Below are positions 1-64,000 of a stretch of DNA of 64,000 bases, one piece after another; positions within the stretch are counted from its first letter, which is position 1; the number at the start of each line of letters is the position of its first letter. The translations under genes were made by a program, and so were the position numbers. The notes below the pieces were generated by a model. That model was not told the DNA's origin and made no database searches. It saw nothing but the letters and a program-made list of their open reading frames with translations. The DNA comes from Nocardia sp. BSTN01 (lineage in GTDB: Bacteria > Actinomycetota > Actinomycetes > Mycobacteriales > Mycobacteriaceae), in the NCBI RefSeq assembly GCF_015354405.1, contig NZ_JADKYP010000035.1:1-64000 (forward strand). Direction: 5' to 3'.

Positions 1-1
1 T

Positions 2-664
2 CAGGAGATCTACAACACCCTGTTGCAGGTGCTCGAGGACGGCCGTCTCACCGACGGTCAGGGACGTACGGTCGACTTCAAGAACACCGTGCTGATCTTC
101 ACCTCGAACCTGGGTACCTCGGATATCTCGAAGGCCGTGGGTCTGGGCTTCGCTCAGTCCAACAACGAGGGCTCGAACTACGAGCGGATGAAGCTCAAGG
201 TCAACGACGAGCTGAAGAAGCACTTCCGTCCGGAGTTCCTCAACCGTATCGACGACGTCATCGTCTTCCACCAGCTCACCAACGAGCAGATCGTGGAGAT
301 GGTGGATCTGATGATCAACCGCGTCGCGACCCAGCTGCGGAACAAGGATATGGAAATCGACCTCACCGAGAAGGCCAAGAGCCTGCTCGCCAAGCGCGGA
401 TTCGACCCGGTGCTCGGCGCTCGCCCGCTGCGCCGGACCATCCAGCGCGAGATCGAGGATCAGCTCTCGGAGAAGATCCTGTTCGGCGAACTCGGCCCCG
501 GCCAGATCGTCGAGGTCGACGTCGAGAACTGGGACGGCGAGGGTGCCGGCGAGGACGCCAAGTTCACCTTCTCCGGTAAGGCCAAGCCCGCGAAGGCGGA
601 GGCCGAACCGGTCGCGGCGCTGGCCGGCGCCGGTGACGCTGCTCCCGAGGCCTCGGGCGAGTAA
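2..664 (+). CDS. clpC: ClpC ATPase, C-terminal part (cut by window start)
   Basis: The gene is open at the left edge, so only about 220 C-terminal residues are seen. They hold the end of the second AAA+ module: the LLQVLEDGRLTDGQGRTVDF stretch, the sensor-1 segment VLIFTSNLG, the FRPEFLNRIDDVIVF segment and the sensor-2 segment GARPLRRTIQ, followed by an Ala/Glu-rich tail. ClpC is the Hsp100 unfoldase that feeds the ClpP1P2 protease. In M. tuberculosis clpC1 lies a few genes from mhuD and mutY, as here. A perfect hairpin follows the stop codon. Identity is near certain; the N-terminal and first AAA+ domains lie outside the window. Confidence 0.96.
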   Translation, partial: QEIYNTLLQVLEDGRLTDGQGRTVDFKNTVLIFTSNLGTSDISKAVGLGFAQSNNEGSNYERMKLKVNDELKKHFRPEFLNRIDDVIVFHQLTNEQIVEMVDLMINRVATQLRNKDMEIDLTEKAKSLLAKRGFDPVLGARPLRRTIQREIEDQLSEKILFGELGPGQIVEVDVENWDGEGAGEDAKFTFSGKAKPAKAEAEPVAALAGAGDAAPEASGE

Positions 665-680
665 GTAGTCCGTACGGATC

Positions 681-722
681 GAAAGTGCCGGTCACCCCGC
701 ATATGGGGTGACCGGCACTTTC
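681..722 (+). terminator. Rho-independent terminator of clpC
   Basis: Perfect 18-bp inverted repeat (681-698 and 705-722) with the 6-nt loop GCATAT. The arms begin GAAAGTGCCGG. It starts 16 nt after the clpC stop. Only a short T-rich tail follows, which is common for actinobacterial terminators. It also marks the left border of the accessory island. Confidence 0.9.
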
Positions 723-812
723 TATCAGGGCCGCAACCGAATCTGTTGTGAGACGGGTGATTGTGTGTCCTAGTACGCGGACTTCGGCGGCGGTCGATGT
801 TTTGCTGGTCGC

Positions 813-1304
813 ATGGAGATTCGCAGGAGAAGGCTTGGTGCCGCGGAAGATCTGGAGGCGGCACTGCATGCGGTTTCCGAATTCAACCGAACCATCACGG
901 CTGCCGACACAAAGCTCGGATTGTTGCTGACCGCAAACGGATTCGCTTTGACGGGTCTGGTCAGTGCCGGGCGCACACCAACCGATCAGGCCACGGGCGT
1001 GATGGCTATCGTGCTGGAGGCTCTCCTGCTCATATGCATGTGTTACCTCGCGGCGGCGCTGCGGCCCACACTTAGTGAAGCCGGTCCTGGAAATTGGTTC
1101 AGTTTTCCCACTTTCCCGGCCGAAGGCGGTGAGCGGCCGGTGGTGTCGGTGCTGGCTGATCATGCCTGGCGGCAAGCCGCCGTACTTGCGGCGATTGCGC
1201 GGCGCAAGTATCGGCGGCTCGCGGTGGCATTGCGATGGAGTGCGCTCAGCCTGACGGCCTTTCTGGCCTGGTTCACGGTGGTACTGCTCGGTGCGCTGCG
1301 GTGA
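813..1304 (+). CDS. Pycsar-type membrane effector (PycTM/DUF5706-like)
   Basis: 163 residues. An N-terminal helix carries the family hallmark ADTK (ITAADTKLGLLL, about residues 29-40). Membrane helices follow at about 36-52 and 63-83, then a soluble loop, a RRKYRRL segment and a last membrane helix at about 143-160. In Pycsar antiphage systems PycTM proteins bind a cyclic pyrimidine nucleotide made by a class III cyclase and damage the inner membrane. This gene is convergent with the cyclase-containing operon and ends 6 nt from it, so I infer one functional locus, although no cyclase lies directly beside it on its own strand. Family assignment rests on motif and topology only. No clear ribosome site decides the start; ATG at 813 is the first in frame. 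Confidence 0.65.
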   Translation: MEIRRRRLGAAEDLEAALHAVSEFNRTITAADTKLGLLLTANGFALTGLVSAGRTPTDQATGVMAIVLEALLLICMCYLAAALRPTLSEAGPGNWFSFPTFPAEGGERPVVSVLADHAWRQAAVLAAIARRKYRRLAVALRWSALSLTAFLAWFTVVLLGALR

Positions 1305-1310
1305 CAATTC

Positions 1311-1868
1311 TCATCTATCCGCATGGACATCGGGCTGCTGTATCAGCAGAACCCATTGCCGCGCAGGCGATATGCACGGCTTCGAGTCGCCGGCGCAGGA
1401 TACGCTGTTCCAGGACAGCAGTCCGACAACAAGCAGCAGGCCCGCAACCCAATGGCGATATTTGCCGACTCCGGCCAGTCGACGAAGCGCGGCATCAACC
1501 ACAATCCGTAGGCCGTCGGCCAGCGCGAGTACGCCGTAGCCGTACGTATAGACGATTCGGCCCGGTCTGCGCCCGGATTTGATGAGCAGCCTGGTGATCA
1601 GCCATTCCGGTGCCAGTAGCACCGTAGAAGCTGCCGCCGCTACGAGGTCCGTCCGTTTGCACAGCCTATTACTCAACCTGGGGATCAGGATACCGACGAC
1701 CACTGTGAGGATCCCGAACAGCACGATTGCTGCAATGACGAATTCGACTGTGGCGGCCCAAAATTCGGAAAATTCGAGGTCGAGTAGGAAATCGTCCAGC
1801 ACTCCGATCGGACCGCCGAGCAGAGGGAGAGTCGTCAATGAACTTCCGGCGGTGAGACGGTCAAACAT
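1311..1868 (-). CDS. Small multi-pass membrane protein of the island operon
   Basis: 185 residues from ATG at 1868, which overlaps the 3' end of the SPFH gene by 8 nt (the ATG lies inside its last codons), implying coupled translation. Two clear hydrophobic spans stand at about 37-60 (rich in Ala, Val, Ile and Leu) and 138-153, with two weaker amphipathic stretches at about 70-85 and 107-125. I recognise no family. Position as the last gene of the Crp-cyclase-NTPase-SPFH operon suggests it anchors or executes the system at the membrane. A longer reading from 1907 would intrude far into the SPFH gene and is less likely. Confidence 0.7.
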   Translation of the reverse strand: MFDRLTAGSSLTTLPLLGGPIGVLDDFLLDLEFSEFWAATVEFVIAAIVLFGILTVVVGILIPRLSNRLCKRTDLVAAAASTVLLAPEWLITRLLIKSGRRPGRIVYTYGYGVLALADGLRIVVDAALRRLAGVGKYRHWVAGLLLVVGLLSWNSVSCAGDSKPCISPARQWVLLIQQPDVHADR

Positions 1869-2916
1869 GGTCGTCCTCATCGTCCGGCTCGCTGACCACC
1901 TCCGCATCTTCCACGGACGCAGTCAGTTGCTGGGCATGCTTCACCGATGCAACGGCCCCCGGCGCATTCTGGTGCAGGCGGTCTGCAATGACCCCGGTTG
2001 TCTGCTGCAGGATGTCCTGAACGTCTCGGCGATTGACCAGGCGCTGCTCCAGCAGAGCGTTCAGCATTTCGGACGCGGCAGTGAAGTCCAGCTGTTTCTC
2101 ACGCATGAACAGCTGGATAACCTCGTTCACATCTTCGCGGTTGGACGCGAGCCGCAGCGCAATCGCACCCAATTCGCCTGTCTGGAGGGCATCTGAGTAG
2201 AACTGCATCCGCAATTTCTCGAGGTCCAGCCGGTGCTGCTCCTCTAGTTTTGCGAGCTCTTGCCGGAAACTCTCCTGCTGCAGCGCCAATCTATGTTCGA
2301 CCTCGGTTTCCCGGTGTCGCAGTGTGGCGGCGTGCTGTAGGCCATCATGCTCCGCTTCTCGCCGCTCTTTGCGGTGGATATCGTACGTGCGTTCCTGGAT
2401 ATGGCTTTGTGTGCTCGATTCAGGTGAGAGCTTCACTTTCCAGTCCAGCAGAACGATGCCGCACGGCAACTCAGTTGTGCGATCGGCGAATATGTTGAGG
2501 TGCTGTTCGGCCTCTGCGAAGCGGTTGACTTCGAATTTCCGGCTTATGCTGCGTAGCTGATGCTCGAGATACGGCCGATAAATGTATTCGCCATCGCGCA
2601 ACTTGTCACGGACCGCCTGCACCGGATCACCGATCCGCCACGCCAGGTCGAGGTCGGCGACGAAATGGAAGACACCCTCCGCGGTTGGCAACTTTATGCG
2701 GGCACCGGCGTGATGCACCGACACATCCACCCAGTACACCCCTGTAGGTGGACTGTAGAAGACTTCCGATGCCGATGGCCTGCGGTCCATCAGCTGGAGT
2801 CGGCCCTGCCGATCTTCGGATACCGCTACCATCGGCCCATCGGTGGTGGGGCGGAAACGACGCCAAGCGCCACGGGACATTTCTTCGTAGCGCAGCAGTG
2901 GCCCATCTGTATTCAT
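1861..2916 (-). CDS. SPFH/band-7-like protein with coiled coil
   Basis: 351 residues. The first half (about 40-190) has the beta-rich, then helical pattern of SPFH (stomatin/prohibitin) domains: the segment VFHFVADLDLAWRIGDPVQA is followed by helices with paired basic and acidic residues. About 190-250 is strongly charged, Arg/Glu/Gln-rich coiled coil, then a helical region and a very acidic tail ending DDEDDHV. No membrane span is seen, so it may sit on the membrane peripherally or through the next gene product. SPFH proteins assemble ring or cage scaffolds on membranes. The ATG overlaps the NTPase stop in ATGA, so the two are translationally coupled. Family call is from fold pattern, not from a search. 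Confidence 0.65.
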   Translation of the reverse strand: MNTDGPLLRYEEMSRGAWRRFRPTTDGPMVAVSEDRQGRLQLMDRRPSASEVFYSPPTGVYWVDVSVHHAGARIKLPTAEGVFHFVADLDLAWRIGDPVQAVRDKLRDGEYIYRPYLEHQLRSISRKFEVNRFAEAEQHLNIFADRTTELPCGIVLLDWKVKLSPESSTQSHIQERTYDIHRKERREAEHDGLQHAATLRHRETEVEHRLALQQESFRQELAKLEEQHRLDLEKLRMQFYSDALQTGELGAIALRLASNREDVNEVIQLFMREKQLDFTAASEMLNALLEQRLVNRRDVQDILQQTTGVIADRLHQNAPGAVASVKHAQQLTASVEDAEVVSEPDDEDDHV

Positions 2917-5039
2917 TGGAGTTCGTACCTCGTCTCGAGCATGGTGAGCAACTCATCCACTGCGTGTACCGGGCCGGCGGTTTCGTCGGCCCACAGCTTC
3001 AGGTGGTACTGCAGGATGTCCGGCTCCGGAATGGCATGATTCAGTTCGATCAGTAGTTTTCCGATTGGCTTGCGTAGATTCGGATCTCTCTCGGACATCC
3101 GGACCCAACGCCGGATCTCGTCGTAAGCCTCCGGCATATAAAACGGAGCTTGCGCCATCCGCGCGAAGATCGTGACGATGAGGCTGCGCAGGTGTGCCGA
3201 TTCATCGGACAGCCATACCACCGCGGGCCAGGCGCGACTTCCGCGTGGCGTCTCGATGTGCACACTGGCACTGATTTCCAGCGCACAGTGGAATGCCGTG
3301 TCGCGCACTCGGCTTTTTCGCGACCCGGTCCATTCCGCCAACTCCTCGAGGACACGGCCGGTCAGCTCCGCGACGTTGAATAGCTGCAACACGCCGAAGC
3401 AAACACCGTCTCTGAGAGGGAGTTCGGTGCTAGCCGCAGCCTTGCGTAGCAATTGCAGTGCTCGATCCGGCATCGTCCGGCCGACGGTGCTGCCCAGCGC
3501 GGCTGCGGCGGTGATCCGCCGTGACAACGGTTGACGCGACCGCAGCCAAGCCGTAAGCATTCTCGTCACCAGCGGTGCGAGTTCGGGTTGCGTACCTGGA
3601 AACTGCAGAGCGCCGATTGCGGCGACTCGCTCATGTGGTGCGCCGCTGTCGGCCCACGGTTCGATCACGAGCTCGCGGGCGTATTCGAATTCGAAGATCG
3701 ATAGCTTCCCTGCAGCAACCCCGGCACGTGCGCAGACGCGGATGTCGGGATCATCGCCCAGCTCCCGCAACCAGGATCGGACGAGGCGATGTGCGGCCGG
3801 ATATTCCCGCCAGACATATTCCAGTACCCGACCGGGCACATGATCATCGATGAACTTCACTGCTTCCACCGCTATCCGGCCGTATCGAGTGTCTTCGACC
3901 GTCTGCTCGAGCTGCGCGTGCATCCGAGTCAGCAGGTCGGCGGTACGAAGTCCGAATACCGAGCGCACGTGCCGAGACTCGTCGGGTATCTCCTCCAGCT
4001 CGATCAGTGTCGCCAATCTGCGGCCGGCATCGGTGACGATGTGCAGAGGCATCCCGTTGAACACCGCCAGCGCGATAGCGAAAGCACGGGTCTCGGCGTC
4101 CAGATCGGAGTCGAACCACTGCCGGAAACGATCGTCGACCGATGAGGATCGCTGAGCAATGAGGTCGGAGATATCTATGCGTCCGGCAGCTACGTCGGCG
4201 AGTTGATCAGCCAGCAACGCGAGGTCACGTGTCGCTGGTCGGTGCTCTGTCACATGGGTCAACAGGTTCGACACGTCGTCGTGTTTCAGCACCTCGGGCT
4301 GGTCCTCGGACAGTCGCAGGCGCAGGTGTTTGCGCACTACCGAGGCGGCATTCGCCGGCTCACCGCCGTCGACCAGATACGGTGTCGCATCAGCGAAGAG
4401 TTCGGTATCGCTGTCGAGGACGACCACCATGCGGCAGTTGTGCCGGGCCAATGAACTGCTCAGCTGCTCGAGATGGAATTCACTGAGGGCGGCGGTCTGT
4501 TCGATCTCGAGCGAGTCGAGCAGATAGCCGGCGTTCGAGGTGAATTCGATGTCCAGGGACCGCAACCGCACGTCCGGATTCAGCTTGTGTACTTCCGAAC
4601 TGCGCAGGTCGTCGAGTGCGCGCAGCGCGGCAGTCGTTCGTCCCCAGCCGCGCGGGGCCCGCAGGAGCAACAGCGGTTGAGTCCGCAGCCTGCGGCACAC
4701 CAGGTCGTATACCGGGGGTGGGACGAAGGTGGCCTCGAGGTGTCGTAGGACATCGGCGGTTACTTGACCGCTGGGAAGGAACCGTCGTTCGGGCACGCCG
4801 GCGCCCGATCCCAGTACCGTTCCCGCAGTAGTGTTCCCGATGAATACGTTATTGGCGTTGACCGAGGATCCGCTCAGTACGGCGAACGCTTGCGATATGG
4901 CTCGGTCAGCTGTCAGCGATTCGCGCCGTCGGGACGAATCGCTCCGGTTCGCGTGACCGCTCTGATCGTCCGCGGGGCCGGTGGATTCGCGGTTCCGCGA
5001 TTCCTCTGGAAGCGTTGCCTGGCTGTGAGTTTCACTCAT
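2913..5039 (-). CDS. STAND-like P-loop NTPase with helical repeats and NANNV motif
   Basis: 708 residues from ATG at 5039, 1 nt after the cyclase stop; GTG at 5069 is an alternative that overlaps the cyclase. Order: disordered Ser/Arg/Glu-rich 1-55; Asn/Gly-rich motif 60-77 (core VNANNVFIGN); helix 85-125; P-loop 128-136 (APRGWGRTT, with Arg where Walker A has Lys); Walker B-like MVVVLDSD 204-211; then about 450 residues of helical pairs that look like HEAT/Armadillo repeats. This is the layout of a STAND/NLR-like sensor: switch NTPase plus repeat sensor. Its motif recurs at the C terminus of the cyclase encoded just upstream. The Lys to Arg change may weaken hydrolysis. Function is inferred. 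Confidence 0.7.
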   Translation of the reverse strand: MSETHSQATLPEESRNRESTGPADDQSGHANRSDSSRRRESLTADRAISQAFAVLSGSSVNANNVFIGNTTAGTVLGSGAGVPERRFLPSGQVTADVLRHLEATFVPPPVYDLVCRRLRTQPLLLLRAPRGWGRTTAALRALDDLRSSEVHKLNPDVRLRSLDIEFTSNAGYLLDSLEIEQTAALSEFHLEQLSSSLARHNCRMVVVLDSDTELFADATPYLVDGGEPANAASVVRKHLRLRLSEDQPEVLKHDDVSNLLTHVTEHRPATRDLALLADQLADVAAGRIDISDLIAQRSSSVDDRFRQWFDSDLDAETRAFAIALAVFNGMPLHIVTDAGRRLATLIELEEIPDESRHVRSVFGLRTADLLTRMHAQLEQTVEDTRYGRIAVEAVKFIDDHVPGRVLEYVWREYPAAHRLVRSWLRELGDDPDIRVCARAGVAAGKLSIFEFEYARELVIEPWADSGAPHERVAAIGALQFPGTQPELAPLVTRMLTAWLRSRQPLSRRITAAAALGSTVGRTMPDRALQLLRKAAASTELPLRDGVCFGVLQLFNVAELTGRVLEELAEWTGSRKSRVRDTAFHCALEISASVHIETPRGSRAWPAVVWLSDESAHLRSLIVTIFARMAQAPFYMPEAYDEIRRWVRMSERDPNLRKPIGKLLIELNHAIPEPDILQYHLKLWADETAGPVHAVDELLTMLETRYELQ

Positions 5040-5040
5040 A

Positions 5041-5769
5041 TCACGCGCGCCAGCTGTTGTTGTTACCACCGACGATCATGTCGGCCCGAATGTTGCCGGT
5101 CAGTACATTGTTGGCATTGATCCCGCCCTGACCGGCGATCGGCGCCACGGTGGCGGCGCCGGCTTCGATCGTGGCGGGAGAGTCCGCGGTGTGGTCGGAA
5201 AGTGGTGGCTCCGGATATCCAGGCACCCGTACCCAGGCCCGGACTTCGGCGTCGCCAGTACTGATCATGGCATCGCGGAATCCGGCCGATGTCACGGTGT
5301 CTCGGTATTCGTGGCGGACAACTCCCTGGTAGACGTAATCGGAAACGACGACCACGCCGTGAGCGCGGGCCGCACGTGCGAGGGTCTGCTTCACCAACTT
5401 GGAGTTGTTCAGCCGGAAGGTCGCGGTGAGAGCTTCACCCGTCCAGCCGTGTTCGTCGCGATGGACGTAGCCTTCGTGGACGGCAAGGCGCACCCGCAAC
5501 CAATCCGACAGATCCACCGTATTGTTGTGCTCGCGCACGCCGCCCAGAAATGCGGTGACGATCTGGTCGAGCACGTCGAGTACTGGCAGATCGAGGACGA
5601 GCATCGCTCCGTCTCCTCGGTCCTCCTGTACCACCACATCGGAGTTCGGAATCGCTTTGCTCAGCAGTTCGTACAGCGTCGCGCGCATAGCAACCAACTG
5701 GGGATTGCCCAGGGCACTGGAGTTTTCGACATCCACCACGAGAAATGAGCGGTGCTTGGGGTCGTTCAT
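5041..5769 (-). CDS. Class III nucleotide cyclase-like protein with C-terminal NANNV motif
   Basis: 242 residues. ATG at 5769 is chosen for its AGGGAGG ribosome site; the frame runs open a few codons further up. Residues 8-180 follow the class III cyclase fold: FLVVDVENSS with Asp13, the beta-hairpin EDRGDGAML with Asp53, the VHEGYVHRDEHGWTGEAL strand pair, and a late VVSDYV strand. Both metal-site Asp positions and Arg119 are kept, but the usual transition-state Asn four residues before that Arg is Thr115. Residues 185-215 are a linker, and 217-234 carry the INANNVLTGN motif shared with the NTPase. It could make a cyclic nucleotide read by the Crp-like protein encoded just upstream and by the convergent PycTM-like gene. 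Product and activity are not provable here. Confidence 0.7.
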   Translation of the reverse strand: MNDPKHRSFLVVDVENSSALGNPQLVAMRATLYELLSKAIPNSDVVVQEDRGDGAMLVLDLPVLDVLDQIVTAFLGGVREHNNTVDLSDWLRVRLAVHEGYVHRDEHGWTGEALTATFRLNNSKLVKQTLARAARAHGVVVVSDYVYQGVVRHEYRDTVTSAGFRDAMISTGDAEVRAWVRVPGYPEPPLSDHTADSPATIEAGAATVAPIAGQGGINANNVLTGNIRADMIVGGNNNSWRA

Positions 5770-5798
5770 GAGTCCTCCCTGACAATGGTCCATCTTGT

Positions 5799-6689
5799 CT
5801 ATAAGGAACGGCGAGGTTCGTCTGCGTCCGAATACACACTCGGAAGTCCCTCGGCGACTTCGGCGAGGACCTGCGGCCGCAGTAGCTCGATTCGCCGTCG
5901 GCCGGTCCGGACTGCGCCCAGGTCTCGCAGCCGCCTGAGCGTCTTGGCAACCGCTTCGCGGGATGCGCCCGCCGCATGCGCCAGTTCGGTTTGTGTGAGT
6001 GGCAGAGTGATGATCACCCGGTCCGCATCGGTCTGCCCGTAACGTCCGGCGTAGTCGAGCAGGAGGCGGGCGATTCGTTCTGTGACGGTGTAGGCGCCGT
6101 ACTCCAGCCGTTGAGCGTCTGCCTCCCGCGCGCGGTTGACGATCATTCGCAGAAGACTGAACGCGGCCCTGCCGTTGTTCGTCAGGATCGCGCGAAAATC
6201 CGTGCCCGACAGCACCTTAGCGGTTACCGATGATAGTGCGACGACGGTCGCGGAACGCACCCTGGTGTCGATGGCCGAGAACTCACCCAGCAGATCACCC
6301 GGCCCCCTGATCGCCAACAAAACTTGTTTGCCGCTTGCTGTCGACGAAGTGACCTTGACTCGACCGATTTCGATCACCATGACGAAGTCCGACAGTTCCC
6401 CCTCGCGCATCAACACGGAGCCTGCAGCCCAACGCCGCCTTATCCCGGCCGCAAGCAGGGCCGTCCGGCAGTCGTTCGGAACTTCCTCGGAATCCAGCGT
6501 GCAATCCTCTCGTGAGTGGCGCTCGTTGTCCGCGAACGCGCTGAACGTGCCGATGGCGCATCCACGTCCGAACAGGAGTTTGCGCTGGTGGTGAAGGCAC
6601 TGAACTCCCCCGGTAGATCGCAACCTAATACCCCGCCGCGGCAGCTTTCGTGCGTAGTGTACTGAGCAACAATGGATTTCGCCGCTCAT
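5799..6689 (-). CDS. Crp/Fnr-family regulator with intact cyclic-nucleotide pocket
   Basis: The core (about 225 residues) has the cyclic-nucleotide-binding beta-roll with the phosphate-binding cassette GEFSAIDTRVRSAT (Glu, Arg and Ser of the cAMP pocket all present), a dimer helix, and a winged helix-turn-helix with TQTELAHAAGASREAVAKTL. The stop is 29 nt before the cyclase ATG, so the two are probably co-transcribed. The start is uncertain. ATG 6689 or GTG 6713 add 65 to 72 residues that fit no domain. A CTG at 6497 sits 7 nt after GAGAGGA and would give 232 residues, the usual Crp length. The gene likely links cyclic nucleotide made by the neighbour to transcription. Confidence 0.8.
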   Translation of the reverse strand: MSGEIHCCSVHYARKLPRRGIRLRSTGGVQCLHHQRKLLFGRGCAIGTFSAFADNERHSREDCTLDSEEVPNDCRTALLAAGIRRRWAAGSVLMREGELSDFVMVIEIGRVKVTSSTASGKQVLLAIRGPGDLLGEFSAIDTRVRSATVVALSSVTAKVLSGTDFRAILTNNGRAAFSLLRMIVNRAREADAQRLEYGAYTVTERIARLLLDYAGRYGQTDADRVIITLPLTQTELAHAAGASREAVAKTLRRLRDLGAVRTGRRRIELLRPQVLAEVAEGLPSVYSDADEPRRSL

Positions 6690-6803
6690 TGACTCTGGCT
6701 GAAGCTTCGACACGGAGAACGCTTCCCATATCTGCCTTGTCCGCCGGAATCTGGTGGCTATGGCTGGTAATCGGGTGCATCATCTTCGGAAAGCGGCGAG
6801 AGG

Positions 6804-7068
6804 ACGGAGGACCCGGCGCTTACGGATTCGCAGATCGAGGCCTTCATTACCGAGGGATACGTCCGGGGGTGAAGTGCATTCTCGCGGGAGACGGCGGCTG
6901 ACACGCGAGAGATTCTCTGGCACGCTACAAGTTTCGATCCGGATGATGCCCGGACCTGGACGCATGACGTCTCCGATGTGAAAGGTGTTGGGAAGCTGAG
7001 GCTTCAGGGCGACGACCGACCGTGGTCACGATCGGCGAGGAATGCGGTGGTGGTGGGGGACAGGTAGG
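6804..7068 (+). pseudogene. Relic of a phytanoyl-CoA dioxygenase (PhyH) family gene
   Basis: Read in one frame from 6804, the translation begins TEDPALTDSQIEAFITEGYV, meets an in-frame TGA at 6870-6872, and then continues SAFSRETADTREILWHATSF and DPDDARTWTHDV. This matches the N-terminal pattern of PhyH-type Fe(II)/2-oxoglutarate dioxygenases (LT..QI..F...GYVR, then SREtA, ILW, DPDD..TW). The rest of the enzyme, including the His/Asp iron ligands, is gone and the frame ends at 7068. No start codon or ribosome site is visible. The relic fills most of the 520-nt gap between the Crp-like gene and the response regulator; I see nothing else there. Confidence 0.6.
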
Positions 7069-7210
7069 AAGTCATAACCTCAGCCTCCCGCGATCGCTAC
7101 GCCGCGACATCGGTGCCGAGACCATAGTCGCCGTACGTCGCGGCGCGTATACGCGGGCGAGGAGCCCAGCGGGCGACAGCGTAGATCGGGCGGCGCCGGG
7201 CCCGGCCGGA

Positions 7211-7876
7211 TTACTGCCAGCCGGGGCGGACCAGACCCGACTCGTAGGCCAGCACCACCAGCTGGGTGCGGTCGCGAGCATTGAGTTTCACCAGGATTCG
7301 GCTCACATGGGTGCGGGCGGTGGCGGGGCTCATGAACAAGCGCTGACCGATTTCGGCATTGGTCAGGCCCTCGGCGACCAGCGTCATCACCTGCCGTTCG
7401 CGGTCGGTGAGCTCGTCGAGGGTCGTCGCCGGCGCGGGTTTGGCGTGAGTGGCGAATTCGGCGACCAGACGACGGGTGACGCTGGGCGAGAGCAGCGCAT
7501 CGCCGTCGGCCACCACCCGCACCGCCTTCACCAGATCCGCCGGCTCGGTGTGTTTGACCAGGAAGCCGGTGGCACCCGCCCGCATCGCTTCGAACACGTA
7601 TTCGTCGAGTTCGAAGGTGGTCAGCACCACCACCTTCACCCCGGCGAGTTGTGAATCGGCGACGATCGCGCGGGTGGCGGACAAACCGTCGAGCACCGGC
7701 ATGCGGATATCCATCAGCACCACATCCGGGTGGAGTTCGCGGGTCATGCTCAGCGCCTGTTCGCCGCTGTCGGCCTCGCCGACCACCGTGATCCCGTCCT
7801 GGGCGTCCAATAACGCGACAAATCCGGCGCGGACCAGGGCTTGGTCGTCGGCGACCAGGACGCGGATGTCGTTCAC
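7211..7876 (-). CDS. NarL/FixJ-type response regulator
   Basis: 221 residues. Receiver domain 3-120 with acidic pair Asp10-Asp11, phospho-acceptor Asp56 in LMDIRMPVLDG, Thr in LTTF and Lys in FLVKHT. The LuxR-type helix-turn-helix at about 153-210 contains LTDRERQVMTLVAEGLTNAE and ARTHVSRILVKL. It lies 73 nt downstream of the sensor kinase on the same strand and should be its partner. The divergent ABC exporter is the likely target, since kinase, regulator and drug-type ABC exporter clusters of this kind usually control the transporter. ATG at 7876 starts directly at the receiver domain. Confidence 0.93.
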   Translation of the reverse strand: MNDIRVLVADDQALVRAGFVALLDAQDGITVVGEADSGEQALSMTRELHPDVVLMDIRMPVLDGLSATRAIVADSQLAGVKVVVLTTFELDEYVFEAMRAGATGFLVKHTEPADLVKAVRVVADGDALLSPSVTRRLVAEFATHAKPAPATTLDELTDRERQVMTLVAEGLTNAEIGQRLFMSPATARTHVSRILVKLNARDRTQLVVLAYESGLVRPGWQ

Positions 7877-7949
7877 GAAACCTCCTGAACATCGAGGAAT
7901 TCGATGGCAGTGGGCCGGGTGCGGGAAGCGGATGCGCCGGCATCCGCGC

Positions 7950-9170
7950 TCATCGTGGATCCCGCGGTTCGGCCGGGCGGGATCCTGCGCTCGACGGAAT
8001 CGGCAATCGCGCTGCCACGCGAAACCGCCCGTCCGCGCGCGGCCCCGCGATCACGTCGCCGCCCAGGGCGTGGGCGCGTTCGATCATCCCTGGAATCCCG
8101 TTCCCGCCACCGGTTGTGGATGACTGTGCACCATTCGGGGACGGCTCGTTGTCCACAGTTATGCACAGCTCGTCCGGTGAATAGTTCACTGCGACAGTCG
8201 CTTCCGCTCCGGGTGCGTGCCGCAGCACATTGGTCAGCGATTCCTGCACGATGCGCGCCGCGGCCACATCGACAATCACCGGCAATCGCCGCGGCGTGCC
8301 GGAGACCCGCGTGTGCACCACCGTGCCGGCCGCGCGGGTCGGGGACAGCAATGATTCCAGATCGCCGATGCCGAACGCCGGGCTGGTCGGCGCCGCAATG
8401 GTCTCCGCACCGGCGCGAATCGAGCGCAGCAGGCTGTGCACCTCTTCCAGCGCATCCCGGCTGACATCCTTGATCGCCGACAGCGCGGTCGCGGCCTGTT
8501 CGGGTTTGCGGTCGAACAATTCCAGCGCGACCGACGACTGCACATTGATCAGCGACAGGCTGTGGGCCAGTACATCGTGCAGTTCGCGTGCGATGGCGAG
8601 GCGTTCGGAGGCAGCCCGCTGTTCGCGTTCGGCCAGTTCACGGCCGCGTTCGGCCTCCCGATTCCGCCGCGCCGCCTCGGCGCGCTGACGCCGCGCGATC
8701 AGCGCCGAACGCCGCTGCCGGATCCCTTCGGCGATCGCGATCAGCACCACCAGCCAGGCCAGGATCCCGGCGGCCGGCCAGCCCCCGGGGCCGTGGCCGC
8801 GCAGGGCGGGTACCGGCCACACCATCAGCAGATATCCCAGCGGCACCAGCGGATAGGTGGACCAGCGGGAGCCGCGCGAGGCCGCGGTCAGGAAGGCGAT
8901 GACCAGCGAGACGAAGACCGGTCCGTAACCGTAGCCGACCAGCAGATAGACGACGGTGACCGCGAGTACGCCCACGAACACCGCCCGCGGATACTTCGCG
9001 CGCAGCGCCAACAGCAGCGGGCCGGCCACCAGCAGCGCGTAACCCAGCGCATCCAGTGGTCGCACGCCGGACTGATGCGCATTCGCCGCATGTCCGGCGC
9101 CCAGTTGGACGGCGGCCACGACGACGCTCAGCATCACATCCCGGGCGCCGGGCCGAGTACTCGACTGCAC
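7950..9170 (-). CDS. Sensor histidine kinase (HisKA_3/DesK type)
   Basis: About 406 residues from GTG 9170; ATG 9134 is equally possible, since neither has a strong ribosome site. The N-terminal 130 residues contain four to five membrane helices with almost no extracytoplasmic loop. A coiled linker rich in Arg/Glu/Ala leads to the phosphotransfer helix, with the His in ARELHDVLAHSLSLIN, then the HATPase domain with the N-box VQESLTNVLRHA and a Gly-rich box GGGNGIPGMIERA. Short-loop sensors of this type often sense membrane stress or membrane-active antibiotics. Neighbours: response regulator downstream, ABC exporter divergent. Confidence 0.92.
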   Translation of the reverse strand: MQSSTRPGARDVMLSVVVAAVQLGAGHAANAHQSGVRPLDALGYALLVAGPLLLALRAKYPRAVFVGVLAVTVVYLLVGYGYGPVFVSLVIAFLTAASRGSRWSTYPLVPLGYLLMVWPVPALRGHGPGGWPAAGILAWLVVLIAIAEGIRQRRSALIARRQRAEAARRNREAERGRELAEREQRAASERLAIARELHDVLAHSLSLINVQSSVALELFDRKPEQAATALSAIKDVSRDALEEVHSLLRSIRAGAETIAAPTSPAFGIGDLESLLSPTRAAGTVVHTRVSGTPRRLPVIVDVAAARIVQESLTNVLRHAPGAEATVAVNYSPDELCITVDNEPSPNGAQSSTTGGGNGIPGMIERAHALGGDVIAGPRADGRFRVAARLPIPSSAGSRPAEPRDPR

Positions 9171-9296
9171 AGTTCGAACGGTAACCCCGCCGCGCCGCCC
9201 CGTGAGCCTCCGCGCCGCGAATTACGTCCAGATACGTACGCCGAGCCGGGCACGGGGACGGATGTGTCGCCGCAGGTCGAAGCGGATGGTCGAGAT

Positions 9297-10289
9297 ATGA
9301 ACAGATCGAATGCGGATCCCGGTGGCGTGCTCCCCGGCACGGCCACCCAGACTCGGTCGAACGCCGCGGAGGTCGTGGTCACCGACGCGCTCACCAAGAA
9401 GTACGGCGACCAGACGGCTGTGGACGCGGTGTCCATGACGGTGCGGCGCGGCGAAATCTACGGATTTCTCGGTCCCAACGGCGCTGGTAAGACGACGACG
9501 CTGCGGATGCTCGTCGGGCTGATCGCGCCGACCTCCGGTATCGCGACGGTACTGGGCCGCAATCCGGGCGAATCGGAGTCGTTGCGACGCATCGGCGTTC
9601 TGATCGAAGGGCCCGGCTTCTATCCGTACCTGTCCGGCCGCGACAACCTGCGGGTGCTGGCCCGCTACCACCGGATCGAGCGCACCGCCGGCCTCCGGCG
9701 TCGCGACCGATTCGCCGAAGTGGACGAGATCCTGGCGCGGGTAGGTCTCGCCGACCGGGCCGACGACCGGTTCCGCACCTATTCGCTCGGCATGAAGCAG
9801 CGTCTCGGCGTCGGTGCGGCCCTGCTCGGCAGCCCCGACCTGCTCATCCTCGACGAGCCGACCAACGGCCTGGACCCGGCGGGCATGGCCGAAATGCGGG
9901 AACTGGTCACCGGTTTGGCCGCCGACGGGCACACCGTCGTGCTCTCCTCGCATCTGCTCGGCGAGGTGCAGGAAATCTGCGATCGGGTCGGTGTGATCTC
10001 CGGCGGGACGCTGCTCACCGAATCGACGGTGGGTGAACTGCGGGGCGCGGCAACGCTTCTGGTGCGCGCCGAGCCACTCGAGACGGCCTATCCGGCGGTG
10101 CGCCGGGTGGTGGGCGAACACCGTGCGACGCTGTCCGCCGCCGGCATCAGAGTCGATGCCGGTAGGGCAATGGCGCCCGAGGTGGCGCGCGCGGTGATCG
10201 CATCCGGCGCGGATCTGCTGGAGCTGCGCACGGACGAGAAGTCGCTGGAGGAAGTGTTTTTCGAGATGACGAGACAGGAGCACCCGTGA
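9297..10289 (+). CDS. ABC exporter ATP-binding subunit (DrrA-like)
   Basis: 330 residues from ATG 9297, with GGTCGAG a few bases upstream; the frame is open for far longer 5' but that part is antisense to the kinase. Walker A GPNGAGKTT near residue 60, signature YSLGMKQRLG, Walker B LLILDEPTNGLDP, and the switch His in VVLSSHLL. The C-terminal 80 residues form the extra domain seen in drug-export and bacitracin-type ATPases. The stop overlaps the permease GTG by 4 nt. Substrate unknown; control by the adjacent two-component system is inferred from the divergent arrangement. Confidence 0.93.
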   Translation: MNRSNADPGGVLPGTATQTRSNAAEVVVTDALTKKYGDQTAVDAVSMTVRRGEIYGFLGPNGAGKTTTLRMLVGLIAPTSGIATVLGRNPGESESLRRIGVLIEGPGFYPYLSGRDNLRVLARYHRIERTAGLRRRDRFAEVDEILARVGLADRADDRFRTYSLGMKQRLGVGAALLGSPDLLILDEPTNGLDPAGMAEMRELVTGLAADGHTVVLSSHLLGEVQEICDRVGVISGGTLLTESTVGELRGAATLLVRAEPLETAYPAVRRVVGEHRATLSAAGIRVDAGRAMAPEVARAVIASGADLLELRTDEKSLEEVFFEMTRQEHP

Positions 10290-11134
10290 ACGACGTACTG
10301 GCCTGCACCCGAGCCGAATTCGCGCGGCTGCGCAAGTGGCCCGCGTTCTGGATCGTGCTCGGTACCTGGCTCGCGCTGAATCTCGTCTTCGCCTATCTGT
10401 TCAACTATCTGGCCTACACCTCGGGCAGCAGTTCCCGGATGTCGAACGGGCAACCGCGCGAGGTGCTGTTGCAGTTGATGCTGCCCGCGGCCGTGCCGGA
10501 GGTGTTCACCCAGGGCATGGCGATGTTCGGCGGTGCGCTCATGCTGGTGCTCGGCGCGCTGGTGGTCGGCAGTGGATACGGCTGGGGCAGTTGGAAAACC
10601 GTCTTCACACAGGGGCCGTCGCACCGCGCGGTGGTCGGCGGCACCGTGCTGTCGCTGACGAGTGTGGTGGTGGGTTTGGTCGGTGCGGCGTTCGTGGTGG
10701 ATGCCGGTGTGGCCGCGATGATCGGGGTCGCCGAGCACCAGGCCCTGACGCTGCCGACGGCCGCGCACACCCTGCTCGGCCTCGCGACCGGCGTGGTGAT
10801 CCTCGGTATGTGGACGCTGGCCGGCGCCTTGATCGCGGCGATCGCGCGCGGTCCGGCGCTGGCGGTCGGGCTGGGACTGGTGTGGGTGCTGGTGGTGGAG
10901 AATCTGTTGCGCGGCGTCGCGTCGATCTTCTCGCCGATCCGGGCGATCACCGACCATCTGCCGGGGACCGCGGCGGGTTCGGCGGCCGGGGCCATGCGCA
11001 GTGTGGGCGGCGCCGCGACACCGGGCGTGCTGGATATCCTGTCGCGACCGGCGTCATTTCTCGTCCTGGCGGCGTATATCGTGGTATTCGCCTGCGCCAC
11101 AGTGATACTGATGGTGCGTCGCGATATGGCGTGA
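10286..11134 (+). CDS. ABC-2 type exporter permease
   Basis: 282 residues with about six hydrophobic spans (near 20-42, 85-105, 125-155, 170-195, 200-215 and 252-275). This is the pattern of ABC-2 family membrane subunits that pair with DrrA-like ATPases. GTG 10286 overlaps the ATPase stop in GTGA, so the subunits are made in step. No substrate-specific residues can be read. The next gene (OsmC family) starts 110 nt downstream and is probably a separate unit. Confidence 0.88.
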   Translation: MNDVLACTRAEFARLRKWPAFWIVLGTWLALNLVFAYLFNYLAYTSGSSSRMSNGQPREVLLQLMLPAAVPEVFTQGMAMFGGALMLVLGALVVGSGYGWGSWKTVFTQGPSHRAVVGGTVLSLTSVVVGLVGAAFVVDAGVAAMIGVAEHQALTLPTAAHTLLGLATGVVILGMWTLAGALIAAIARGPALAVGLGLVWVLVVENLLRGVASIFSPIRAITDHLPGTAAGSAAGAMRSVGGAATPGVLDILSRPASFLVLAAYIVVFACATVILMVRRDMA

Positions 11135-11243
11135 CCGCCTGCGCGGTGCCGCGCGGGAATCGTGCCGGACACCGGTGAGTCGAGCGCGCTCGGCGAGTAG
11201 GTTCGATCGCGACGGCTCATTCTCACTCGACGAAAGGACAGCG

Positions 11244-11687
11244 ATGCCTACACGTAGCGCGCGTACCGCATGGACCGGTGGCTTGCAGGACGGATCCGGA
11301 CAGGTCGACCTGGCCAGTTCCGGTGTCGGCAAATTCGACGTCTCGTTCCCGAAACGGACCGCCGATACCGCCGAGGGCACCACCAGCCCCGAGGAACTGA
11401 TCGCGGCCGCGCATTCGTCCTGCTACGCGATGGCGCTGTCCGGTCAGATCGGCGCCGCCGGCGGCACCATCGAAAGCCTGGACGTGAATGCCGACGTGAC
11501 GCTCGGCCCGGATCCCGCGGGCGGCTTCCGCATCTCGAAGATCGCGCTGACCGTGCGCGGCCGGGTCTCGGGCATCGACGCGAGCGGCTTCGAGCAGGCC
11601 GCCCAGACCGCCAAGGCCGGTTGCCCGGTCAGCAAGGCCCTCGCCGGCGTCGAGACGATCGAACTCGACGCCGCACTCGAAAGCTGA
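11244..11687 (+). CDS. OsmC/Ohr-family peroxidase
   Basis: 147 residues. ATG 11244 is preceded by GAAAGGA at a good distance; the frame extends upstream but without a ribosome site. The two redox Cys of the family are present: Cys60 in AAHSSCYAMAL and Cys127 in KAGCPVSKAL. OsmC-type enzymes reduce organic hydroperoxides in the cytoplasm, using dihydrolipoamide or other thiols. The N-terminal half has the beta-sheet pattern (TAWTGGLQDGSGQVDL) typical of OsmC rather than Ohr. It lies between the ABC exporter and mhuD with no obvious operon partner. Confidence 0.93.
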   Translation: MPTRSARTAWTGGLQDGSGQVDLASSGVGKFDVSFPKRTADTAEGTTSPEELIAAAHSSCYAMALSGQIGAAGGTIESLDVNADVTLGPDPAGGFRISKIALTVRGRVSGIDASGFEQAAQTAKAGCPVSKALAGVETIELDAALES

Positions 11688-11767
11688 GCCGGCTCGGTAC
11701 CCGGTACGGGTTGGTGACGTCGAACCTCGCCCGGTGGCCGGGGCCGGACCGCCGGGCGAGGTGACGA

Positions 11768-12082
11768 CTACTGGGCCGGTTTGCCCGCGACGTCGAGGAC
11801 GACCTCGAATTCCAGCAGCGAGGCGCCCGTGGCGACCGGTTGGCGGGCCTGTCCGGCGTGCGCCTCCTTGGCCGGGCCGTCCCGCCACGCGGCGAACGAC
11901 TCTTCCGAATCCCACTGTGTCACAACGAAATACCGGTTGTCGCCGGCCACCGGGCGGAGCAACTGGAAGCCCAGGAAGCCGGGCGAGTTCTCCACCGCGT
12001 GCGCGCGATGCGCGAAGCGCTTCTCGAGTTCGGGTCCGGCTCCCTCGGGAACCTCGATCGCATTGATCTTCACAACAGCCAT
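11768..12082 (-). CDS. mhuD: Heme-degrading monooxygenase MhuD
   Basis: 104 residues from ATG 12082; a GTG two codons earlier is less likely. The sequence is close to M. tuberculosis MhuD (Rv3592) along its whole length, and the residues known to matter there are kept at the same numbers: Asn7, Arg26, Trp66 and His75. The enzyme is a homodimer of ferredoxin-like folds that opens heme to mycobilin and frees iron in the cytosol. Its gene is divergent from the alpha/beta hydrolase with only 44 nt between, as in mycobacteria, so both share a short promoter region. Confidence 0.95.
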   Translation of the reverse strand: MAVVKINAIEVPEGAGPELEKRFAHRAHAVENSPGFLGFQLLRPVAGDNRYFVVTQWDSEESFAAWRDGPAKEAHAGQARQPVATGASLLEFEVVLDVAGKPAQ

Positions 12083-12126
12083 GAGCACAGGCTAATCCCA
12101 CCGCGCGGCACGTATCGTCGGTGCCG

Positions 12127-12870
12127 ATGTTGTACGACGAGGGCGGCACCGGGGTGCCGATTCTGCTGCTGCACGGATTGATGGGCAGCGCGCGGACCTG
12201 GGCCGGCCAGGTGCCGTGGCTGCGCGCATTCGGCCATGTCCACTCCTTCGACGCCGCCGGGCACGGGCGTCCGGCGCCGCCGGAGCTCACCACCGAGGCG
12301 TTCGTCGCCGACCTGGCCGCCGCGACCGCCGCGATCTCGGAGCCGATGGTGGTGATCGGGCATTCGATGGGCGGACTGCACGGGTGGATGTTCGCGGCCG
12401 CTCATCCCGAGCGGGTGCGGGCGCTGGTGGTCGAGGATATGGCGCCCGATTTCCGGGGGCGCACCGCCCAGCACTGGGCGGAGATGATCGAGGCGTGGCC
12501 GCAGCCGTTTCCCGATGCCGACGCGGTACTCGACTATTTCGGCCCGGTCGCCGGTCGCTACTTCCTCGAGTCGTTCACGCCCGCGCCGGACGGCTACCGG
12601 TTGCACGGGTCGGTCGCGACCTTCCGCGACATCTCCGAGGAGTGGGGCACTCGCGATTTCTGGGCCGAATGGGCCGCGGTGCGCGTGCCGACCCTGCTGA
12701 TCGAGGGTGAATACACGATCACGCCGCCGGGGCAGATGCGGGAGATGGCGGCGGCGCGGCCGGGGGTGCGCCACGTCGTCGTCGGCGCCGCCGGACATCT
12801 CGTCCACGACGATCAACCCGATGTCTATCGCGCCGAAGTCGAACGATTTCTGCACGAAAATCTGGGTTGA
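12127..12870 (+). CDS. Alpha/beta hydrolase
   Basis: 247 residues from ATG 12127; GTG 12121 is an alternative. Oxyanion segment LLLHGLMGS near 14-21, nucleophile Ser80 in VIGHSMGGLHG, and C-terminal His in GAAGHLVHDDQ. The expected acid position reads IEGEYTITP, so Glu may stand for the usual Asp. It corresponds in position to Rv3591c, next to mhuD. Substrate is unknown; the fold covers esterases, lipases and C-C hydrolases. No signal peptide is seen, so it is cytoplasmic. Confidence 0.88.
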   Translation: MLYDEGGTGVPILLLHGLMGSARTWAGQVPWLRAFGHVHSFDAAGHGRPAPPELTTEAFVADLAAATAAISEPMVVIGHSMGGLHGWMFAAAHPERVRALVVEDMAPDFRGRTAQHWAEMIEAWPQPFPDADAVLDYFGPVAGRYFLESFTPAPDGYRLHGSVATFRDISEEWGTRDFWAEWAAVRVPTLLIEGEYTITPPGQMREMAAARPGVRHVVVGAAGHLVHDDQPDVYRAEVERFLHENLG

Positions 12871-13006
12871 TCGGATCGTGTGGGTGCGCGAGCGGGCCAG
12901 CGCGGCGGCCTTCGGAAGCTGCGGTCCGGCAGCTGCGGGCAATCGCCTTCAGTCTCGGTCCGGAGGCGACGTATGCTCCTCTCAGGCCCCGACCAAAAGG
13001 TGAATC

Positions 13007-14176
13007 ATGATTAACTTCTCGATACCCGCCGACCTCGCCGCCGAACGTGACCGCATCCGCCGGTTCGTCATCGACAAGATCGTCCCGTTCGAGCGCGACC
13101 CCCGCCTGACCGCGCACGGACCCGACGACGACCTGCGGCAGGAATTGGTCGAAGTGGCGCGGGCCGAGAAGCTGCTCACCATTCAGGCGCCCGAGGAACT
13201 CGGCGGTCGCGGGCTCACCCACATCGAGCAGGCCGTGCTGTACGAGGCGGCCGGGTGGTCCACCCTGGGACCGGTCGCGATGAACTGCGCCGCGCCCGAC
13301 GAGGGCAATATGTTCCTGCTGTCCAAGGTCGCGAACCCGGAGCAGGTGAACCGTTACCTGATGCCGGTGATCGACGGCCACCAGCGATCGGTCTTCGCGA
13401 TGACCGAACCCGGGGGCGCCGGATCGGATCCGGGACAGCTCGCCACCACCGCCACCTTCGACGGCGAGAACTTCACGATCAACGGCCGCAAATGGCTGAT
13501 CACCGGGGCCGACGGGGCCAAGACCTGGATCGTCATGGCCAAACTCGAGGACAACGAGCACCTCCCCGCGGGCCCGACCCTGTTCCTCACCGAGGGGGAC
13601 ACGCCGGGCATCGTCATCGAGCGAACCATGAACACGATGGACCGCAACTACGTCGGCGGCCACGGCGTCGTTCGCTTCGAGAATCTGGTCCTGCCCAAGG
13701 AGTCGTTGCTGGGGGAGAGCGGTCAGGCCCTGCGCTACGCCCAGCTGCGCCTGGCCCCCGCCCGCCTCACCCACTGCATGCGCTGGCTCGGCGCCGCCGA
13801 ACGGGCCCAGAGCATCGCCGTCGAACACGCCAAGACCCGCACCGCCTTCGGTAAGCCGATCGGCGAGCACGAGGGTGTGTCGTTCATGCTGGCCGACAAC
13901 GAGATCGCCCTGCACCAGTGCCGCCTGACCATCTGGCACGCCTGCTGGCTGATGGACCAGGGCCACAAGGCGCGTCACGAGAGCTCGATGGCGAAATCCT
14001 ATGTATCCGAGGAACTGTTCAAGGTCGCCGACCGCTGCGTCCAGGTCCTCGGCGGCATCGGCATCAGCGACGAAACCGTGGTCGAGATGATCTTCCGCGA
14101 CATGCGCGCCTTCCGCCTCTACGACGGCCCCACCGAAGTCCACAAGTACGCGATCGGCCGCCAGATACTGCGGTAA
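13007..14176 (+). CDS. Acyl-CoA dehydrogenase (ACAD11-like)
   Basis: 389 residues. All three ACAD domains are present: N-terminal helices 1-120, beta domain with FAMTEPGGAGSDP and NGRKWLITGA, and C-terminal helices with KTRTAFGKPIGEHEG and LGGIGISDETVVE. The C-terminal FRLYDGPTEVHKYAIGR puts Asp where most ACADs have the catalytic Glu, as in ACAD10/11-type enzymes. It would oxidise an acyl-CoA with FAD in beta-oxidation; chain specificity is unknown. No gene for it stands in the M. tuberculosis order between mhuD and mutY, so it is an insertion into the conserved block. An unusual composite inverted repeat follows. Confidence 0.9.
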   Translation: MINFSIPADLAAERDRIRRFVIDKIVPFERDPRLTAHGPDDDLRQELVEVARAEKLLTIQAPEELGGRGLTHIEQAVLYEAAGWSTLGPVAMNCAAPDEGNMFLLSKVANPEQVNRYLMPVIDGHQRSVFAMTEPGGAGSDPGQLATTATFDGENFTINGRKWLITGADGAKTWIVMAKLEDNEHLPAGPTLFLTEGDTPGIVIERTMNTMDRNYVGGHGVVRFENLVLPKESLLGESGQALRYAQLRLAPARLTHCMRWLGAAERAQSIAVEHAKTRTAFGKPIGEHEGVSFMLADNEIALHQCRLTIWHACWLMDQGHKARHESSMAKSYVSEELFKVADRCVQVLGGIGISDETVVEMIFRDMRAFRLYDGPTEVHKYAIGRQILR

Positions 14177-14202
14177 TTTTGGCCTCCGCTTCGCTCCGGC
14201 GG

Positions 14203-14295
14203 GGTCTCGGCCCCTTGGGCCTCGATTTTTCACTCCTCCGCTCAGTCGCTGCGCTCCCTCGCTCCGTCGCTCCAAAATCGAGGCGGGCCGAGACC
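14203..14295. repeat. Composite long-range inverted repeat (intergenic)
   Basis: Two nested pairs of arms: GGTCTCGGCCC at 14203-14213 pairs with 14285-14295, and CCTCGATTTT at 14220-14229 pairs with 14274-14283. The enclosed 44 nt are a pyrimidine-rich run of CTCC/GCTC units. It begins 27 nt after the acyl-CoA dehydrogenase stop and may act as a terminator or be a dispersed REP-like element. The flanking 14177-14202 repeats the CTCCGCTTCGCTCC theme. Nothing else is seen in this gap up to 14410. Confidence 0.6.
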
Positions 14296-14410
14296 ACCAA
14301 GGTGAACGGCTCGCAGATGTGCGCTTCGGTTGATCCGCGACACCCGCTCGTGCGGATTGCGTGCAAGTAAGGTGGGCGGGAAAGATCACCCACACCTAGG
14401 ATTGTGTCGC

Positions 14411-15241
14411 ATGAGTTCGGAACTGCAGGTCGATGTGTCCGCCGGGGTCGCCGTACTCACGCTCAATCGTCCCGCGCAGCAGAACGCCATGACGCCCGCG
14501 ATGGCGGCGGAGCTCGGGACCGCGCTGCGGCGCTGCGATACCGAGGACGCGATTCGCGCGGTGGTGATCACCGGGACTCCGCCCGCGTTCTGCGCGGGCG
14601 CCGATCTGTCCGCCCGTGTCGGTGATGTGCGCGGCACGATCGATCCGCCGCCGTGGCAGATCCGCAAGCCGGTGATCGCGGCCGTGAACGGGCATGCCGT
14701 GGGTATCGGGCTGTCGCTGGCCCTGCAGTGCGATCTGCGATACATGGCGACCGACGCCGTATACGGCCTGAACCAGGTGCGTCGCGGCGCGATGGCCGAC
14801 GGTTACGCGCACTGGACACTGCCGCGTCTGGCGGGGATGGCCAATGCGGCCGACATCATGCTGACCGGCCGCACGTTCGACGGTGAGGAAGCGCGCCAGA
14901 TGGGCGTGGCCAACAGCAGTCTGCCGGCCGGCGAGGTGTTGCCGACCGCCCTGGCCGTGGCCCACGACCTGGCGGCCGGTTCGGCGCCGCTGCCGACGGC
15001 AATGACCAAGCGGCTGCTCTGGGAGGGCCTCGGGATGAGCCCCGAGGCGGTCGGCCGGCTGGAATCCGAACTGCACGGCTTCGTCGGCAAGAGCGTGGAC
15101 GCGGCCGAGGGGATGGCGGCGTTCCGCGACCGCCGCCAGCCGCAGTGGAAGGGCAGTATCAGCGCCGAATGGCCCGCGGGCGAGTTGTCGTCGCCGGGCG
15201 AACGCCCGGGGCTCGACGGCACCGCCGAGGAACCGGCCTAG
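14411..15241 (+). CDS. Enoyl-CoA hydratase/isomerase family protein
   Basis: 276 residues from ATG 14411; the upstream open frame lacks support. Crotonase fold: LTLNRPAQQNAM at the N terminus, the oxyanion segment FCAGADLS, and the second oxyanion loop AVNGHAVGIGLSLALQCD. The position of catalytic Glu144 (rat numbering) falls in VRRGAMADGYAHWTLPRLAG, where no Glu is seen, so hydratase activity is doubtful and isomerase or other chemistry is possible. The C-terminal 30 residues are Gly/Pro/Glu-rich and unstructured. It may act with the acyl-CoA dehydrogenase upstream, though the inverted repeat between them argues for separate transcripts. Confidence 0.88.
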   Translation: MSSELQVDVSAGVAVLTLNRPAQQNAMTPAMAAELGTALRRCDTEDAIRAVVITGTPPAFCAGADLSARVGDVRGTIDPPPWQIRKPVIAAVNGHAVGIGLSLALQCDLRYMATDAVYGLNQVRRGAMADGYAHWTLPRLAGMANAADIMLTGRTFDGEEARQMGVANSSLPAGEVLPTALAVAHDLAAGSAPLPTAMTKRLLWEGLGMSPEAVGRLESELHGFVGKSVDAAEGMAAFRDRRQPQWKGSISAEWPAGELSSPGERPGLDGTAEEPA

Positions 15242-15273
15242 CCAAAGCCGAGGAACCGGCCTCGCGAACCCGG

Positions 15274-15570
15274 TCAGCGCCCGCCGATGAGCATCATCAG
15301 AAAGACGCACGCGTACAACACCATCAGTACGGTGCCGACGATGCCGACCACATAGCCGACCACCACCTGCGAGCGGCCGCCGATGGTGCCGCCGGACATC
15401 TCGATCTGGTCGAGCGCCCGCTTGCCCATCACCCACGCCACCGGACCCAGTGCGCCGCAACACAATAGGCTCAGCACACCGAGGATCAGCACCGTCGTCG
15501 CATGGGGGTGTTCGACCGGATTGCCGGTCGGCGGCTCAGGCAGCGATCCCCAGTAGTCGGGTTGATTCAT
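15274..15570 (-). CDS. DUF4190-type small membrane protein
   Basis: 98 residues from ATG 15570. A Pro-rich N-terminal tail (about 25 residues) is followed by two membrane helices at about 27-47 and 70-93, the first holding LLCCGALGPVAWVMGKRAL. This is the layout of actinobacterial DUF4190 proteins. It lies 75 nt upstream of the rlmB stop's far side, that is, downstream of rlmB in the same direction, and may be read through from it. Function unknown. Confidence 0.7.
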   Translation of the reverse strand: MNQPDYWGSLPEPPTGNPVEHPHATTVLILGVLSLLCCGALGPVAWVMGKRALDQIEMSGGTIGGRSQVVVGYVVGIVGTVLMVLYACVFLMMLIGGR

Positions 15571-15645
15571 GGCCACCGTACGAGTTTACGGCGTCGCGAC
15601 CCGAAAAGCTTGGTAGACGGGCAGCTTGGGAGTTTCCGGCCCTGC

Positions 15646-16614
15646 TCAGCGGCGTTGCCGGGCGATGTCCGAGAGCACGACGCCCGCCGCCACCGAGGCG
15701 TTGAGCGACTCCACCGGCCCCGCCATCGGGATGCTGATGATGGTGTCGCAGGTTTCGCGGACCAGGCGCGACAGGCCCTTGCCCTCCGAGCCGACGACCA
15801 CGACGGTCGGTGTGGTGCCGTCGAAGTCGTCGAGGACGGTGTCGCCGCCGGCGTCGAGGCCCACCACCTGCAGACCGGCTTTGGCCCAATCCTTCAGTGT
15901 GCGAGTCAGATTGGTCGCGCGGGCCACCGGCAGCCGGGCCGCGGCGCCGGCGCTGGTGCGCCAGGCGACCGCCGTGACACTCGCGCTGCGGCGCTGCGGA
16001 ATCACCACGCCGTGGCCACCGAACGCGGCGACGGAACGGATCACCGCGCCCAGGTTGCGGGGATCGGAGATGTTGTCCAGCGCCACCAGCAGCGGCGCGG
16101 TCCCGGACGCGCGCGCACTGTCCAGCAGGTCCTCCGGATGGGCGTAACGATACGGCGGCACCTGCAGGGCCATGCCCTGATGTAAACCGTTGGCGCTCAT
16201 CCGATCCAGATCGGTGCGCGACACCTCCAGGATGGAGATTCCGGCGTCGGCGGCGCGCTGCACGGATTCGGTCAGGCGGTCGTCGTTCTCGGTGCCCAGC
16301 GCGACGTACAGCGCGGTGGCCGGAACCTCCGCGCGCAGACACTCCACCACCGGGTTGCGGCCTAGCACCAACTCCGGCCCGTCGTCGCCCTTGCGGGTGC
16401 CGGGCCGGGCGCGGTTCTGTCCCTGCGTCGCCTTGGCCGCTTTCGCCGCCACCGCAGCGCGTTTCGCGGCGGGGTGGTTCTTGCGCATGGTGGCGGGCGG
16501 GGTGGCGCCGCGGCCCTCGAGCCCGCGGCGGCGCTTCCCGCCACTGCCGACGACGGCGCCCTTCTTGGTGCCGCCCTTGCGGATCGCACCCCGTCGCTGC
16601 GAATTTCCTGCCAT
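15646..16614 (-). CDS. rlmB: 23S rRNA 2'-O-methyltransferase RlmB (TrmH family)
   Basis: 322 residues. An Arg/Lys/Gly/Ala-rich 80-residue N-terminal extension is likely flexible and RNA-binding. Then come an L30e-like substrate-binding domain ([13 protein letters not shown]) and the SPOUT domain with its three motifs: [27 protein letters not shown] and [16 protein letters not shown] (with the conserved Asn). It methylates a ribose in 23S rRNA with S-adenosylmethionine. It is the Rv3579c equivalent. The order ispD-ispF-cysS-rlmB is the same as in mycobacteria, with 61 nt between cysS and this gene. Confidence 0.93.
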
Positions 16615-16675
16615 CAGTATGCCTTTCGTGTCGGTCGCGACACCCGCACCCGATCAGCAGGCTTCGCCGGTTGAA

Positions 16676-18061
16676 TCATTTGGCCAGCGACCAATCCGAG
16701 CCGCCGGCAGTGTCGACGACTTCGATTCCGGCCGCACCGAGCCGATCGCGCACGGCGTCGGCGGTGGCCCAATCCTTTTCGCTGCGGGCCTGCTGGCGGC
16801 GCTCGAGTTCGGCCCGCACCAGGACGTCGAGTGCGGATTCGGCCGCCGAGGTGTCCTTCGGGCCGGCCCAGTGCGGATCCAGCGGATCGACGCCCAGGAT
16901 CCCGAGCATCGCCCGCACCTGTCCGGCGGCCTCGCGCGCCGATTCGCCCGCGCCCGCTTCCAGCGCCCGATTGCCCTCGTGCACCACGCGATGAATCTCG
17001 GCCAGTGCCTTCGGGATCGCGAGATTGTCGTCCAGCGCCTCGGCGAAGGCGTCGGTCCATTTCCCGACCGCGACCTCACCGACCCGCTCGACGGTGCGCT
17101 GCACGAAGGCCTCGAGTCGCTGATAGGTCTGCGCGGCATCGCGCAGCGCCTGCTCGGAATATTCGAGCATCGACGCGTAATGCGCACTGCCCAAATAGAA
17201 CCGCAATTCCACGGGGCGCACCTGGGTGAGAATATTCGGCACCGAGAGCGTGTTGCCGAGCGATTTCGACATCTTCTCGCCGCCGAGCGTCACCCACCCG
17301 TTGTGCAGCCAATACTGTGCGAATCCGTCTCCGGCGCCACGGGATTGGGCGATTTCGTTCTCGTGGTGTGGGAAAACCAGATCCATACCGCCGCAGTGGA
17401 TATCGAATTCGGGACCGAGGTAGAACTCGGCCATCGCCGAGCATTCCAGATGCCAGCCCGGGCGCCCGGGTCCCCACGGCGACGGCCAGGTCGGCTCGCC
17501 CGGTTTGGCGGCCTTCCACAGCGTGAAATCGCGCGGATCGCGTTTACCCTCGCCGGCGCTCTCGCCCTGTTGCACATCCTCGAGTTTGTGCCCGGAGAGC
17601 GCACCGTATTCCGGATAACTGCGCACATCGAAATACACGTTGCCGCTCGACGCGTAGGCATGCCCGCGATCGATGAGCCGCTGCATCATCTCGACCATCT
17701 GGGTGATGTGCCCGGTGGCCCGCGGTTCCACCGACGGCGGCAGCACCCCGAGTGCCTCGTAGGCGCGGTCGAAGGCGCGCTCGTGGGTCGTGGCCCATTC
17801 CCACCAGGGTCGGCCCGCGGCGGCGGCCTTGGCGAGGATCTTGTCGTCGATATCGGTGACATTTCGCACGAAGGCCACGTCGTAGCCGTTCGCGGTGAGC
17901 CAGCGGCGCAGCACGTCGAAGGCGACGCCGCTGCGGACGTGCCCGATATGAGGTTCGCCCTGCACAGTGGCGCCACACAGGTACACCGACGCACGTCCAG
18001 GGACCAGCGGGGTGAAATCCCGCAGGGTCCGCGTCGCGGTGTCGAACAGGCGCAGAGTCAC
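16676..18061 (-). CDS. cysS: Cysteinyl-tRNA synthetase
   Basis: 461 residues from GTG 18061. Class I synthetase: N-terminal [17 protein letters not shown] (zinc Cys plus HIGH-type motif), the zinc ligands in [14 protein letters not shown], and [11 protein letters not shown] near residue 270. The C-terminal anticodon-binding helical part continues to the stop. Length fits bacterial CysRS, and MshC is excluded because the gene sits at the canonical cysS locus downstream of ispF. The 238 nt between it and ispF (18062-18299) show no T-box, no tRNA and no convincing ORF; they probably hold the cysS promoter. Confidence 0.97.
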
Positions 18062-18299
18062 GACCAGCCATCCTAAGGCTTGTTGAACAACGGTATGGGT
18101 GGGCCCCTCCTATGGTCCACGGTCCATCGAATGCGATGGCACCGCGGGTCCGGAAAGGATTCGCCGGGGCATGTTTCCGGAGCGAAGTTGCCGGCCGGTG
18201 CTGCGGCCGCCGGGCACGAGCGCGAATACGGCGGACGGCGCCGAGTTCGCTGCGGTCGATCGGCGCGAACAGTAAATCCGCGGTGATCGCCGACTGTGG

Positions 18300-18800
18300 T
18301 TATGCGGTACTACATCGCCCGTCGTGCACGAGTAATGCGGTCGCCACCGCCGCGATGCCCTCACCGCGTCCGGTGAGTCCCAGACCGTCGGAAGTCGTAC
18401 CGGAAACCGAAACAGGTGCGTCGAGCAATTCGCCGAGTATTTTTTGCGCTTCGGCGCGTCGCGGCCCGATCTTGGGGCGATTACCGATGATCTGCACCGC
18501 CGCGTTGAGGATCCGATATCCGGATTCGCCGAGCAACCGCCGTACCTCGGTCAGCATCGCGGCGCCGGATACGCCTTCCCATTCGGGTCGTCCGGTGCCG
18601 AAGACCGCGCCGACATCGCCCAGGCAGGCGGCCGAGAGCAGCGCATCGCACAGAGCGTGGGCGGCCACATCGCCGTCGGAATGTCCGGAGCAGCCGTCGT
18701 CGCCCTCGAACAGCAGTCCGGCCATCCAGCAGGGCCGGCCGGGTTCGATGGGATGTACATCGCTGCCGATGCCGGTACGCAGCGCGGTGAGATCGGTCAT
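18300..18800 (-). CDS. ispF: 2-C-methyl-D-erythritol 2,4-cyclodiphosphate synthase
   Basis: 166 residues. The metal site DVH in [12 protein letters not shown] and the His of [12 protein letters not shown] are present, as are the C-terminal [17 protein letters not shown] signature elements. It makes the cyclic diphosphate in the MEP isoprenoid pathway and works as a trimer. ATG 18800 overlaps the ispD stop in ATGA, so the two successive enzymes are translated together. Length and motif spacing are normal. Confidence 0.96.
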
Positions 18801-19528
18801 CCGGTCACCGCCGCTCCGGTCGTCGCGGGGAGTGCGGCGTCCGCTACCAGCGCGTTCGCGAGTTTCAGATCGAGTGGCCCGGTGATCTTGAAGGCCAGTG
18901 GATCGCCCGGGACCACCGCGACGGTCGCCCCCGTCGCCTCGACGAGGCCCGCGTCGTCGGTGGCGGGCAGGTCGAGCGCGTACGCCTCGCGTAGCAGCGC
19001 GGCATCGAAGCCCTGAGGAGTTTGAATCGCCCGCAGCCCCGAACGGTCGGGCGTACCGGTGACGTCGCCGGCCGTATCGACGGCCTTGATGGTGTCGGCC
19101 ACCGGAATGCCGGGAACGACGGCGCGGTGACCGGCGTCCAGCGCGTCCACAACCCGCGCGATCAGCGACGGCGGCGTCAGGGCGCGGGCCGCGTCGTGCA
19201 CGAGGACATGGGTGGCTTCCGGTGCGGCGGCGAGACCGGCACGGACCGAGTCGGTGCGTTCCACGCCGCCGGCCACCACGTCGACCGGTATCGAGCTGGC
19301 CGCGTGGGCACGGGCGGCGAGCAGTTCCCGGGCCGCATCGATCATCTCGATGGGCGCCATGATCACGATGCGGTCGACGACCCCGGACGCGATCAGACCG
19401 TCTACTGCGTGTACGAGCATGGGACTGCCGCCGACCGGGACGAATGCCTTCGGTGTCGATTCACCCAGGCGAACGCCCCGACCGGCGGCAGGAACCAATG
19501 CCACAACGCGGCGGGAGTTGAGCGTCAA
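18797..19528 (-). CDS. ispD: 2-C-methyl-D-erythritol 4-phosphate cytidylyltransferase
   Basis: About 243 residues if it starts at TTG 19528, 10 nt after the carD stop; no ATG or GTG gives a sensible N terminus. The nucleotide-binding [15 protein letters not shown] with the following TPKAF is intact, as are [14 protein letters not shown] and GIPVADTIK. The enzyme couples CTP to methylerythritol phosphate in the MEP pathway. A longer frame to 19618 would overlap carD by 80 nt and has Ser/Arg/Pro-rich noise, so it is rejected. The order carD-ispD-ispF is conserved across mycolata. Confidence 0.94.
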
Positions 19529-19538
19529 GGCGATGCGG

Positions 19539-20057
<519 letters not shown>

Positions 20058-20299
20058 TTAACATGCGACTCGATAACGCCGCGATCAACGGCGCAGGTCA
20101 GGGGCCACAACAGGCCGACCTTGGGGCTTGACAGATCGCGACGCGTATGCATCTTGTTGTGGCAGAACGGGATACGCGGCTCGCGGGTCGCCGCGGAACA
20201 TTACACCGGACCGGTCCACACCGACCACCCTGTGAACTACTACGCTGCCTACTACTACTCTCCATCGTGGAGTGAGCCGGTCGACATGGAGGACAACCC

Positions 20300-21025
20300 G
20301 TGACTGCCCTGAAAGCCACCACAGCGTCGAATGTGACCAAGGTGTCGCGGCGCGCAATCGCTGTTGCCGCGCTGGCCACCGGTGCGGCGCTGGCGTTGTC
20401 CGGATGCGGTGCCGGCCAGATCTCGCAGACCGCGAGCCAGGTGCCCGCCGTCAACGGCAGCGCGGCCACCGTCGGCAATGTGGCGCTGCGTGACGTGCGC
20501 ATCCTGCTGCCGCAGTCGGAGGAGTACACCAACGCCAAGGGCGGCAAGTCCGTCGTCGCGTTCAGTGCGATCAACGAGGGTTCGTCCAAGACCGACCAGC
20601 TGGTCAGCATCACCACCGACCTCGGCCAGGTGAAGATCACCCCGGCCACGCCGGATCTGGTCCCGGGGCAGACGGTCGTCGCCGCGGGTCCGGAAGCGGC
20701 CAAGGCGGCCCAGGCGGGCGAGAACTCGACGCCGACCTCCGCTCCCGCGCAGCCCGCCAGCTCGCCCGCGACCCCCACGCCGGAGCACAGCGCGTCCCCG
20801 CGCCAGGAGGGCGCCGGAACGCCCGATCAGCCGGCCGACCCGAACGCGCATCCGATCCTGGTCGAGATCACCGGGCTGTCCAAGGACATCGTGCCCGGCC
20901 TGACCTACGGCGTGACCTTCAACTTCAAGAACGCCGGCACCGTGCAGGTGCAGGTGCCCGTCGACGCCGGCCCGGACACCCCGCGGCACGAGGGCGCGAC
21001 GGTCGCCGAGCACGGCGGCCACTGA
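20300..21025 (+). CDS. lpqE: Lipoprotein, LpqE-like
   Basis: 241 residues. The signal peptide RRAIAVAALATGAALALSGC has a lipobox with Cys at about residue 36, so it is a surface lipoprotein. The mature part has a beta-rich domain (VGNVALRDVRILLPQSEEY onward), a Pro/Ala/Thr/Ser-rich linker (about 150-190), then more beta strands and a His-rich end. It occupies the place of LpqE (Rv3584), divergent from carD and upstream of radA. Role is unknown; the copper-chaperone-like (DUF461) fold is a possibility. Confidence 0.85.
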   Translation: MTALKATTASNVTKVSRRAIAVAALATGAALALSGCGAGQISQTASQVPAVNGSAATVGNVALRDVRILLPQSEEYTNAKGGKSVVAFSAINEGSSKTDQLVSITTDLGQVKITPATPDLVPGQTVVAAGPEAAKAAQAGENSTPTSAPAQPASSPATPTPEHSASPRQEGAGTPDQPADPNAHPILVEITGLSKDIVPGLTYGVTFNFKNAGTVQVQVPVDAGPDTPRHEGATVAEHGGH

Positions 21026-21091
21026 GACTCGCCTCCGCGCACACCGTCCCGGCTACCGGCCCATGTCGGCCCCTCTCTCTAGGCTGCGCAC

Positions 21092-22495
21092 GTGGCCAAG
21101 GTGAAGTCGCTGTACCGCTGCTCGTCATGCGGGAACGAGGTTGCCAAATGGGTGGGGCGCTGCCCGGGATGCAACGAATGGGGGACCGTCGACGAGGTGG
21201 TGACGGCCGGCGCCGGTGCGGGTACGCATCCCGCCGGGCGCCGGGCGATGCTGCCCTCGACGGCCGCAGCTCCCATCTCGACCATCGATTCGAAGGTCAC
21301 CCGCGCCCGGCCCACCGGCGTCGCGGAACTGGATCGTGTCCTCGGCGGCGGGGTCGTGCCGGGATCGGTGGTGCTGCTCTCGGGTGAACCGGGCGTCGGC
21401 AAATCGACGCTGTTGCTCGAGGTCGCTCACCGCTGGGCCCGGCAACGCGACGAGCGCGCGCTCTACGTCACCGCCGAGGAGTCCGCCGGGCAGGTCCGGC
21501 TGCGCGCCGACCGGACCGGGGCCGTGCACGAAAGGGTCTATCTCGCAGCCGAATCCGATCTCGCCACGATTCTCGGCCATGTCGATCAGGTGCGGCCGAC
21601 ACTGCTGGTGGTCGATTCGGTGCAGACCATGCTGGCCGCCGACGCGGACGGGGTGATCGGCGGCGTCACCCAGGTGCGTGCGGTGACCGCGGCCCTGACC
21701 TCCCTGGCCAAGGCGAGCGGGATCGCGGTGCTGCTGGTCGGCCACGTCACCAAGGACGGCAATGTCGCCGGGCCGCGCACCCTCGAACACCTGGTGGACG
21801 TGGTGTTGCAGTTCGAGGGCGACAAACATTCCACCCTGCGCATGGTGCGCGGCATCAAGAACCGCTTCGGCAGTGCCGACGAGGTGGGCTGTTTCGAACT
21901 GCACGACGACGGCATCGTCGGGGTGAGCGATCCGTCCGGACTGTTTCTGCATCACCGCGCGGATCAGGTGCCCGGGACCGCGATCACCGTCGCGATGGAC
22001 GGTAAGCGGCCGCTGCTCGGCGAGGTGCAGGGGTTGACCGTATCCACCCAGGTACCCGCGCCGCGGCGGGCGGTCAGCGGTCTGGACTACAACCGGGTGT
22101 CGATGGTGCTCGCGGTGCTGCAGAGCCGCTGTGGTGTGTATCTGGGCAAGCACGACGTGTATGCCGCCACGGTCGGCGGGATGCGATTGACCGAACCCGC
22201 CGCCGATCTGGCCGTCGCGGTGGCGATCACCGGCGCCGAACGCGATATCCCGCTGCGCGCGGGCATGGTGGTGCTGGGCGAGGTCGGCCTCGCCGGGGAG
22301 GTCCGGCGTGTCACGGGGGTCGGGCGCAGACTGCGCGAGGCCGAGCGGCTAGGTTTCACGGAGGCGTTGGTACCGCCGGGGACCGACCTGTCCGGCATCG
22401 GAATGAAGGTGCACGAGGTCGCGAGTGTTCGTGCGGCACTCGCCTCGAGTGGTTTGTCGAAGCGACGACGCGAGCGTGTGGAGGCTGTGGAATGA
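21092..22495 (+). CDS. radA: DNA repair protein RadA (Sms)
   Basis: 467 residues from GTG 21092. N-terminal zinc finger with Cys10, 13, 24 and 27, RecA-like core with Walker [10 protein letters not shown], the RadA-specific KNRFG ([13 protein letters not shown]), and a C-terminal Lon-protease-like domain without the catalytic Ser-Lys. It is a hexameric helicase that extends recombination intermediates by branch migration. It overlaps disA by 4 nt (ATGA), the classic radA-disA pair, in which RadA restrains the c-di-AMP synthase. Confidence 0.97.
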
Positions 22496-23706
22496 TCCCG
22501 AGCCGTTGGGTGACCCACCTGCTCGGACGTCCCGCGCCGCGCGGCAGGTTCACGACCCCAGCGGATGTGCCGGTCGCGGCGGCTCCGGCGGAGGCGATGC
22601 CCGCGGCGGAGGCGGTCCGGGCCGACGACGATCCCGGTCTGAGCACCACCATCGCCCGGCTGGTGCCGGGCACCGAACTGCGCGACGGGATCGACCGGAT
22701 TCTGCGCGCCCGCACCGGCGGGCTGATCGTGCTCGGCTACGACGAGGAACTGGAACGAATCTGCGACGGCGGATTCGAACTCGATGTCGAATTCTCGCCG
22801 ACCCGGCTGCGTGAGCTGTCGAAAATGGATGGCGCCGTGGTGCTTTCGACCGACGGCGCACGCATCCGCCGCGCCAACGTCCATCTGGTTCCCGATCCCG
22901 GCCTGCCGACCACCGAATCCGGCACCCGGCACAAGGCGGCCGAGCGCACCGCCGCGCAGACCGGCTATCCGGTGGTGTCGGTGAGCCGCTCGACGGGCCT
23001 CGTCACGGTCTATCTCAACGGGCATCGGCATCCGATCCAGACCTCGGAGACCATCCTGTCGCGGGCCAATCAGGCGATGGCGACGCTGGAGCGCTACCGC
23101 TCCCGGCTGGACGAGACCACCCGGCAGCTGTCACTGGTGGAGTTGAACGACTGCGCGACGGTGCGTGATGTGCTGGCGGTGGTGCACTGCCTGGAACTGG
23201 TCCGCCGCGTCGCGCGCGAAATCAGTTCCGACGTGGCCGAACTCGGCGTCGACGGCCGGCAGCTGGCGCTGCAACTGGCCGAACTCGTCGGCAACACCGA
23301 GGCCCTGCGCCGCCTGCTGGTCCGCGACTACATCCGCAGCGAACCGGTCGACGACGCGATGGTCGACCGCACCCTGGCCGCCCTCGACGGGTTGCTCGAG
23401 GTGGATCTGCTGGAACTCACCAATCTCGCACCGCCCCTGGGGTTTCCGGCGACGTTCGAAGCTCTCGACACCGCCGTGGGCCCGCGTGGATACCGGGTGC
23501 TCGCCGAGATCCCGCGGGTGCCGCTGCGCCGTGCCGAACCCGTGATCGCCGCCTTCGGCTCGCTGTCGGGCCTGGTATCGGCGAGTGCGTCGGAGATCGA
23601 GGGCGTCGACGGCATCGACGCGCATCTGGCCCGGCAGATCCGCGAGGGCCTGTCCCGGCTGTCGGAATCCGGTGCGGTCCGATCGACGGAATCCGGCACC
23701 GTCTGA
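22492..23706 (+). CDS. disA: Diadenylate cyclase DisA
   Basis: 404 residues from the ATG overlapping radA. The DAC domain holds DGA at 113-115 and GTRHK at 144-148, where DisA proteins normally have RHR, then a helical spine and C-terminal helix-hairpin-helix DNA-binding domain ([21 protein letters not shown]). It makes c-di-AMP from two ATP and scans DNA as an octamer. The first 48 residues precede the usual DisA start; an internal ATG at 22597 after GGCGGAGG would give 369 residues, nearer the family's 358. The Lys in place of the second Arg is conservative but touches the ATP phosphate site. Confidence 0.95.
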
Positions 23707-23738
23707 ACCCCTCGGCCGCCGCCGGATCCGATCCCGCG

Positions 23739-24392
23739 TCAGGCGATGTTGAAGGTCTCCGGCGCGCTGCGCACGGAACCGAACTGCGCCACCACCGCGT
23801 ATCCGCCGGCCGGCACCGGAACGCGATCGCCCGCACAACCGGGCTGCGACGTGGTGCCCGACCAGGTCAGAGTGAACGCCGCCTGCTGGCCGCCGTTGAG
23901 CGTGCGCAGATCGGCCGGGCCGCCCTGATCGCAGTCGGTGTTCGACCACAGCTTCCGCTGGCCGTCCAGCGACTGTACCCACACCTGCTGCAGGCCCGAA
24001 CCCATATCCCGGGTGCAGGCCGCGGTGGAGATGTTGGTCAGCACGATGGTGATCACCGGCTGATCACCGGCCTTGTAGGTCGGCTGTCCGACGGTCACCT
24101 TCACCGCCAGCGACTGATCCGGGCACGGGGCCGGGACGCCGCTGGCCGTCGAATTGACGGTGCCCGAGGCCGGAACCTTCGAACCGCTGGGATCGGCGGT
24201 GGTGGACCCGGCCGCCTTGGCGGAGGTGGAGGTCGCCGCCGCGGCCTTGGGGTCTTTGTCGTCCCCGCCGCTGCGCAGCAACATCAATGCCAGCCAGATC
24301 ACCAGAGCGAGCGCGACGATCAGCGCGCCGATGGCTAGCAGGCGGCGACGCCAGTAGATCTCCGGCGGCAGCGGTCCATTCGGTTCCAGCAC
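23739..24392 (-). CDS. Single-pass membrane protein, Rv3587c-like
   Basis: 217 residues from GTG 24392. A short cytoplasmic N terminus (LEPNGPLPPEIYWRRR), one membrane helix at about 18-39, a Ser/Thr/Ala linker, then an external beta-sandwich of about 130 residues with five Cys. It matches by position and layout the conserved mycobacterial protein between disA and canB. Function unknown. No partner is in the same operon; canB lies upstream with 148 nt between, which I see as promoter plus terminator sequence only. Confidence 0.8.
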   Translation of the reverse strand: MLEPNGPLPPEIYWRRRLLAIGALIVALALVIWLALMLLRSGGDDKDPKAAAATSTSAKAAGSTTADPSGSKVPASGTVNSTASGVPAPCPDQSLAVKVTVGQPTYKAGDQPVITIVLTNISTAACTRDMGSGLQQVWVQSLDGQRKLWSNTDCDQGGPADLRTLNGGQQAAFTLTWSGTTSQPGCAGDRVPVPAGGYAVVAQFGSVRSAPETFNIA

Positions 24393-24540
24393 GGCAACAA
24401 CGGTAAGGGCACGATCGTGCCGTTCCGCTCAGGTACGCGGCGTGTCGGCGCCGAAATGGCGGTGATGCCGGGTACATTTTCGCGCCGCCTTCCGCGGCGG
24501 CGCGCTCACCCGGCGATCACCGTGTGAGAACCGTTGTGGT

Positions 24541-25164
24541 TCAGACCGTTTCGCCGATGTCGCCGATCACCTTGTGCAATAGCGCGCGGCCGTCGGCAAG
24601 CTTGTAGTTCACACAGGCGATGGCGCACTGCCCGCTCGCGACCCGATCGGACACGATCTTCGAGCGATCGGTGAGCAAGCGCGCGGTCTCCTGCACGTGG
24701 CGGGCCTCGAGTTCGTCGACCTCGGTGAGTCCGTCGCGGCGGCCGGTGAGGATGGACGGCGTCACGCGCTCGACCACGCTGCGGATGAATCCGCCGGGCA
24801 CGTTGCCGTCGTCGAGTGCGTCGATGGTCGCGCGGACGGCGCCGCAACTGTCGTGCCCGAGGACGACGATCAGCGGCACGTTGAGGATTTCGACGCCGTA
24901 TTCGATCGAACCCAGCACCGACTCGTCGACGACGTGGCCGGCGGTGCGGACCACGAACATATCGCCGAGGCCCTGGTCGAAGATGATCTCGGCGGCGACC
25001 CGGGAGTCGCCGCACCCGAACAGGATGGCCCGGGGATGCTGTCCGCCGACGAGTTTGGTGCGGTCGGCGGCGCCCTGGCTGGGGTGCTGGAGTGTGCCGT
25101 TGACGAACCTGTCGTTACCCTCGCGGAGAGACTTCCAGGCACTGATCGGGTTGGTATGAGGCAT
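24541..25164 (-). CDS. canB: Beta-class carbonic anhydrase
   Basis: 207 residues from ATG 25164, the same length as M. tuberculosis CanB (Rv3588c). Zinc ligands stand at the same numbers: Cys51 and Asp53 in FGCGDSR, His104 and Cys107 in LGHDSCGA. It interconverts carbon dioxide and bicarbonate in the cytoplasm. The gene is divergent from mutY with 98 nt between. A longer frame to 25236 has no ribosome site and is rejected. Confidence 0.96.
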   Translation of the reverse strand: MPHTNPISAWKSLREGNDRFVNGTLQHPSQGAADRTKLVGGQHPRAILFGCGDSRVAAEIIFDQGLGDMFVVRTAGHVVDESVLGSIEYGVEILNVPLIVVLGHDSCGAVRATIDALDDGNVPGGFIRSVVERVTPSILTGRRDGLTEVDELEARHVQETARLLTDRSKIVSDRVASGQCAIACVNYKLADGRALLHKVIGDIGETV

Positions 25165-25262
25165 GCGTCCCATTTTCCATGGCTTGAGGGCTACCGGCGA
25201 GTCCGTTCCGCTACACGTGGGCAAATTTCGGATCACCGGCGGACTCGCGCGGCGGTGATGTC

Positions 25263-26183
25263 GTGAGCTCGAAGACGGCGACCGAGGCCACCCGCGACCC
25301 GGGCGCGGGCGTGGACAGCGACATCCTGATCGACTGGTACGAGCAGTCGGCCCGGGACCTGCCGTGGCGGCGCCCCGGAGTGAGCGCCTGGCAGATCCTG
25401 ATGAGTGAGATCATGCTGCAGCAGACGCCCGTGGTCCGGGTGGAACCGATCTGGCCGGAATGGGTGCGGCGCTGGCCGGTGCCCTCGGCCATGGCCGCCG
25501 CCTCGCCCGGCGAGGTGCTGCGCGCATGGGGCAAACTCGGCTATCCGCGCCGCGCCCTGCGGTTGCACGAATGCGCGCGGGTGCTCGCCGCCGAATACGA
25601 CGACGTGGTGCCCGACGATGTCGAGGTGCTGCTCACCCTCCCCGGCATCGGCGCCTACACGGCGCGGGCGGTGGCCTGCTTCGCCTACGGGCAGCGAGTT
25701 CCGGTGGTGGACACCAATGTTCGCCGTGTGGTCGCCCGGGCGGTGCACGGCCGGGCCGAGGCCGGGAATCCGCGCACCCGCGATCTGGCCGAAACCGAGA
25801 CCCTGCTGCCGGTCCGGATCGACCGGGCGGCGATCTTCTCCGCGGCGTTGATGGAATTGGGAGCCACCGTCTGCACCGCTCGCAATCCCGACTGTGAACG
25901 CTGTCCGCTGCCGCGCTGCACGTGGGTCACCTCCGGTCGTCCGGCGTCGGATGTGGTGCGCCGTACGCAGAAATACGACGGCACCGATCGGCAGGCGCGC
26001 GGCCGCCTGCTCGACGTGCTGCGCGCGGCCACCGGACCGGTCGAACGCGTGGCTCTCGACCTGGCCTGGACCCGCGATCCCGGCCAGCGCGACCGGGCCC
26101 TGGATTCCCTGCTCGTCGACGGCTTGATCGAGCAGACCGCGGACGGACTGTTCGCGCTCGCCGGCGAGAGCGGCGCGATCTGA
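25263..26183 (+). CDS. mutY: A/G-specific adenine glycosylase MutY
   Basis: 306 residues from GTG 25263. Catalytic Glu in SEIMLQQTPV, helix-hairpin-helix LPGIGAYTARAVACFAYG with the Asp of PVVDTNV, and the iron-sulfur cluster Cys spaced 6, 2 and 5 in CTARNPDCERCPLPRC. It removes adenine opposite 8-oxoguanine. The C-terminal 80 residues are short and helical, smaller than the NUDIX-like lesion-sensing domain of E. coli MutY, as in mycobacterial MutY. It sits beside canB as in M. tuberculosis. Confidence 0.96.
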   Translation: MSSKTATEATRDPGAGVDSDILIDWYEQSARDLPWRRPGVSAWQILMSEIMLQQTPVVRVEPIWPEWVRRWPVPSAMAAASPGEVLRAWGKLGYPRRALRLHECARVLAAEYDDVVPDDVEVLLTLPGIGAYTARAVACFAYGQRVPVVDTNVRRVVARAVHGRAEAGNPRTRDLAETETLLPVRIDRAAIFSAALMELGATVCTARNPDCERCPLPRCTWVTSGRPASDVVRRTQKYDGTDRQARGRLLDVLRAATGPVERVALDLAWTRDPGQRDRALDSLLVDGLIEQTADGLFALAGESGAI

Positions 26184-26239
26184 GACGCGGGCGGATCGGC
26201 CGAGACTTCCCAGCACCGGTGGGAAATTACAGTTCGGCG

Positions 26240-26614
26240 ATGAGGCTTCTGCTCGACCGACCCTTCGTCCTCGCCTGGATGTACGCGCTCGCCTCGGTAG
26301 TGCTGGGCCCGTTCATCTTTCTGGGCGGCTATTCGTTCTTCACGCACGGAGTCGGTGATTACTGCGACCCGGTGCACGGTGACGCCGCCGCCCGGGACGC
26401 GGCGTTCCGCGCCGCGCAGACGTTTCAGATCACCGGCGCCGCGGTCATGCTGGCCCTCGGACTTCTCGTGCTGATCCGACTGTGGTCGCGCCGCGACATC
26501 AACCAGAATCTCGTCGTCGCCGCGAGTGGCCTCGCGGTCGTGCCCATGATGGGCGGCTTCGTCCTGATCATTCTGCTGTCTGGACCGGGCGGCCAGTCCT
26601 GCTGGCCGAGTTGA
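26240..26614 (+). CDS. Small membrane protein of unknown function
   Basis: 124 residues from ATG 26240. Three hydrophobic spans: about 10-34 (LAWMYALASVVLGPFIFLGGY), 63-85 and 95-116. A Cys/Asp/His-containing loop (FFTHGVGDYCDPVHGD) sits between the first two. I do not recognise the family. It follows mutY by 56 nt on the same strand and converges on the zinc permease gene. Confidence 0.6.
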   Translation: MRLLLDRPFVLAWMYALASVVLGPFIFLGGYSFFTHGVGDYCDPVHGDAAARDAAFRAAQTFQITGAAVMLALGLLVLIRLWSRRDINQNLVVAASGLAVVPMMGGFVLIILLSGPGGQSCWPS

Positions 26615-26648
26615 CGCGAGACGGGCGGCCGATGACGACCGCTGGATC

Positions 26649-27644
26649 TCACCCGCGGACCGGCAGCTGCACGTCCTCCGCTCGACCGCGTGACGAACCC
26701 GGGTCGTTCGAGGCGTCGACCTGCGGAGCCGGCGCACCGGCCGGCTCCGGCGCGGTGGTGGCCGGCGCGCGCAGTGCCGTCCGACGGCGGGCATTCACGA
26801 CCGGGCGGCCGATGAACCGGCAGACCAGGTAGATCGCGAACGAGATGGTCGTGATGAAGGTCGAGACCGGGACGCCGGGCGCCAGCGACAGCAGGATCCC
26901 GCCGACCGCGGCGATTTCGGCGAACAGCACCGACAGCACCGTCGCCCGCAGCGGGCTAGCGGTGAGCTGGGCGGCGGCCGCGGCGGGGGTGATCAGCAGC
27001 GACAGCACCAGCAGGGCGCCGACGATCTGCACCCCGAAGGCGGCGGTCACGCCGAGCAGCACCGCGAACACCACCGCGAGCGCGCGCACCGGAACCCCGC
27101 GCGCCACGGCCACTTCCGGATCGGTGCTGGCGAAAAGCAGGGGGCGATAGATGAACGCGAGCACCGCCAGCACGCCGGCGGTGCAGAGCGCGAGGGAGGT
27201 GAGTCCGGTGCCGCCGACACTGACCACCTGTCCGGTGAGCAGGGAGAATTTCGATCCGGCGCGACTGGGCCCCAGCCAGAGGAACAGCACCGACAGGCCG
27301 AGCCCGAACGACATCACCACCGCGATCACCGAATCACGTTCGCGCGCCTTGGAACCCAGCAACCCGAACATGACCGCCGCGATCACCGAACCCGCGATCG
27401 CTCCGGCGCCCACGCCGATGCCGACCAGCAGCGCCGCCGCCGCGCCGGTCAGCGACAGTTCGCTGGTGCCGTGCACGGCGAACGACATCTGCCGGTTCAC
27501 GATGAGCGGTCCGATCACGCCGGCGAGCAGTCCCAGCAGGGCGGCCGCGAGCACGGCCTGCTGCACGAAGTCGTAGGACAGCAGGTCGGCGGTGGTGTGC
27601 AGGTCCAGCATCTTGGTGAGGACGTCGGAGAGTTTGTCGTTCAT
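26649..27644 (-). CDS. znuB: Zinc ABC transporter permease
   Basis: 331 residues from ATG 27644, which overlaps the ATPase stop (ATGA). About nine membrane helices with the ABC-3 family pattern, including GTSELSLTGAAAALLVG and LLVLSLLITPAAAAAQL. The C-terminal 45 residues are Ala/Pro/Arg-rich and cytoplasmic. It forms the channel of a metal importer with the ATPase and binding protein upstream. Assignment to zinc rests on the Zur-like operator before znuA and on the binding protein. Confidence 0.9.
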   Translation of the reverse strand: MNDKLSDVLTKMLDLHTTADLLSYDFVQQAVLAAALLGLLAGVIGPLIVNRQMSFAVHGTSELSLTGAAAALLVGIGVGAGAIAGSVIAAVMFGLLGSKARERDSVIAVVMSFGLGLSVLFLWLGPSRAGSKFSLLTGQVVSVGGTGLTSLALCTAGVLAVLAFIYRPLLFASTDPEVAVARGVPVRALAVVFAVLLGVTAAFGVQIVGALLVLSLLITPAAAAAQLTASPLRATVLSVLFAEIAAVGGILLSLAPGVPVSTFITTISFAIYLVCRFIGRPVVNARRRTALRAPATTAPEPAGAPAPQVDASNDPGSSRGRAEDVQLPVRG

Positions 27645-28513
27645 TCGCCGGCTCCCTCGGTGTGGTGCGTACCCAGCGCATCGATCTCGTCGCCGGTGCC
27701 GACGACCACCAGCCGGCCGCGCACGCGCAGCACGTCGACCTCGGTGCCGTAGAGCTCCGACAGCACCTGCGAGGTCATCACCTCGTCCGGGGCGCCGATC
27801 CGGAATTTTCCTTCCACGAGATACAGCACCCGATCCACCAGCGGCAGAATCGGATTGATCTCGTGCGTCACGAACAGCACCGCGGTGTCGTGGGTGCGAC
27901 GGCGGCGATCGATGAGTTCGGACACCAGCCGCTGATTCGCCAGATCCAGGCTCAGCAGCGGTTCGTCGCACAGCAGCACGCGCGGATCACCGGCCAGCGC
28001 CTGCGCCACCCGCAGCCGCTGCTGCTCCCCGCCGGACAGCGATTCCAGCGGCGCGTTCGCGAAATGTTCGGCACCGACCTGCGCGAGGGCGTCGGCGACG
28101 CGGCGGCGGCGTTCGGCCCGGCCGCGCCAGCCCAGACCCCAGCGATGCCCGTCCACACCCAGCCCGACCAGATCGACGCCGCGCAATTGCACACCGGCGT
28201 CGATCGTCTTCTGTTGCGGCACATAGCCGATCCGCGGATTTCCCAGTCGCGCCGGCGCCCCACTCACCTCGACCGTGCCCGCACTCGGCGCGAGCTGCCC
28301 CAGCAGCATCCGCAGCAGCGAGGTCTTACCGGATCCGTTGGGCCCCAGCACCGCGACGAATTCGCCGGGCGCGATATCGAGATCGAGTCCCTGCCAGAGC
28401 GTGCGCGGCCCGAACGCCAGGCTCGCGCCGCGCAGGGAGACCGTGGGGGCGATGCTGTGCGATGCCTGCGCCGGGGCGTGCTCCGGCGCCTCGGTTCGGG
28501 TGCGTCCCGTCAT
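27641..28513 (-). CDS. znuC: Zinc ABC transporter ATP-binding protein
   Basis: 290 residues from ATG 28513, 11 nt after the znuA stop with GAGGT upstream. Walker A GPNGSGKTS, signature LSGGEQQRL, Walker B RVLLCDEPLLSLD (Leu-Leu-Ser where many have Thr/Leu/Gly) and the switch His in FVTHEINPIL. The N-terminal 35 residues before the domain are Ala/Thr/His-rich. It energises metal uptake with the permease downstream. Confidence 0.92.
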   Translation of the reverse strand: MTGRTRTEAPEHAPAQASHSIAPTVSLRGASLAFGPRTLWQGLDLDIAPGEFVAVLGPNGSGKTSLLRMLLGQLAPSAGTVEVSGAPARLGNPRIGYVPQQKTIDAGVQLRGVDLVGLGVDGHRWGLGWRGRAERRRRVADALAQVGAEHFANAPLESLSGGEQQRLRVAQALAGDPRVLLCDEPLLSLDLANQRLVSELIDRRRRTHDTAVLFVTHEINPILPLVDRVLYLVEGKFRIGAPDEVMTSQVLSELYGTEVDVLRVRGRLVVVGTGDEIDALGTHHTEGAGE

Positions 28514-28524
28514 CACTACCGACC

Positions 28525-29409
28525 TCAGCCGAGCGCGGCGGCCAGCGCCGTCGCGTTGCCGGTCTGCCACTGCACGAAATCGGTGTTCGCCGGGAGGGTT
28601 TCGGTGACCTCGATGATCGGCACGCCCGCGGATTTCGCGGTCGCGGCGACGTCCTTCGTGGTCTTGTCCTCGGTCTGGATGTTGTAGACCAGCGTTCGAA
28701 CCTGCTTACCGGTCAACAGGTCTCGCACCGTCGCCAGATCCGCCGGGGACGGATCGGTGCCCTGTTCGATCGCTTCCTCGAAGGGATGCGGGGTGCGGTC
28801 GTCGGTATCGGCGGCGGCGAGCAGGTAGTGTGCCAGCGGCTCGGTCTGCATCACCGGCGACTTCGGGTGCGCGGCAGCGATTTTCGCGGTGATCGCGGTG
28901 ACGGCCGCCAGCTGCCCGCGCAGCGCCGCGGCGCGGTCGGCGAACGCCTGCCGGTGCTCGGGATCGATGCGGCCGAGTTCGTCCGCGATCCGCCCGGCCA
29001 CCGCGTCGACCGTCTTCATGTCGTACCAGACGTGCTCGTTCTCGTCGTTCGGCGCCGAGCGCAGGTCGAAGGCGGCGATGCTGGGTTTGCCGCGGCCGGC
29101 GGCCGCCTTCTCGGCGAACTCGTCGTAGTGCCCGCCGTTGTAGACGACCAGTGCGGCATCGCGGATCGCGGCGGCGTCGGTCGGGCTGGTCTCGTAGGAG
29201 TGCGGGTCCACGTTCGGGCTGTCGATGATCGACTTCACCTCGACGTCGGGCCCACCGACCGACGCCGCGACGCTGCCCCACACGTCGGTGGAGGCGACGA
29301 TCTTCGGCTTCCCCGAATCAGAGGAGGTTCCCGAGCAGGCGGCCAGCGTGACCGCGGTGGTGAGGCCCAGCGTGACGACAGCGATTCGAGCGGCGAAACT
29401 TCTGATCAC
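28525..29409 (-). CDS. znuA: Zinc-binding lipoprotein of ABC importer
   Basis: 294 residues from GTG 29409, preceded by AGGAG. Signal peptide with lipobox LAAC at about residue 24. Cluster A-I metal ligands can be placed at the His of VDPHSYE, His in ENEHVWYD, and a later His in HPKSPVMQTEPLAHYLL. A His/Glu-bearing GHYDEFAEKA loop resembles the family's metal loop. It captures metal outside the membrane for the znuC-znuB pair. A Zur-type palindrome lies 27 nt upstream, which favours zinc over manganese. Confidence 0.9.
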   Translation of the reverse strand: MIRSFAARIAVVTLGLTTAVTLAACSGTSSDSGKPKIVASTDVWGSVAASVGGPDVEVKSIIDSPNVDPHSYETSPTDAAAIRDAALVVYNGGHYDEFAEKAAAGRGKPSIAAFDLRSAPNDENEHVWYDMKTVDAVAGRIADELGRIDPEHRQAFADRAAALRGQLAAVTAITAKIAAAHPKSPVMQTEPLAHYLLAAADTDDRTPHPFEEAIEQGTDPSPADLATVRDLLTGKQVRTLVYNIQTEDKTTKDVAATAKSAGVPIIEVTETLPANTDFVQWQTGNATALAAALG

Positions 29410-29435
29410 GCGGGTACTCCTGCACACGAGCTCTT

Positions 29436-29454
29436 AACGGAAACGATTTCCATT
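29436..29454 (-). promoter_or_regulatory. Zur-type operator of the zinc operon
   Basis: Near-perfect 19-bp palindrome AACGGAAACGATTTCCATT centred at 29445, with GGAAA and TTTCC arms and only two mismatched pairs. It resembles actinobacterial Zur boxes (TGAAAATnATTTTCA type) and ends 27 nt before the znuA start codon, where bound repressor would block the promoter. No zur gene is in the window. Confidence 0.65.
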
Positions 29455-29526
29455 TAAATGTAGCGTATGTGTCCACCTCCGACCCCATCGATCGGACCGA
29501 TCGGGATGTGAACCGCACCACGAACA

Positions 29527-29563
29527 GGGCCCGCGACCGCTCGATCCGAGCGACCGCGGGCCC
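29527..29563 (-). terminator. Terminator of the otsB-GH15 gene
   Basis: Hairpin with 17-nt arms (29527-29543 and 29547-29563), a 2-by-2 internal mismatch and the loop ATC. Outer arm GGGCCCGCG pairs exactly. It lies 27 nt beyond the stop of the trehalose-phosphatase fusion gene in its direction of transcription. Confidence 0.7.
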
Positions 29564-29589
29564 TGGGACGGGTATCCGGCGAGCTGGGG

Positions 29590-32166
29590 CTACTGCACCA
29601 TCGCCGCCGCGACCGGCTGGCTCAGCAGCTGAGCGCAGCGCAGCAGGCCGAGATGGCTGTAGGCCTGCGGGTGATTGCCCAGGGAGCGTTCGGCGACCGG
29701 GTCGTACTCCTCGCTGAGCAGTCCGGTCGGACCGGCGACATCCACCAGCTGGGCGAACAGCGCCTCGGCGTCCTCACGTTTGCCGATCAGCAGGTAGGCC
29801 TCCACCAGCCAGGCGGCACACAGGTGGAAACCGCCCTCGCCGCCGGGCAGGCCGTCGTCGTGGTGGTAGCGGTACACCGTCGAGCCGCTGCGCAGCTCGG
29901 CCTCGGTGGCGACGACCGTGGCCGCGAAGCGCGGATCCGACGGTTCGATCAGGCCGCTGAGACCGATGTGCAGGGTCGCGGCGTCCAGATCGGTGCCGTC
30001 GTAGGCGGCCGTGTAGGACTGCACCTGCTCGTTCCAGCCCTTGGCCTTGACCTCGTCGGCGATGGTCTCGCGCAGTTCGACCCACACCGGGTCGATGCCG
30101 CGGTCGAACCGCTCGGCCAGCTTCAGCGCCCGGTCGACCGTCAGCCAGCCCATCACCTTCGAATACACGTGGTGACGCGGGTTGCCGCGGATCTCCCAGA
30201 TGCCGTGGTCCGGTTCGCGCCAGCGGCGCTGGACAGCCTGGACCATGGCCTCGACGAGTTCCCAGTCGCGGTCGGGCAGTGCCTTGGCCGGGTCGAGAAT
30301 GCCCTTCCCCTCCCGAGCCTCGGCCAGGGCCGCGATCAGATCCACGATCGGGCCGAACACATCCAGCTGGACCTGCATATTCGCCGCGTTGCCCACGCGT
30401 ACCGGCCGCGAGCCCGCGTAACCGGGCAGCTGATCCAGCACCGCCTCCGGGGGCAGCGTCTCGCCGTAGAGCGTGTACAGCGGGTGCAGGCGTTCCGGTC
30501 CGGCCAGCGTCTCGAGCACGCGGTGCGTCCAGGCCAGGAAATCCTCGGCCTCCGCCAGCGAGCCCAGCGTGACCAGGGCGTGCGCGGTGAGCGAGGCGTC
30601 GCGCAGCCAGCAGTAGCGGTAGTCCCAGTTGCGGACGCCGCCGATGTCTTCGGGCAGCGAGGTGGTGGCCGCGGCCAGAATCGACCCGGACGGAGCGTGC
30701 ACCAGTCCGCGCAGCGTCAGTGCCGAACGCTTCATCAGATCGGGCTTGAGCGGCGGCAGGTTCAGATCGGAGGCCCAGTCGCGCCAGTATCGCTCGGCCT
30801 CGTTGCGCCGGTCCGCCTCGCTGACCATCGCCGGGGCGAGATCGGAGGTGCCGCAGCGCATTTCGAGCACGATCGGACCCTGCGAGGGGTCGACCACCGC
30901 GCGGGCGACGTGATGGATGCCCTCTTCGGAGATCTCCCACTGCACGCCGGGGGAGCGCAGCACGATCGGGTCGTTGGTGCCGTGCACGCGCAGGCCGGCC
31001 GGTTCGCGGACCAGCGTCACCGGTACCTGCCCGAACTCGGGACGGGGTGCGAAGGTGACCACCGCACGCGCGTCGCCGGTGATCACGCGGGTCAGATCGG
31101 TGCGTTCCAGTGCGACGTCGTGCGGCAGGTAGTCGACGATTTTCAAACTGGACCAACGGGTTTCGACGGTCATGGTGCCGTCGACGTAGCGCTGCGACAG
31201 CGGCAGGCTCTGGCGTTCGGGGGCGATGGTGAAATGTCCGGCCGCCGGTCCGCCGAGCAGATGGGCGAAGACCGCCGCCGAATCCGGTTCGGGATGGCAG
31301 AACCAGCTGACGGTCCCGTCCGGGGTGAGCAGCGCCTTGGAGCGCGGGGAGGCCAGCATGGTCAGCCGCTCGATGCGCGGCGCCGACGCGCCCGCCAGCC
31401 AGGTGCGGCGTTCCTCGAGCAGGAACGCGAGGGCCTTGGCGACCTCCTCGGTACTGGGCACCCGATATTCGGCCAGGCTGTCGCCGTCGCCCACCTTGAT
31501 GCCGATATCCGGACCCGACAGCCGCGCGAAGGCCTTCTCGTCGGTGACGTCGTCACCGAAGAAGACCGCGGCCGAGGCGCCCTCCTGATGGCGGATGATG
31601 TCCAGGGCCGCGCCCTTGTCGGTCTGGATGACGGCCAGTTCGATGACCGCCTTGCCCTCGGTGACCTGGATGCCGACCCAGCTCGCCGGACCCTGCCGCG
31701 CCTGCTGCAACGCGCGGCGGCCCACCTCGGGGGTGGCATTGCGCACATGCAGCGCGATGCTGGCCGGTTTGGCTTCGACGGTGACGCCGGGATTGTCGTC
31801 GGCGATGGCGGCCAGGGCGTGACGCACCTCGGTCAGCAGTTGCTTGGCGTCGTTGTCGATGGCGTGCACGAAGCCGACATCGAATTCCGAGCCGTGGCTT
31901 CCGATCAGCTGCACCTCGACGGGAAGCCGGGAAAGCGCCGCGAGATCTCGCAGCGCGCGGCCGGAGATGACGGCCGCGGTCGTGGTCGTCAGGCCGGCGA
32001 GCGCACGCAATGCGCTGACCGATTCCCGATGGGGATAGGCCTTTGCCGGATCGGAGACTATGGGCGCGATTGTCCCGTCGTAGTCCGAAGCGACCAATAG
32101 CCTCGGCACGCGGGCTACGGCCGACAAGGCACGGCGAAGTTCGTGTGGCAGATCCTGTGCGCTCAC
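29590..32166 (-). CDS. Trehalose-6-phosphatase / GH15 trehalase-like fusion
   Basis: 858 residues from GTG 32166. Residues about 18-245 form an OtsB domain of the HAD superfamily: SDYDGTIAPI with the nucleophile Asp, SGR, the Lys region KPASIALHVR, and FFGDDVTDEKAF. Residues about 265-858 are a glycoside hydrolase family 15 (alpha,alpha)6 domain of the mycobacterial trehalase type, with WDYRYCWLRDASLTAHAL (catalytic region) and the late SEEYDP segment. One chain would thus dephosphorylate trehalose 6-phosphate and split trehalose to glucose. No trehalose 6-phosphate synthase is adjacent. Both domains look complete. Confidence 0.88.
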   Translation of the reverse strand: MSAQDLPHELRRALSAVARVPRLLVASDYDGTIAPIVSDPAKAYPHRESVSALRALAGLTTTTAAVISGRALRDLAALSRLPVEVQLIGSHGSEFDVGFVHAIDNDAKQLLTEVRHALAAIADDNPGVTVEAKPASIALHVRNATPEVGRRALQQARQGPASWVGIQVTEGKAVIELAVIQTDKGAALDIIRHQEGASAAVFFGDDVTDEKAFARLSGPDIGIKVGDGDSLAEYRVPSTEEVAKALAFLLEERRTWLAGASAPRIERLTMLASPRSKALLTPDGTVSWFCHPEPDSAAVFAHLLGGPAAGHFTIAPERQSLPLSQRYVDGTMTVETRWSSLKIVDYLPHDVALERTDLTRVITGDARAVVTFAPRPEFGQVPVTLVREPAGLRVHGTNDPIVLRSPGVQWEISEEGIHHVARAVVDPSQGPIVLEMRCGTSDLAPAMVSEADRRNEAERYWRDWASDLNLPPLKPDLMKRSALTLRGLVHAPSGSILAAATTSLPEDIGGVRNWDYRYCWLRDASLTAHALVTLGSLAEAEDFLAWTHRVLETLAGPERLHPLYTLYGETLPPEAVLDQLPGYAGSRPVRVGNAANMQVQLDVFGPIVDLIAALAEAREGKGILDPAKALPDRDWELVEAMVQAVQRRWREPDHGIWEIRGNPRHHVYSKVMGWLTVDRALKLAERFDRGIDPVWVELRETIADEVKAKGWNEQVQSYTAAYDGTDLDAATLHIGLSGLIEPSDPRFAATVVATEAELRSGSTVYRYHHDDGLPGGEGGFHLCAAWLVEAYLLIGKREDAEALFAQLVDVAGPTGLLSEEYDPVAERSLGNHPQAYSHLGLLRCAQLLSQPVAAAMVQ

Positions 32167-32333
32167 GCATCCAACCTAGTGATCGGAGGAGATTTTTCAG
32201 GGCGCGAGAAACTTTACTGGGTCAGGTTTGCCCGCGTGTTGGCGCAGTGATACGTGCTGTTTACACGAGCTCGCCAGGCAGGTTTCGAACGCCCGGACCT
32301 CCATTGTCCGGTAATCCGCTTCCTGCCGCGCGC

Positions 32334-32990
32334 TCAGGACTTCTCGCCCAGCAACAGGTCGACGGTCAGGTCCAGACGCTCGGCCACATCGGTCGCCGAG
32401 GCGCGCCGGGTGAGCCACGCCACCAGATTCGACAGCCACACGTCGCTGATCACGCGGGCGATGGCCAGATCGCGCTCGGTGGGCTCGCCCTCGTTCACGG
32501 CACGCGCGAAGAAACGGTCCATCACCTTGCCGACCCGGTCGACCTCGGCGGCCGCGGAGGCGTCGGCGAACATGAATGCCCGCGTCATGGCCTCGGTGAG
32601 CAGCGGATCGCGCTGCATGGCCCGGGTGACCTGGGTCAGCATCACGTGCATGCGTTCCTGCGGGGTCTGCCCGGCCAGCGGCTTGCGTTTGCTGTCGAAC
32701 TGCTCGAATTCCCGGGCCAGCGCCGAGACCAGCAGATGCACCTTCGAGGGGAAGTACCGATAGAGCGTGCCGACCGCGACATCGGCGCGTTCGGCGACCG
32801 CGCGCATCTGCACCGCGTCGTAACCGCCCTTGGAGGCGAGCGCGAGGGTGGCGTCGAGAATTCGTTTGCGCCGCTCGCGCTGGGCCGCCGAGCTCAGCTC
32901 GTCCTCGCTGAGGGTGCTGACCGTCGCGCGATTGCGGGCTCCGTTCTGCGCACCCGAGTCGGCTGCCTGCTCTCGGGAGGGACTGGCCAT
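32334..32990 (-). CDS. kstR: TetR-family cholesterol repressor KstR
   Basis: 218 residues from ATG 32990, preceded by GGAAAGGA. The helix-turn-helix region (RKRILDATLALASKGGYDAV through VAVGTLYRYFPSKVHLLVSAL) and the ligand-domain end (RVISDVWLSNLVAWLTRRAS) closely match M. tuberculosis KstR (Rv3574). KstR represses sterol catabolism until a steroid-CoA thioester binds. The gene is divergent from fadE34, as in M. tuberculosis, and a perfect KstR palindrome lies between them, so it represses itself as well. The N-terminal 30 residues are a variable tail. Confidence 0.95.
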   Translation of the reverse strand: MASPSREQAADSGAQNGARNRATVSTLSEDELSSAAQRERRKRILDATLALASKGGYDAVQMRAVAERADVAVGTLYRYFPSKVHLLVSALAREFEQFDSKRKPLAGQTPQERMHVMLTQVTRAMQRDPLLTEAMTRAFMFADASAAAEVDRVGKVMDRFFARAVNEGEPTERDLAIARVISDVWLSNLVAWLTRRASATDVAERLDLTVDLLLGEKS

Positions 32991-33091
32991 TCGTGAAAGT
33001 CCTTTCCTGCACGCACGTCGGTTCCGGTGGCCGACGAGCGTAGTTCAGCGGCGGCGACGGACGCCCCTTGACTTACGCCCGACCGTCACAT

Positions 33092-33105
33092 TAGAACATG
33101 TTCTA
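33092..33105. promoter_or_regulatory. KstR operator between kstR and fadE34
   Basis: Perfect 14-bp palindrome TAGAACATGTTCTA, matching the KstR consensus TnnAACnnGTTnnA at every fixed base. It is 102 nt before kstR and 36 nt before fadE34, so it can control both divergent promoters. Confidence 0.92.
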
Positions 33106-33140
33106 GGTGTGGGAGTCACGCCGGAAAGGCGGTATGGAGT

Positions 33141-35324
33141 GTGACCATCGCCACCACTGACGAGCATAAAGCCGTCCAGGAGTCGATGCGCGGATGGGCC
33201 GCAGCGGTGCACCCGATTGCAACAATGCGCACTGGCGCGCCCGGGTACTGGCGTGAATTCTGGCCGGGCCTGGTGGGCCTCGGCGTCTTCCGCGTCGCGG
33301 TCCCCGAGGAGGCCGGCGGCGCGGGCGGCTGCGTGAGCGATCTGGCCGTGCTGATCGAGCAGGCGGCGCATGATCTCGTGGGCGGACCGGTGACGGCTAC
33401 CGCGCTGGCCGGCCTCGTTGCCGGCGACACCCTCGACGAGGATACGCCCTGCGGTATCGCCCTGAGTCAGCCTCTTGTGCTGTCGCACAACGCAACCGAC
33501 GCGCCGGAGGTGTCCGGCACCTGGGAGAGCGTGCTCGGCGCCGACGAGCAGACCGCGCTGTTGCTGCCGGTACGCTTCGGCGAGCGCGAACTGTGGTGCC
33601 TGCTGCCGGCGGGCACCCCGGGCGTGACGGTCGAGGCGCTCGAACCCCTGGACCCCAGCACTCCGCTGGCTCGCGTCACCTGCGCGAACGTCGCCGTGCC
33701 CGCCGACCACGTCTTCGAACCGCCGTACGCGGTCGGCGATCTCGTGGCCACGCTGATCGCGGCCGAGGCCGCGGGGATCGCGGGCTGGTGTCTGGAGACC
33801 GCGGTCGACTATGCCAAGGTCCGCGAGCAGTTCGGGCGCAAGATCGGCGAATTCCAGGCGATCAAGCACATCTGCGCCTGGATGCTGTGCCGCACCGAAC
33901 AGACCCGCGCCGTGGCGGCAGACGCCGCGGCAGCGGCAGATCTGGCAACAGCGGCTGATACGAGCGATTCCGGTGGTCGCGAACTGCGATTGGCCGCCGC
34001 CGTCGCGATGACGATCGCACTGGACGCCGCCGTGGAGAACGCCAAGGACTGCATCCAGGTGCTGGGCGGTATCGGCTTCACCTGGGAGCACGACGCGCAC
34101 CTGTATCTGCGGCGCGCGACCGCGCTGCGGGCGTTGCTGGGCGGTTCGGCGCACTGGCGTGCCGAGGTGGCGAGGCTGACGCAGGCCGGGGTGCGCCGCA
34201 CCGTCTCGATCGACCTCGGCGACGCCGAAGGCGGAACCGCCTGGGAGGCCGCCGGATTGGATGCCGCCGAGGCGACCGTGCTGGCCGCCGACCTGACTCG
34301 GATCGCCGCACTGCCCGCCGCGGAGCAGCGTGCCGCATTGGCCGACGCCGGTTTGCTGGCCTGCCACTGGCCGGCCCCCTACGGCCGCGACGCCGGGCCG
34401 ATTCAGCGCAGCCTGATCGAGGACCAGATCCGCAAGGCCGGAATCGAACTGCCCGATCTCGTCATCGCGAACTGGGCGATTCCCACCCTCCTGCAATGGG
34501 GTACGCCCGAGCAGATCGAGCGCTTCGCCCCGCCGACCCTCACCGGTGAGGTGATCTGGTGCCAGCTGTTCTCGGAGCCGGGCGCCGGCTCGGATCTGGC
34601 GGCACTGCGCACCGTCGCCGAGCGGGTCGAGGGCGGCTGGAAGCTGCGGGGCCAGAAGGTGTGGACCTCGCTGGCCGACCGTGCCACGTGGGGAATCTGC
34701 CTGGCGCGCACCGACTCCGCCGCGCCGAAGCACAAGGGCATCAGCTACTTCCTGGTCGACATGAAAAGTCCGGGGCTCGAGATCCGGCCGCTGGTCGAGA
34801 TCACCGGCGAGGCGCGCTTCAACGAGGTCTTCCTCGACGACGTGTTCGTCCCCGACGACTGCCTGGTGGGTGAGCTCGGCAACGGCTGGCGGATCGCCCG
34901 CTCCACGCTGTCCGCCGAGCGAGTGGCCATGGGCGGCAAGGGAATCGGTGAGGAGCTCGAGGCCGTGATCGCGGCCGCTCCCACCGCGGGCCCGGGTGCC
35001 GAGGTGGTCGCCGATCGCCTCGGCGCGCTGATCGCCGAATCGGTGGCCGGCACGTTGCTGGAGGCGCGCGCGGCCAAGAAGTTGCTGGCCGGCGGTGACC
35101 CCGCGGCGGAGAGCAGCGTCCGCAAACTGGTCGGCGTCCGCCACCGGCAGGCGGTGGCCGAATTCGCGGCCGAGCTGGCCGGAACAGCCGGTGCGCTGGA
35201 CACCGGCGTGGTGAAGGAATTCCTGCTCACGCGCTGTCTGTCGATCGCAGGCGGCACCGAACAGATTCTGCTGACCGTCGCCGGTGAGCGGATTCTCGGG
35301 CTGCCCCGCGAATCGAAGGGCTGA
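33141..35324 (+). CDS. fadE34: Double-domain acyl-CoA dehydrogenase FadE34 (ChsE3)
   Basis: 727 residues from GTG 33141. Two acyl-CoA dehydrogenase units are fused. The first (1-350) is degenerate in the FAD and catalytic regions. The second (about 360-727) has the usual LFSEPGAGSDLAALRT and NGWRIARSTLSAER segments. FadE34 in M. tuberculosis (Rv3573c, beside kstR) oxidises the 24-carbon side-chain CoA thioester of cholesterol or cholate. Here it heads the igr-type operon, 53 nt upstream of chsE1, under the KstR palindrome. Confidence 0.92.
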   Translation: MTIATTDEHKAVQESMRGWAAAVHPIATMRTGAPGYWREFWPGLVGLGVFRVAVPEEAGGAGGCVSDLAVLIEQAAHDLVGGPVTATALAGLVAGDTLDEDTPCGIALSQPLVLSHNATDAPEVSGTWESVLGADEQTALLLPVRFGERELWCLLPAGTPGVTVEALEPLDPSTPLARVTCANVAVPADHVFEPPYAVGDLVATLIAAEAAGIAGWCLETAVDYAKVREQFGRKIGEFQAIKHICAWMLCRTEQTRAVAADAAAAADLATAADTSDSGGRELRLAAAVAMTIALDAAVENAKDCIQVLGGIGFTWEHDAHLYLRRATALRALLGGSAHWRAEVARLTQAGVRRTVSIDLGDAEGGTAWEAAGLDAAEATVLAADLTRIAALPAAEQRAALADAGLLACHWPAPYGRDAGPIQRSLIEDQIRKAGIELPDLVIANWAIPTLLQWGTPEQIERFAPPTLTGEVIWCQLFSEPGAGSDLAALRTVAERVEGGWKLRGQKVWTSLADRATWGICLARTDSAAPKHKGISYFLVDMKSPGLEIRPLVEITGEARFNEVFLDDVFVPDDCLVGELGNGWRIARSTLSAERVAMGGKGIGEELEAVIAAAPTAGPGAEVVADRLGALIAESVAGTLLEARAAKKLLAGGDPAAESSVRKLVGVRHRQAVAEFAAELAGTAGALDTGVVKEFLLTRCLSIAGGTEQILLTVAGERILGLPRESKG

Positions 35325-35377
35325 TATCGCAGGGCCGGGCCGCCAGAGCAGCCCACATCCGACAGGGAGCAAAAGAA

Positions 35378-36451
35378 TTGGACTTCACCAGAGACGAGAG
35401 TCAGGACGCGGTCGCCGAAGTCGTCGTGAGCCTGCTCGAACACGACAGCGCGCGTGATCTCGCGCTGTGGCCCGCGCTGGTCGACAGCGGGCTGCTGGCG
35501 CTGCCGCTGCCGGAAGAGCACGGCGGCGACGGGATGGGACTGCTGGAGGTCTCGACCCTGCTGACCGAACTCGCGACCGACGCGGTGGCGGTGCCGGCGC
35601 TGTCGACCCTCGGATTCGGTGTGCTGCCGCTGGTCGGCCATGCCGGAGACGACTTGGCGGCCAAGGTTTTTCCCGCCGTCGCCGAGGGCGCGATCCTGAC
35701 CGCGGCACTGCACGAGCCGGGCGCCCCGTTCGTCGCCGAACCGCAGACGAAGGCGGTGGCCGACGGCGATTCGGTGCGGATCAACGGCCGCAAGATCGCG
35801 GTGCCGTACGCGCGACAGGCACAGTGGATTCTGGTGCCGACCGATCGCGGAATCGCGGTCGTCGACGGGGATGCGAACGGCATCACCCGCACCGAGAGCC
35901 CGAGTTCCACCGGCGCGCCGGAATACTCGGTGTCCTTCGACGACACGGTGATTCCGGCCGGGCAGCTGCTGGATATTCCGCTGGAGGACCTGCACCGCAT
36001 CGCCCTGGCAACCCTCGGCGCGGTCGCCGACGGTCTGCTCAAAGGTGTGCTGGCGCTCACCTCGGAACATCTGCGGACCCGGCAGCAGTTCGGCCGCCCG
36101 CTGGCCGAATTCCAGGCCGTCGCACAGGAAATCGCCGACGTGTACGTGGTATCGCGCACCTTGCAGGTGGCCGCGACATCCGCGAACTGGTCGCTGGCTG
36201 CGACCCGCGACGCCGGAGGCGGTGGCAAGGACACCGCACGTGTCGATGACGATCTCGATGTGCTGGCGTTCTGTGTGGCCTCCGAGCTACCGGCGGCCAT
36301 GCAGCGGTGCCATCACCTGCACGGCGGCATCGGCGTCGATGTGACTCACCCGCTGCACCGCTACTACTCACAAGCCAAGGACATCGCCCGCTGGCTCGGC
36401 GGTGCGTCGTTCCGGCTGGACCGGTTGGGAGCCAGATGTACATCGATCTGA
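35378..36451 (+). CDS. chsE1: ChsE1 subunit of C3 side-chain acyl-CoA dehydrogenase (FadE28)
   Basis: 357 residues from TTG 35378, with AGGGAG 10 nt upstream (MDFTRDESQDAVAEVV). It matches mycobacterial FadE28 across its length: PEEHGGDGMG, TAALHEPGAP, RQQFGRPLAEFQAVAQEIADVY and HHLHGGIGVDVTHPLHRYYS. With ChsE2 it forms an alpha2beta2 enzyme, with one FAD per heterodimer, that desaturates the last three-carbon side chain (3-oxo-4-pregnene-20-carboxyl-CoA). Its end overlaps chsE2 by 16 nt. Confidence 0.94.
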   Translation: MDFTRDESQDAVAEVVVSLLEHDSARDLALWPALVDSGLLALPLPEEHGGDGMGLLEVSTLLTELATDAVAVPALSTLGFGVLPLVGHAGDDLAAKVFPAVAEGAILTAALHEPGAPFVAEPQTKAVADGDSVRINGRKIAVPYARQAQWILVPTDRGIAVVDGDANGITRTESPSSTGAPEYSVSFDDTVIPAGQLLDIPLEDLHRIALATLGAVADGLLKGVLALTSEHLRTRQQFGRPLAEFQAVAQEIADVYVVSRTLQVAATSANWSLAATRDAGGGGKDTARVDDDLDVLAFCVASELPAAMQRCHHLHGGIGVDVTHPLHRYYSQAKDIARWLGGASFRLDRLGARCTSI

Positions 36452-37605
36452 CCGCTGATCAGCACAAACTGCGCGACGAATTACGCGCCTATTTCGCCGA
36501 TCTCGTCACTCCCGAGGAGGAGGCCGAGATGGCGGTGAACCGCCACGGCGACGCCTACCGCGCGGTGGTGAAGCGGATGGGCCGCGACGGCTGGCTGGGC
36601 GTGGGCTGGCCGAAGGAATACGGCGGCCAGGGCTTCGGCCCGCTGGAACAGCAGATCTTCTACAACGAGGCGGTCCGCGCCGATGTGCCGGTGCCGCTGG
36701 TGACGCTGCTGACCGTCGGCCCGGCCCTGCAGTCGTTCGGTACCGAGGAGCAGAAGCGCAAGTTCCTGCCCGGAATCCTCACCGGCGATATCCATTTCGC
36801 CATCGGATATTCCGAGCCCGACGCCGGTACCGACCTGGCCGCACTGCGGACCTCGGCGGTGCGGGATGCCGACGGCGACTGGATCGTCAACGGGCAGAAG
36901 GTGTTCACCACCGGCGCGCACGAGGCCGATTTCGTGTGGCTGGCGGTACGCACCGGTTCGGTCGAGTCCCGCCACAAGGGCATCTCGATCCTGATCGTGG
37001 ACACCACCGATCCGGGCTACTCGTGGACGCCGATCATCACCGCCGACGGTGCGCACCACACCAACGCCACCTACTTCGACAACGTCCGCGTGCCGGCGGA
37101 AATGCTGGTCGGGGAGGAGAACGGCGGCTGGAAGCTGATCACCACCCAGCTCAATCACGAGCGGGTCAGCCTGGGCCCGTCCGGCAAGATCGAACAGCTC
37201 TACGAGCGGGTGCGCGACTGGTCCCGGCGCCAGGAAGTCCTGGACGAGCCCGAGGTGCGGCGCGCCCTGGGGCGCCTGCACGCCATGGTGCGGGTCAACG
37301 AACTGCTGAACTGGCAGGTCGCCTCGAATATGGAGCGCCCCGATTCCGATCAGCGGGATGTGATCGCCGATGCCTCGGCGACCAAGGTGTACTCCACGGA
37401 GGCACTGCAGGAGGCGGGCCGGCTGGCGGAGGAGATCGTGGGGCGCTTCGGTGATCCGGCCGACCCGGCCACCGCGGAACTGCTGACCTGGCTGGACAAG
37501 CGCACCAAGCAGAACCTGGTCGTGACTTTCGGTGGCGGCGTCAACGAGGTCATGCGCGAACTGATCGCGCAGATGGGCCTGCGCCTGCCCCGCGTACCGA
37601 GATAG
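36436..37605 (+). CDS. chsE2: ChsE2 subunit of C3 side-chain acyl-CoA dehydrogenase (FadE29)
   Basis: 389 residues from ATG 36436 (MYIDLTADQHKLRDEL). FadE29 pattern: WPKEYGGQGFGPLEQQIF, AIGYSEPDAGTDLAALRT, NGQKVFTTGA and the C-terminal FGGGVNEVMRELIAQMGLRLPR. The start lies within chsE1, so the subunits are made together. The heterotetramer acts in the last beta-oxidation round of the cholesterol side chain. A longer frame upstream is chsE1 antisense-like noise and is rejected. Confidence 0.94.
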   Translation: MYIDLTADQHKLRDELRAYFADLVTPEEEAEMAVNRHGDAYRAVVKRMGRDGWLGVGWPKEYGGQGFGPLEQQIFYNEAVRADVPVPLVTLLTVGPALQSFGTEEQKRKFLPGILTGDIHFAIGYSEPDAGTDLAALRTSAVRDADGDWIVNGQKVFTTGAHEADFVWLAVRTGSVESRHKGISILIVDTTDPGYSWTPIITADGAHHTNATYFDNVRVPAEMLVGEENGGWKLITTQLNHERVSLGPSGKIEQLYERVRDWSRRQEVLDEPEVRRALGRLHAMVRVNELLNWQVASNMERPDSDQRDVIADASATKVYSTEALQEAGRLAEEIVGRFGDPADPATAELLTWLDKRTKQNLVVTFGGGVNEVMRELIAQMGLRLPRVPR

Positions 37606-37615
37606 GAGTTTTCGC

Positions 37616-38575
37616 ATGTCGGAAACCGTGACGGCGGAAGAGATCCGCGCCGCCGGCGAGAAGATCCAGCAGCTGGGCGAGTCCGCCCCGCGCCTCGGCC
37701 GCGACCCGGTGAACCAGCCGATGATCAACAACTGGGTCGAGGCGCTGGGCGACGCCAACCCGATCTACGTCGACGACGACGCCGCCCGCGCCGCCGGACA
37801 TCCCGGCATCGTCGCGCCGCCGGCCATGGCCCAGGTATGGACCATGCCCGGCCTGCACGGATCGCGGCCCGCCGACGATCCGATGAACGCGGTCAACGAT
37901 CTGCTCGACGCCGCCGGTTACACCTCGGTGGTGGCGACCAACTGCGAGCAGACCTACCACCGCTACCTACGCCTCGGCGAGCGACCGGTGGCGCGGACCA
38001 GATTGCGAGAACTGGTGGGGCCCAAGCGCACCGGACTCGGTGATGGCTGGTTCGCCACCTACCTGCTGACCTGGTACGTCGACGACGAACCCGTCACCGA
38101 GATGCTGTTCCGGATGTTGAAATTCGCACCCGGTACGGCGAAGCCCGCCGCAGCCCCCGGCGAGGTGTCGGCGGAGGATCTGGCGAAGCGGGTCCGGCCC
38201 ACCGTGTCGAAGGACACCGAATTCTTCTGGGACGGAACAAAACTCGGCGAGTTGCGAATCCAGCGGCGCCCGGACGGGACGCTGCAGCATCCGCCGGTTC
38301 CGGCGCTGTGGAAGGACCACACCGAACAGTCCGACTACGTGGTGGCCTCCGGCCGCGGCACCGTCTTCAGTTTCGTGGTGCACCACGCGCCGAAGGTGCC
38401 CGGCCGGCAGGTCCCGTATGTCGTCGCGCTGGTCGAACTCGAGGAGGGTGTGCGCATGCTCGGCGAACTGCGCGGCGTCGACCCCGCCGAGGTCGAGGTG
38501 GGGCTGCCCGTCGAAGTGGGCTTCCAGCAGCTCGACGACGACAACACCGTGCCCTACTGGAAGGCCGTGCGATGA
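37616..38575 (+). CDS. chsH2: ChsH2: MaoC-like plus DUF35 subunit
   Basis: 319 residues. Residues 1-180 form a MaoC-like hotdog domain. About 195-319 form a DUF35 domain with a beta-barrel (LQHPPVPALWKDHTEQ onward) that serves Ltp2. In M. tuberculosis the ChsH1-ChsH2 pair hydrates the C17 propionyl-enoyl-CoA, and the DUF35 part anchors the retro-aldolase Ltp2. ATG 37616 is 10 nt after chsE2 with GATAGGAG upstream, and the stop overlaps chsH1 in ATGA. Confidence 0.94.
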   Translation: MSETVTAEEIRAAGEKIQQLGESAPRLGRDPVNQPMINNWVEALGDANPIYVDDDAARAAGHPGIVAPPAMAQVWTMPGLHGSRPADDPMNAVNDLLDAAGYTSVVATNCEQTYHRYLRLGERPVARTRLRELVGPKRTGLGDGWFATYLLTWYVDDEPVTEMLFRMLKFAPGTAKPAAAPGEVSAEDLAKRVRPTVSKDTEFFWDGTKLGELRIQRRPDGTLQHPPVPALWKDHTEQSDYVVASGRGTVFSFVVHHAPKVPGRQVPYVVALVELEEGVRMLGELRGVDPAEVEVGLPVEVGFQQLDDDNTVPYWKAVR

Positions 38576-38991
38576 CCTCGACGATTCAGCCCGCCGCTGT
38601 GCAGGTGGGAACTACGCTGCCCGAGTTGGTGATTCACGCCGACCCGACGTTCGTGGTCTCCACCGCGCTGGCCACCCGCGACTTCCAGGACGTGCATCAC
38701 GACCGCGACAAGGCCGTCGAGCGCGGGTCCAAGGACATCTTCGTCAACATCCTCACCGACACCGGCCTGGTGCAGCGATTCGTCACCGATTGGGCGGGGC
38801 CGGGGGCGGTCGTGAAATCCGTCGCCCTGCGCCTGGGTGTGCCGCTGTACGCGGGCGACACCCTGACGCTCAGCGGAACCGTGGCGGCCGTGGACGGCGC
38901 GGATATCACCATCGATGTGGTCGGCACGGACAGCCTCGGCGACCACATCACGGCGAAAGCCGTCATCTCCCTGCAGGAGGCACGCCAGTGA
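38572..38991 (+). CDS. chsH1: ChsH1: MaoC-like hydratase subunit
   Basis: 139 residues. Single hotdog domain carrying the hydratase signature in ALATRDFQDVHHDRDKAVERG (conserved Asp and His). It partners ChsH2, whose own MaoC domain lacks the full active site. ATG 38572 overlaps chsH2 by 4 nt and its stop overlaps ltp2 by 4 nt. Longer frames through this region are shadows. Confidence 0.94.
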   Translation: MTSTIQPAAVQVGTTLPELVIHADPTFVVSTALATRDFQDVHHDRDKAVERGSKDIFVNILTDTGLVQRFVTDWAGPGAVVKSVALRLGVPLYAGDTLTLSGTVAAVDGADITIDVVGTDSLGDHITAKAVISLQEARQ

Positions 38992-40163
38992 CGGGTCTGA
39001 GCCGCCGCGCCGCCATCGTCGGCATCGGCGCCACCGATTTCTCCAAGGACTCCGGCCGCAGCGAACTGCGCCTGGCTGCCGAGGCCGTCACCGCCGCCCT
39101 CGCGGACGCGGGGCTGACTCCCGCCGATGTGGACGGCCTGACGACCTTCACCATGGATACCAACACCCAGGCCGCGGTCGCGCGGGCCACCGGCATCCCG
39201 AGCCTGAAGTTCTTCAGCAACATCCCGTTCGGCGGCGGCGCGGCGGCCGCGACCGTGCAGCAGGCCGCCATGGCCGTCGCCACCGGAGTCGCGGATGTCG
39301 TGGTCGCCTACCGCGCGTTCAACGAGCGCTCCGGAAATCGCTTCGGGCAGTTCGCGACTCATCTGGCGACCGGCAATCCCAGCTCCTCGGGTGTGGACAA
39401 CGCGTTCTCCTATACGCACGGCCTGGGCACTCCGGCCGCACAGGTCGCCATGGTGGCCCGGCGCTATATGCACGTATACGGCGCGACCAGTGCGGATTTC
39501 GGCCGGGTGGCGGTCGCCGACCGCAAGCACGCCGCGGTGAATCCGGCGGCCCACTTCTACGGCAAGCCGATCACGCTGGACGATCACCAGGCCTCGCGCT
39601 GGATCGCGGAACCGTTGCATCTGCTGGACTGCTGCCAGGAGACCGACGGCGGTGTGGCCATCGTGGTCACCAGCGCCGAGCGCGCCCGGGACCTGCCGAA
39701 CAAGCCCGCGCTGATCGCCGGTGCGGCCCAGGGTTCCGGCGCGGACCAGTACGTGATGACCAGCTATTACCGCGACGCACTGACCGGCCTGCCGGAAATG
39801 GGCCTGGTGGGTGACCAGCTGTGGGCGCAGAGCGAGTTGCGGCCCGACGATATGCAGGCGGCCGTTCTCTACGACCACTTCACCCCGTTCGTGCTGATGC
39901 AGCTCGAGGAACTGGGCTTCTGCGGTCGCGGCGAGGGCAAGGATTTCGTCGCCGACGGGGCGATCGAAATCGGCGGCCGACTGCCGCTCAACACCCACGG
40001 CGGCCAACTGGGCGAGGCCTACATCCACGGGATGAACGGCATCGCCGAAGGGGTGCGCCAGATCCGCGGCAGCTCGGTGAATCAGGTCGAGGGCCTGGAG
40101 AACATCGTCGTCACCGCCGGCACCGGCGTGCCGACCTCCGGGCTGGTGCTGACCGCGGCCTGA
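38988..40163 (+). CDS. ltp2: Steroid side-chain retro-aldolase Ltp2
   Basis: 391 residues from GTG 38988, overlapping chsH1 (GTGA). Thiolase fold of the SCP-x type: RRAAIVGIGATDFSKDSGRS, DGLTTFTMDTNTQAA, LLDCCQETDGGVAIVVTS and the C-terminal LPLNTHGGQLGEAYIHGMNG. Ltp2 releases propionyl-CoA from the hydrated C3 side chain to give the C17 ketone. It needs the DUF35 domain of ChsH2. It is the last gene of the operon, with 61 nt to the convergent TetR gene and no strong hairpin between. Confidence 0.94.
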   Translation: MTGLSRRAAIVGIGATDFSKDSGRSELRLAAEAVTAALADAGLTPADVDGLTTFTMDTNTQAAVARATGIPSLKFFSNIPFGGGAAAATVQQAAMAVATGVADVVVAYRAFNERSGNRFGQFATHLATGNPSSSGVDNAFSYTHGLGTPAAQVAMVARRYMHVYGATSADFGRVAVADRKHAAVNPAAHFYGKPITLDDHQASRWIAEPLHLLDCCQETDGGVAIVVTSAERARDLPNKPALIAGAAQGSGADQYVMTSYYRDALTGLPEMGLVGDQLWAQSELRPDDMQAAVLYDHFTPFVLMQLEELGFCGRGEGKDFVADGAIEIGGRLPLNTHGGQLGEAYIHGMNGIAEGVRQIRGSSVNQVEGLENIVVTAGTGVPTSGLVLTAA

Positions 40164-40224
40164 CGTACCGGCCGAGGCCGGGCGTCTGCTCGGAGCCTGA
40201 ACTTTTCACCGCACACGCCGTCGC

Positions 40225-40878
40225 CTATTCGCCCGCGGCGCGCAGTTGTGCACGTAAAGGCCGGGCCAACTGCTCGGCACTCTCCCGGGTCCCCGCGGCC
40301 AATTCCCTTCGCGCACCGGCGAATCGGTCGAATACCAAGCCCTCGACGACGGCGATGTAATCGGCTGCGGCCGTATCGGGATCGGCGGCCCCGAGCGCGC
40401 GGAACAGTTCGCGCGCGTGCCGATGGGAGAACAGGCTCGCGACCAGACGCGGGTGGAGCTCGGCGTCGCCGAGCAGCTCGGTGATCAGCATGTGACGGGC
40501 GATCAGATGGTTACGGCGTTGCGCCAGTAGGTCGTCCAGCCATGCGGCCACCGCGGCGGCGATGTCGTCCGGGTCGGTGGCGGGTAGGTCGGCGGCGCGG
40601 AAATCGGTGCGCGACCGCTCGGTGATCGCGTCCACGATGGCCTCGATGAGTGCGCGCTTGGTGCGGAAGTAGTACGAGGTCGAACCGGGCGGTAGGCCGG
40701 CCGCGGTATCGAGGGCCCGATGAGTCAGTGCCCGCAGCCCCTCGCGAGCGATCAGGTCGATCGCCGTGCCGATGATGAGTCCGCGCCGGTCCGCTGCGCG
40801 CGCATCACCCGCCGGGCGACGCACATTCGTCCCCAGCTGCGTGGCACTGGGTTGTTCGGCCGGGCGTGGTGTGGACAT
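40225..40878 (-). CDS. TetR-family repressor, divergent from zapE
   Basis: 217 residues; ATG 40878 follows GAGAAGG. N-terminal helix-turn-helix ALTHRALDTAAGLPPGSTSYYF with the usual KRALIEAI after it; helical ligand domain 90-217. Two identical-arm palindromes (CTCTACA/TGTAGAG) lie 33 to 67 nt upstream of its start and before the divergent zapE-like gene, so it very likely represses itself and that gene. Ligand is unknown. It converges on ltp2 but shows no sign of being a steroid regulator, and its operators differ from KstR boxes. Confidence 0.88.
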   Translation of the reverse strand: MSTPRPAEQPSATQLGTNVRRPAGDARAADRRGLIIGTAIDLIAREGLRALTHRALDTAAGLPPGSTSYYFRTKRALIEAIVDAITERSRTDFRAADLPATDPDDIAAAVAAWLDDLLAQRRNHLIARHMLITELLGDAELHPRLVASLFSHRHARELFRALGAADPDTAAADYIAVVEGLVFDRFAGARRELAAGTRESAEQLARPLRAQLRAAGE

Positions 40879-40910
40879 CGTCACCTTCTCTCGTCTCGCG
40901 CCCGATCATC

Positions 40911-40945
40911 CTCTACAAGTGTAGAGGTGCTCTACAGATGTAGAG
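40911..40945. promoter_or_regulatory. Tandem TetR operators
   Basis: Two 16-bp palindromes, CTCTACAAGTGTAGAG (40911-40926) and CTCTACAGATGTAGAG (40930-40945), have identical 7-bp arms and 2-bp centres. Their centres are 19 bp apart, about two helical turns, which suits two cooperating dimers. The AGGAGG ribosome site of the zapE-like gene starts 6 nt further on. Confidence 0.88.
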
Positions 40946-40965
40946 CCCTCAGGAGGGTGGAGACC

Positions 40966-42021
40966 GTGGACGGACTGGTTCTCGATGGCGATCAGCGCGC
41001 TGCCGCGGCGGCCCTGGCTACGGTGGCCGAGCGATTGAGCGGGCGCCGGTGGGCTTTTCCGCGCGGCTTCGGTTCGCATGCCCTGCCGGCGCGCTCGCGG
41101 CCCGCCGCGCGCGGGGTCTACCTGCACGGTCGTCCCGGCCGCGGCAAGACGATGCTCATGGACGAGTTCTTCGAGCGAGTGGAATCGAAACGCAAGTGCC
41201 GCTTCCACTTTCATCAGTTCTTCGCCCGGCTCCATACCGCGATCGCCGAAACCGGCGGTCTGCCGGCCGCCTTGGACGCACTGCTCGGTGACACCGAACT
41301 GATCTGTTTCGACGAATTCCACGTCCACGACGTCGGTGACGCCATGCTGCTGACCCGCCTGCTCCAGGCACTGTTCGCGCGCCGCGTCGTGCTGGTGGCG
41401 ACCTCGAACTACCCGCCCGAGCAGCTGCTGCCCAATCCGCTGATGCACGCGAGATTCGAGCCCGCCATCGCGCTGCTGCGTACCCATCTGGCCGTGGTCG
41501 CGGTCGACGGACCGCAGGATTACCGCGCTCGCGGGTGCCGGGACCGGATCTGTGATCGGACCGGATTCGCGAGCGGGCGCTACGTACGCGGGCACCGGCC
41601 CGGTGCCGACCGGCCGGCCGCGGTGCCGATCGCCCATCTCCTGCTGCGGGCGCGGGCCGCGGAGGCGGACCTGCTGGTCTTCGATTTAGACGAAATCTGC
41701 GTGCGGCCCTTGTCGGCCATCGACTTTCTGACCCTCACCCTCACCTACCGGCGCTGGGTCGTGTGTGCGGTGCCGCCGCTGCGGCGGGTTCCGATCGATG
41801 CGGTGACGCGCTTGGTCAACCTGGTCGACGTGCTCTACGACGCCGATCTGCCCCTCACCCTCTACACCGAGGTTTCGCTGCCGGAGTTGGTCCGCGATGT
41901 CGCCGCCGCCCCGGATCTCGAGCGCACCGCGAGCCGGCTGGGCCGGTTGCCCGGCGCTCGCCCGTCGAGCGTCGCCGAGTCGGCCGAGTCGGCCGGAAGC
42001 ACGGTGGCCGGCCCCTCGTGA
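40966..42021 (+). CDS. zapE: ZapE/AFG1-like AAA ATPase
   Basis: 351 residues from GTG 40966, 9 nt after AGGAGG; GTG 40957 would leave no spacing. AFG1-family features: GVYLHGRPGRGKTMLMDEFF (Walker A), HFHQFFARLH, LICFDEFHVHDVGDAMLL (Walker B), and VLVATSNYPPEQLLPN. ZapE in E. coli binds the Z-ring, and eukaryotic AFG1 acts in mitochondrial protein quality control. The region 200-260 is shorter and more Arg/Pro-rich than in E. coli ZapE. Placement under its own TetR repressor is unusual for this family. The 215 nt to the next gene (42022-42236) show no gene. Confidence 0.85.
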   Translation: MDGLVLDGDQRAAAAALATVAERLSGRRWAFPRGFGSHALPARSRPAARGVYLHGRPGRGKTMLMDEFFERVESKRKCRFHFHQFFARLHTAIAETGGLPAALDALLGDTELICFDEFHVHDVGDAMLLTRLLQALFARRVVLVATSNYPPEQLLPNPLMHARFEPAIALLRTHLAVVAVDGPQDYRARGCRDRICDRTGFASGRYVRGHRPGADRPAAVPIAHLLLRARAAEADLLVFDLDEICVRPLSAIDFLTLTLTYRRWVVCAVPPLRRVPIDAVTRLVNLVDVLYDADLPLTLYTEVSLPELVRDVAAAPDLERTASRLGRLPGARPSSVAESAESAGSTVAGPS

Positions 42022-42236
42022 AGGTCCGGCGAAGTGAAGTGCGTTCGTTTGGACGGATCGGCCGGAGACGAGGTCATTTGCTGTGCCCGGTCACAGTTTC
42101 GCCGGCTGTCAACTGGCGGCCAGGGGCATAGACCGCACCGGTCACCGTCCGGTGTCACGATTTCCCTCCTCACGGACCGTTCGGCATGTAACGATGTGCC
42201 TGTTTGTGCAGTTCGGATGTTTTCTGGGAGAGGCCC

Positions 42237-43175
42237 GTGGCCGGGGTGAGAACGGCGATACCACGCGCGATCGGGCTGATCGCCTTGATGGCGTGCGTCG
42301 TCTTCGCGCTGCGCGGATACCTGCCCGGCACCGGCGGCCCGCATGCACCGTCCCCGCCCTCGGCGGTGACGGTGGCGCTCATGCCGGTGCTGTCGCTGGT
42401 ATCCGTGGTGATCCTGCTGGCCGGGGTACTGACCAGCCAGCATCATCTGCCGCTGGCGATGGCCGAGGTCGACCGTGAGCGCAAGCGGCAGCCGTTCCGG
42501 TTGAGCCGGTTCGGGATCGTGATCCTCATCGGCACCGCCGTCGCGGCCGTGCTGACCGCGATCGTGTGGGCGGTATACCTGCTCGCCGGAGGCCGCGAGG
42601 AAGCTCCCGCGCCGCGTTCGAATCCGCCCGCTACCGCACAGCCGCCCGAAACCACCGCGCCGCCGACCACTCAGCCGTTCTCCGGCTCCCCGGAGTTGAG
42701 CGGCCACGCCCTGCTGTTCGTGGGCGCGTGCGCCGCGGTGCTGGTGGCGGTCGCGATTCTCGGTCTCGGCGTGGTGGCCGTCGGCGCCCGCGATGGCCGC
42801 GGCGCACCGGCGGTGCCGTCCACGCCCGCACCCGCCGAGGCGCCGGTCTCGTTGGCGCAGGTCGCCGAAATGGGCCTGGCCGCGATGATGGCCTCCGGAA
42901 AGGATGCGCGCGCCGCGATCATCGCCTGCTATGTCGCGATGGAGAGCGGTCTGGCGCAGGCCCGCGAGGTGGCGCCACTGATTTCGGACACCCCCTCGGA
43001 GGTGCTGGCGCGCGCCTTCGATCGCGGCGTTCTGCACGACGCCTCGGCCCGCGAACTGGTGACGCTGTTCGAGGAGGCCCGGTTCAGCCCGCATTCGATC
43101 CTGGAATGGCAGCGCATGCGTGCCGAACAACTGCTGCGCATCGTGCTGGCGGATCTGCAGGGGGCGCGGCTGTGA
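42237..43175 (+). CDS. DUF4129-domain membrane protein
   Basis: 312 residues from GTG 42237, preceded by GGGAGAGG. Membrane helices at about 8-24, 40-64, 86-108 and 150-175, separated by Pro/Thr/Ala-rich loops. The C-terminal cytoplasmic part (about 195-312) has the DUF4129 pattern AAIIACYVAMESGLAQ and ending VTLFEEARFSPHSILEWQR. Such proteins accompany MoxR ATPases and DUF58 proteins, as here. The stop overlaps the next gene in GTGA. Role unknown; probably part of an envelope-associated complex. Confidence 0.82.
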   Translation: MAGVRTAIPRAIGLIALMACVVFALRGYLPGTGGPHAPSPPSAVTVALMPVLSLVSVVILLAGVLTSQHHLPLAMAEVDRERKRQPFRLSRFGIVILIGTAVAAVLTAIVWAVYLLAGGREEAPAPRSNPPATAQPPETTAPPTTQPFSGSPELSGHALLFVGACAAVLVAVAILGLGVVAVGARDGRGAPAVPSTPAPAEAPVSLAQVAEMGLAAMMASGKDARAAIIACYVAMESGLAQAREVAPLISDTPSEVLARAFDRGVLHDASARELVTLFEEARFSPHSILEWQRMRAEQLLRIVLADLQGARL

Positions 43176-43675
43176 CCCGGATGACGATCGTGGTCGGCGC
43201 GGTGGCGATGATCGCGTTGATCGAGCTGGTCGGCCTGAGCAACCAGCGCGAGATGTTGCCGATCCTGGTCGGGGTGCCGGTGTTCGGCGCCCTGGCATTG
43301 CTGCTGTGGTCGCTGGTCGAGCGCTCGCGGGCGCGGGACCGTGCCGAGGCCGACGACCACGACTTCGAGAACGGCCCGGCCGAAATGCTGAGCCGCTGGC
43401 ACGCGCGGGCGCAGATGCTCGCGACCCGCGCCGACGGCACCCGGGCCGATTGGGATCGCTATCTGCGCCCGCTGCTGGCCAAGGAGTTCGAACTGTCCAG
43501 CGGTCATCGGATCGCGAAGAACCGCAAGGCCACCGAGGCCGCCGGACGGCTGCAGTTCGGTCCGGAACTGTGGCGCTGGGTGGATCCGGCCAATTCGTCG
43601 CCGCGTGATCAGAACACGCGTGCGCCCGGCCGGGCCGCGCTCGACGAGATTCTACGTCGCTTGCAGAGCATGTGA
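43172..43675 (+). CDS. Membrane protein of the MoxR/DUF58 operon
   Basis: 167 residues from GTG 43172, overlapping the DUF4129 gene by 4 nt; ATG 43181 is possible. Two adjacent membrane helices (about 4-22 and 30-49) are followed by a charged cytoplasmic domain of about 115 residues with WHARAQMLATRADGT and WDRYLRPLLAKEF. I know it only as a conserved partner in actinobacterial moxR operons. It precedes moxR by 49 nt. Confidence 0.75.
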   Translation: MTRMTIVVGAVAMIALIELVGLSNQREMLPILVGVPVFGALALLLWSLVERSRARDRAEADDHDFENGPAEMLSRWHARAQMLATRADGTRADWDRYLRPLLAKEFELSSGHRIAKNRKATEAAGRLQFGPELWRWVDPANSSPRDQNTRAPGRAALDEILRRLQSM

Positions 43676-43724
43676 GCCGCTTGCCGAACATGTGAAATGG
43701 GTTGGAACTAGTGCGAGATCGGAT

Positions 43725-44683
<959 letters not shown>

Positions 44684-44687
<4 letters not shown>

Positions 44688-45958
44688 GACATCGCGACAC
44701 CACCTCGGCGAGCGAGGTCGATCTGCGCTGGCGGCCCGCGCCACTGGTGTACATGCTGGCGGTCGCCGCCGCGGTCGCGCTGGTGCCGGCGATCATGCTG
44801 GATCGGTGGCAGCTGGCGGTCTTCGCGGCGCCGATGCTGGGTGTCCTGGCCACCGCGCCGATTCAATTGTCGCGCACCAGGGTTCAGGTCGACGGCGGCG
44901 GGATTCTGCGCTGCTTCGAATCCGAGGAGGTCGAGCTGCCGGTCGCCGCGTTCGTCGAACACGGGCACGCGCTGCTGCGCTGCCGTCCCGAGGAGGCGAG
45001 CGGGCTGGAGTTGCGGGTCGAGGAGTCCTCGGATTCCGGGCCCGCGCCGGCCGGCCTGCGGCTGGCGCTGTCGACCCAGCGCTGGGGCCGCTATCCGGTG
45101 ACGGTCCGGCTGACGGCATTGAGTCCGGCGGGCTTGGCCCAGGCGTCCGCGAGCGTCGCCGCCGGTGAGGTGTACGTGTACCCGATCGCTGATCCGCAGC
45201 GAATGCGGTTGCCGCGCACCGAACTTCCGGAACGGATCGGTACCCACCTGACCCGCCGGCACGGGCCCGGCGTGGAGTACGCCGATATCCGCGCCTATGC
45301 GCCCGGCGACCAGTTGCGCACCGTGAACTGGCCGGTGAGCGCGCGCCGCGGCCGCCTCTACGTCACCGAGCGGCTCACCAACCGGGCCGCGGATGTCGTT
45401 GTGCTGGTGGATACTTCGCTGCAGGCCCCGGGCCCGGCCTCGGATTCGATGGAGCTGATCGTGCGCGGGGCCGCGCAGGTCGCGCAGACCGCGCTGCAGG
45501 CGGGCGACCGCACCGCCGTGGTGTGCCTGGGCCGCGCGCCGCGCTGGCTGCGGCCCGATATCGGGCGGCGCCAGTTCTATCGCATCGTCGACACGGTGCT
45601 CGGCGTGGGCGACGAGCACATCCCGAATGTCGGCACGCTGGCTCCGCATACGGCCGTGCCGATCGGCGCGATCGTGGTCGCGTTCTCGACCCTGCTCGAC
45701 ACCGAATTCGCGCTGGCCCTGATCGATCTGCGCAAGCGCGGCCATGCCGTGGTGGTGGTCGACGTATTGCGCGGCACGCCGTTCAAGGACGGCCTGGATC
45801 CCACGCTGGCCCGGATGTGGCAGTTGGAACGCACCGCGATGTACCGCGATATGGGCACCGTCGGAGTCGACATCGTGGCCTGGCCCGACGGCGCTCGCCT
45901 CGACCAGGCGATGCGGCTGCTGCCCGACCATCGGCGGATGGTGCGGGTGAAGCGATGA
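44684..45958 (+). CDS. DUF58 (vWA-like) protein
   Basis: 424 residues from ATG 44684. Two membrane helices near 20-60, a beta-rich domain, then the DUF58 signature (about 205-235: YADIRAYAPGDQLRTVNW, RGRLYVTER) leading into a vWA-like fold with VVVLVDTSLQ. It is the likely client of the MoxR ATPase. Overlaps of 4 nt on both sides tie it into one operon. Function at the level of process is unknown; related operons affect cell envelope and stress tolerance. Confidence 0.88.
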
Positions 45959-46404
45959 CAAGATTTCTGGCCGTACTGTCCGGGCTGCTGCTGACCACCG
46001 CGGTGGGCATCGTGCTGCCGTGGGCCGCGATTCCGGTTTTCGTCGCGGTCGTGGTCGGCTGGCGGTTCCGCACGGTGGCGGTGCTGGCGGTACTGGTCGC
46101 CCTCGGCGCGTTGGCGTGGGCCGATACCGGTGCGCTGGCCGCCGCCGGGACCGGCCTGGTGGCGACCACCTATCTGCTCAACACCGCCACGCTGCACGCA
46201 CCGGCCGGCGTGGTTCCCACCACATTGCCGTCGGTCGTCGGGGCGCTCGGTTTCGCGGCGGCGGCGGTGCTGGCGACGCTGATTCCGGGGCGGCTGGCGT
46301 GGCTGCCGCTGCTGGCTCCGGTGCTGGTCATCGTGTTGTACGCGGCGATCGTGCAGGGCGTGATCGGGCGCGAGGACGCCCCGGATACGGCGGAACCGAC
46401 GTAG
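45955..46404 (+). CDS. Membrane protein ending the MoxR operon
   Basis: 149 residues from ATG 45955 (overlap of 4 nt with the DUF58 gene). Almost wholly hydrophobic: about five short helices between residues 4 and 138, then a charged tail GREDAPDTAEPT. Not assigned to a family. A weak hairpin (ACCCC at 46422-46426 with GGGGT at 46433-46437) follows. Confidence 0.7.
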   Translation: MTRFLAVLSGLLLTTAVGIVLPWAAIPVFVAVVVGWRFRTVAVLAVLVALGALAWADTGALAAAGTGLVATTYLLNTATLHAPAGVVPTTLPSVVGALGFAAAAVLATLIPGRLAWLPLLAPVLVIVLYAAIVQGVIGREDAPDTAEPT

Positions 46405-46446
46405 TCGTGGGAGCGTGATATACCCCACAACCGGGGTGTTTGCCCT

Positions 46447-46484
46447 ACTACGCGATGTCGTGGTTTCCTACTACGCCTTGTAGT
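46447..46484 (+). promoter_or_regulatory. Twin ACTAC-N5-GTAGT palindromes before a micro-ORF
   Basis: ACTACGCCTTGTAGT at 46470-46484 is a perfect interrupted palindrome. The copy at 46447-46461 (ACTACGCGATGTCGT) has one changed arm base and the same spacing, 23 bp away. Arms and spacing recall BlaI/MecI-type operators (TACTAC...GTAGTA). They sit 8 nt upstream of the 25-codon ORF. Confidence 0.5.
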
Positions 46485-46492
46485 CTGATGGC

Positions 46493-46570
46493 ATGTGGAT
46501 TATCCCGATCATCGCCGTCATCTGTTCCGTCGCGATCGCCGGCCTGTTCGCCACCGGCTTCCCGGACTGA
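46493..46570 (+). CDS. Possible 25-residue single-pass membrane peptide
   Basis: ATG 46493 to TGA 46570 encodes a peptide with a 16-residue hydrophobic helix (IIPIIAVICSVAIAGLF) and a short polar end TGFPD. There is no clear ribosome site; transcription may be leaderless from the palindromic promoter. A strong hairpin terminator follows 48 nt later, so ORF, operator and terminator form a complete small unit. Conservation cannot be judged here. Confidence 0.4.
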   Translation: MWIIPIIAVICSVAIAGLFATGFPD

Positions 46571-46617
46571 CGCCGACAGGCCCCGCCCGGAACATCAGCG
46601 AACCGGGATGGACGACA

Positions 46618-46646
46618 CCGCCCGACCGGCACTGCCGGTCGGGCGG
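46618..46646 (+). terminator. Strong hairpin terminator between convergent units
   Basis: Arms CCGCCCGACCGGC (46618-46630) and GCCGGTCGGGCGG (46634-46646) pair perfectly around a 3-nt loop, followed by TTCTTCG. It can serve the micro-ORF on the plus strand and the chsH3-like gene on the minus strand. Confidence 0.82.
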
Positions 46647-46672
46647 TTCTTCGTTCGGTGGCGAGTCGTCGA

Positions 46673-47536
46673 TCAGGCGGTGAAGCTCAGCCGCACATCG
46701 CTCAGTACCGGGGCGTCCTCGCGTTCGACCACGGTCGCGCCGATGACGAGCTCGTCGCCCTCGCGCCAGATCCGCGACCGGATCGTCTCACCCGGATACA
46801 GCACGCCGGCGAATCGGGCCCGGAAGCCGGTCACCCGGCTCGCGTCCGAGTCCAGCACGGTGTCGGTCGCGGTCTTGCAGACCAGGCCGTAGGTGCACAG
46901 GCCGTGCAGGATCGGGTCGGGAAAGCCTGCGGCACGGGCGAATTCGGGGTCCGAATGCAGCGGGTTGCGGTCACCGCACATGCGGTACAGCAGTGCCTGC
47001 TGCGGGAGCGTCGGGGTGAGGACCTCGACATCCGGGGTCCGATCGGGCAGTTCGGCCTTGGTGCTCGGGCCGCGCTCACCACCGAAACCGCCCTCACCCT
47101 TGGCGAAGATCGACGAGCGTGCCGTCCACAGCGGCTGCCCGTCGGATCCGGTGATCACCGTCTCGTGGGTGATCACCGCGGCCGAACCCTTGTCCCACAC
47201 CTCGGTGATCCGCCCGGTGCTGCTCGCCTTGCCCTCGGCCGGAATCGGCCGGTGCACAACGATTTCCTGGCTGCCGTGCACGACCTTGGCCAGGTCGATC
47301 TCCACGCCCGGATAGCTCACCTTCGGTGGTTCGGTGACCCGCATCGTCGGTGCGACGGTCGCGAAGGTCGGCAGCACCTGCGGCTCCCGATCGTCCAGAT
47401 AGCGCAGTTCGCCCGGATCGGTCCAGCGGGTGCCGGCGCTCAGGCCCAGGTGGTACAGCTGTACATCCGAGGGCGTCCAGGAGAACGCCTGGGTCGGAAG
47501 TTCCGCTCCGAGAGCGGTTTTCAGGTCAATAGGCAT
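46673..47536 (-). CDS. chsH3: MaoC-like 2-enoyl-CoA hydratase (Rv3538-type, ChsH3)
   Basis: 287 residues. Double hotdog fold. The N-terminal half (1-150) is non-catalytic. The C-terminal half has the hydratase-2 signature YRMCGDRNPLHSDPEFARAAGFPDPILHG with Asp and His. It matches Rv3538 in length and position next to kstD. It should hydrate an enoyl-CoA in steroid side-chain breakdown. It lies 187 nt downstream of kstD on the same strand; that gap shows no KstR box or gene. The symbol follows the name used for Rv3538 as I recall it, so treat it as tentative. Confidence 0.85.
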   Translation of the reverse strand: MPIDLKTALGAELPTQAFSWTPSDVQLYHLGLSAGTRWTDPGELRYLDDREPQVLPTFATVAPTMRVTEPPKVSYPGVEIDLAKVVHGSQEIVVHRPIPAEGKASSTGRITEVWDKGSAAVITHETVITGSDGQPLWTARSSIFAKGEGGFGGERGPSTKAELPDRTPDVEVLTPTLPQQALLYRMCGDRNPLHSDPEFARAAGFPDPILHGLCTYGLVCKTATDTVLDSDASRVTGFRARFAGVLYPGETIRSRIWREGDELVIGATVVEREDAPVLSDVRLSFTA

Positions 47537-47723
47537 TGTGTGTGTTCCTTGTTCGCCGACGTATCACGAGTCCTGATCGAGGGTGTCCGGAATCCGATCC
47601 GATCGGCCGGACCACCCTCCATCGACAGTGGTGTTGCGGACGCCGCCGCGGGTGGCCGGACCGCTCCCATGGTGCCGGGATCGGGCCACGCCCCCGCTGC
47701 GGGTCCCGCTCACCGGTGCCCGC

Positions 47724-49430
47724 CTATTTGCTCGCCGCGCCGGTGGGTGCTTTTTCCTCGCGCGCCTTCTCGACGATATCCATGACCGCCAGATAACCGA
47801 AGGTCAGCGCGGGCCCGATGGTCGCGCCGGGACCGGCGTAGGTGTGGCCCATGACCGGGGTCGAGGAGTTGCCGGCCGCGTAGAGCCCGTCGATCACGCT
47901 GCCGTCCGCCCGCAGCACCCGCGCCGCGGTGTCGGTGACCAGGCCGCCCTTGGTGCCCAGGTCGCCCGGCACGATCTTGGCGGCGTAGAACGGGCCCTGC
48001 ACCAGGGCCGCCAGGCACGGGTTCGGCTTCACGGTCGGATCGCCGTAGTAGCGGTCGTAGTGACTCTTGCCGCGGCCGAAGTCCTCGTCGACGCCCTTCT
48101 CCGCGAAGGCGTTGAACCGGGCGACGGTGGCGGCGAGATTGTCCGCCGGCACGCCGAGACGCCGGGCCAGTTCCTCGAGGGTGTCGGCCTTGACGATGTT
48201 GTCGTTTTCCATCCAGCGGGACGGAAAGCGCTGGCCCGGCTGCAGCCCGGCGAAGATGTAGCGGTTGCGGTAGCGCTGGTCGAACACCAGCCAGGCGGGG
48301 ATGTTCTCGCCCGGACCGTCACCCTGACCCCATTTGCCGCCGTACATGGTGTGCACGGCCTCGACGTAAGGAGCGGACTCATTTCCGAATCGCTTACCGT
48401 CGGCGTTCACCATGATCGCGCCGGGCAGATTGCGCTCGGCCAGCGCGAACCACGGCTTGCCCTCACCCTTGAAAATGGTCGGCCCCCACCAGGAGTCCTC
48501 CATGAACCCGATGTCGCCGCCGACCTCCATACCGGCCCGGATGCCGTCACCGGTGTTGGCCGCCGCGCCCGTGGTCCACTCGGTGGTGATGGGCTTGCGC
48601 TGGTACTGCTCGCGCATCTCGGCGTTGTGCTCGAAACCGCCGGTGCCCAGCACCACGCCGTAGCGGGCCTTGAAGATCGTCGGCTCGCCGTCGACGGTCG
48701 CCTCCACGCCGACGACCCGGCCGTCCTCGGTGATCAGCTTGGTCAGGGGAGTGTTGAGCAGCACCGGGACGTTCGCGTCCTGCAGGCCCTTGCGCATGGC
48801 CGCGATAATGGCCTGGCCCATGCCCACGATCTGCTTGCCGGTGAATTTCGCCAGGTAGGTGCGGGCGCCGACCCGCATGGCGCGCATCATGCCCTTCGGA
48901 TGCCGCTTGATGAGGTTCAGGCGCACGAAGTCGGTCTGCATGACGACGACGTTGAGCGGGGCCTTGGCATAGGGCGGTTCCAGATTCGCGGCCTCGGCGC
49001 CGAGCACCTTGAGGTTGAACGGCTTCGGCTCGCAGGAGCGGCCGGAGCCCAGGCCGCCGGGGGCCTCGGGGTGGTAGTCGGAGTAGCCCGGCACCCAGGT
49101 CATCTTCAGCGGAGAGTGATCGAGGACGAAGTCGAAAGCCTCGGCACCGCGGTCGATGTAGGTATCGATCTTCTCCTTCGGCACCACGTCACCGATGATG
49201 CTGTGCAGATAGCGGCGGGCCTCCTCCCGGTCGTCGGGCCGGCCGGACGCCTCGAGCGCCTTGTTGCCCGGGATCCACACACCGCCACCGCTACGCGCGG
49301 TCGAACCGCCGTAGTGCGCGGCCTTCTCGATGAGCACCGCGCGCAGTCCGTGGTGCGCGGCGGCGAGGGCGGCGGTCATTCCGGCGGCGCCGCTGCCGAC
49401 CACCACCACGTCGTATTCCCGATCAGTCAT
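47724..49430 (-). CDS. kstD: 3-Ketosteroid delta-1-dehydrogenase KstD
   Basis: 568 residues from ATG 49430. FAD-binding N terminus YDVVVVGSGAAGMTAALAAA with GG motif YGGSTARSGGGVWIPGN, and the C-terminal VMGHTYAGPGATIGPALTFGYLA of the KstD family. It introduces the 1,2 double bond in ring A, which together with KshA opens ring B. It is the Rv3537 equivalent with hsaE-G divergent. A KstR box ends 1 nt before the ATG and there is no ribosome site, which suggests a leaderless transcript or very short leader. Confidence 0.93.
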   Translation of the reverse strand: MTDREYDVVVVGSGAAGMTAALAAAHHGLRAVLIEKAAHYGGSTARSGGGVWIPGNKALEASGRPDDREEARRYLHSIIGDVVPKEKIDTYIDRGAEAFDFVLDHSPLKMTWVPGYSDYHPEAPGGLGSGRSCEPKPFNLKVLGAEAANLEPPYAKAPLNVVVMQTDFVRLNLIKRHPKGMMRAMRVGARTYLAKFTGKQIVGMGQAIIAAMRKGLQDANVPVLLNTPLTKLITEDGRVVGVEATVDGEPTIFKARYGVVLGTGGFEHNAEMREQYQRKPITTEWTTGAAANTGDGIRAGMEVGGDIGFMEDSWWGPTIFKGEGKPWFALAERNLPGAIMVNADGKRFGNESAPYVEAVHTMYGGKWGQGDGPGENIPAWLVFDQRYRNRYIFAGLQPGQRFPSRWMENDNIVKADTLEELARRLGVPADNLAATVARFNAFAEKGVDEDFGRGKSHYDRYYGDPTVKPNPCLAALVQGPFYAAKIVPGDLGTKGGLVTDTAARVLRADGSVIDGLYAAGNSSTPVMGHTYAGPGATIGPALTFGYLAVMDIVEKAREEKAPTGAASK

Positions 49431-49431
49431 G

Positions 49432-49445
49432 TAGAACACGTTATA
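49432..49445. promoter_or_regulatory. KstR operator between kstD and hsaE
   Basis: TAGAACACGTTATA fits TnnAACnnGTTnnA at all fixed positions. It abuts the kstD start codon and lies 137 nt before hsaE. It could control both divergent units. Confidence 0.88.
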
Positions 49446-49582
49446 GAATCGGATCAGGTTCGGTCTATATTGGTCTGGCAGATGGGACTGCTGACACGAG
49501 AAAATGCAGGAAAACTCGTTTCAGTTTGTATCCCGTTCACCGGCTGGTCCCCAGACCGAGCGCCCCAATGGAAGGAACAAGC

Positions 49583-50368
49583 GTGCTGTCCGACGCGGTA
49601 CGGAATGAACTGGCCGCGGAGCTCGCGGTCGCCGAACGAGACCGGGTGCCGATCGATCCGCTGGTCACGCGGTATGCGGCGATCGACGTGGTCGACGCCT
49701 ACGAGATTCAGCTCATCAACATCCGGCAGCGGCTGGCCGACGGCGCGAAGGTGGTCGGCCACAAGGTCGGCCTCTCCTCGAAGGCCATGCAGGAGATGAT
49801 GGGCGTCGACGAACCCGACTACGGCCATCTGCTCGCCGATATGCAGGTGTTCGAGGACGTTCCGGTCGACACGTCGAAGTACCTGTTCCCGCGCGTCGAG
49901 GTCGAGGTCGGTTTCGTGCTGGGCGCGGATCTGCCGGGCGAGGAGTGCACCGAGGCCGACGTGCTGGCCGCGACGGTCGCCTACGCCCCCGCCATCGAGC
50001 TGATCGACACCCGCATCAAGAACTGGAATATCGCGTTGTGCGACACCATCGCCGACAACGCCTCCTCGGCCGGCTGGGTGCTCGGGCCGGAGCGGGTGGC
50101 ACCGGATGCGCTGGATATCAAGGCCATCGACGCGACCTTGACCCGCAACGGCGAGGTCGTCGCCCAGGGCCGCAGCGACGCGGTACTCGACGATCCGACC
50201 ACCGCGGTGGCCTGGCTGGCCCGCAAGGTCGCCTCGTTCGGGGTGCGGCTGAAGGCCGGCGACATCGTGCTGCCGGGTTCGTGCACCCGCGCCATCGACG
50301 CCCGTCCGGGTGACGACTTCCATGCCGAGTTCGCTGGACTCGGTTCCGTCCGTTTGAAGTTCAGCTGA
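49583..50368 (+). CDS. hsaE: 2-Hydroxyhexa-2,4-dienoate hydratase HsaE
   Basis: 261 residues from GTG 49583, chosen for GGAAGGAA just upstream and for length equal to Rv3536c; ATG 49568 adds five residues. Fumarylacetoacetase-like fold of the MhpD type with [32 protein letters not shown] and SSAGWVLGP. It adds water to the dienoate freed by HsaD. First gene of hsaE-hsaG-hsaF. Confidence 0.95.
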
Positions 50369-50378
50369 GGGAGATCAA

Positions 50379-51290
50379 GTGCCTAGCAACGGGAAGGTCA
50401 CAGCCGCGATCGTCGGCTCCGGCAATATCAGCACCGATCTGCTGTACAAGCTGCTGCGGTCGGAGCGGATCGAGCCGCGCTGGATGATCGGTATCGATCC
50501 GGACAGCGAGGGTTTGAAGCGCGCCCGCGGGCTCGGTCTGGAGACCTCGGCCGAGGGTGCCGACTGGCTGCTCGCGCTGCCGGAGAAGCCGGACATGCTG
50601 TTCGAGGCGACCTCGGCGTACGTGCACCGCGAATACGCGCCGAAGTACGAGGCGGCCGGTATCCGCGCGGTGGATCTCACCCCCGCCGCGGTCGGCCCGG
50701 CGGTCGTGCCGCCGGTGAACCTGGGTGCGAATATCGACACCCCGAACGTCAACATGATCACCTGCGGTGGGCAGGCCACGATTCCGATCGTCGCGGCCGT
50801 CTCGCGCGTGGTCGAGGTGCCCTACGCCGAGATCGTCGCCTCGGTCTCCTCGGTCTCGGCCGGACCCGGCACCCGTGCCAATATCGACGAGTTCACCAAG
50901 ACCACCAGCAAGGGTGTGGAGACCATCGGTGGTGCGAAGCGCGGTAAGGCGATCATCATCCTCAACCCGGCCGAGCCGCCGATGATCATGCGCGACACCA
51001 TCTTCGCCGCCATCCCCGAGGATGCCGACACCGCCGCGATCAGCGAATCCATCCACCGGATGGTCGCCGACATCCAGGAGTACGTGCCCGGCTACCGCCT
51101 GCTCAACGAACCGCAGTTCGACGAGCCGAGCGTGATTTCCGGTGGGATGGCGAAGGTTTCGGTTTTCGTGGAGGTCGAGGGCGCGGGCGACTTCCTGCCC
51201 CCGTACGCGGGCAACCTCGACATCATGACCGCCGCCGCCACCCGGGTGGGCGAGGTCATGGCCGAACAGATCCTCACGGCTCGGGTCTAG
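50379..51290 (+). CDS. hsaG: Acylating (propion)aldehyde dehydrogenase HsaG
   Basis: 303 residues from GTG 50379, preceded by GAGGGAG. NAD-binding [12 protein letters not shown] at 11-22, catalytic Cys129 in [11 protein letters not shown]. It turns propionaldehyde into propionyl-CoA and forms a channelling complex with the aldolase HsaF encoded next. Length equals Rv3535c. Confidence 0.96.
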
Positions 51291-51303
51291 GAGGGACCAG
51301 ATC

Positions 51304-52353
51304 ATGAACTACGTATTGCAGCCGTTCTCCCAGGAACTCGACGTCCGCGTCACCGACACCTCGCTGCGCGACGGGTCCCATCACAAGCGCCACCAGTTCA
51401 CCGCCACCGAGGTGCGCGATATCGTCGCGGCCGTCGACGCCGCGGGCGTCCCGGTCATCGAGGTGACCCACGGTGACGGCCTGGGCGGTTCCTCGTTCAA
51501 CTACGGGTTCTCCAAAACCCCTGAGCAGGAACTGATCACGATCGCGGCGCAGACCGCGAAGCAGACCAAGATCGCGGTCCTCATGCTGCCCGGCGTGGGC
51601 GTCAAGGAGGACATCAAGATCTCCCAGGACAACGGCGCGTCCATCGTCCGCATCGCCACCCACTGCACCGAGGCCGACGTCTCGATCCAGCACTTCGGCT
51701 ACGCCCGCGATCTCGGCATGGAAACCGTCGGCTTCCTGATGATGTCGCATTCGCAGCCGCCGGAGGTGCTCGCGAAGCAGGCGCGCATCATGGCAGACGC
51801 GGGATGCCAGTGTGTCTACGTCGTGGACTCCGCCGGTGCGCTCGTGCTGGATCAGGTCTCCGACCGCATCGCCGCGGTCGCCGCCGAACTGGGTGACGAC
51901 GCCCAGGTCGGCTTCCACGGTCACGAGAACCTCGACCTCGCCGTCGCCAACTCGATCTACGCGGTCAAGGCCGGTGCCAAGCAGATCGACGGCAGCGCAC
52001 GGCGTTTCGGCGCCGGTGCGGGCAACACCCCGGTCGAGGCGTTCGTCGGCGTCGCCGACAAGATCGGCATCAAGACCGGTATCGACTTCTTCGCCATCGC
52101 CGATGCCGCCGAGGACGTCGTGCGCCCGGCCATGCCGCAGGAATGCCTGCTGGACCGCCAGGCCCTGATGATGGGCTACGCCGGGGTGTACTCGAGCTTC
52201 CTCAAGCACGCCGAGCGCCAAGCCGAACGCTACGGCGTCTCGGCGGCCGAGATGCTGGTGCGCGCCGGTAAGCGCAAGCTCGTCGGCGGCCAGGAGGATC
52301 AGCTGATCGACATCGCGCTGGAACTGCAGCGGGAGCAGACCGCCTCCGCCTGA
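51304..52353 (+). CDS. hsaF: 4-Hydroxy-2-oxohexanoate aldolase HsaF
   Basis: 349 residues. TIM-barrel N-terminal part with [17 protein letters not shown] (Arg, Asp and catalytic His), metal ligands in [15 protein letters not shown], and the C-terminal communication domain that docks HsaG. It yields pyruvate and propionaldehyde, passing the aldehyde to HsaG. ATG 51304 follows AGGAGGG. A perfect hairpin terminator starts 15 nt after the stop. Confidence 0.96.
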
Positions 52354-52368
52354 GCGGATCGAGAGCGA

Positions 52369-52399
52369 CGGGCCGCGAACGTGAATCGTTCGCGGCCCG
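52369..52399 (+). terminator. Terminator of hsaE-G-F
   Basis: Perfect 13-bp stem CGGGCCGCGAACG (52369-52381) with its complement at 52387-52399 and loop TGAAT. The same stem recurs at 53182. The remaining leader up to 52673 holds a second small hairpin (GCGCAGT 52606-52612 with 52616-52622) and no gene. Confidence 0.88.
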
Positions 52400-52673
52400 C
52401 TGTCGTGTACGGGGCGAAGTCCGGTGACGACAGGTCGGACCGCCGCCGCGGACGGCGGCTCCGTTCGGCGAGAGCGGCGTGGACGCGTCTGTATTGTCGG
52501 AACGCGAGGCCGGCTGGTGCCGCTTTCGATTCTTTCGGAGAACGAGATGCGGTGGGCGGTTAACGCGCGTGGGTTTCGAACCGATCCGGATCATGGGTCT
52601 GGGACGCGCAGTAGCACTGCGCGGCAAGCAATCTGTTCTCGGTATTCGTTTGGAAAAACATAGGAGAGTTGCT

Positions 52674-53159
52674 GTGAACATGCGGGCTGTGATCGCTGGA
52701 TCTGTTGCCGCTATCGCGATTTCGATGGCGGGTGGAGCGGTGGCAGGTGCGGAGCCGTTCGTCGCCGCGAACGGGCCCACGGTGCAGAATCCGGCCGATT
52801 TTCTGGTGGGCGACACGGTGTATTTCAACGCCGGATACGCCAATTGCTCGATACATCCCAACGGTGACGTCGGCTGCGACATCAGCCCCGGAATCGCCAC
52901 TCTGTTCGGAGTTCCGATCAACAATGTGGCCATCGACCTGCCGTTCCTCCCGGCGCATCCGACCTTCGGCCTGACCGGCCCACTCGGCCGCGCCGGCAGC
53001 CGCCCCTTCGACCCGGGCCCCTCCGTCGACGGCTACGACTACGGCGGCGTCATCACCTACGGCGGTGCCACCTGCAGCGCCGGCGGGCGCGGTGCGGTGC
53101 AGTGCAGCTCGAAGGGACACACTTTCAACTTCGGCTGGTCGGGCACCAACCTCAGCTGA
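52674..53159 (+). CDS. Small secreted protein of unknown function
   Basis: 161 residues from GTG 52674, with AGGAG 8 nt upstream. A Sec signal peptide (MRAVIAGSVAAIAISMAGGA, cleavage near AGAEP) is followed by about 135 residues with four Cys (ANCSIHP, GCD, ATCSAG, QCSSKG), likely two disulfides, and a Gly/Pro-rich middle. It resembles small exported proteins of Nocardia and mycobacteria, but I cannot name a family. It stands alone between two matching terminators. Confidence 0.8.
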   Translation: MNMRAVIAGSVAAIAISMAGGAVAGAEPFVAANGPTVQNPADFLVGDTVYFNAGYANCSIHPNGDVGCDISPGIATLFGVPINNVAIDLPFLPAHPTFGLTGPLGRAGSRPFDPGPSVDGYDYGGVITYGGATCSAGGRGAVQCSSKGHTFNFGWSGTNLS

Positions 53160-53181
53160 CGGCAGCACGGATTCGGCACCC

Positions 53182-53212
53182 CGGGCCGCGAACGTTCCCC
53201 GTTCGCGGCCCG
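53182..53212 (+). terminator. Terminator with the same stem as after hsaF
   Basis: Perfect 13-bp stem, arms 53182-53194 and 53200-53212, identical in stem sequence to 52369-52399, with loop TTCCC instead of TGAAT. It follows the secreted-protein stop by 22 nt. Confidence 0.88.
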
Positions 53213-53277
53213 CGGTCGTTGTGCGGCCGGGCGGATCGACCAGGTCGTTTCGATCGGCAACCTGGAACAGGCCGGTT

Positions 53278-53293
53278 GATACACTCGTGTATC
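53278..53293. promoter_or_regulatory. Probable autoregulatory TetR operator
   Basis: 16-bp palindrome GATACACTCGTGTATC (7-bp perfect arms, 2-bp centre) ends 26 nt before the GTG of the TetR gene. A partial repeat (CACGTGTCC) follows. Such spacing fits self-repression. Confidence 0.7.
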
Positions 53294-53319
53294 CACGTGT
53301 CCATGGAGAGGAAGCGTTC

Positions 53320-54075
53320 GTGACGTCCCTCGGTGCCCGGAAGTCGTCCGAGGCCGGGCGCGGCCGGACATCGCAACGTCGCCGCGACGCATCGGCCGAA
53401 ACGTCGGGGGAGGCCGCTCCCGTCGGTGATCTCGCCGGTCCGAGCGGCGTAGCCACGCGCGAACCGCGAATGACCAAGCGACGGGCCGAGACTCGGCAGC
53501 GGTTGCTGGACGCGGCCTTCGACGCCTTCGCGGAGGAGGGGTTCGGGCGGTGCACGGTGGAGCAGATCTGTGAGCGCGCCGGATTCACCCGGGGGGCGTT
53601 CTACTCGAACTTCAGCTCGCTGGAGGAGCTGTTCCTGGCGATGTGGGAGTTGCGCTCGGCCGCGATGCTGCGCGAACTGACCGGAGTGCTGGAGTCGGAG
53701 TCCGGCGCCGATGTCCACGACCTGCGCGCCGGTGTGGAACAGGTGCTGCGGGCGGTTCCGCTGGACGACAAATGGTTTCGCATCACCGCCGAATTCACCG
53801 CCCACGCCCTGCGCAACCCGCCGCTGCGGCGGGTGATGGTCGCGCGGGAGAACGCGATCGTCGCGGCCCTGCTGCCGGTCCTCGAGGCGCTGCTCGATCG
53901 CGCGGGCCGCACCGTCACCGACCGCGAGGGCCTCGGGCGGGCGGTGGTCGCGGTCCACGACGGAACCTCACAGCAGTGTCTGCTCGAACCGGACGACACC
54001 ACCGCGCGGGAACAGCGCACCACGCTGTTCACCCATGTCGCGATGGCCTACAGCGTCGCGCGGGATGCCCGATGA
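53320..54075 (+). CDS. TetR-family regulator
   Basis: 251 residues from GTG 53320, with GAGAGGAA upstream; ATG 53470 would trim an Arg/Ser/Ala-rich 50-residue head. Helix-turn-helix segment CTVEQICERAGFTRGAFYSNF with SLEELFLAMW following, then an all-helical ligand domain. Targets are unknown. The palindrome just upstream suggests self-control, and the DUF985 cupin gene 59 nt downstream may be in the same unit. Confidence 0.88.
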   Translation: MTSLGARKSSEAGRGRTSQRRRDASAETSGEAAPVGDLAGPSGVATREPRMTKRRAETRQRLLDAAFDAFAEEGFGRCTVEQICERAGFTRGAFYSNFSSLEELFLAMWELRSAAMLRELTGVLESESGADVHDLRAGVEQVLRAVPLDDKWFRITAEFTAHALRNPPLRRVMVARENAIVAALLPVLEALLDRAGRTVTDREGLGRAVVAVHDGTSQQCLLEPDDTTAREQRTTLFTHVAMAYSVARDAR

Positions 54076-54134
54076 GCCGCTGCCGGCCGTAGCCGCGCAG
54101 AAACCCGGAGACGACAACCGTGCAGGAGGCGACG

Positions 54135-54542
54135 ATGTCCGAACGACCCGAACTGGCCGAGGCGCTGGATCTGCAACCGCATCCCGAAGGTGGCTGGTTC
54201 CGCGAAACCTACCGCAGCCCGGTCGAATTCGAGCCGGACGGCTACGACGGCCCGCGCGCATCCGCCACCGCCATCCACTTCCTGCTGCTGGCGCACGAAC
54301 AGTCCGCGCCGCATACCGTGCGCTCGGACGAGATCTGGTTGTGGCACCGCGGTGGCCCGCTGCTGCTGAACATCGGCGGCGAGGAGGTGATCCTCGGCCC
54401 GGATGTCGAACGGGGACACCTCCTGCAGGCCGTGGTGCCCGCCGGCGTCAGCCAGGCCGCCCGCCCGGCCGGTGACGAATACGTGCTGGTGAGCTGCGTG
54501 GTCGCGCCCGGATTCGATTTCGCGGACTTCCGGCTGGACTGA
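54135..54542 (+). CDS. DUF985 cupin protein
   Basis: 135 residues from ATG 54135, preceded by GGAGG. Cupin of the DUF985 family: LDLQPHPEGGWFRETYRS at the start, AIHFLLLAHEQSAPHTVRSDEIW (His and Glu of the cupin site), and a VAPGFDFADFRL end. Function unproven; related proteins bind small sugars or nucleotides. It follows the TetR gene. Confidence 0.88.
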   Translation: MSERPELAEALDLQPHPEGGWFRETYRSPVEFEPDGYDGPRASATAIHFLLLAHEQSAPHTVRSDEIWLWHRGGPLLLNIGGEEVILGPDVERGHLLQAVVPAGVSQAARPAGDEYVLVSCVVAPGFDFADFRLD

Positions 54543-54559
54543 TCGCCGGGGTGAACACA

Positions 54560-54617
54560 TCGTGCAAACCTCGGCGATTCGGCGCGATTTCCGCCTTTCG
54601 GGCGGAGGTTTGCACGA
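54560..54617. terminator. Long inverted repeat with inner hairpin
   Basis: 13-bp arms (54560-54572 and 54605-54617, TCGTGCAAACCTC type) enclose a second hairpin CCGCC/GGCGG (54591-54605). It lies between the convergent cupin and kshA units. Confidence 0.7.
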
Positions 54618-54625
54618 ATAGTTCA

Positions 54626-54655
54626 GGCCCGCCCACCGAATACGGTGGGCGGGCC
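54626..54655. terminator. Bidirectional terminator, cupin versus kshA unit
   Basis: Perfect 13-bp stem GGCCCGCCCACCG (54626-54638) with 54643-54655, loop AATA. It is 16 nt beyond the stop of the small Cys protein on the minus strand and 83 nt beyond the cupin stop on the plus strand. Confidence 0.85.
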
Positions 54656-54671
54656 CGAGCTACGCGCCGAC

Positions 54672-54989
54672 CTACTCGTCGATCGCCAGCATGCCCTCAT
54701 CGATCGCATACTGGATCGACTTCTCCAGGTCCGGGCACGGATCCGGCCGCCCCGGCCCGGCCAGCTTCGCGAAGACCGGACAGTGTTCGGCCGGGCTGAC
54801 CGTCCACTGCACCGACCGCTGGTGCGAAGAGGACTTGCGAACCAGGACTTCCACTCCGCATGCCCGGCAGGCCACCGGCGTCAGGCCGTCTTCGAGATAG
54901 CGCTGCTTGTCGACGACCGTCTGGGCACGCACCTGTTCCCGGCGTTCCGGGCGGTCCGCGAAATCGGGTGCTTTGGCCCAGGAGACCAT
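54672..54989 (-). CDS. Four-cysteine small protein coupled to kshA
   Basis: 105 residues. The ATG at 54989 shares one base with the kshA stop (TGATG), so translation is coupled. Cys41 and Cys44 form a CxxC (VACRACGVEV), with Cys70 (EHCPVF) and Cys85 (PDPCPDL) as two further candidates for a zinc or iron site. Highly charged N-terminal helix 1-35. Probably the equivalent of the unassigned Rv3527 beside M. tuberculosis kshA, though I cannot compare sequences. It is not a kshB-type reductase. A much longer frame over it is a kshA shadow. Confidence 0.72.
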   Translation of the reverse strand: MVSWAKAPDFADRPERREQVRAQTVVDKQRYLEDGLTPVACRACGVEVLVRKSSSHQRSVQWTVSPAEHCPVFAKLAGPGRPDPCPDLEKSIQYAIDEGMLAIDE

Positions 54990-56206
54990 CAGGCACCCGC
55001 CTCCTGCTTGACGGCAGGGTCCTGCTGTGCCGCGTCCTCTTCCTTCTTGCGCCGCAGATTCTCCGCGACCTCGGCCTCCCAGTGCTCGTTGGCCTTGGTG
55101 GTGTCGACCTCGAATTCGAAGCGCTGCACCATCTTCGGGTCGATATCGGCGACGTCGACGTAGAACTGGTCGTACCAGCGCCGCAGCTGGTAGACCGGGC
55201 CGTCCTCCTCGCAGAGCAGCGGGTTGTCGATCTTGGACTTGTGCTTCCAGATCTCCACGTCCTGCAGGAAGCCGTCGCCGAAGAAGTCGGTCATGGACTT
55301 GGCCAGCTTCTCCGCCGTCTCGTCGTCGATGCCCTTGGGCTTCTCGACCGACAGGCCGTACTGCAGCACGAACGAATCCTGCGTGACCGGGTAGTGGCAG
55401 TTGATCAGCTGGACCTTGATCTGGTAGCCGCCGTAGATATTGGTCAGCGGGTTGATCATGTAGGACGGGCCGAAGTAGGACGCCTCCGACTTCAGCAGCG
55501 TCTCCCCGCCGTACTTGGCGGCCATGCCGATGTCCGGACGGCCCTTCGTCTCGAGGAACTGCGTCGCCACGTGACCTTCGAAGACGTTCTTGAAATACGT
55601 CGGGAAGGCGAAGTGGATATAGAAGAAGTGGGCCATGTCCACCACGTTGTCCACGATCTCGCGGCAGTTGGCGCCCTCGATCAGCATCGTGTTCCAGGTG
55701 AACGGGGTCCAGTCGCTGTTGCGTTCCTCGACCGGGTTGCCGTCGGCATCGGTGTAGGGCCCCTCGATGTAGGGGATGGTGACGTCGTCCGGCGGCGGGT
55801 TGCCCTCGTGGTCGTGCCAGACGTAGAGCTGGCCGTTGCGCTCGAGGGTGGTCCAGGCGCGGGTACGGGCCAGCGGCGGCACCCGCCGCGCGTACGGGAT
55901 CGAGGTGCAGCGGCCGTTGCCGCCCCAGCGCCAGTCGTGGAACGGGCACGCGATGGAGTCGCCCTTGATCTCGCCCATGCTGAGATCGCCGCCCAGGTGG
56001 CGGCAATAGGCGTCGAGCACCTTCAGCTCGTCGTTGCTGTCGGCCCACACCACGAGTTTGGTGCCGAAAGCCTGCACGGCATGCGGCTTACCGTCGCGAA
56101 ACGTCTCGGCCAGGCCCAGGCAATGCCAGCCCCGCGCGTACCGCGTCGGTGTCGAGCCGACGTCGATCTCGCGGACCTTCCCGCTCCGCTGTGCGGTTTC
56201 TGCCAT
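54989..56206 (-). CDS. kshA: 3-Ketosteroid 9-alpha-hydroxylase oxygenase KshA
   Basis: 405 residues from ATG 56206, 7 nt after AGGAGGG; ATG 56212 leaves no spacing. Rieske cluster ligands Cys68, His70, Cys87 and His90 (CRHLGG and CPFHDW). Mononuclear iron site in DNVVDMAHFFYIHF. With the reductase KshB, not in this window, it hydroxylates C9 of ring B, leading to ring opening after KstD. Divergent from hsaA; a KstR box lies 24 nt upstream of the start. Confidence 0.96.
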   Translation of the reverse strand: MAETAQRSGKVREIDVGSTPTRYARGWHCLGLAETFRDGKPHAVQAFGTKLVVWADSNDELKVLDAYCRHLGGDLSMGEIKGDSIACPFHDWRWGGNGRCTSIPYARRVPPLARTRAWTTLERNGQLYVWHDHEGNPPPDDVTIPYIEGPYTDADGNPVEERNSDWTPFTWNTMLIEGANCREIVDNVVDMAHFFYIHFAFPTYFKNVFEGHVATQFLETKGRPDIGMAAKYGGETLLKSEASYFGPSYMINPLTNIYGGYQIKVQLINCHYPVTQDSFVLQYGLSVEKPKGIDDETAEKLAKSMTDFFGDGFLQDVEIWKHKSKIDNPLLCEEDGPVYQLRRWYDQFYVDVADIDPKMVQRFEFEVDTTKANEHWEAEVAENLRRKKEEDAAQQDPAVKQEAGA

Positions 56207-56229
56207 CGTCATCCCTCCTCTGGAAGTAC

Positions 56230-56243
56230 TAGAACACGTTACA
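56230..56243. promoter_or_regulatory. KstR operator at kshA
   Basis: TAGAACACGTTACA matches TnnAACnnGTTnnA at all fixed bases. It is 24 nt before the kshA ATG, so it probably overlaps the kshA promoter. Confidence 0.88.
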
Positions 56244-56332
56244 AAATTGAGCGGCCCAGCGCCAGCTATTCCGTTGACTACCAGGCAAAGGTGTTCGTTG
56301 TGGGACAATGAACACCCGTTCTCGACATAAAT

Positions 56333-56346
56333 AAGAACGTGTTCTA
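56333..56346. promoter_or_regulatory. KstR operator at hsaA
   Basis: AAGAACGTGTTCTA fits the KstR consensus except for its first base. It lies 85 nt before hsaA and 90 nt from the kshA box, so each divergent unit has its own operator. Confidence 0.8.
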
Positions 56347-56430
56347 GTCTCAAGACAAGTATCGGTTCCGCAGAACGGAATGCGACCGATACACCGTTCC
56401 GATTTCGATCAGGCAGGAGCAGCCCCCGAG

Positions 56431-59377
<2,947 letters not shown>

Positions 59378-59400
59378 CGAGCGCGGAGAGGGCGACAACC

Positions 59401-59991
59401 ATGACCGCCACGGGCGAATACCCCGAGATCGACGGCCGGCAGTTCCGGAATGTGCTGGGACAGTTCTGCACCGGTATCACGGTGATCACCACCTTCACCG
59501 AGGCCGAGGACGCCGAGCGGGCGCCGATCGGTTTCGCCTGTCAGTCCTTCGCCGCCCTCTCCCTCGACCCGCCGCTCGTGCTGTTCTGCCCCACCAAGGG
59601 ATCGCGGTCCTGGGCCGCGATCGAGCAGTCGGGACGGTTCTGCGTGAACGTCCTGGCCGAGGAACAACAACAGGTGTGTGCCCGCTTCGGTTCCCGCGAA
59701 CCCGACAAGTTCGCCGGAATCGGCTGGAGCACTTCGGAGCTGGGACTTCCAGTCCTGGACGACGCGCTGGCCACGATCCAGTGCACGGTGGACAGCGTCG
59801 TCGACGGCGGCGATCACTACATCGTGATCGGCCGGGTACTGGCCCTGTCGGAGTCCACGGACTCCGGCAGGCCGCTGCTCTTCTACCGCGGCCAGTACAC
59901 CGCCATCGAACCCGAGAAGACCACTCCGGCCCCCTGGCGAGCCGACCTCGAACACTTCCTCACCACCACCACCCTGGACACCTGGTTGTAG
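59401..59991 (+). CDS. hsaB: Flavin reductase HsaB
   Basis: 196 residues from ATG 59401. Flavin-reductase-like split barrel: FCTGITVITTF, GFACQSFAALSLDPPLVLF, SGRFCVNVLAEEQQ and a GGDHYIVIGRV segment. It supplies reduced flavin to HsaA. Last gene of the operon; the inverted repeat that follows is its terminator. Confidence 0.95.
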   Translation: MTATGEYPEIDGRQFRNVLGQFCTGITVITTFTEAEDAERAPIGFACQSFAALSLDPPLVLFCPTKGSRSWAAIEQSGRFCVNVLAEEQQQVCARFGSREPDKFAGIGWSTSELGLPVLDDALATIQCTVDSVVDGGDHYIVIGRVLALSESTDSGRPLLFYRGQYTAIEPEKTTPAPWRADLEHFLTTTTLDTWL

Positions 59992-60006
59992 GTCCGGGCG
60001 ATCGTC

Positions 60007-60038
60007 GAGGGCGGGCACCTTTCCCGGTGGCCGCCCTC
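60007..60038 (+). terminator. Terminator of hsaA-D-C-B
   Basis: Arms GAGGGCGGGCACC (60007-60019) and 60026-60038 pair with one mismatch around loop TTTCCC, 15 nt after the hsaB stop. The rest of the gap to 60255 holds a short minus-strand frame (60130 to 59960) that I do not accept as a gene, and otherwise nothing clear. Confidence 0.75.
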
Positions 60039-60255
60039 CGCTGTTTCGCGTGACCGGCCGGGATCCGGAGTACGTCGGGCGGGTCGTAGTGGGCCGGCAC
60101 GTCGGCGTAGCCCGGTGACGGATCTGTCATGGTCACCTCGCGTAGCCGGTACGGACGAGGAATCGTCCCGTGCTGGGCGCTGCGTGTCCGTGGACGCGTT
60201 GACCGCGACCGGGGCGGTCAGCATGCTGGTGATCGTCGCGGTGTGAGATCGGCCA

Positions 60256-61176
60256 ATGGGGCAGTGTGTGGATATCTTGAGTGAGACGGTGGCGGCGGTG
60301 CGGACCGGGCTGCCCGCCTCGGGACTGTTCGTGCGGCATGCACCCTGGGGCAGGCGGTATCCGCTGGTGCCGGGGGCCGGATTCCATATCGTCCTGCAGG
60401 GTGAGTGCTGGTTGCTGGTGCCCGAGTCGGAGCCGGTGGCGATGGGGCCGGGCGATGTGTTGTTCATGCCGCGCGGTGCCGCGCATGTGATCGCGGACAG
60501 TCCGCACAGTGCGATCACCGAGGTGGCGACCCCCGGAGAGCCGCGTGAGATTCCCGGGCCGGGATCGCGGACCACCCTGCTGTGCGGGGCGTACGAGGTC
60601 AGCCGGAGTCGCCGTCATCCGCTGCTGGACCAACTGCCCGACTTTCTGCACCTGCCCGCCGATCCGGACCGCTCCCCGGCGCTGCGTGCCGCGGTGGATC
60701 TGCTCGTCGGCGAGCTCACGGAGCCGCGGCCGGGCACCGACGCCGCCGTACCCGCGCTGCTGGATACGCTGCTGCTGTTCGTCCTGCGCTCCTGGTACGA
60801 ACAGGCCGAAACCTCCGGCTGGGCAGGTGCTTTCGCCGATCCGGCCGTGTCGGCCGCGCTGCGCGCCATCCATGCCGAACCCGCGCGGGCCTGGACCGTG
60901 CCCGAGCTGAGCGCGGTGGCGGGAGTATCCCGCGCCACTCTGACCCGCCGGTTCGCCGCGACCGTCGGTGAAGCACCGCTGGCGTATCTGACCCGCTGGC
61001 GCATGCTCACCGCCGCGCGCCTGCTGCGCGAGACGGATCTGCCGATCGCGGCGATCGCGCACCGCGTCGGCTACGGCTCCGAATTCGCCTTCGCCAAGGC
61101 GTTCAAGCGCGAGTACACCCTCGCTCCCGGGCGTTATCGCCGCGCCGAGGAGTTGCCACCCGTCCTCGCGGTGTGA
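60256..61176 (+). CDS. AraC-family regulator
   Basis: 306 residues. N-terminal cupin-type sensor (GAGFHIVLQGECWLLVPESE, GDVLFMPRGAAHVIAD) and a C-terminal double helix-turn-helix (WTVPELSAVAGVSRATLTRRF and AAIAHRVGYGSEFAFAKAFK). This is the AraC_binding_2/cupin_6 type that often controls a neighbouring oxidoreductase gene. No obvious target is adjacent; the divergent side holds only a possible gene fragment. Not known to act on hsa genes. Confidence 0.92.
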   Translation: MGQCVDILSETVAAVRTGLPASGLFVRHAPWGRRYPLVPGAGFHIVLQGECWLLVPESEPVAMGPGDVLFMPRGAAHVIADSPHSAITEVATPGEPREIPGPGSRTTLLCGAYEVSRSRRHPLLDQLPDFLHLPADPDRSPALRAAVDLLVGELTEPRPGTDAAVPALLDTLLLFVLRSWYEQAETSGWAGAFADPAVSAALRAIHAEPARAWTVPELSAVAGVSRATLTRRFAATVGEAPLAYLTRWRMLTAARLLRETDLPIAAIAHRVGYGSEFAFAKAFKREYTLAPGRYRRAEELPPVLAV

Positions 61177-61232
61177 GCAGGCCGGATGCGTCCGGAAAGC
61201 CCTGTGCCGCCGGCCGGAGGTAGCGCCGTGAT

Positions 61233-61982
61233 TCAGCTGAACGGGGTCGAGTGTTCCTGCCGGACCCCGTCCACGTACAGCTCGACCTTCTCGTTGTAGA
61301 AGCAGACCAGCCCGGCGACCTTCTGACTCTCCGGCAGGGGAGTGCGGTAATACCAGACCAGATCGGGATAGGCGGTGTCGCCGACGCGGATGTTGTAGTA
61401 CTCGGCGGTGCCTTTGTAGGGGCAGCTCGTCGTGGTGGCCGAGGGCGTGAGCAGATCCATCCGCACATCGGTCAGCGGCAGGTAATAGCGGGGAACGAGC
61501 CCGGTCTCGTAGAGAATGTGCGGCGAATTCGATTCCGCCACAACCTCTCCGCCGATCTCCACCCGCACCGTGCGGGAACTGGCGAGGATGTCGACGCGCG
61601 TATAGGGATTGCGCGGATGGACGTAGATCGGCTCGTCCTCCTCGAACCACCGATCCATCTGCTCCCAGTCCAAGCGGATGTGCTCGCGCAGCTCCGGAAT
61701 CGGCGACTCCGGATAGCGAAGGGCCGCAGCGGGTCTGGTGCTTCCGCCGATCACCACGTCGTAGATGTCACCCTCACCGCGACTGGTGGAATGTTTGGTC
61801 GATCCGGTCGCGACCAGTTCGGCGCGAACGTCCTCGACCGGCACATAGTAGGTGGGGTAGTAGGGACTCTCCCAGACCAGCAGCGGACGGATGGTATCCG
61901 CGACAACCTGCCCATCCACATAGGCCCGAATCCGCCGATGCCCCGCCTCGGTCCGTACCCGCCCCCGATTCGTCTCGGTCAT
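61233..61982 (-). CDS. Tandem DUF427 protein
   Basis: 249 residues from ATG 61982. Two DUF427 domains: about 8-105 (RRIRAYVDGQVVADTIRP, YYVPVEDVRAELV, IYDVVIGG) and about 140-240 (TRVDILASSRTVRVEIGGEV, YYLPLTDVRMDLL, SCPYKGTAEYYNI). Single-domain forms are common; the double form is typical of actinobacteria. Function unknown. It is 158 nt downstream of the XRE gene, with a DUF6879 relic in the gap. Confidence 0.87.
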   Translation of the reverse strand: MTETNRGRVRTEAGHRRIRAYVDGQVVADTIRPLLVWESPYYPTYYVPVEDVRAELVATGSTKHSTSRGEGDIYDVVIGGSTRPAAALRYPESPIPELREHIRLDWEQMDRWFEEDEPIYVHPRNPYTRVDILASSRTVRVEIGGEVVAESNSPHILYETGLVPRYYLPLTDVRMDLLTPSATTTSCPYKGTAEYYNIRVGDTAYPDLVWYYRTPLPESQKVAGLVCFYNEKVELYVDGVRQEHSTPFS

Positions 61983-62075
61983 TTCACCACGGTACGCGCG
62001 GAAGGTGACGCGGTATACGGCACCGGCCGATGCCGATGGAAAGGACCACGCGCCCAATGCTCTGCGTATCAGCAC

Positions 62076-62140
62076 CCGTGCCCGCTGCGTGCCGGGGCAG
62101 ATACCGGATGTCTTCGCCTGCCCGTTGGTTTTCCGAGAAC
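62076..62140 (-). pseudogene. Fragment of a second DUF6879 gene
   Basis: Reading the minus strand just after the XRE stop gives SENQRAGEDIRYLPRH, very like AELNTAAGEDIRYLPRH of the intact DUF6879 protein. At DNA level 62088-62118 matches 63213-63243 in 28 of 31 bases. Similarity fades on both sides and no start is present, so this is a decayed remnant of a duplicated DUF6879 gene. Confidence 0.6.
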
Positions 62141-63025
62141 CTACCTTCGTGGACCGGTCACAGGTGATCCGATGACGGTATCGGCCTGTGGCGAATCTCG
62201 TGCGCGAATAGCTCTGTGAATCAGCATCCGAGCCTTTTCACCGGTGACGGACTGAGCAGCCAGGGTGTCGAACGTCCGGTGGTATACCCGAATCTCGCGG
62301 GGTTGGGTGACGTTCAACTCTGCGGTTACCGTCTCGACCAGAACCATCGTCGAATCGAACATCAGGAACCCGGTCGTGGCCGTCTCGAACGGCGCCATGA
62401 GTGGGATAATTCCGATAGTTATCCGGGGCATGCCGTGGACGGCCAGCAGCCGGTCCAGCTGACCGAGCATTGCCTCGTTGCCTCCGACCGTGGTGTACAA
62501 GGCCTGTTCCCCGATGAGGAAATGAAACAGGTGATCTCGCTTGTACAAGACTTGCTGACGTTCCATCCGCTTGGCTACACCGGCATCCAAGTCATCGGGT
62601 ATCTGTTGGAATTCGATGACTTTGCGGAGAATCCCGGTGGCGTATTCGGCGGTCTGCAGTAGCCCGGGAATCAACGATGGCTCGAATGATCGAAGTATCC
62701 GGGACTCGGATTCCCACCTTATCGACGCTTGCTGCCGTCGCTTGGTTCCGGTGCCGAGGACTTTCCGCCATTCGAGGTACGCGGTATCTATGTTCTGACG
62801 GGTGGCGTGCAGGTCAGCCAGTTGGTCCTGTGCGCCACAGTCTCGGCAATACGCGGTGATGTCTTCCAGGGACGGTTTGATCCGGCCGTACTCGATCTTC
62901 GAGACCTTCGAGGGGTCCCATTCGTTACGCCGTGCGAGTTCGGCACCGGACAACCCGGCAGCGAAACGAATCTCTCGGAGCCGAGCCCCGAGAGATTCGC
63001 GCTGTTGGTCAACAGAGCCGGTCAC
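62141..63025 (-). CDS. XRE-family regulator with DUF5753 domain
   Basis: 294 residues from GTG 63025, which overlaps the DUF6879 stop (GTGA). N-terminal helix-turn-helix LREIRFAAGLSGAELARRNE and WDPSKVSKIEYGRIKPSLEDI. The C-terminal DUF5753 domain (about 90-270) has EPSLIPGLLQTAEYATGIL and the VHGMPRITIGIIPLMAPF segment. Multicopy in actinobacteria, often with a small DUF397 or DUF6879 partner that it regulates or binds. A longer frame to 63130 is overlap noise. Confidence 0.92.
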   Translation of the reverse strand: MTGSVDQQRESLGARLREIRFAAGLSGAELARRNEWDPSKVSKIEYGRIKPSLEDITAYCRDCGAQDQLADLHATRQNIDTAYLEWRKVLGTGTKRRQQASIRWESESRILRSFEPSLIPGLLQTAEYATGILRKVIEFQQIPDDLDAGVAKRMERQQVLYKRDHLFHFLIGEQALYTTVGGNEAMLGQLDRLLAVHGMPRITIGIIPLMAPFETATTGFLMFDSTMVLVETVTAELNVTQPREIRVYHRTFDTLAAQSVTGEKARMLIHRAIRARDSPQADTVIGSPVTGPRR

Positions 63026-63531
63026 TGTGTGACGTACTCCCGAAACGGGGTACCGAGCGACCAGAACCGTTGTTTCAGTCCCACCGCATATTCGGCGATG
63101 CGCGGGTCGGTGGTCATCACACCCGACCAACCGCCGGAGTCTCCGAACGCTGAAAAGACGACCGTCTCGTCATCGAACAGCCAGAAATCATCGGGTGGCA
63201 CTTCCCCGGCATCGTGCCGGGGTAGATACCGGATATCTTCTCCGGCGGCGGTGTTGAGTTCTGCGACCCGCATGGAGAACCTCGTGTAGTCGGTGTGCGG
63301 TACGGACACGATACGAATCCGCGTCACTGCGACGCCCCGGCTGACCGTCTCCCGGACCAGATCGGTCCACGGTGTGAACCACGCGTAATCGTCCGGCTCC
63401 CCGGTCAGGAATCGCTGGAACGGTTCGCTCTCTCCCGGCTCGACGTACGAGTCGAGCACTTCGAGATGGAACGCTTCCCGCTTGCAGGCCCTGAGGAGGT
63501 CCGGGAACCCTTCATCGGGTACCAGCCGCAT
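63022..63531 (-). CDS. DUF6879-family protein
   Basis: 169 residues from ATG 63531, preceded by GGAGG; ATG 63579 would overlap the upstream gene by 68 nt. Features: FPDLLRACKREAFHLEVLD, the Trp-rich EPDDYAWFTPWTDLV, a VAVTRIRIVSVPHTDYTRFS strand, and FWLFDDETVVFSAF. Partner of the XRE/DUF5753 regulator, with 4-nt overlap. Proposed in such pairs to modulate the regulator; biochemistry is unknown. Confidence 0.87.
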   Translation of the reverse strand: MRLVPDEGFPDLLRACKREAFHLEVLDSYVEPGESEPFQRFLTGEPDDYAWFTPWTDLVRETVSRGVAVTRIRIVSVPHTDYTRFSMRVAELNTAAGEDIRYLPRHDAGEVPPDDFWLFDDETVVFSAFGDSGGWSGVMTTDPRIAEYAVGLKQRFWSLGTPFREYVTQ

Positions 63532-63844
63532 TGCCGTAGAACCTCCGTAGTCGCTTCGGAACCTCGATCGCGGTTTCATCTTCCGCCAAGGTCAACTTGC
63601 CGAGTACGTCCGGCTCCGTCACAGGCCGGCCGACGACGGTGAACGTTCCCCGGCCGGTGTCGGTCAACGTGGCGCCGATGAACGTATCCGCTTCGGCGAA
63701 CCCGGTCAGCAGGTGCGGAATCTCCACTGTTCCAACCGTGTTCGTCTCCCACCCCTGCACCAGGTACGTGTCTTGGTCGGTGGCGTACAGAGTCGGGCAT
63801 CCGTTGCTCGTGCTGCCACCCTTGCCGAGAAACCGAATTTTCAT
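63512..63844 (-). CDS. Small conserved partner of DUF6879/XRE pair
   Basis: 110 residues from ATG 63844, with GGAGGT upstream. The start KIRFLGKGGSTSNGCPTLYA and middle DQDTYLVQGWETNTVG, plus the end IEVPKRLRRFYG, are a pattern I know from actinobacterial small proteins beside DUF6879 genes. It overlaps the DUF6879 gene by 20 nt. Likely first gene of a three-gene unit. The 120 nt upstream (63845-63964) hold repeated TGTGCA/TGCAC elements and should contain the promoter. Confidence 0.8.
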   Translation of the reverse strand: MKIRFLGKGGSTSNGCPTLYATDQDTYLVQGWETNTVGTVEIPHLLTGFAEADTFIGATLTDTGRGTFTVVGRPVTEPDVLGKLTLAEDETAIEVPKRLRRFYGNAAGTR

Positions 63845-63964
63845 CGCGGCTACCTCCGTTGCGTCGTGCATGAAGTTGCACCTACAGGACTCATTGTGGC
63901 GTGTGAATGTCCCTGATGCACAGCAAAAATCCACCTTGTGCACGAATGTGCATGATCGTAGACC

Positions 63965-64000
63965 GTGGCCGAGCGTGGTTCCTACCGTTCTGACCGGGCC
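63965..64000 (+). CDS. Possible start of a divergent gene, cut by window end
   Basis: GTG at 63965 opens a frame that runs without a stop to the last base (VAERGSYRSDRA). It is divergent from the DUF6879 trio. Twelve codons are too few to judge; no strong ribosome site is seen. Confidence 0.25.
   Translation, partial: MAERGSYRSDRA

Follow-up and report, generated by a model that had tools for sequence, protein, structure and literature searches.

What joins a cyclic-nucleotide receptor, a cyclase, a STAND-like NTPase and an SPFH protein in one short stretch of the Nocardia sp. BSTN01 genome, and how might the NTPase control its neighbours? The window that we analyzed is a 64,000 bp stretch of contig NZ_JADKYP010000035.1, and the locus in question, an insertion roughly 6 kb long, occupies positions 813–6713. 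It encodes a Crp-type regulator, a class III cyclase-like protein, a STAND-like NTPase whose C-terminal part has HEAT repeats, an SPFH protein and a membrane protein, with a convergent PycTM gene. This gene set was the starting observation of the original prediction, and it is confirmed here; the same families recur together across Actinomycetes loci. Because open reading frames were called as the longest ORF, some N-termini are too long, and other starts are given where appropriate in the following list.

5799–6713, minus strand: Crp-type regulator, cyclic-nucleotide-binding domain (G-E...R-S-A signature) plus HTH; the true start is probably internal
5041–5769, minus strand: class III cyclase-like protein (start ATG 5769; longest ORF to 5793)
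5068–5121, minus strand: cyclase-side shared motif, residues 225–242, INANNVLTGNIRADMIVG
2913–5069, minus strand: STAND-like P-loop NTPase with C-terminal HEAT superhelix (start probably ATG 5039)
4809–4865, minus strand: NTPase-side shared motif, residues 69–87, core VNANNVFIGNTTAGTVLG; low-confidence or disordered in the model
4632–4658, minus strand: NTPase Walker A with Arg for Lys (APRGWGRTT)
1861–2916, minus strand: SPFH/Band-7 protein (long helix 167–246)
1311–1868, minus strand: accessory membrane protein (start ATG 1868; longest ORF to 1907)
813–1304, plus strand: PycTM-like membrane effector, 163 aa, convergent with the operon (PF18967, E 9.4e-07; PADLOC PycTM, 2.1e-14)

The comparison set comprises 125 loci from Actinomycetes, 123 of which are in the NTPase tree (FastTree; several long branches are flagged). 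L097, whose NTPase is probably false (score 61), and L102 (NTPase split over two ORFs) are included in the 85-locus counts given below and are not in the tree. The order-level search took the stronger matches first and left out the weakest, and a hold-out set of 40 further loci, of which 6 belong to the same order and some are near-copies, was analyzed with unchanged profiles. One match (L012, in genome G005) is spurious, the ORF being P-type ATPase-like by eye. A search of plasmids for the locus gave a single partial Streptomyces match, and a search of phages gave none.

The effector gene that precedes the NTPase gene is exchangeable. In the 123 tree loci it is cyclase-like in 86, TIR in 21, SARP/BTAD in 3, of other types in 2 and unassigned in 11, proportions skewed by the sampling, as the loci were collected for their likeness to the window's cyclase-type NTPase. 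L101 and L182 were reassigned by eye from "none" to cyclase, since in both the cyclase ORF overlaps an over-long NTPase ORF, and Pfam gave no match for the upstream genes of L096, L198 and L213. The catalytic Glu is apparently present in some of the TIR effectors and ambiguous in others (by eye, among the sequences listed). The TIR label changes, by gain or loss, at least seven times on supported branches of the NTPase tree. The constant core is the NTPase and the SPFH protein, the latter being encoded near 81 of the 86 cyclase loci and 20 of the 21 TIR loci. Crp, on the other hand, is found near 77 cyclase loci and no TIR locus, and PycTM near 49 and none, respectively (it was not found near the other 37 cyclase loci); all of these are lower bounds because the genome search scored few candidates per genome. 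In tree-independent pairs the Crp-cyclase link holds in the same direction in 7.3 of 8, with none opposite (median p 0.016), and the PycTM-cyclase link, at 4 of 8 (median p 0.125), falls short of significance. The order Crp-cyclase-NTPase-SPFH recurs widely, with or without PycTM. The co-occurrence of families that had been predicted is thus borne out in Actinomycetes, and the predicted flow from NTPase to cyclase and thence to Crp and PycTM fits the finding of these two near cyclase loci and near none of the 21 TIR loci; the membrane protein was too readily counted as a member, as it has homologues in only 6 of the 124 other loci. The exchangeable slot, the NTPase and SPFH core, the insertion, and the motif shared by NTPase and cyclase described below all go beyond that prediction.

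These observations, with the motif pairing described below, make it probable, in our judgement, that the locus is one version of a modular sensor-effector system, in which an NLR-like NTPase activates its effector when the two assemble homotypically, perhaps as an amyloid, on an SPFH scaffold, and the cyclase product acts on Crp and PycTM. The P-loop module and the C-terminal HEAT superhelix, the likely sensing part, would make the NTPase an NLR/STAND-like sensor. Once activated it would oligomerise and so gather the short motifs ahead of its P-loop, and these would recruit or template the matching C-terminal motif of the effector that the adjoining upstream gene encodes (a homotypic beta assembly, probably amyloid-like). 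SPFH, present at nearly all loci, would be the scaffold and might form a cage or a membrane microdomain. In the version found here the class III cyclase would be switched on by clustering or by motif templating, and its cyclic nucleotide, not necessarily cAMP, would bind Crp and change transcription, and would also activate PycTM and so damage the membrane; at other loci a TIR domain or SARP-type transcription factor would occupy the same socket. It is unlikely, but deserves serious weight, that such a switch serves endogenous stress or development and not phage defence, with the nucleotide mainly driving Crp and the BTAD version driving transcription directly. Crp is the most constant output (77/86 cyclase loci), PycTM is not found near 37/86, and a SARP/BTAD regulator is the effector in three loci, all as this reading would have it; against it, the locus is patchy and inserted, a TIR effector or a neighbouring PycTM is typical of defence, and the TIR label has changed repeatedly on the NTPase tree.

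How would the NTPase recognize its effector? A short motif of Asn, Gly, Ile and Val is common to the effector tail and the stretch preceding the NTPase P-loop, and it differs between loci but matches within a locus. The mean pairing score of 53 cyclase-NTPase pairs is 64.3, compared with 36.2 (sd 1.8) for permuted pairs, and the maximum of 10,000 permutations was 42.9; when each of the 9 cyclase clusters (40% identity) is represented by a single locus, the values are 68 versus 33, and for 29 cyclase pairs of the hold-out loci 74.2 versus 38.2. Eighteen TIR pairs gave 40.6 versus 29.8 (z 5.7), and the BTAD pairs, a set too small for a permutation test, gave p 0.16. Taken singly, 67/86 cyclase, 7/21 TIR, 3/3 BTAD and 2/2 other pairs reach p<0.01; 19 cyclase and 14 TIR pairs miss this level, and 12 and 9 of them, respectively, miss even 0.05. 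The window's own pair has p 0.0025, the minimum attainable with 400 shuffles. Eight genomes carry two loci; of the 16 comparisons that these allow, 12 put the own pair above the cross pair (Wilcoxon p 0.002), and in the other four it was no better. The same pairing test gave no signal for the cyclase core, Crp, SPFH or PycTM.

That the effector tail carries the motif of its NTPase suggests a possibly prion-like immune switch that feeds a second messenger. On the effector side Asn (4.6x), Ile (4.2x), Val (1.9x) and Gly (1.5x) are enriched in the motif relative to the rest of the same stretch, and Pro, Glu, Trp and Leu are depleted, a composition that would be expected for cross-beta motifs; no amyloid family was among the Pfam matches of the window proteins. 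We entertain, as a tentative proposal that falls somewhat short of even likelihood, a signalosome on an SPFH cage in which cross-beta templating drives second messenger production through the cyclase, with Crp (transcription) and PycTM (membrane damage) as its two receptors, a plug-in socket for cyclase, TIR and transcription-factor effectors, and loci insulated from one another by their own motifs. A docking clamp that is not amyloid, formed by beta-strand pairing or as a small hetero-assembly, in which a standing NTPase-effector complex is activated allosterically without templating, is doubtful, though the pairing statistics are compatible with any homotypic contact and the NTPase-side motif is within a low-confidence segment of the model (pLDDT <50 at residues 69–97). 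The motif composition argues against such a clamp, as does the placement of the matching motifs at the effector C-terminus and the receptor N-terminal side in adjacent genes, which is the layout published for amyloid signalling motifs (parts of PMC7889193 and PMC12261475).

Among 27 NTPase relatives Pfam finds nSTAND3 in 9 and HEAT_2 in 6, and has no match for the window NTPase itself, whose predicted structure has a C-terminal HEAT superhelix. Fold searches with this model matched HEAT/ARM proteins and others built of similar repeats, and nothing else; they bear little on the P-loop module, which they did not recognise. The Walker A Lys is Arg in 64/85 NTPases, which makes hydrolysis doubtful. 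No EAD or death-like adaptor domain is among the Pfam matches of the 27 NTPases or the window proteins. The window SPFH protein is predicted to have an SPFH fold followed by a long coiled coil, and by eye it has no evident N-terminal transmembrane helix; sequence support is weak (2/25), and profile comparison with Band_7 (hhalign) is weak though colinear (E 0.0055 and 0.0014, probabilities 7% and 17%). Unlike the scaffolds prohibitin, HflK/C, stomatin, flotillin and vault, it has a STAND-like NTPase as genetic partner.

NLR-associated amyloid signalling in bacteria, with its BASS motifs, was reportedly described by Dyrka in 2020. According to parts of PMC7889193, PMC8086366 and PMC12261475, a BASS receptor NTPase and an effector from an adjacent gene carry a common short motif on the receptor's N-terminal side and at the effector's C-terminus, mainly in actinobacteria and cyanobacteria, and TIR is a described effector; the word "cyclase" is absent from their main texts. 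The present loci have this same layout. They differ from BASS, as those parts describe it, in that 86 of 123 effectors are class III cyclases (in a sample biased toward the cyclase-type NTPase) and three are SARP/BTAD, and in their near-constant SPFH gene and their Crp and PycTM outputs. In STAND/iSTAND and MoxR-vWA conflict systems, as covered in parts of PMC7159879 and PMC8195603, the sensor and a separate effector likewise carry a homotypic adaptor, and the effectors include cNMP cyclase, TIR and trypsin; in parts of PMC7159879, cNMP cyclase domains are frequently joined to Band-7 domains within vWA proteins, and CRP-like regulators are tied to some AP-ATPase systems. Compared with these accounts, the present adaptor is a short variable motif and not a folded EAD or death-like domain, the loci described here are without MoxR-vWA, the NTPase is accompanied by a separate SPFH gene, and the outputs are Crp and PycTM. 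The combination of NTPase, SPFH and cyclase with Crp and PycTM was not found described in the literature searched. If the proposal is correct, it would join NLR-like amyloid signalosomes, cyclic-nucleotide immunity (Pycsar) and SPFH scaffolds, so far known separately, and would give amyloid-type signalling an enzymatic amplifier. It could also account for the control of those actinobacterial cyclases of class III, some at least, that lack their own sensor domain, the matched motif pairs would be a natural library for tests of seeding specificity, and the output of bacterial amyloid signalosomes would become directly testable in an actinobacterium.

Is the cyclase-like protein an active enzyme? 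By its sequence it can be placed in class III, as had been predicted: the family profile matches PDB cyclases (best 5.3e-08; nine sequences below 1e-3), and it has the two metal-binding Asp (21 and 61, numbered from 5793) and the transition-state Arg (127), which are retained in 54/55 cyclases. The transition-state Asn position has Asn in only 1/55, so activity may be low or altered, and the purine-selecting Lys is present in 0/55 as aligned (the alignment is gappy there) and in 0/26 by eye. It is thus conceivable, but improbable, that the protein is a pseudo-enzyme that only binds nucleotide and is an adaptor for the NTPase; catalytically inactive versions are reported for related conflict systems (in parts of PMC7159879), and the two substituted positions agree with this, but retention of both Asp and the Arg does not, nor does the co-occurrence of Crp and PycTM with the cyclase type, when neither was found near the 21 TIR loci. 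In the locus Crp proteins the key residues are kept (G in 53/53, E in 52/53, R in 53/53), and the equivalent of CRP Ser128 is Asn or Asp in 49/53; in 16 loci, searches with simple patterns upstream of the Crp gene revealed no operator or inverted repeat in common.

A class III cyclase adjoining PycTM, with a cyclic nucleotide as the likely link, recalls Pycsar (pyrimidine cyclase plus PycTM or PycTIR). The likeness stands for PycTM, which matches both PF18967 and the PADLOC model, and fails for the cyclase: PADLOC PycC does not match the window cyclase at E up to 1, so the locus is Pycsar-like at most, and the PDB uridylate cyclase matches the family profile with E 0.28 only. The present cyclase differs also in its motif tail and NTPase sensor, and the locus adds Crp as a second likely receptor and the SPFH scaffold. 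An ordinary Pycsar pair beside unrelated genes is therefore very improbable even though PycTM is genuine, and as a complete account it is rejected, being contradicted by the lack of a PycC match and by the conserved Crp-cyclase-NTPase-SPFH neighbourhood, which recurs with or without PycTM. Ten of the 37 PycTM-type proteins listed were scanned, and all ten match PF18967, seven of them above the cut-off; the window PycTM is the only PF18967 match in its own genome.

All six open reading frames of the locus (window 813-6713) are present where the original prediction placed them, and two of its gene assignments hold for the window proteins themselves: the Crp protein matches cNMP_binding (E 5.8e-18) and HTH_Crp_2 (5.6e-16) in Pfam, and the PycTM-like protein matches PF18967 above the Pfam cut-off (E 9.4e-07) and PADLOC PycTM (2.1e-14). 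The 7.8-Mb genome has no second match to PF18967. Taken singly, the window's cyclase-like protein, NTPase and SPFH protein each lack a significant Pfam match, so they were tested as families. The cyclase-like assignment was borne out by a 26-row family profile that matches structurally characterised class III cyclases (3mr7, E 5.3e-08; a Ma1120-type cyclase, 2.5e-07; others besides); uridylate cyclase reached 0.28 only. Pfam matched nSTAND3 in 9 of 27 NTPases (best 1.2e-07), HEAT_2 in 6 of the 27 (best 1e-07) and Band_7 in 2 of 25 SPFH-type proteins (best 1.9e-05). The accessory membrane protein (window 1311-1868, also in a few other loci, L078-L082 and L098) lies between SPFH and PycTM and has a conserved ending; as a guess, it could possibly be a membrane anchor of the SPFH protein.

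As sole query the window NTPase matched at least 6 of 60 genomes (the match in G005 being spurious), a five-row profile matched at least 29 of the 151 genomes from the genus and at least 86 of the 397 from the order, and a 13-row profile matched at least 35 of 394 of the class and 5 of 296 in a phylum sample, own genome counted throughout. Named relatives supply 15 loci that largely overlap with these, from Nocardia, Saccharothrix, Umezawaea and Actinosynnema. We analyzed a first set of 85 loci (84 fetched neighbourhoods and the window) and a second of 40 (34 from the class search and 6 weaker matches from the order search), classified with unchanged profiles; in the combined 123, L101 and L182 were reassigned to cyclase by eye, and L097 and L102 were left out. 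The proposed co-occurrence was found by profile and neighbourhood checks, the order Crp - cyclase - NTPase - SPFH being repeated across families.

In the window the locus has clpC on one flank and a histidine kinase to its right, 7.3 kb apart (flank Pfam matches ClpB_D2-small/AAA_2, Response_reg/GerE and HisKA_3). In 13 of 15 same-genus relatives clpC and the kinase share a contig and are separated by 1.0-2.9 kb (2.6 kb in G002, the nearest by ClpC identity); the two matches are on separate contigs in G009, and in G006 there is no kinase match on the clpC contig among the matches listed. None of the 15 is among the 29 same-genus genomes with an NTPase match. We read the locus as an insertion between clpC and the kinase. 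ClpC was sought in the fetched stretches of 124 other loci and not found.

The gene directly before the NTPase is exchangeable. At loci without a cyclase match its product, here called the effector, carried TIR_2 in 6 of 10 sampled proteins and was a SARP-type BTAD regulator in 3; the remaining one had no Pfam match. Neighbours differ by effector class as follows.

Genes near the NTPase by effector class (loci: Crp, PycTM, SPFH; first-set presence is within 6.5 kb, by midpoints)
Cyclase: first set (n=85), 55: 53, 35, 53; second set (n=40), 29: 22, 13, 26; combined (n=123), 86: 77, 49, 81
TIR: first set, 18: 0, 0, 18; second set, 3: 0, 0, 2; combined, 21: 0, 0, 20
BTAD: first set, 3: 0, 0, 3; combined, 3: 0, 0, 3
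Unnamed type: first set, 2: 0, 0, 1; combined, 2: 0, 0, 1
No effector class: first set, 7: 2, 1, 4; second set, 8: 2, 2, 6; combined, 11: 2, 2, 7

The versions without a cyclase are these.

L121:10278-10892, L108:7070-7843 and 19 more loci, TIR-type NTPase-SPFH version, no Crp or PycTM within 6.5 kb
L084:9685-10671, L087:7091-8080 and L113:9968-10954, SARP/BTAD version, regulator with motif tail in the effector slot
L094:8750-9661 and L095:9675-10589, unnamed effector type (about 300 aa) whose tail carries the matching motif
L213:9065-9484 and L096:9145-9633, very small upstream proteins of 139 and 162 aa

The SARP/BTAD version would turn the STAND-like NTPase into a direct transcription switch. 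The L094 effector, the one of the two unnamed-type proteins scanned, has no Pfam match, nor have the small proteins of L213 and L096, which we would guess are perhaps Bell-like effectors. The PycTM calls look real: 10 of the 37 listed proteins were scanned and all matched PF18967, 7 of them above the cut-off. On the NTPase tree (FastTree, N-terminal region omitted), in which several long branches were flagged, the TIR label must have been gained or lost at least seven times on branches with good support. Among tree-independent pairs that differ in having a cyclase, Crp was concordant in 7.3 of 8 on average (never opposite, median p 0.016) and PycTM in 4 of 8 (never opposite, median p 0.125, not significant). 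Since Crp and PycTM accompany the cyclase and neither was found near any of the 21 TIR loci, they most likely sense its product.

Effector and NTPase are further linked by a shared motif. Each effector's last 80 residues were scored against the 140 residues that precede the P-loop of each NTPase (BLOSUM62 local score). Partners averaged 64.3 over 53 cyclase pairs, against 36.2 for permuted partners (sd 1.8; maximum over 10,000 permutations 42.9); the true partner was top-ranked in no more than 14 rows, since motifs are common to close relatives. With one locus per cyclase cluster, the scores were 51.5 against 31.8 for 27 clusters (top rank in 39% of rows), 55.6 against 31.6 for 17 (55%) and 68.0 against 32.6 for 9 (86%). 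There was no signal with two earlier cyclase stretches (z -0.1, -0.6), shuffled effector tails (z 1.5), or the termini or whole proteins of Crp, SPFH and PycTM (z -1.1 to 1.2). The 29 cyclase pairs of the second set gave 74.2 against 38.2 (z 14.7; 17 of 29 top-ranked). TIR pairs gave 40.6 against 29.8 in the first set (18 pairs, z 5.7) and p 0.17 in the second, where three are too few; first-set BTAD pairs were top-ranked in 3 of 3, yet p was 0.16. When each pair was tested singly against shuffled tails, p<0.01 was reached by 67 of 86 cyclase, 7 of 21 TIR, 3 of 3 BTAD and 2 of 2 unnamed pairs, and 12 cyclase and 9 TIR pairs had p of at least 0.05; the window pair gave 0.0025, the minimum attainable with 400 shuffles. 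In eight genomes with two loci, the own pair outscored the cross pair in 12 of 16 comparisons (52.9 vs 31.8, p 0.002).

In 64 of 82 cyclase pairs (score at least 45) the best ungapped block, of at most 24 residues, averages 58% identity between effector and NTPase, and ends a median of 8 residues from the effector C-terminus and 49 before the aligned P-loop point. Compared with the rest of the same stretch, the effector-side motif is enriched in Asn (4.6-fold), Ile (4.2-fold) and Val (1.9-fold) and depleted in Pro, Glu, Trp and Leu. There are several unlike motif types, for example TNFIGGNAxxGTQVGRDN, RGQNAxGPxATAIG and NVGQTxYGDHA. The L134 pair contains IQIG in the effector tail and IQVG on the NTPase N-side, resembling the RHIM tetrad.

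Direct homotypic assembly running from the sensor to the effector best accounts for effector exchange beside a constant NTPase-SPFH pair, together with locus-specific matching of motifs between effector tail and NTPase. Amyloid signalosomes with Bell, TIR and CHAT effectors are described with the same layout (PMC7889193, PMC12261475). PMC7159879 and PMC8195603 describe EAD-based STAND systems with the same logic via folded adaptors, cNMP cyclases included, as well as cyclase-Band-7 couplings within vWA proteins, and EAD-type homotypic recruitment appears in PMC10907252. The cyclase-like family with cyclic-nucleotide-binding and HTH domains as gene neighbours in PMC4886424 (DUF2652) is different from the present one. 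Among the open PMC papers listed in our searches we recognised none that describes the Crp-cyclase-NTPase-SPFH combination or a cyclase whose tail motif matches that of an NLR. What is said here of the amyloid nature, nucleotide, trigger and biological role of the system we infer.

Of 55 cyclases, 54 conserve the metal-binding Asp pair and the Arg typical of class III enzymes (the exception, L118, is an odd ORF); at the Asn position 51 have Val or Thr and one has Asn. The Crp ribose/phosphate signature is intact (G 53/53, E 52/53, R 53/53), and 28 of the 53 proteins have Asn, and 21 Asp, at the position aligned with Ser128 of E. coli CRP. PMC11224242 assigns uracil selection in PycTIR to an Asn at the equivalent place and adenine selection in CRP to Ser128, which makes a ligand other than cAMP plausible for the locus Crp. 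Of the 85 NTPases, 64 have Arg at the Walker A Lys position, 18 have Lys, 2 have Gly and one has a gap; hydrolysis may be lost where Arg is present, as in the window.

4632-4658, minus strand, NTPase Walker A with Arg for Lys, GWGRTT
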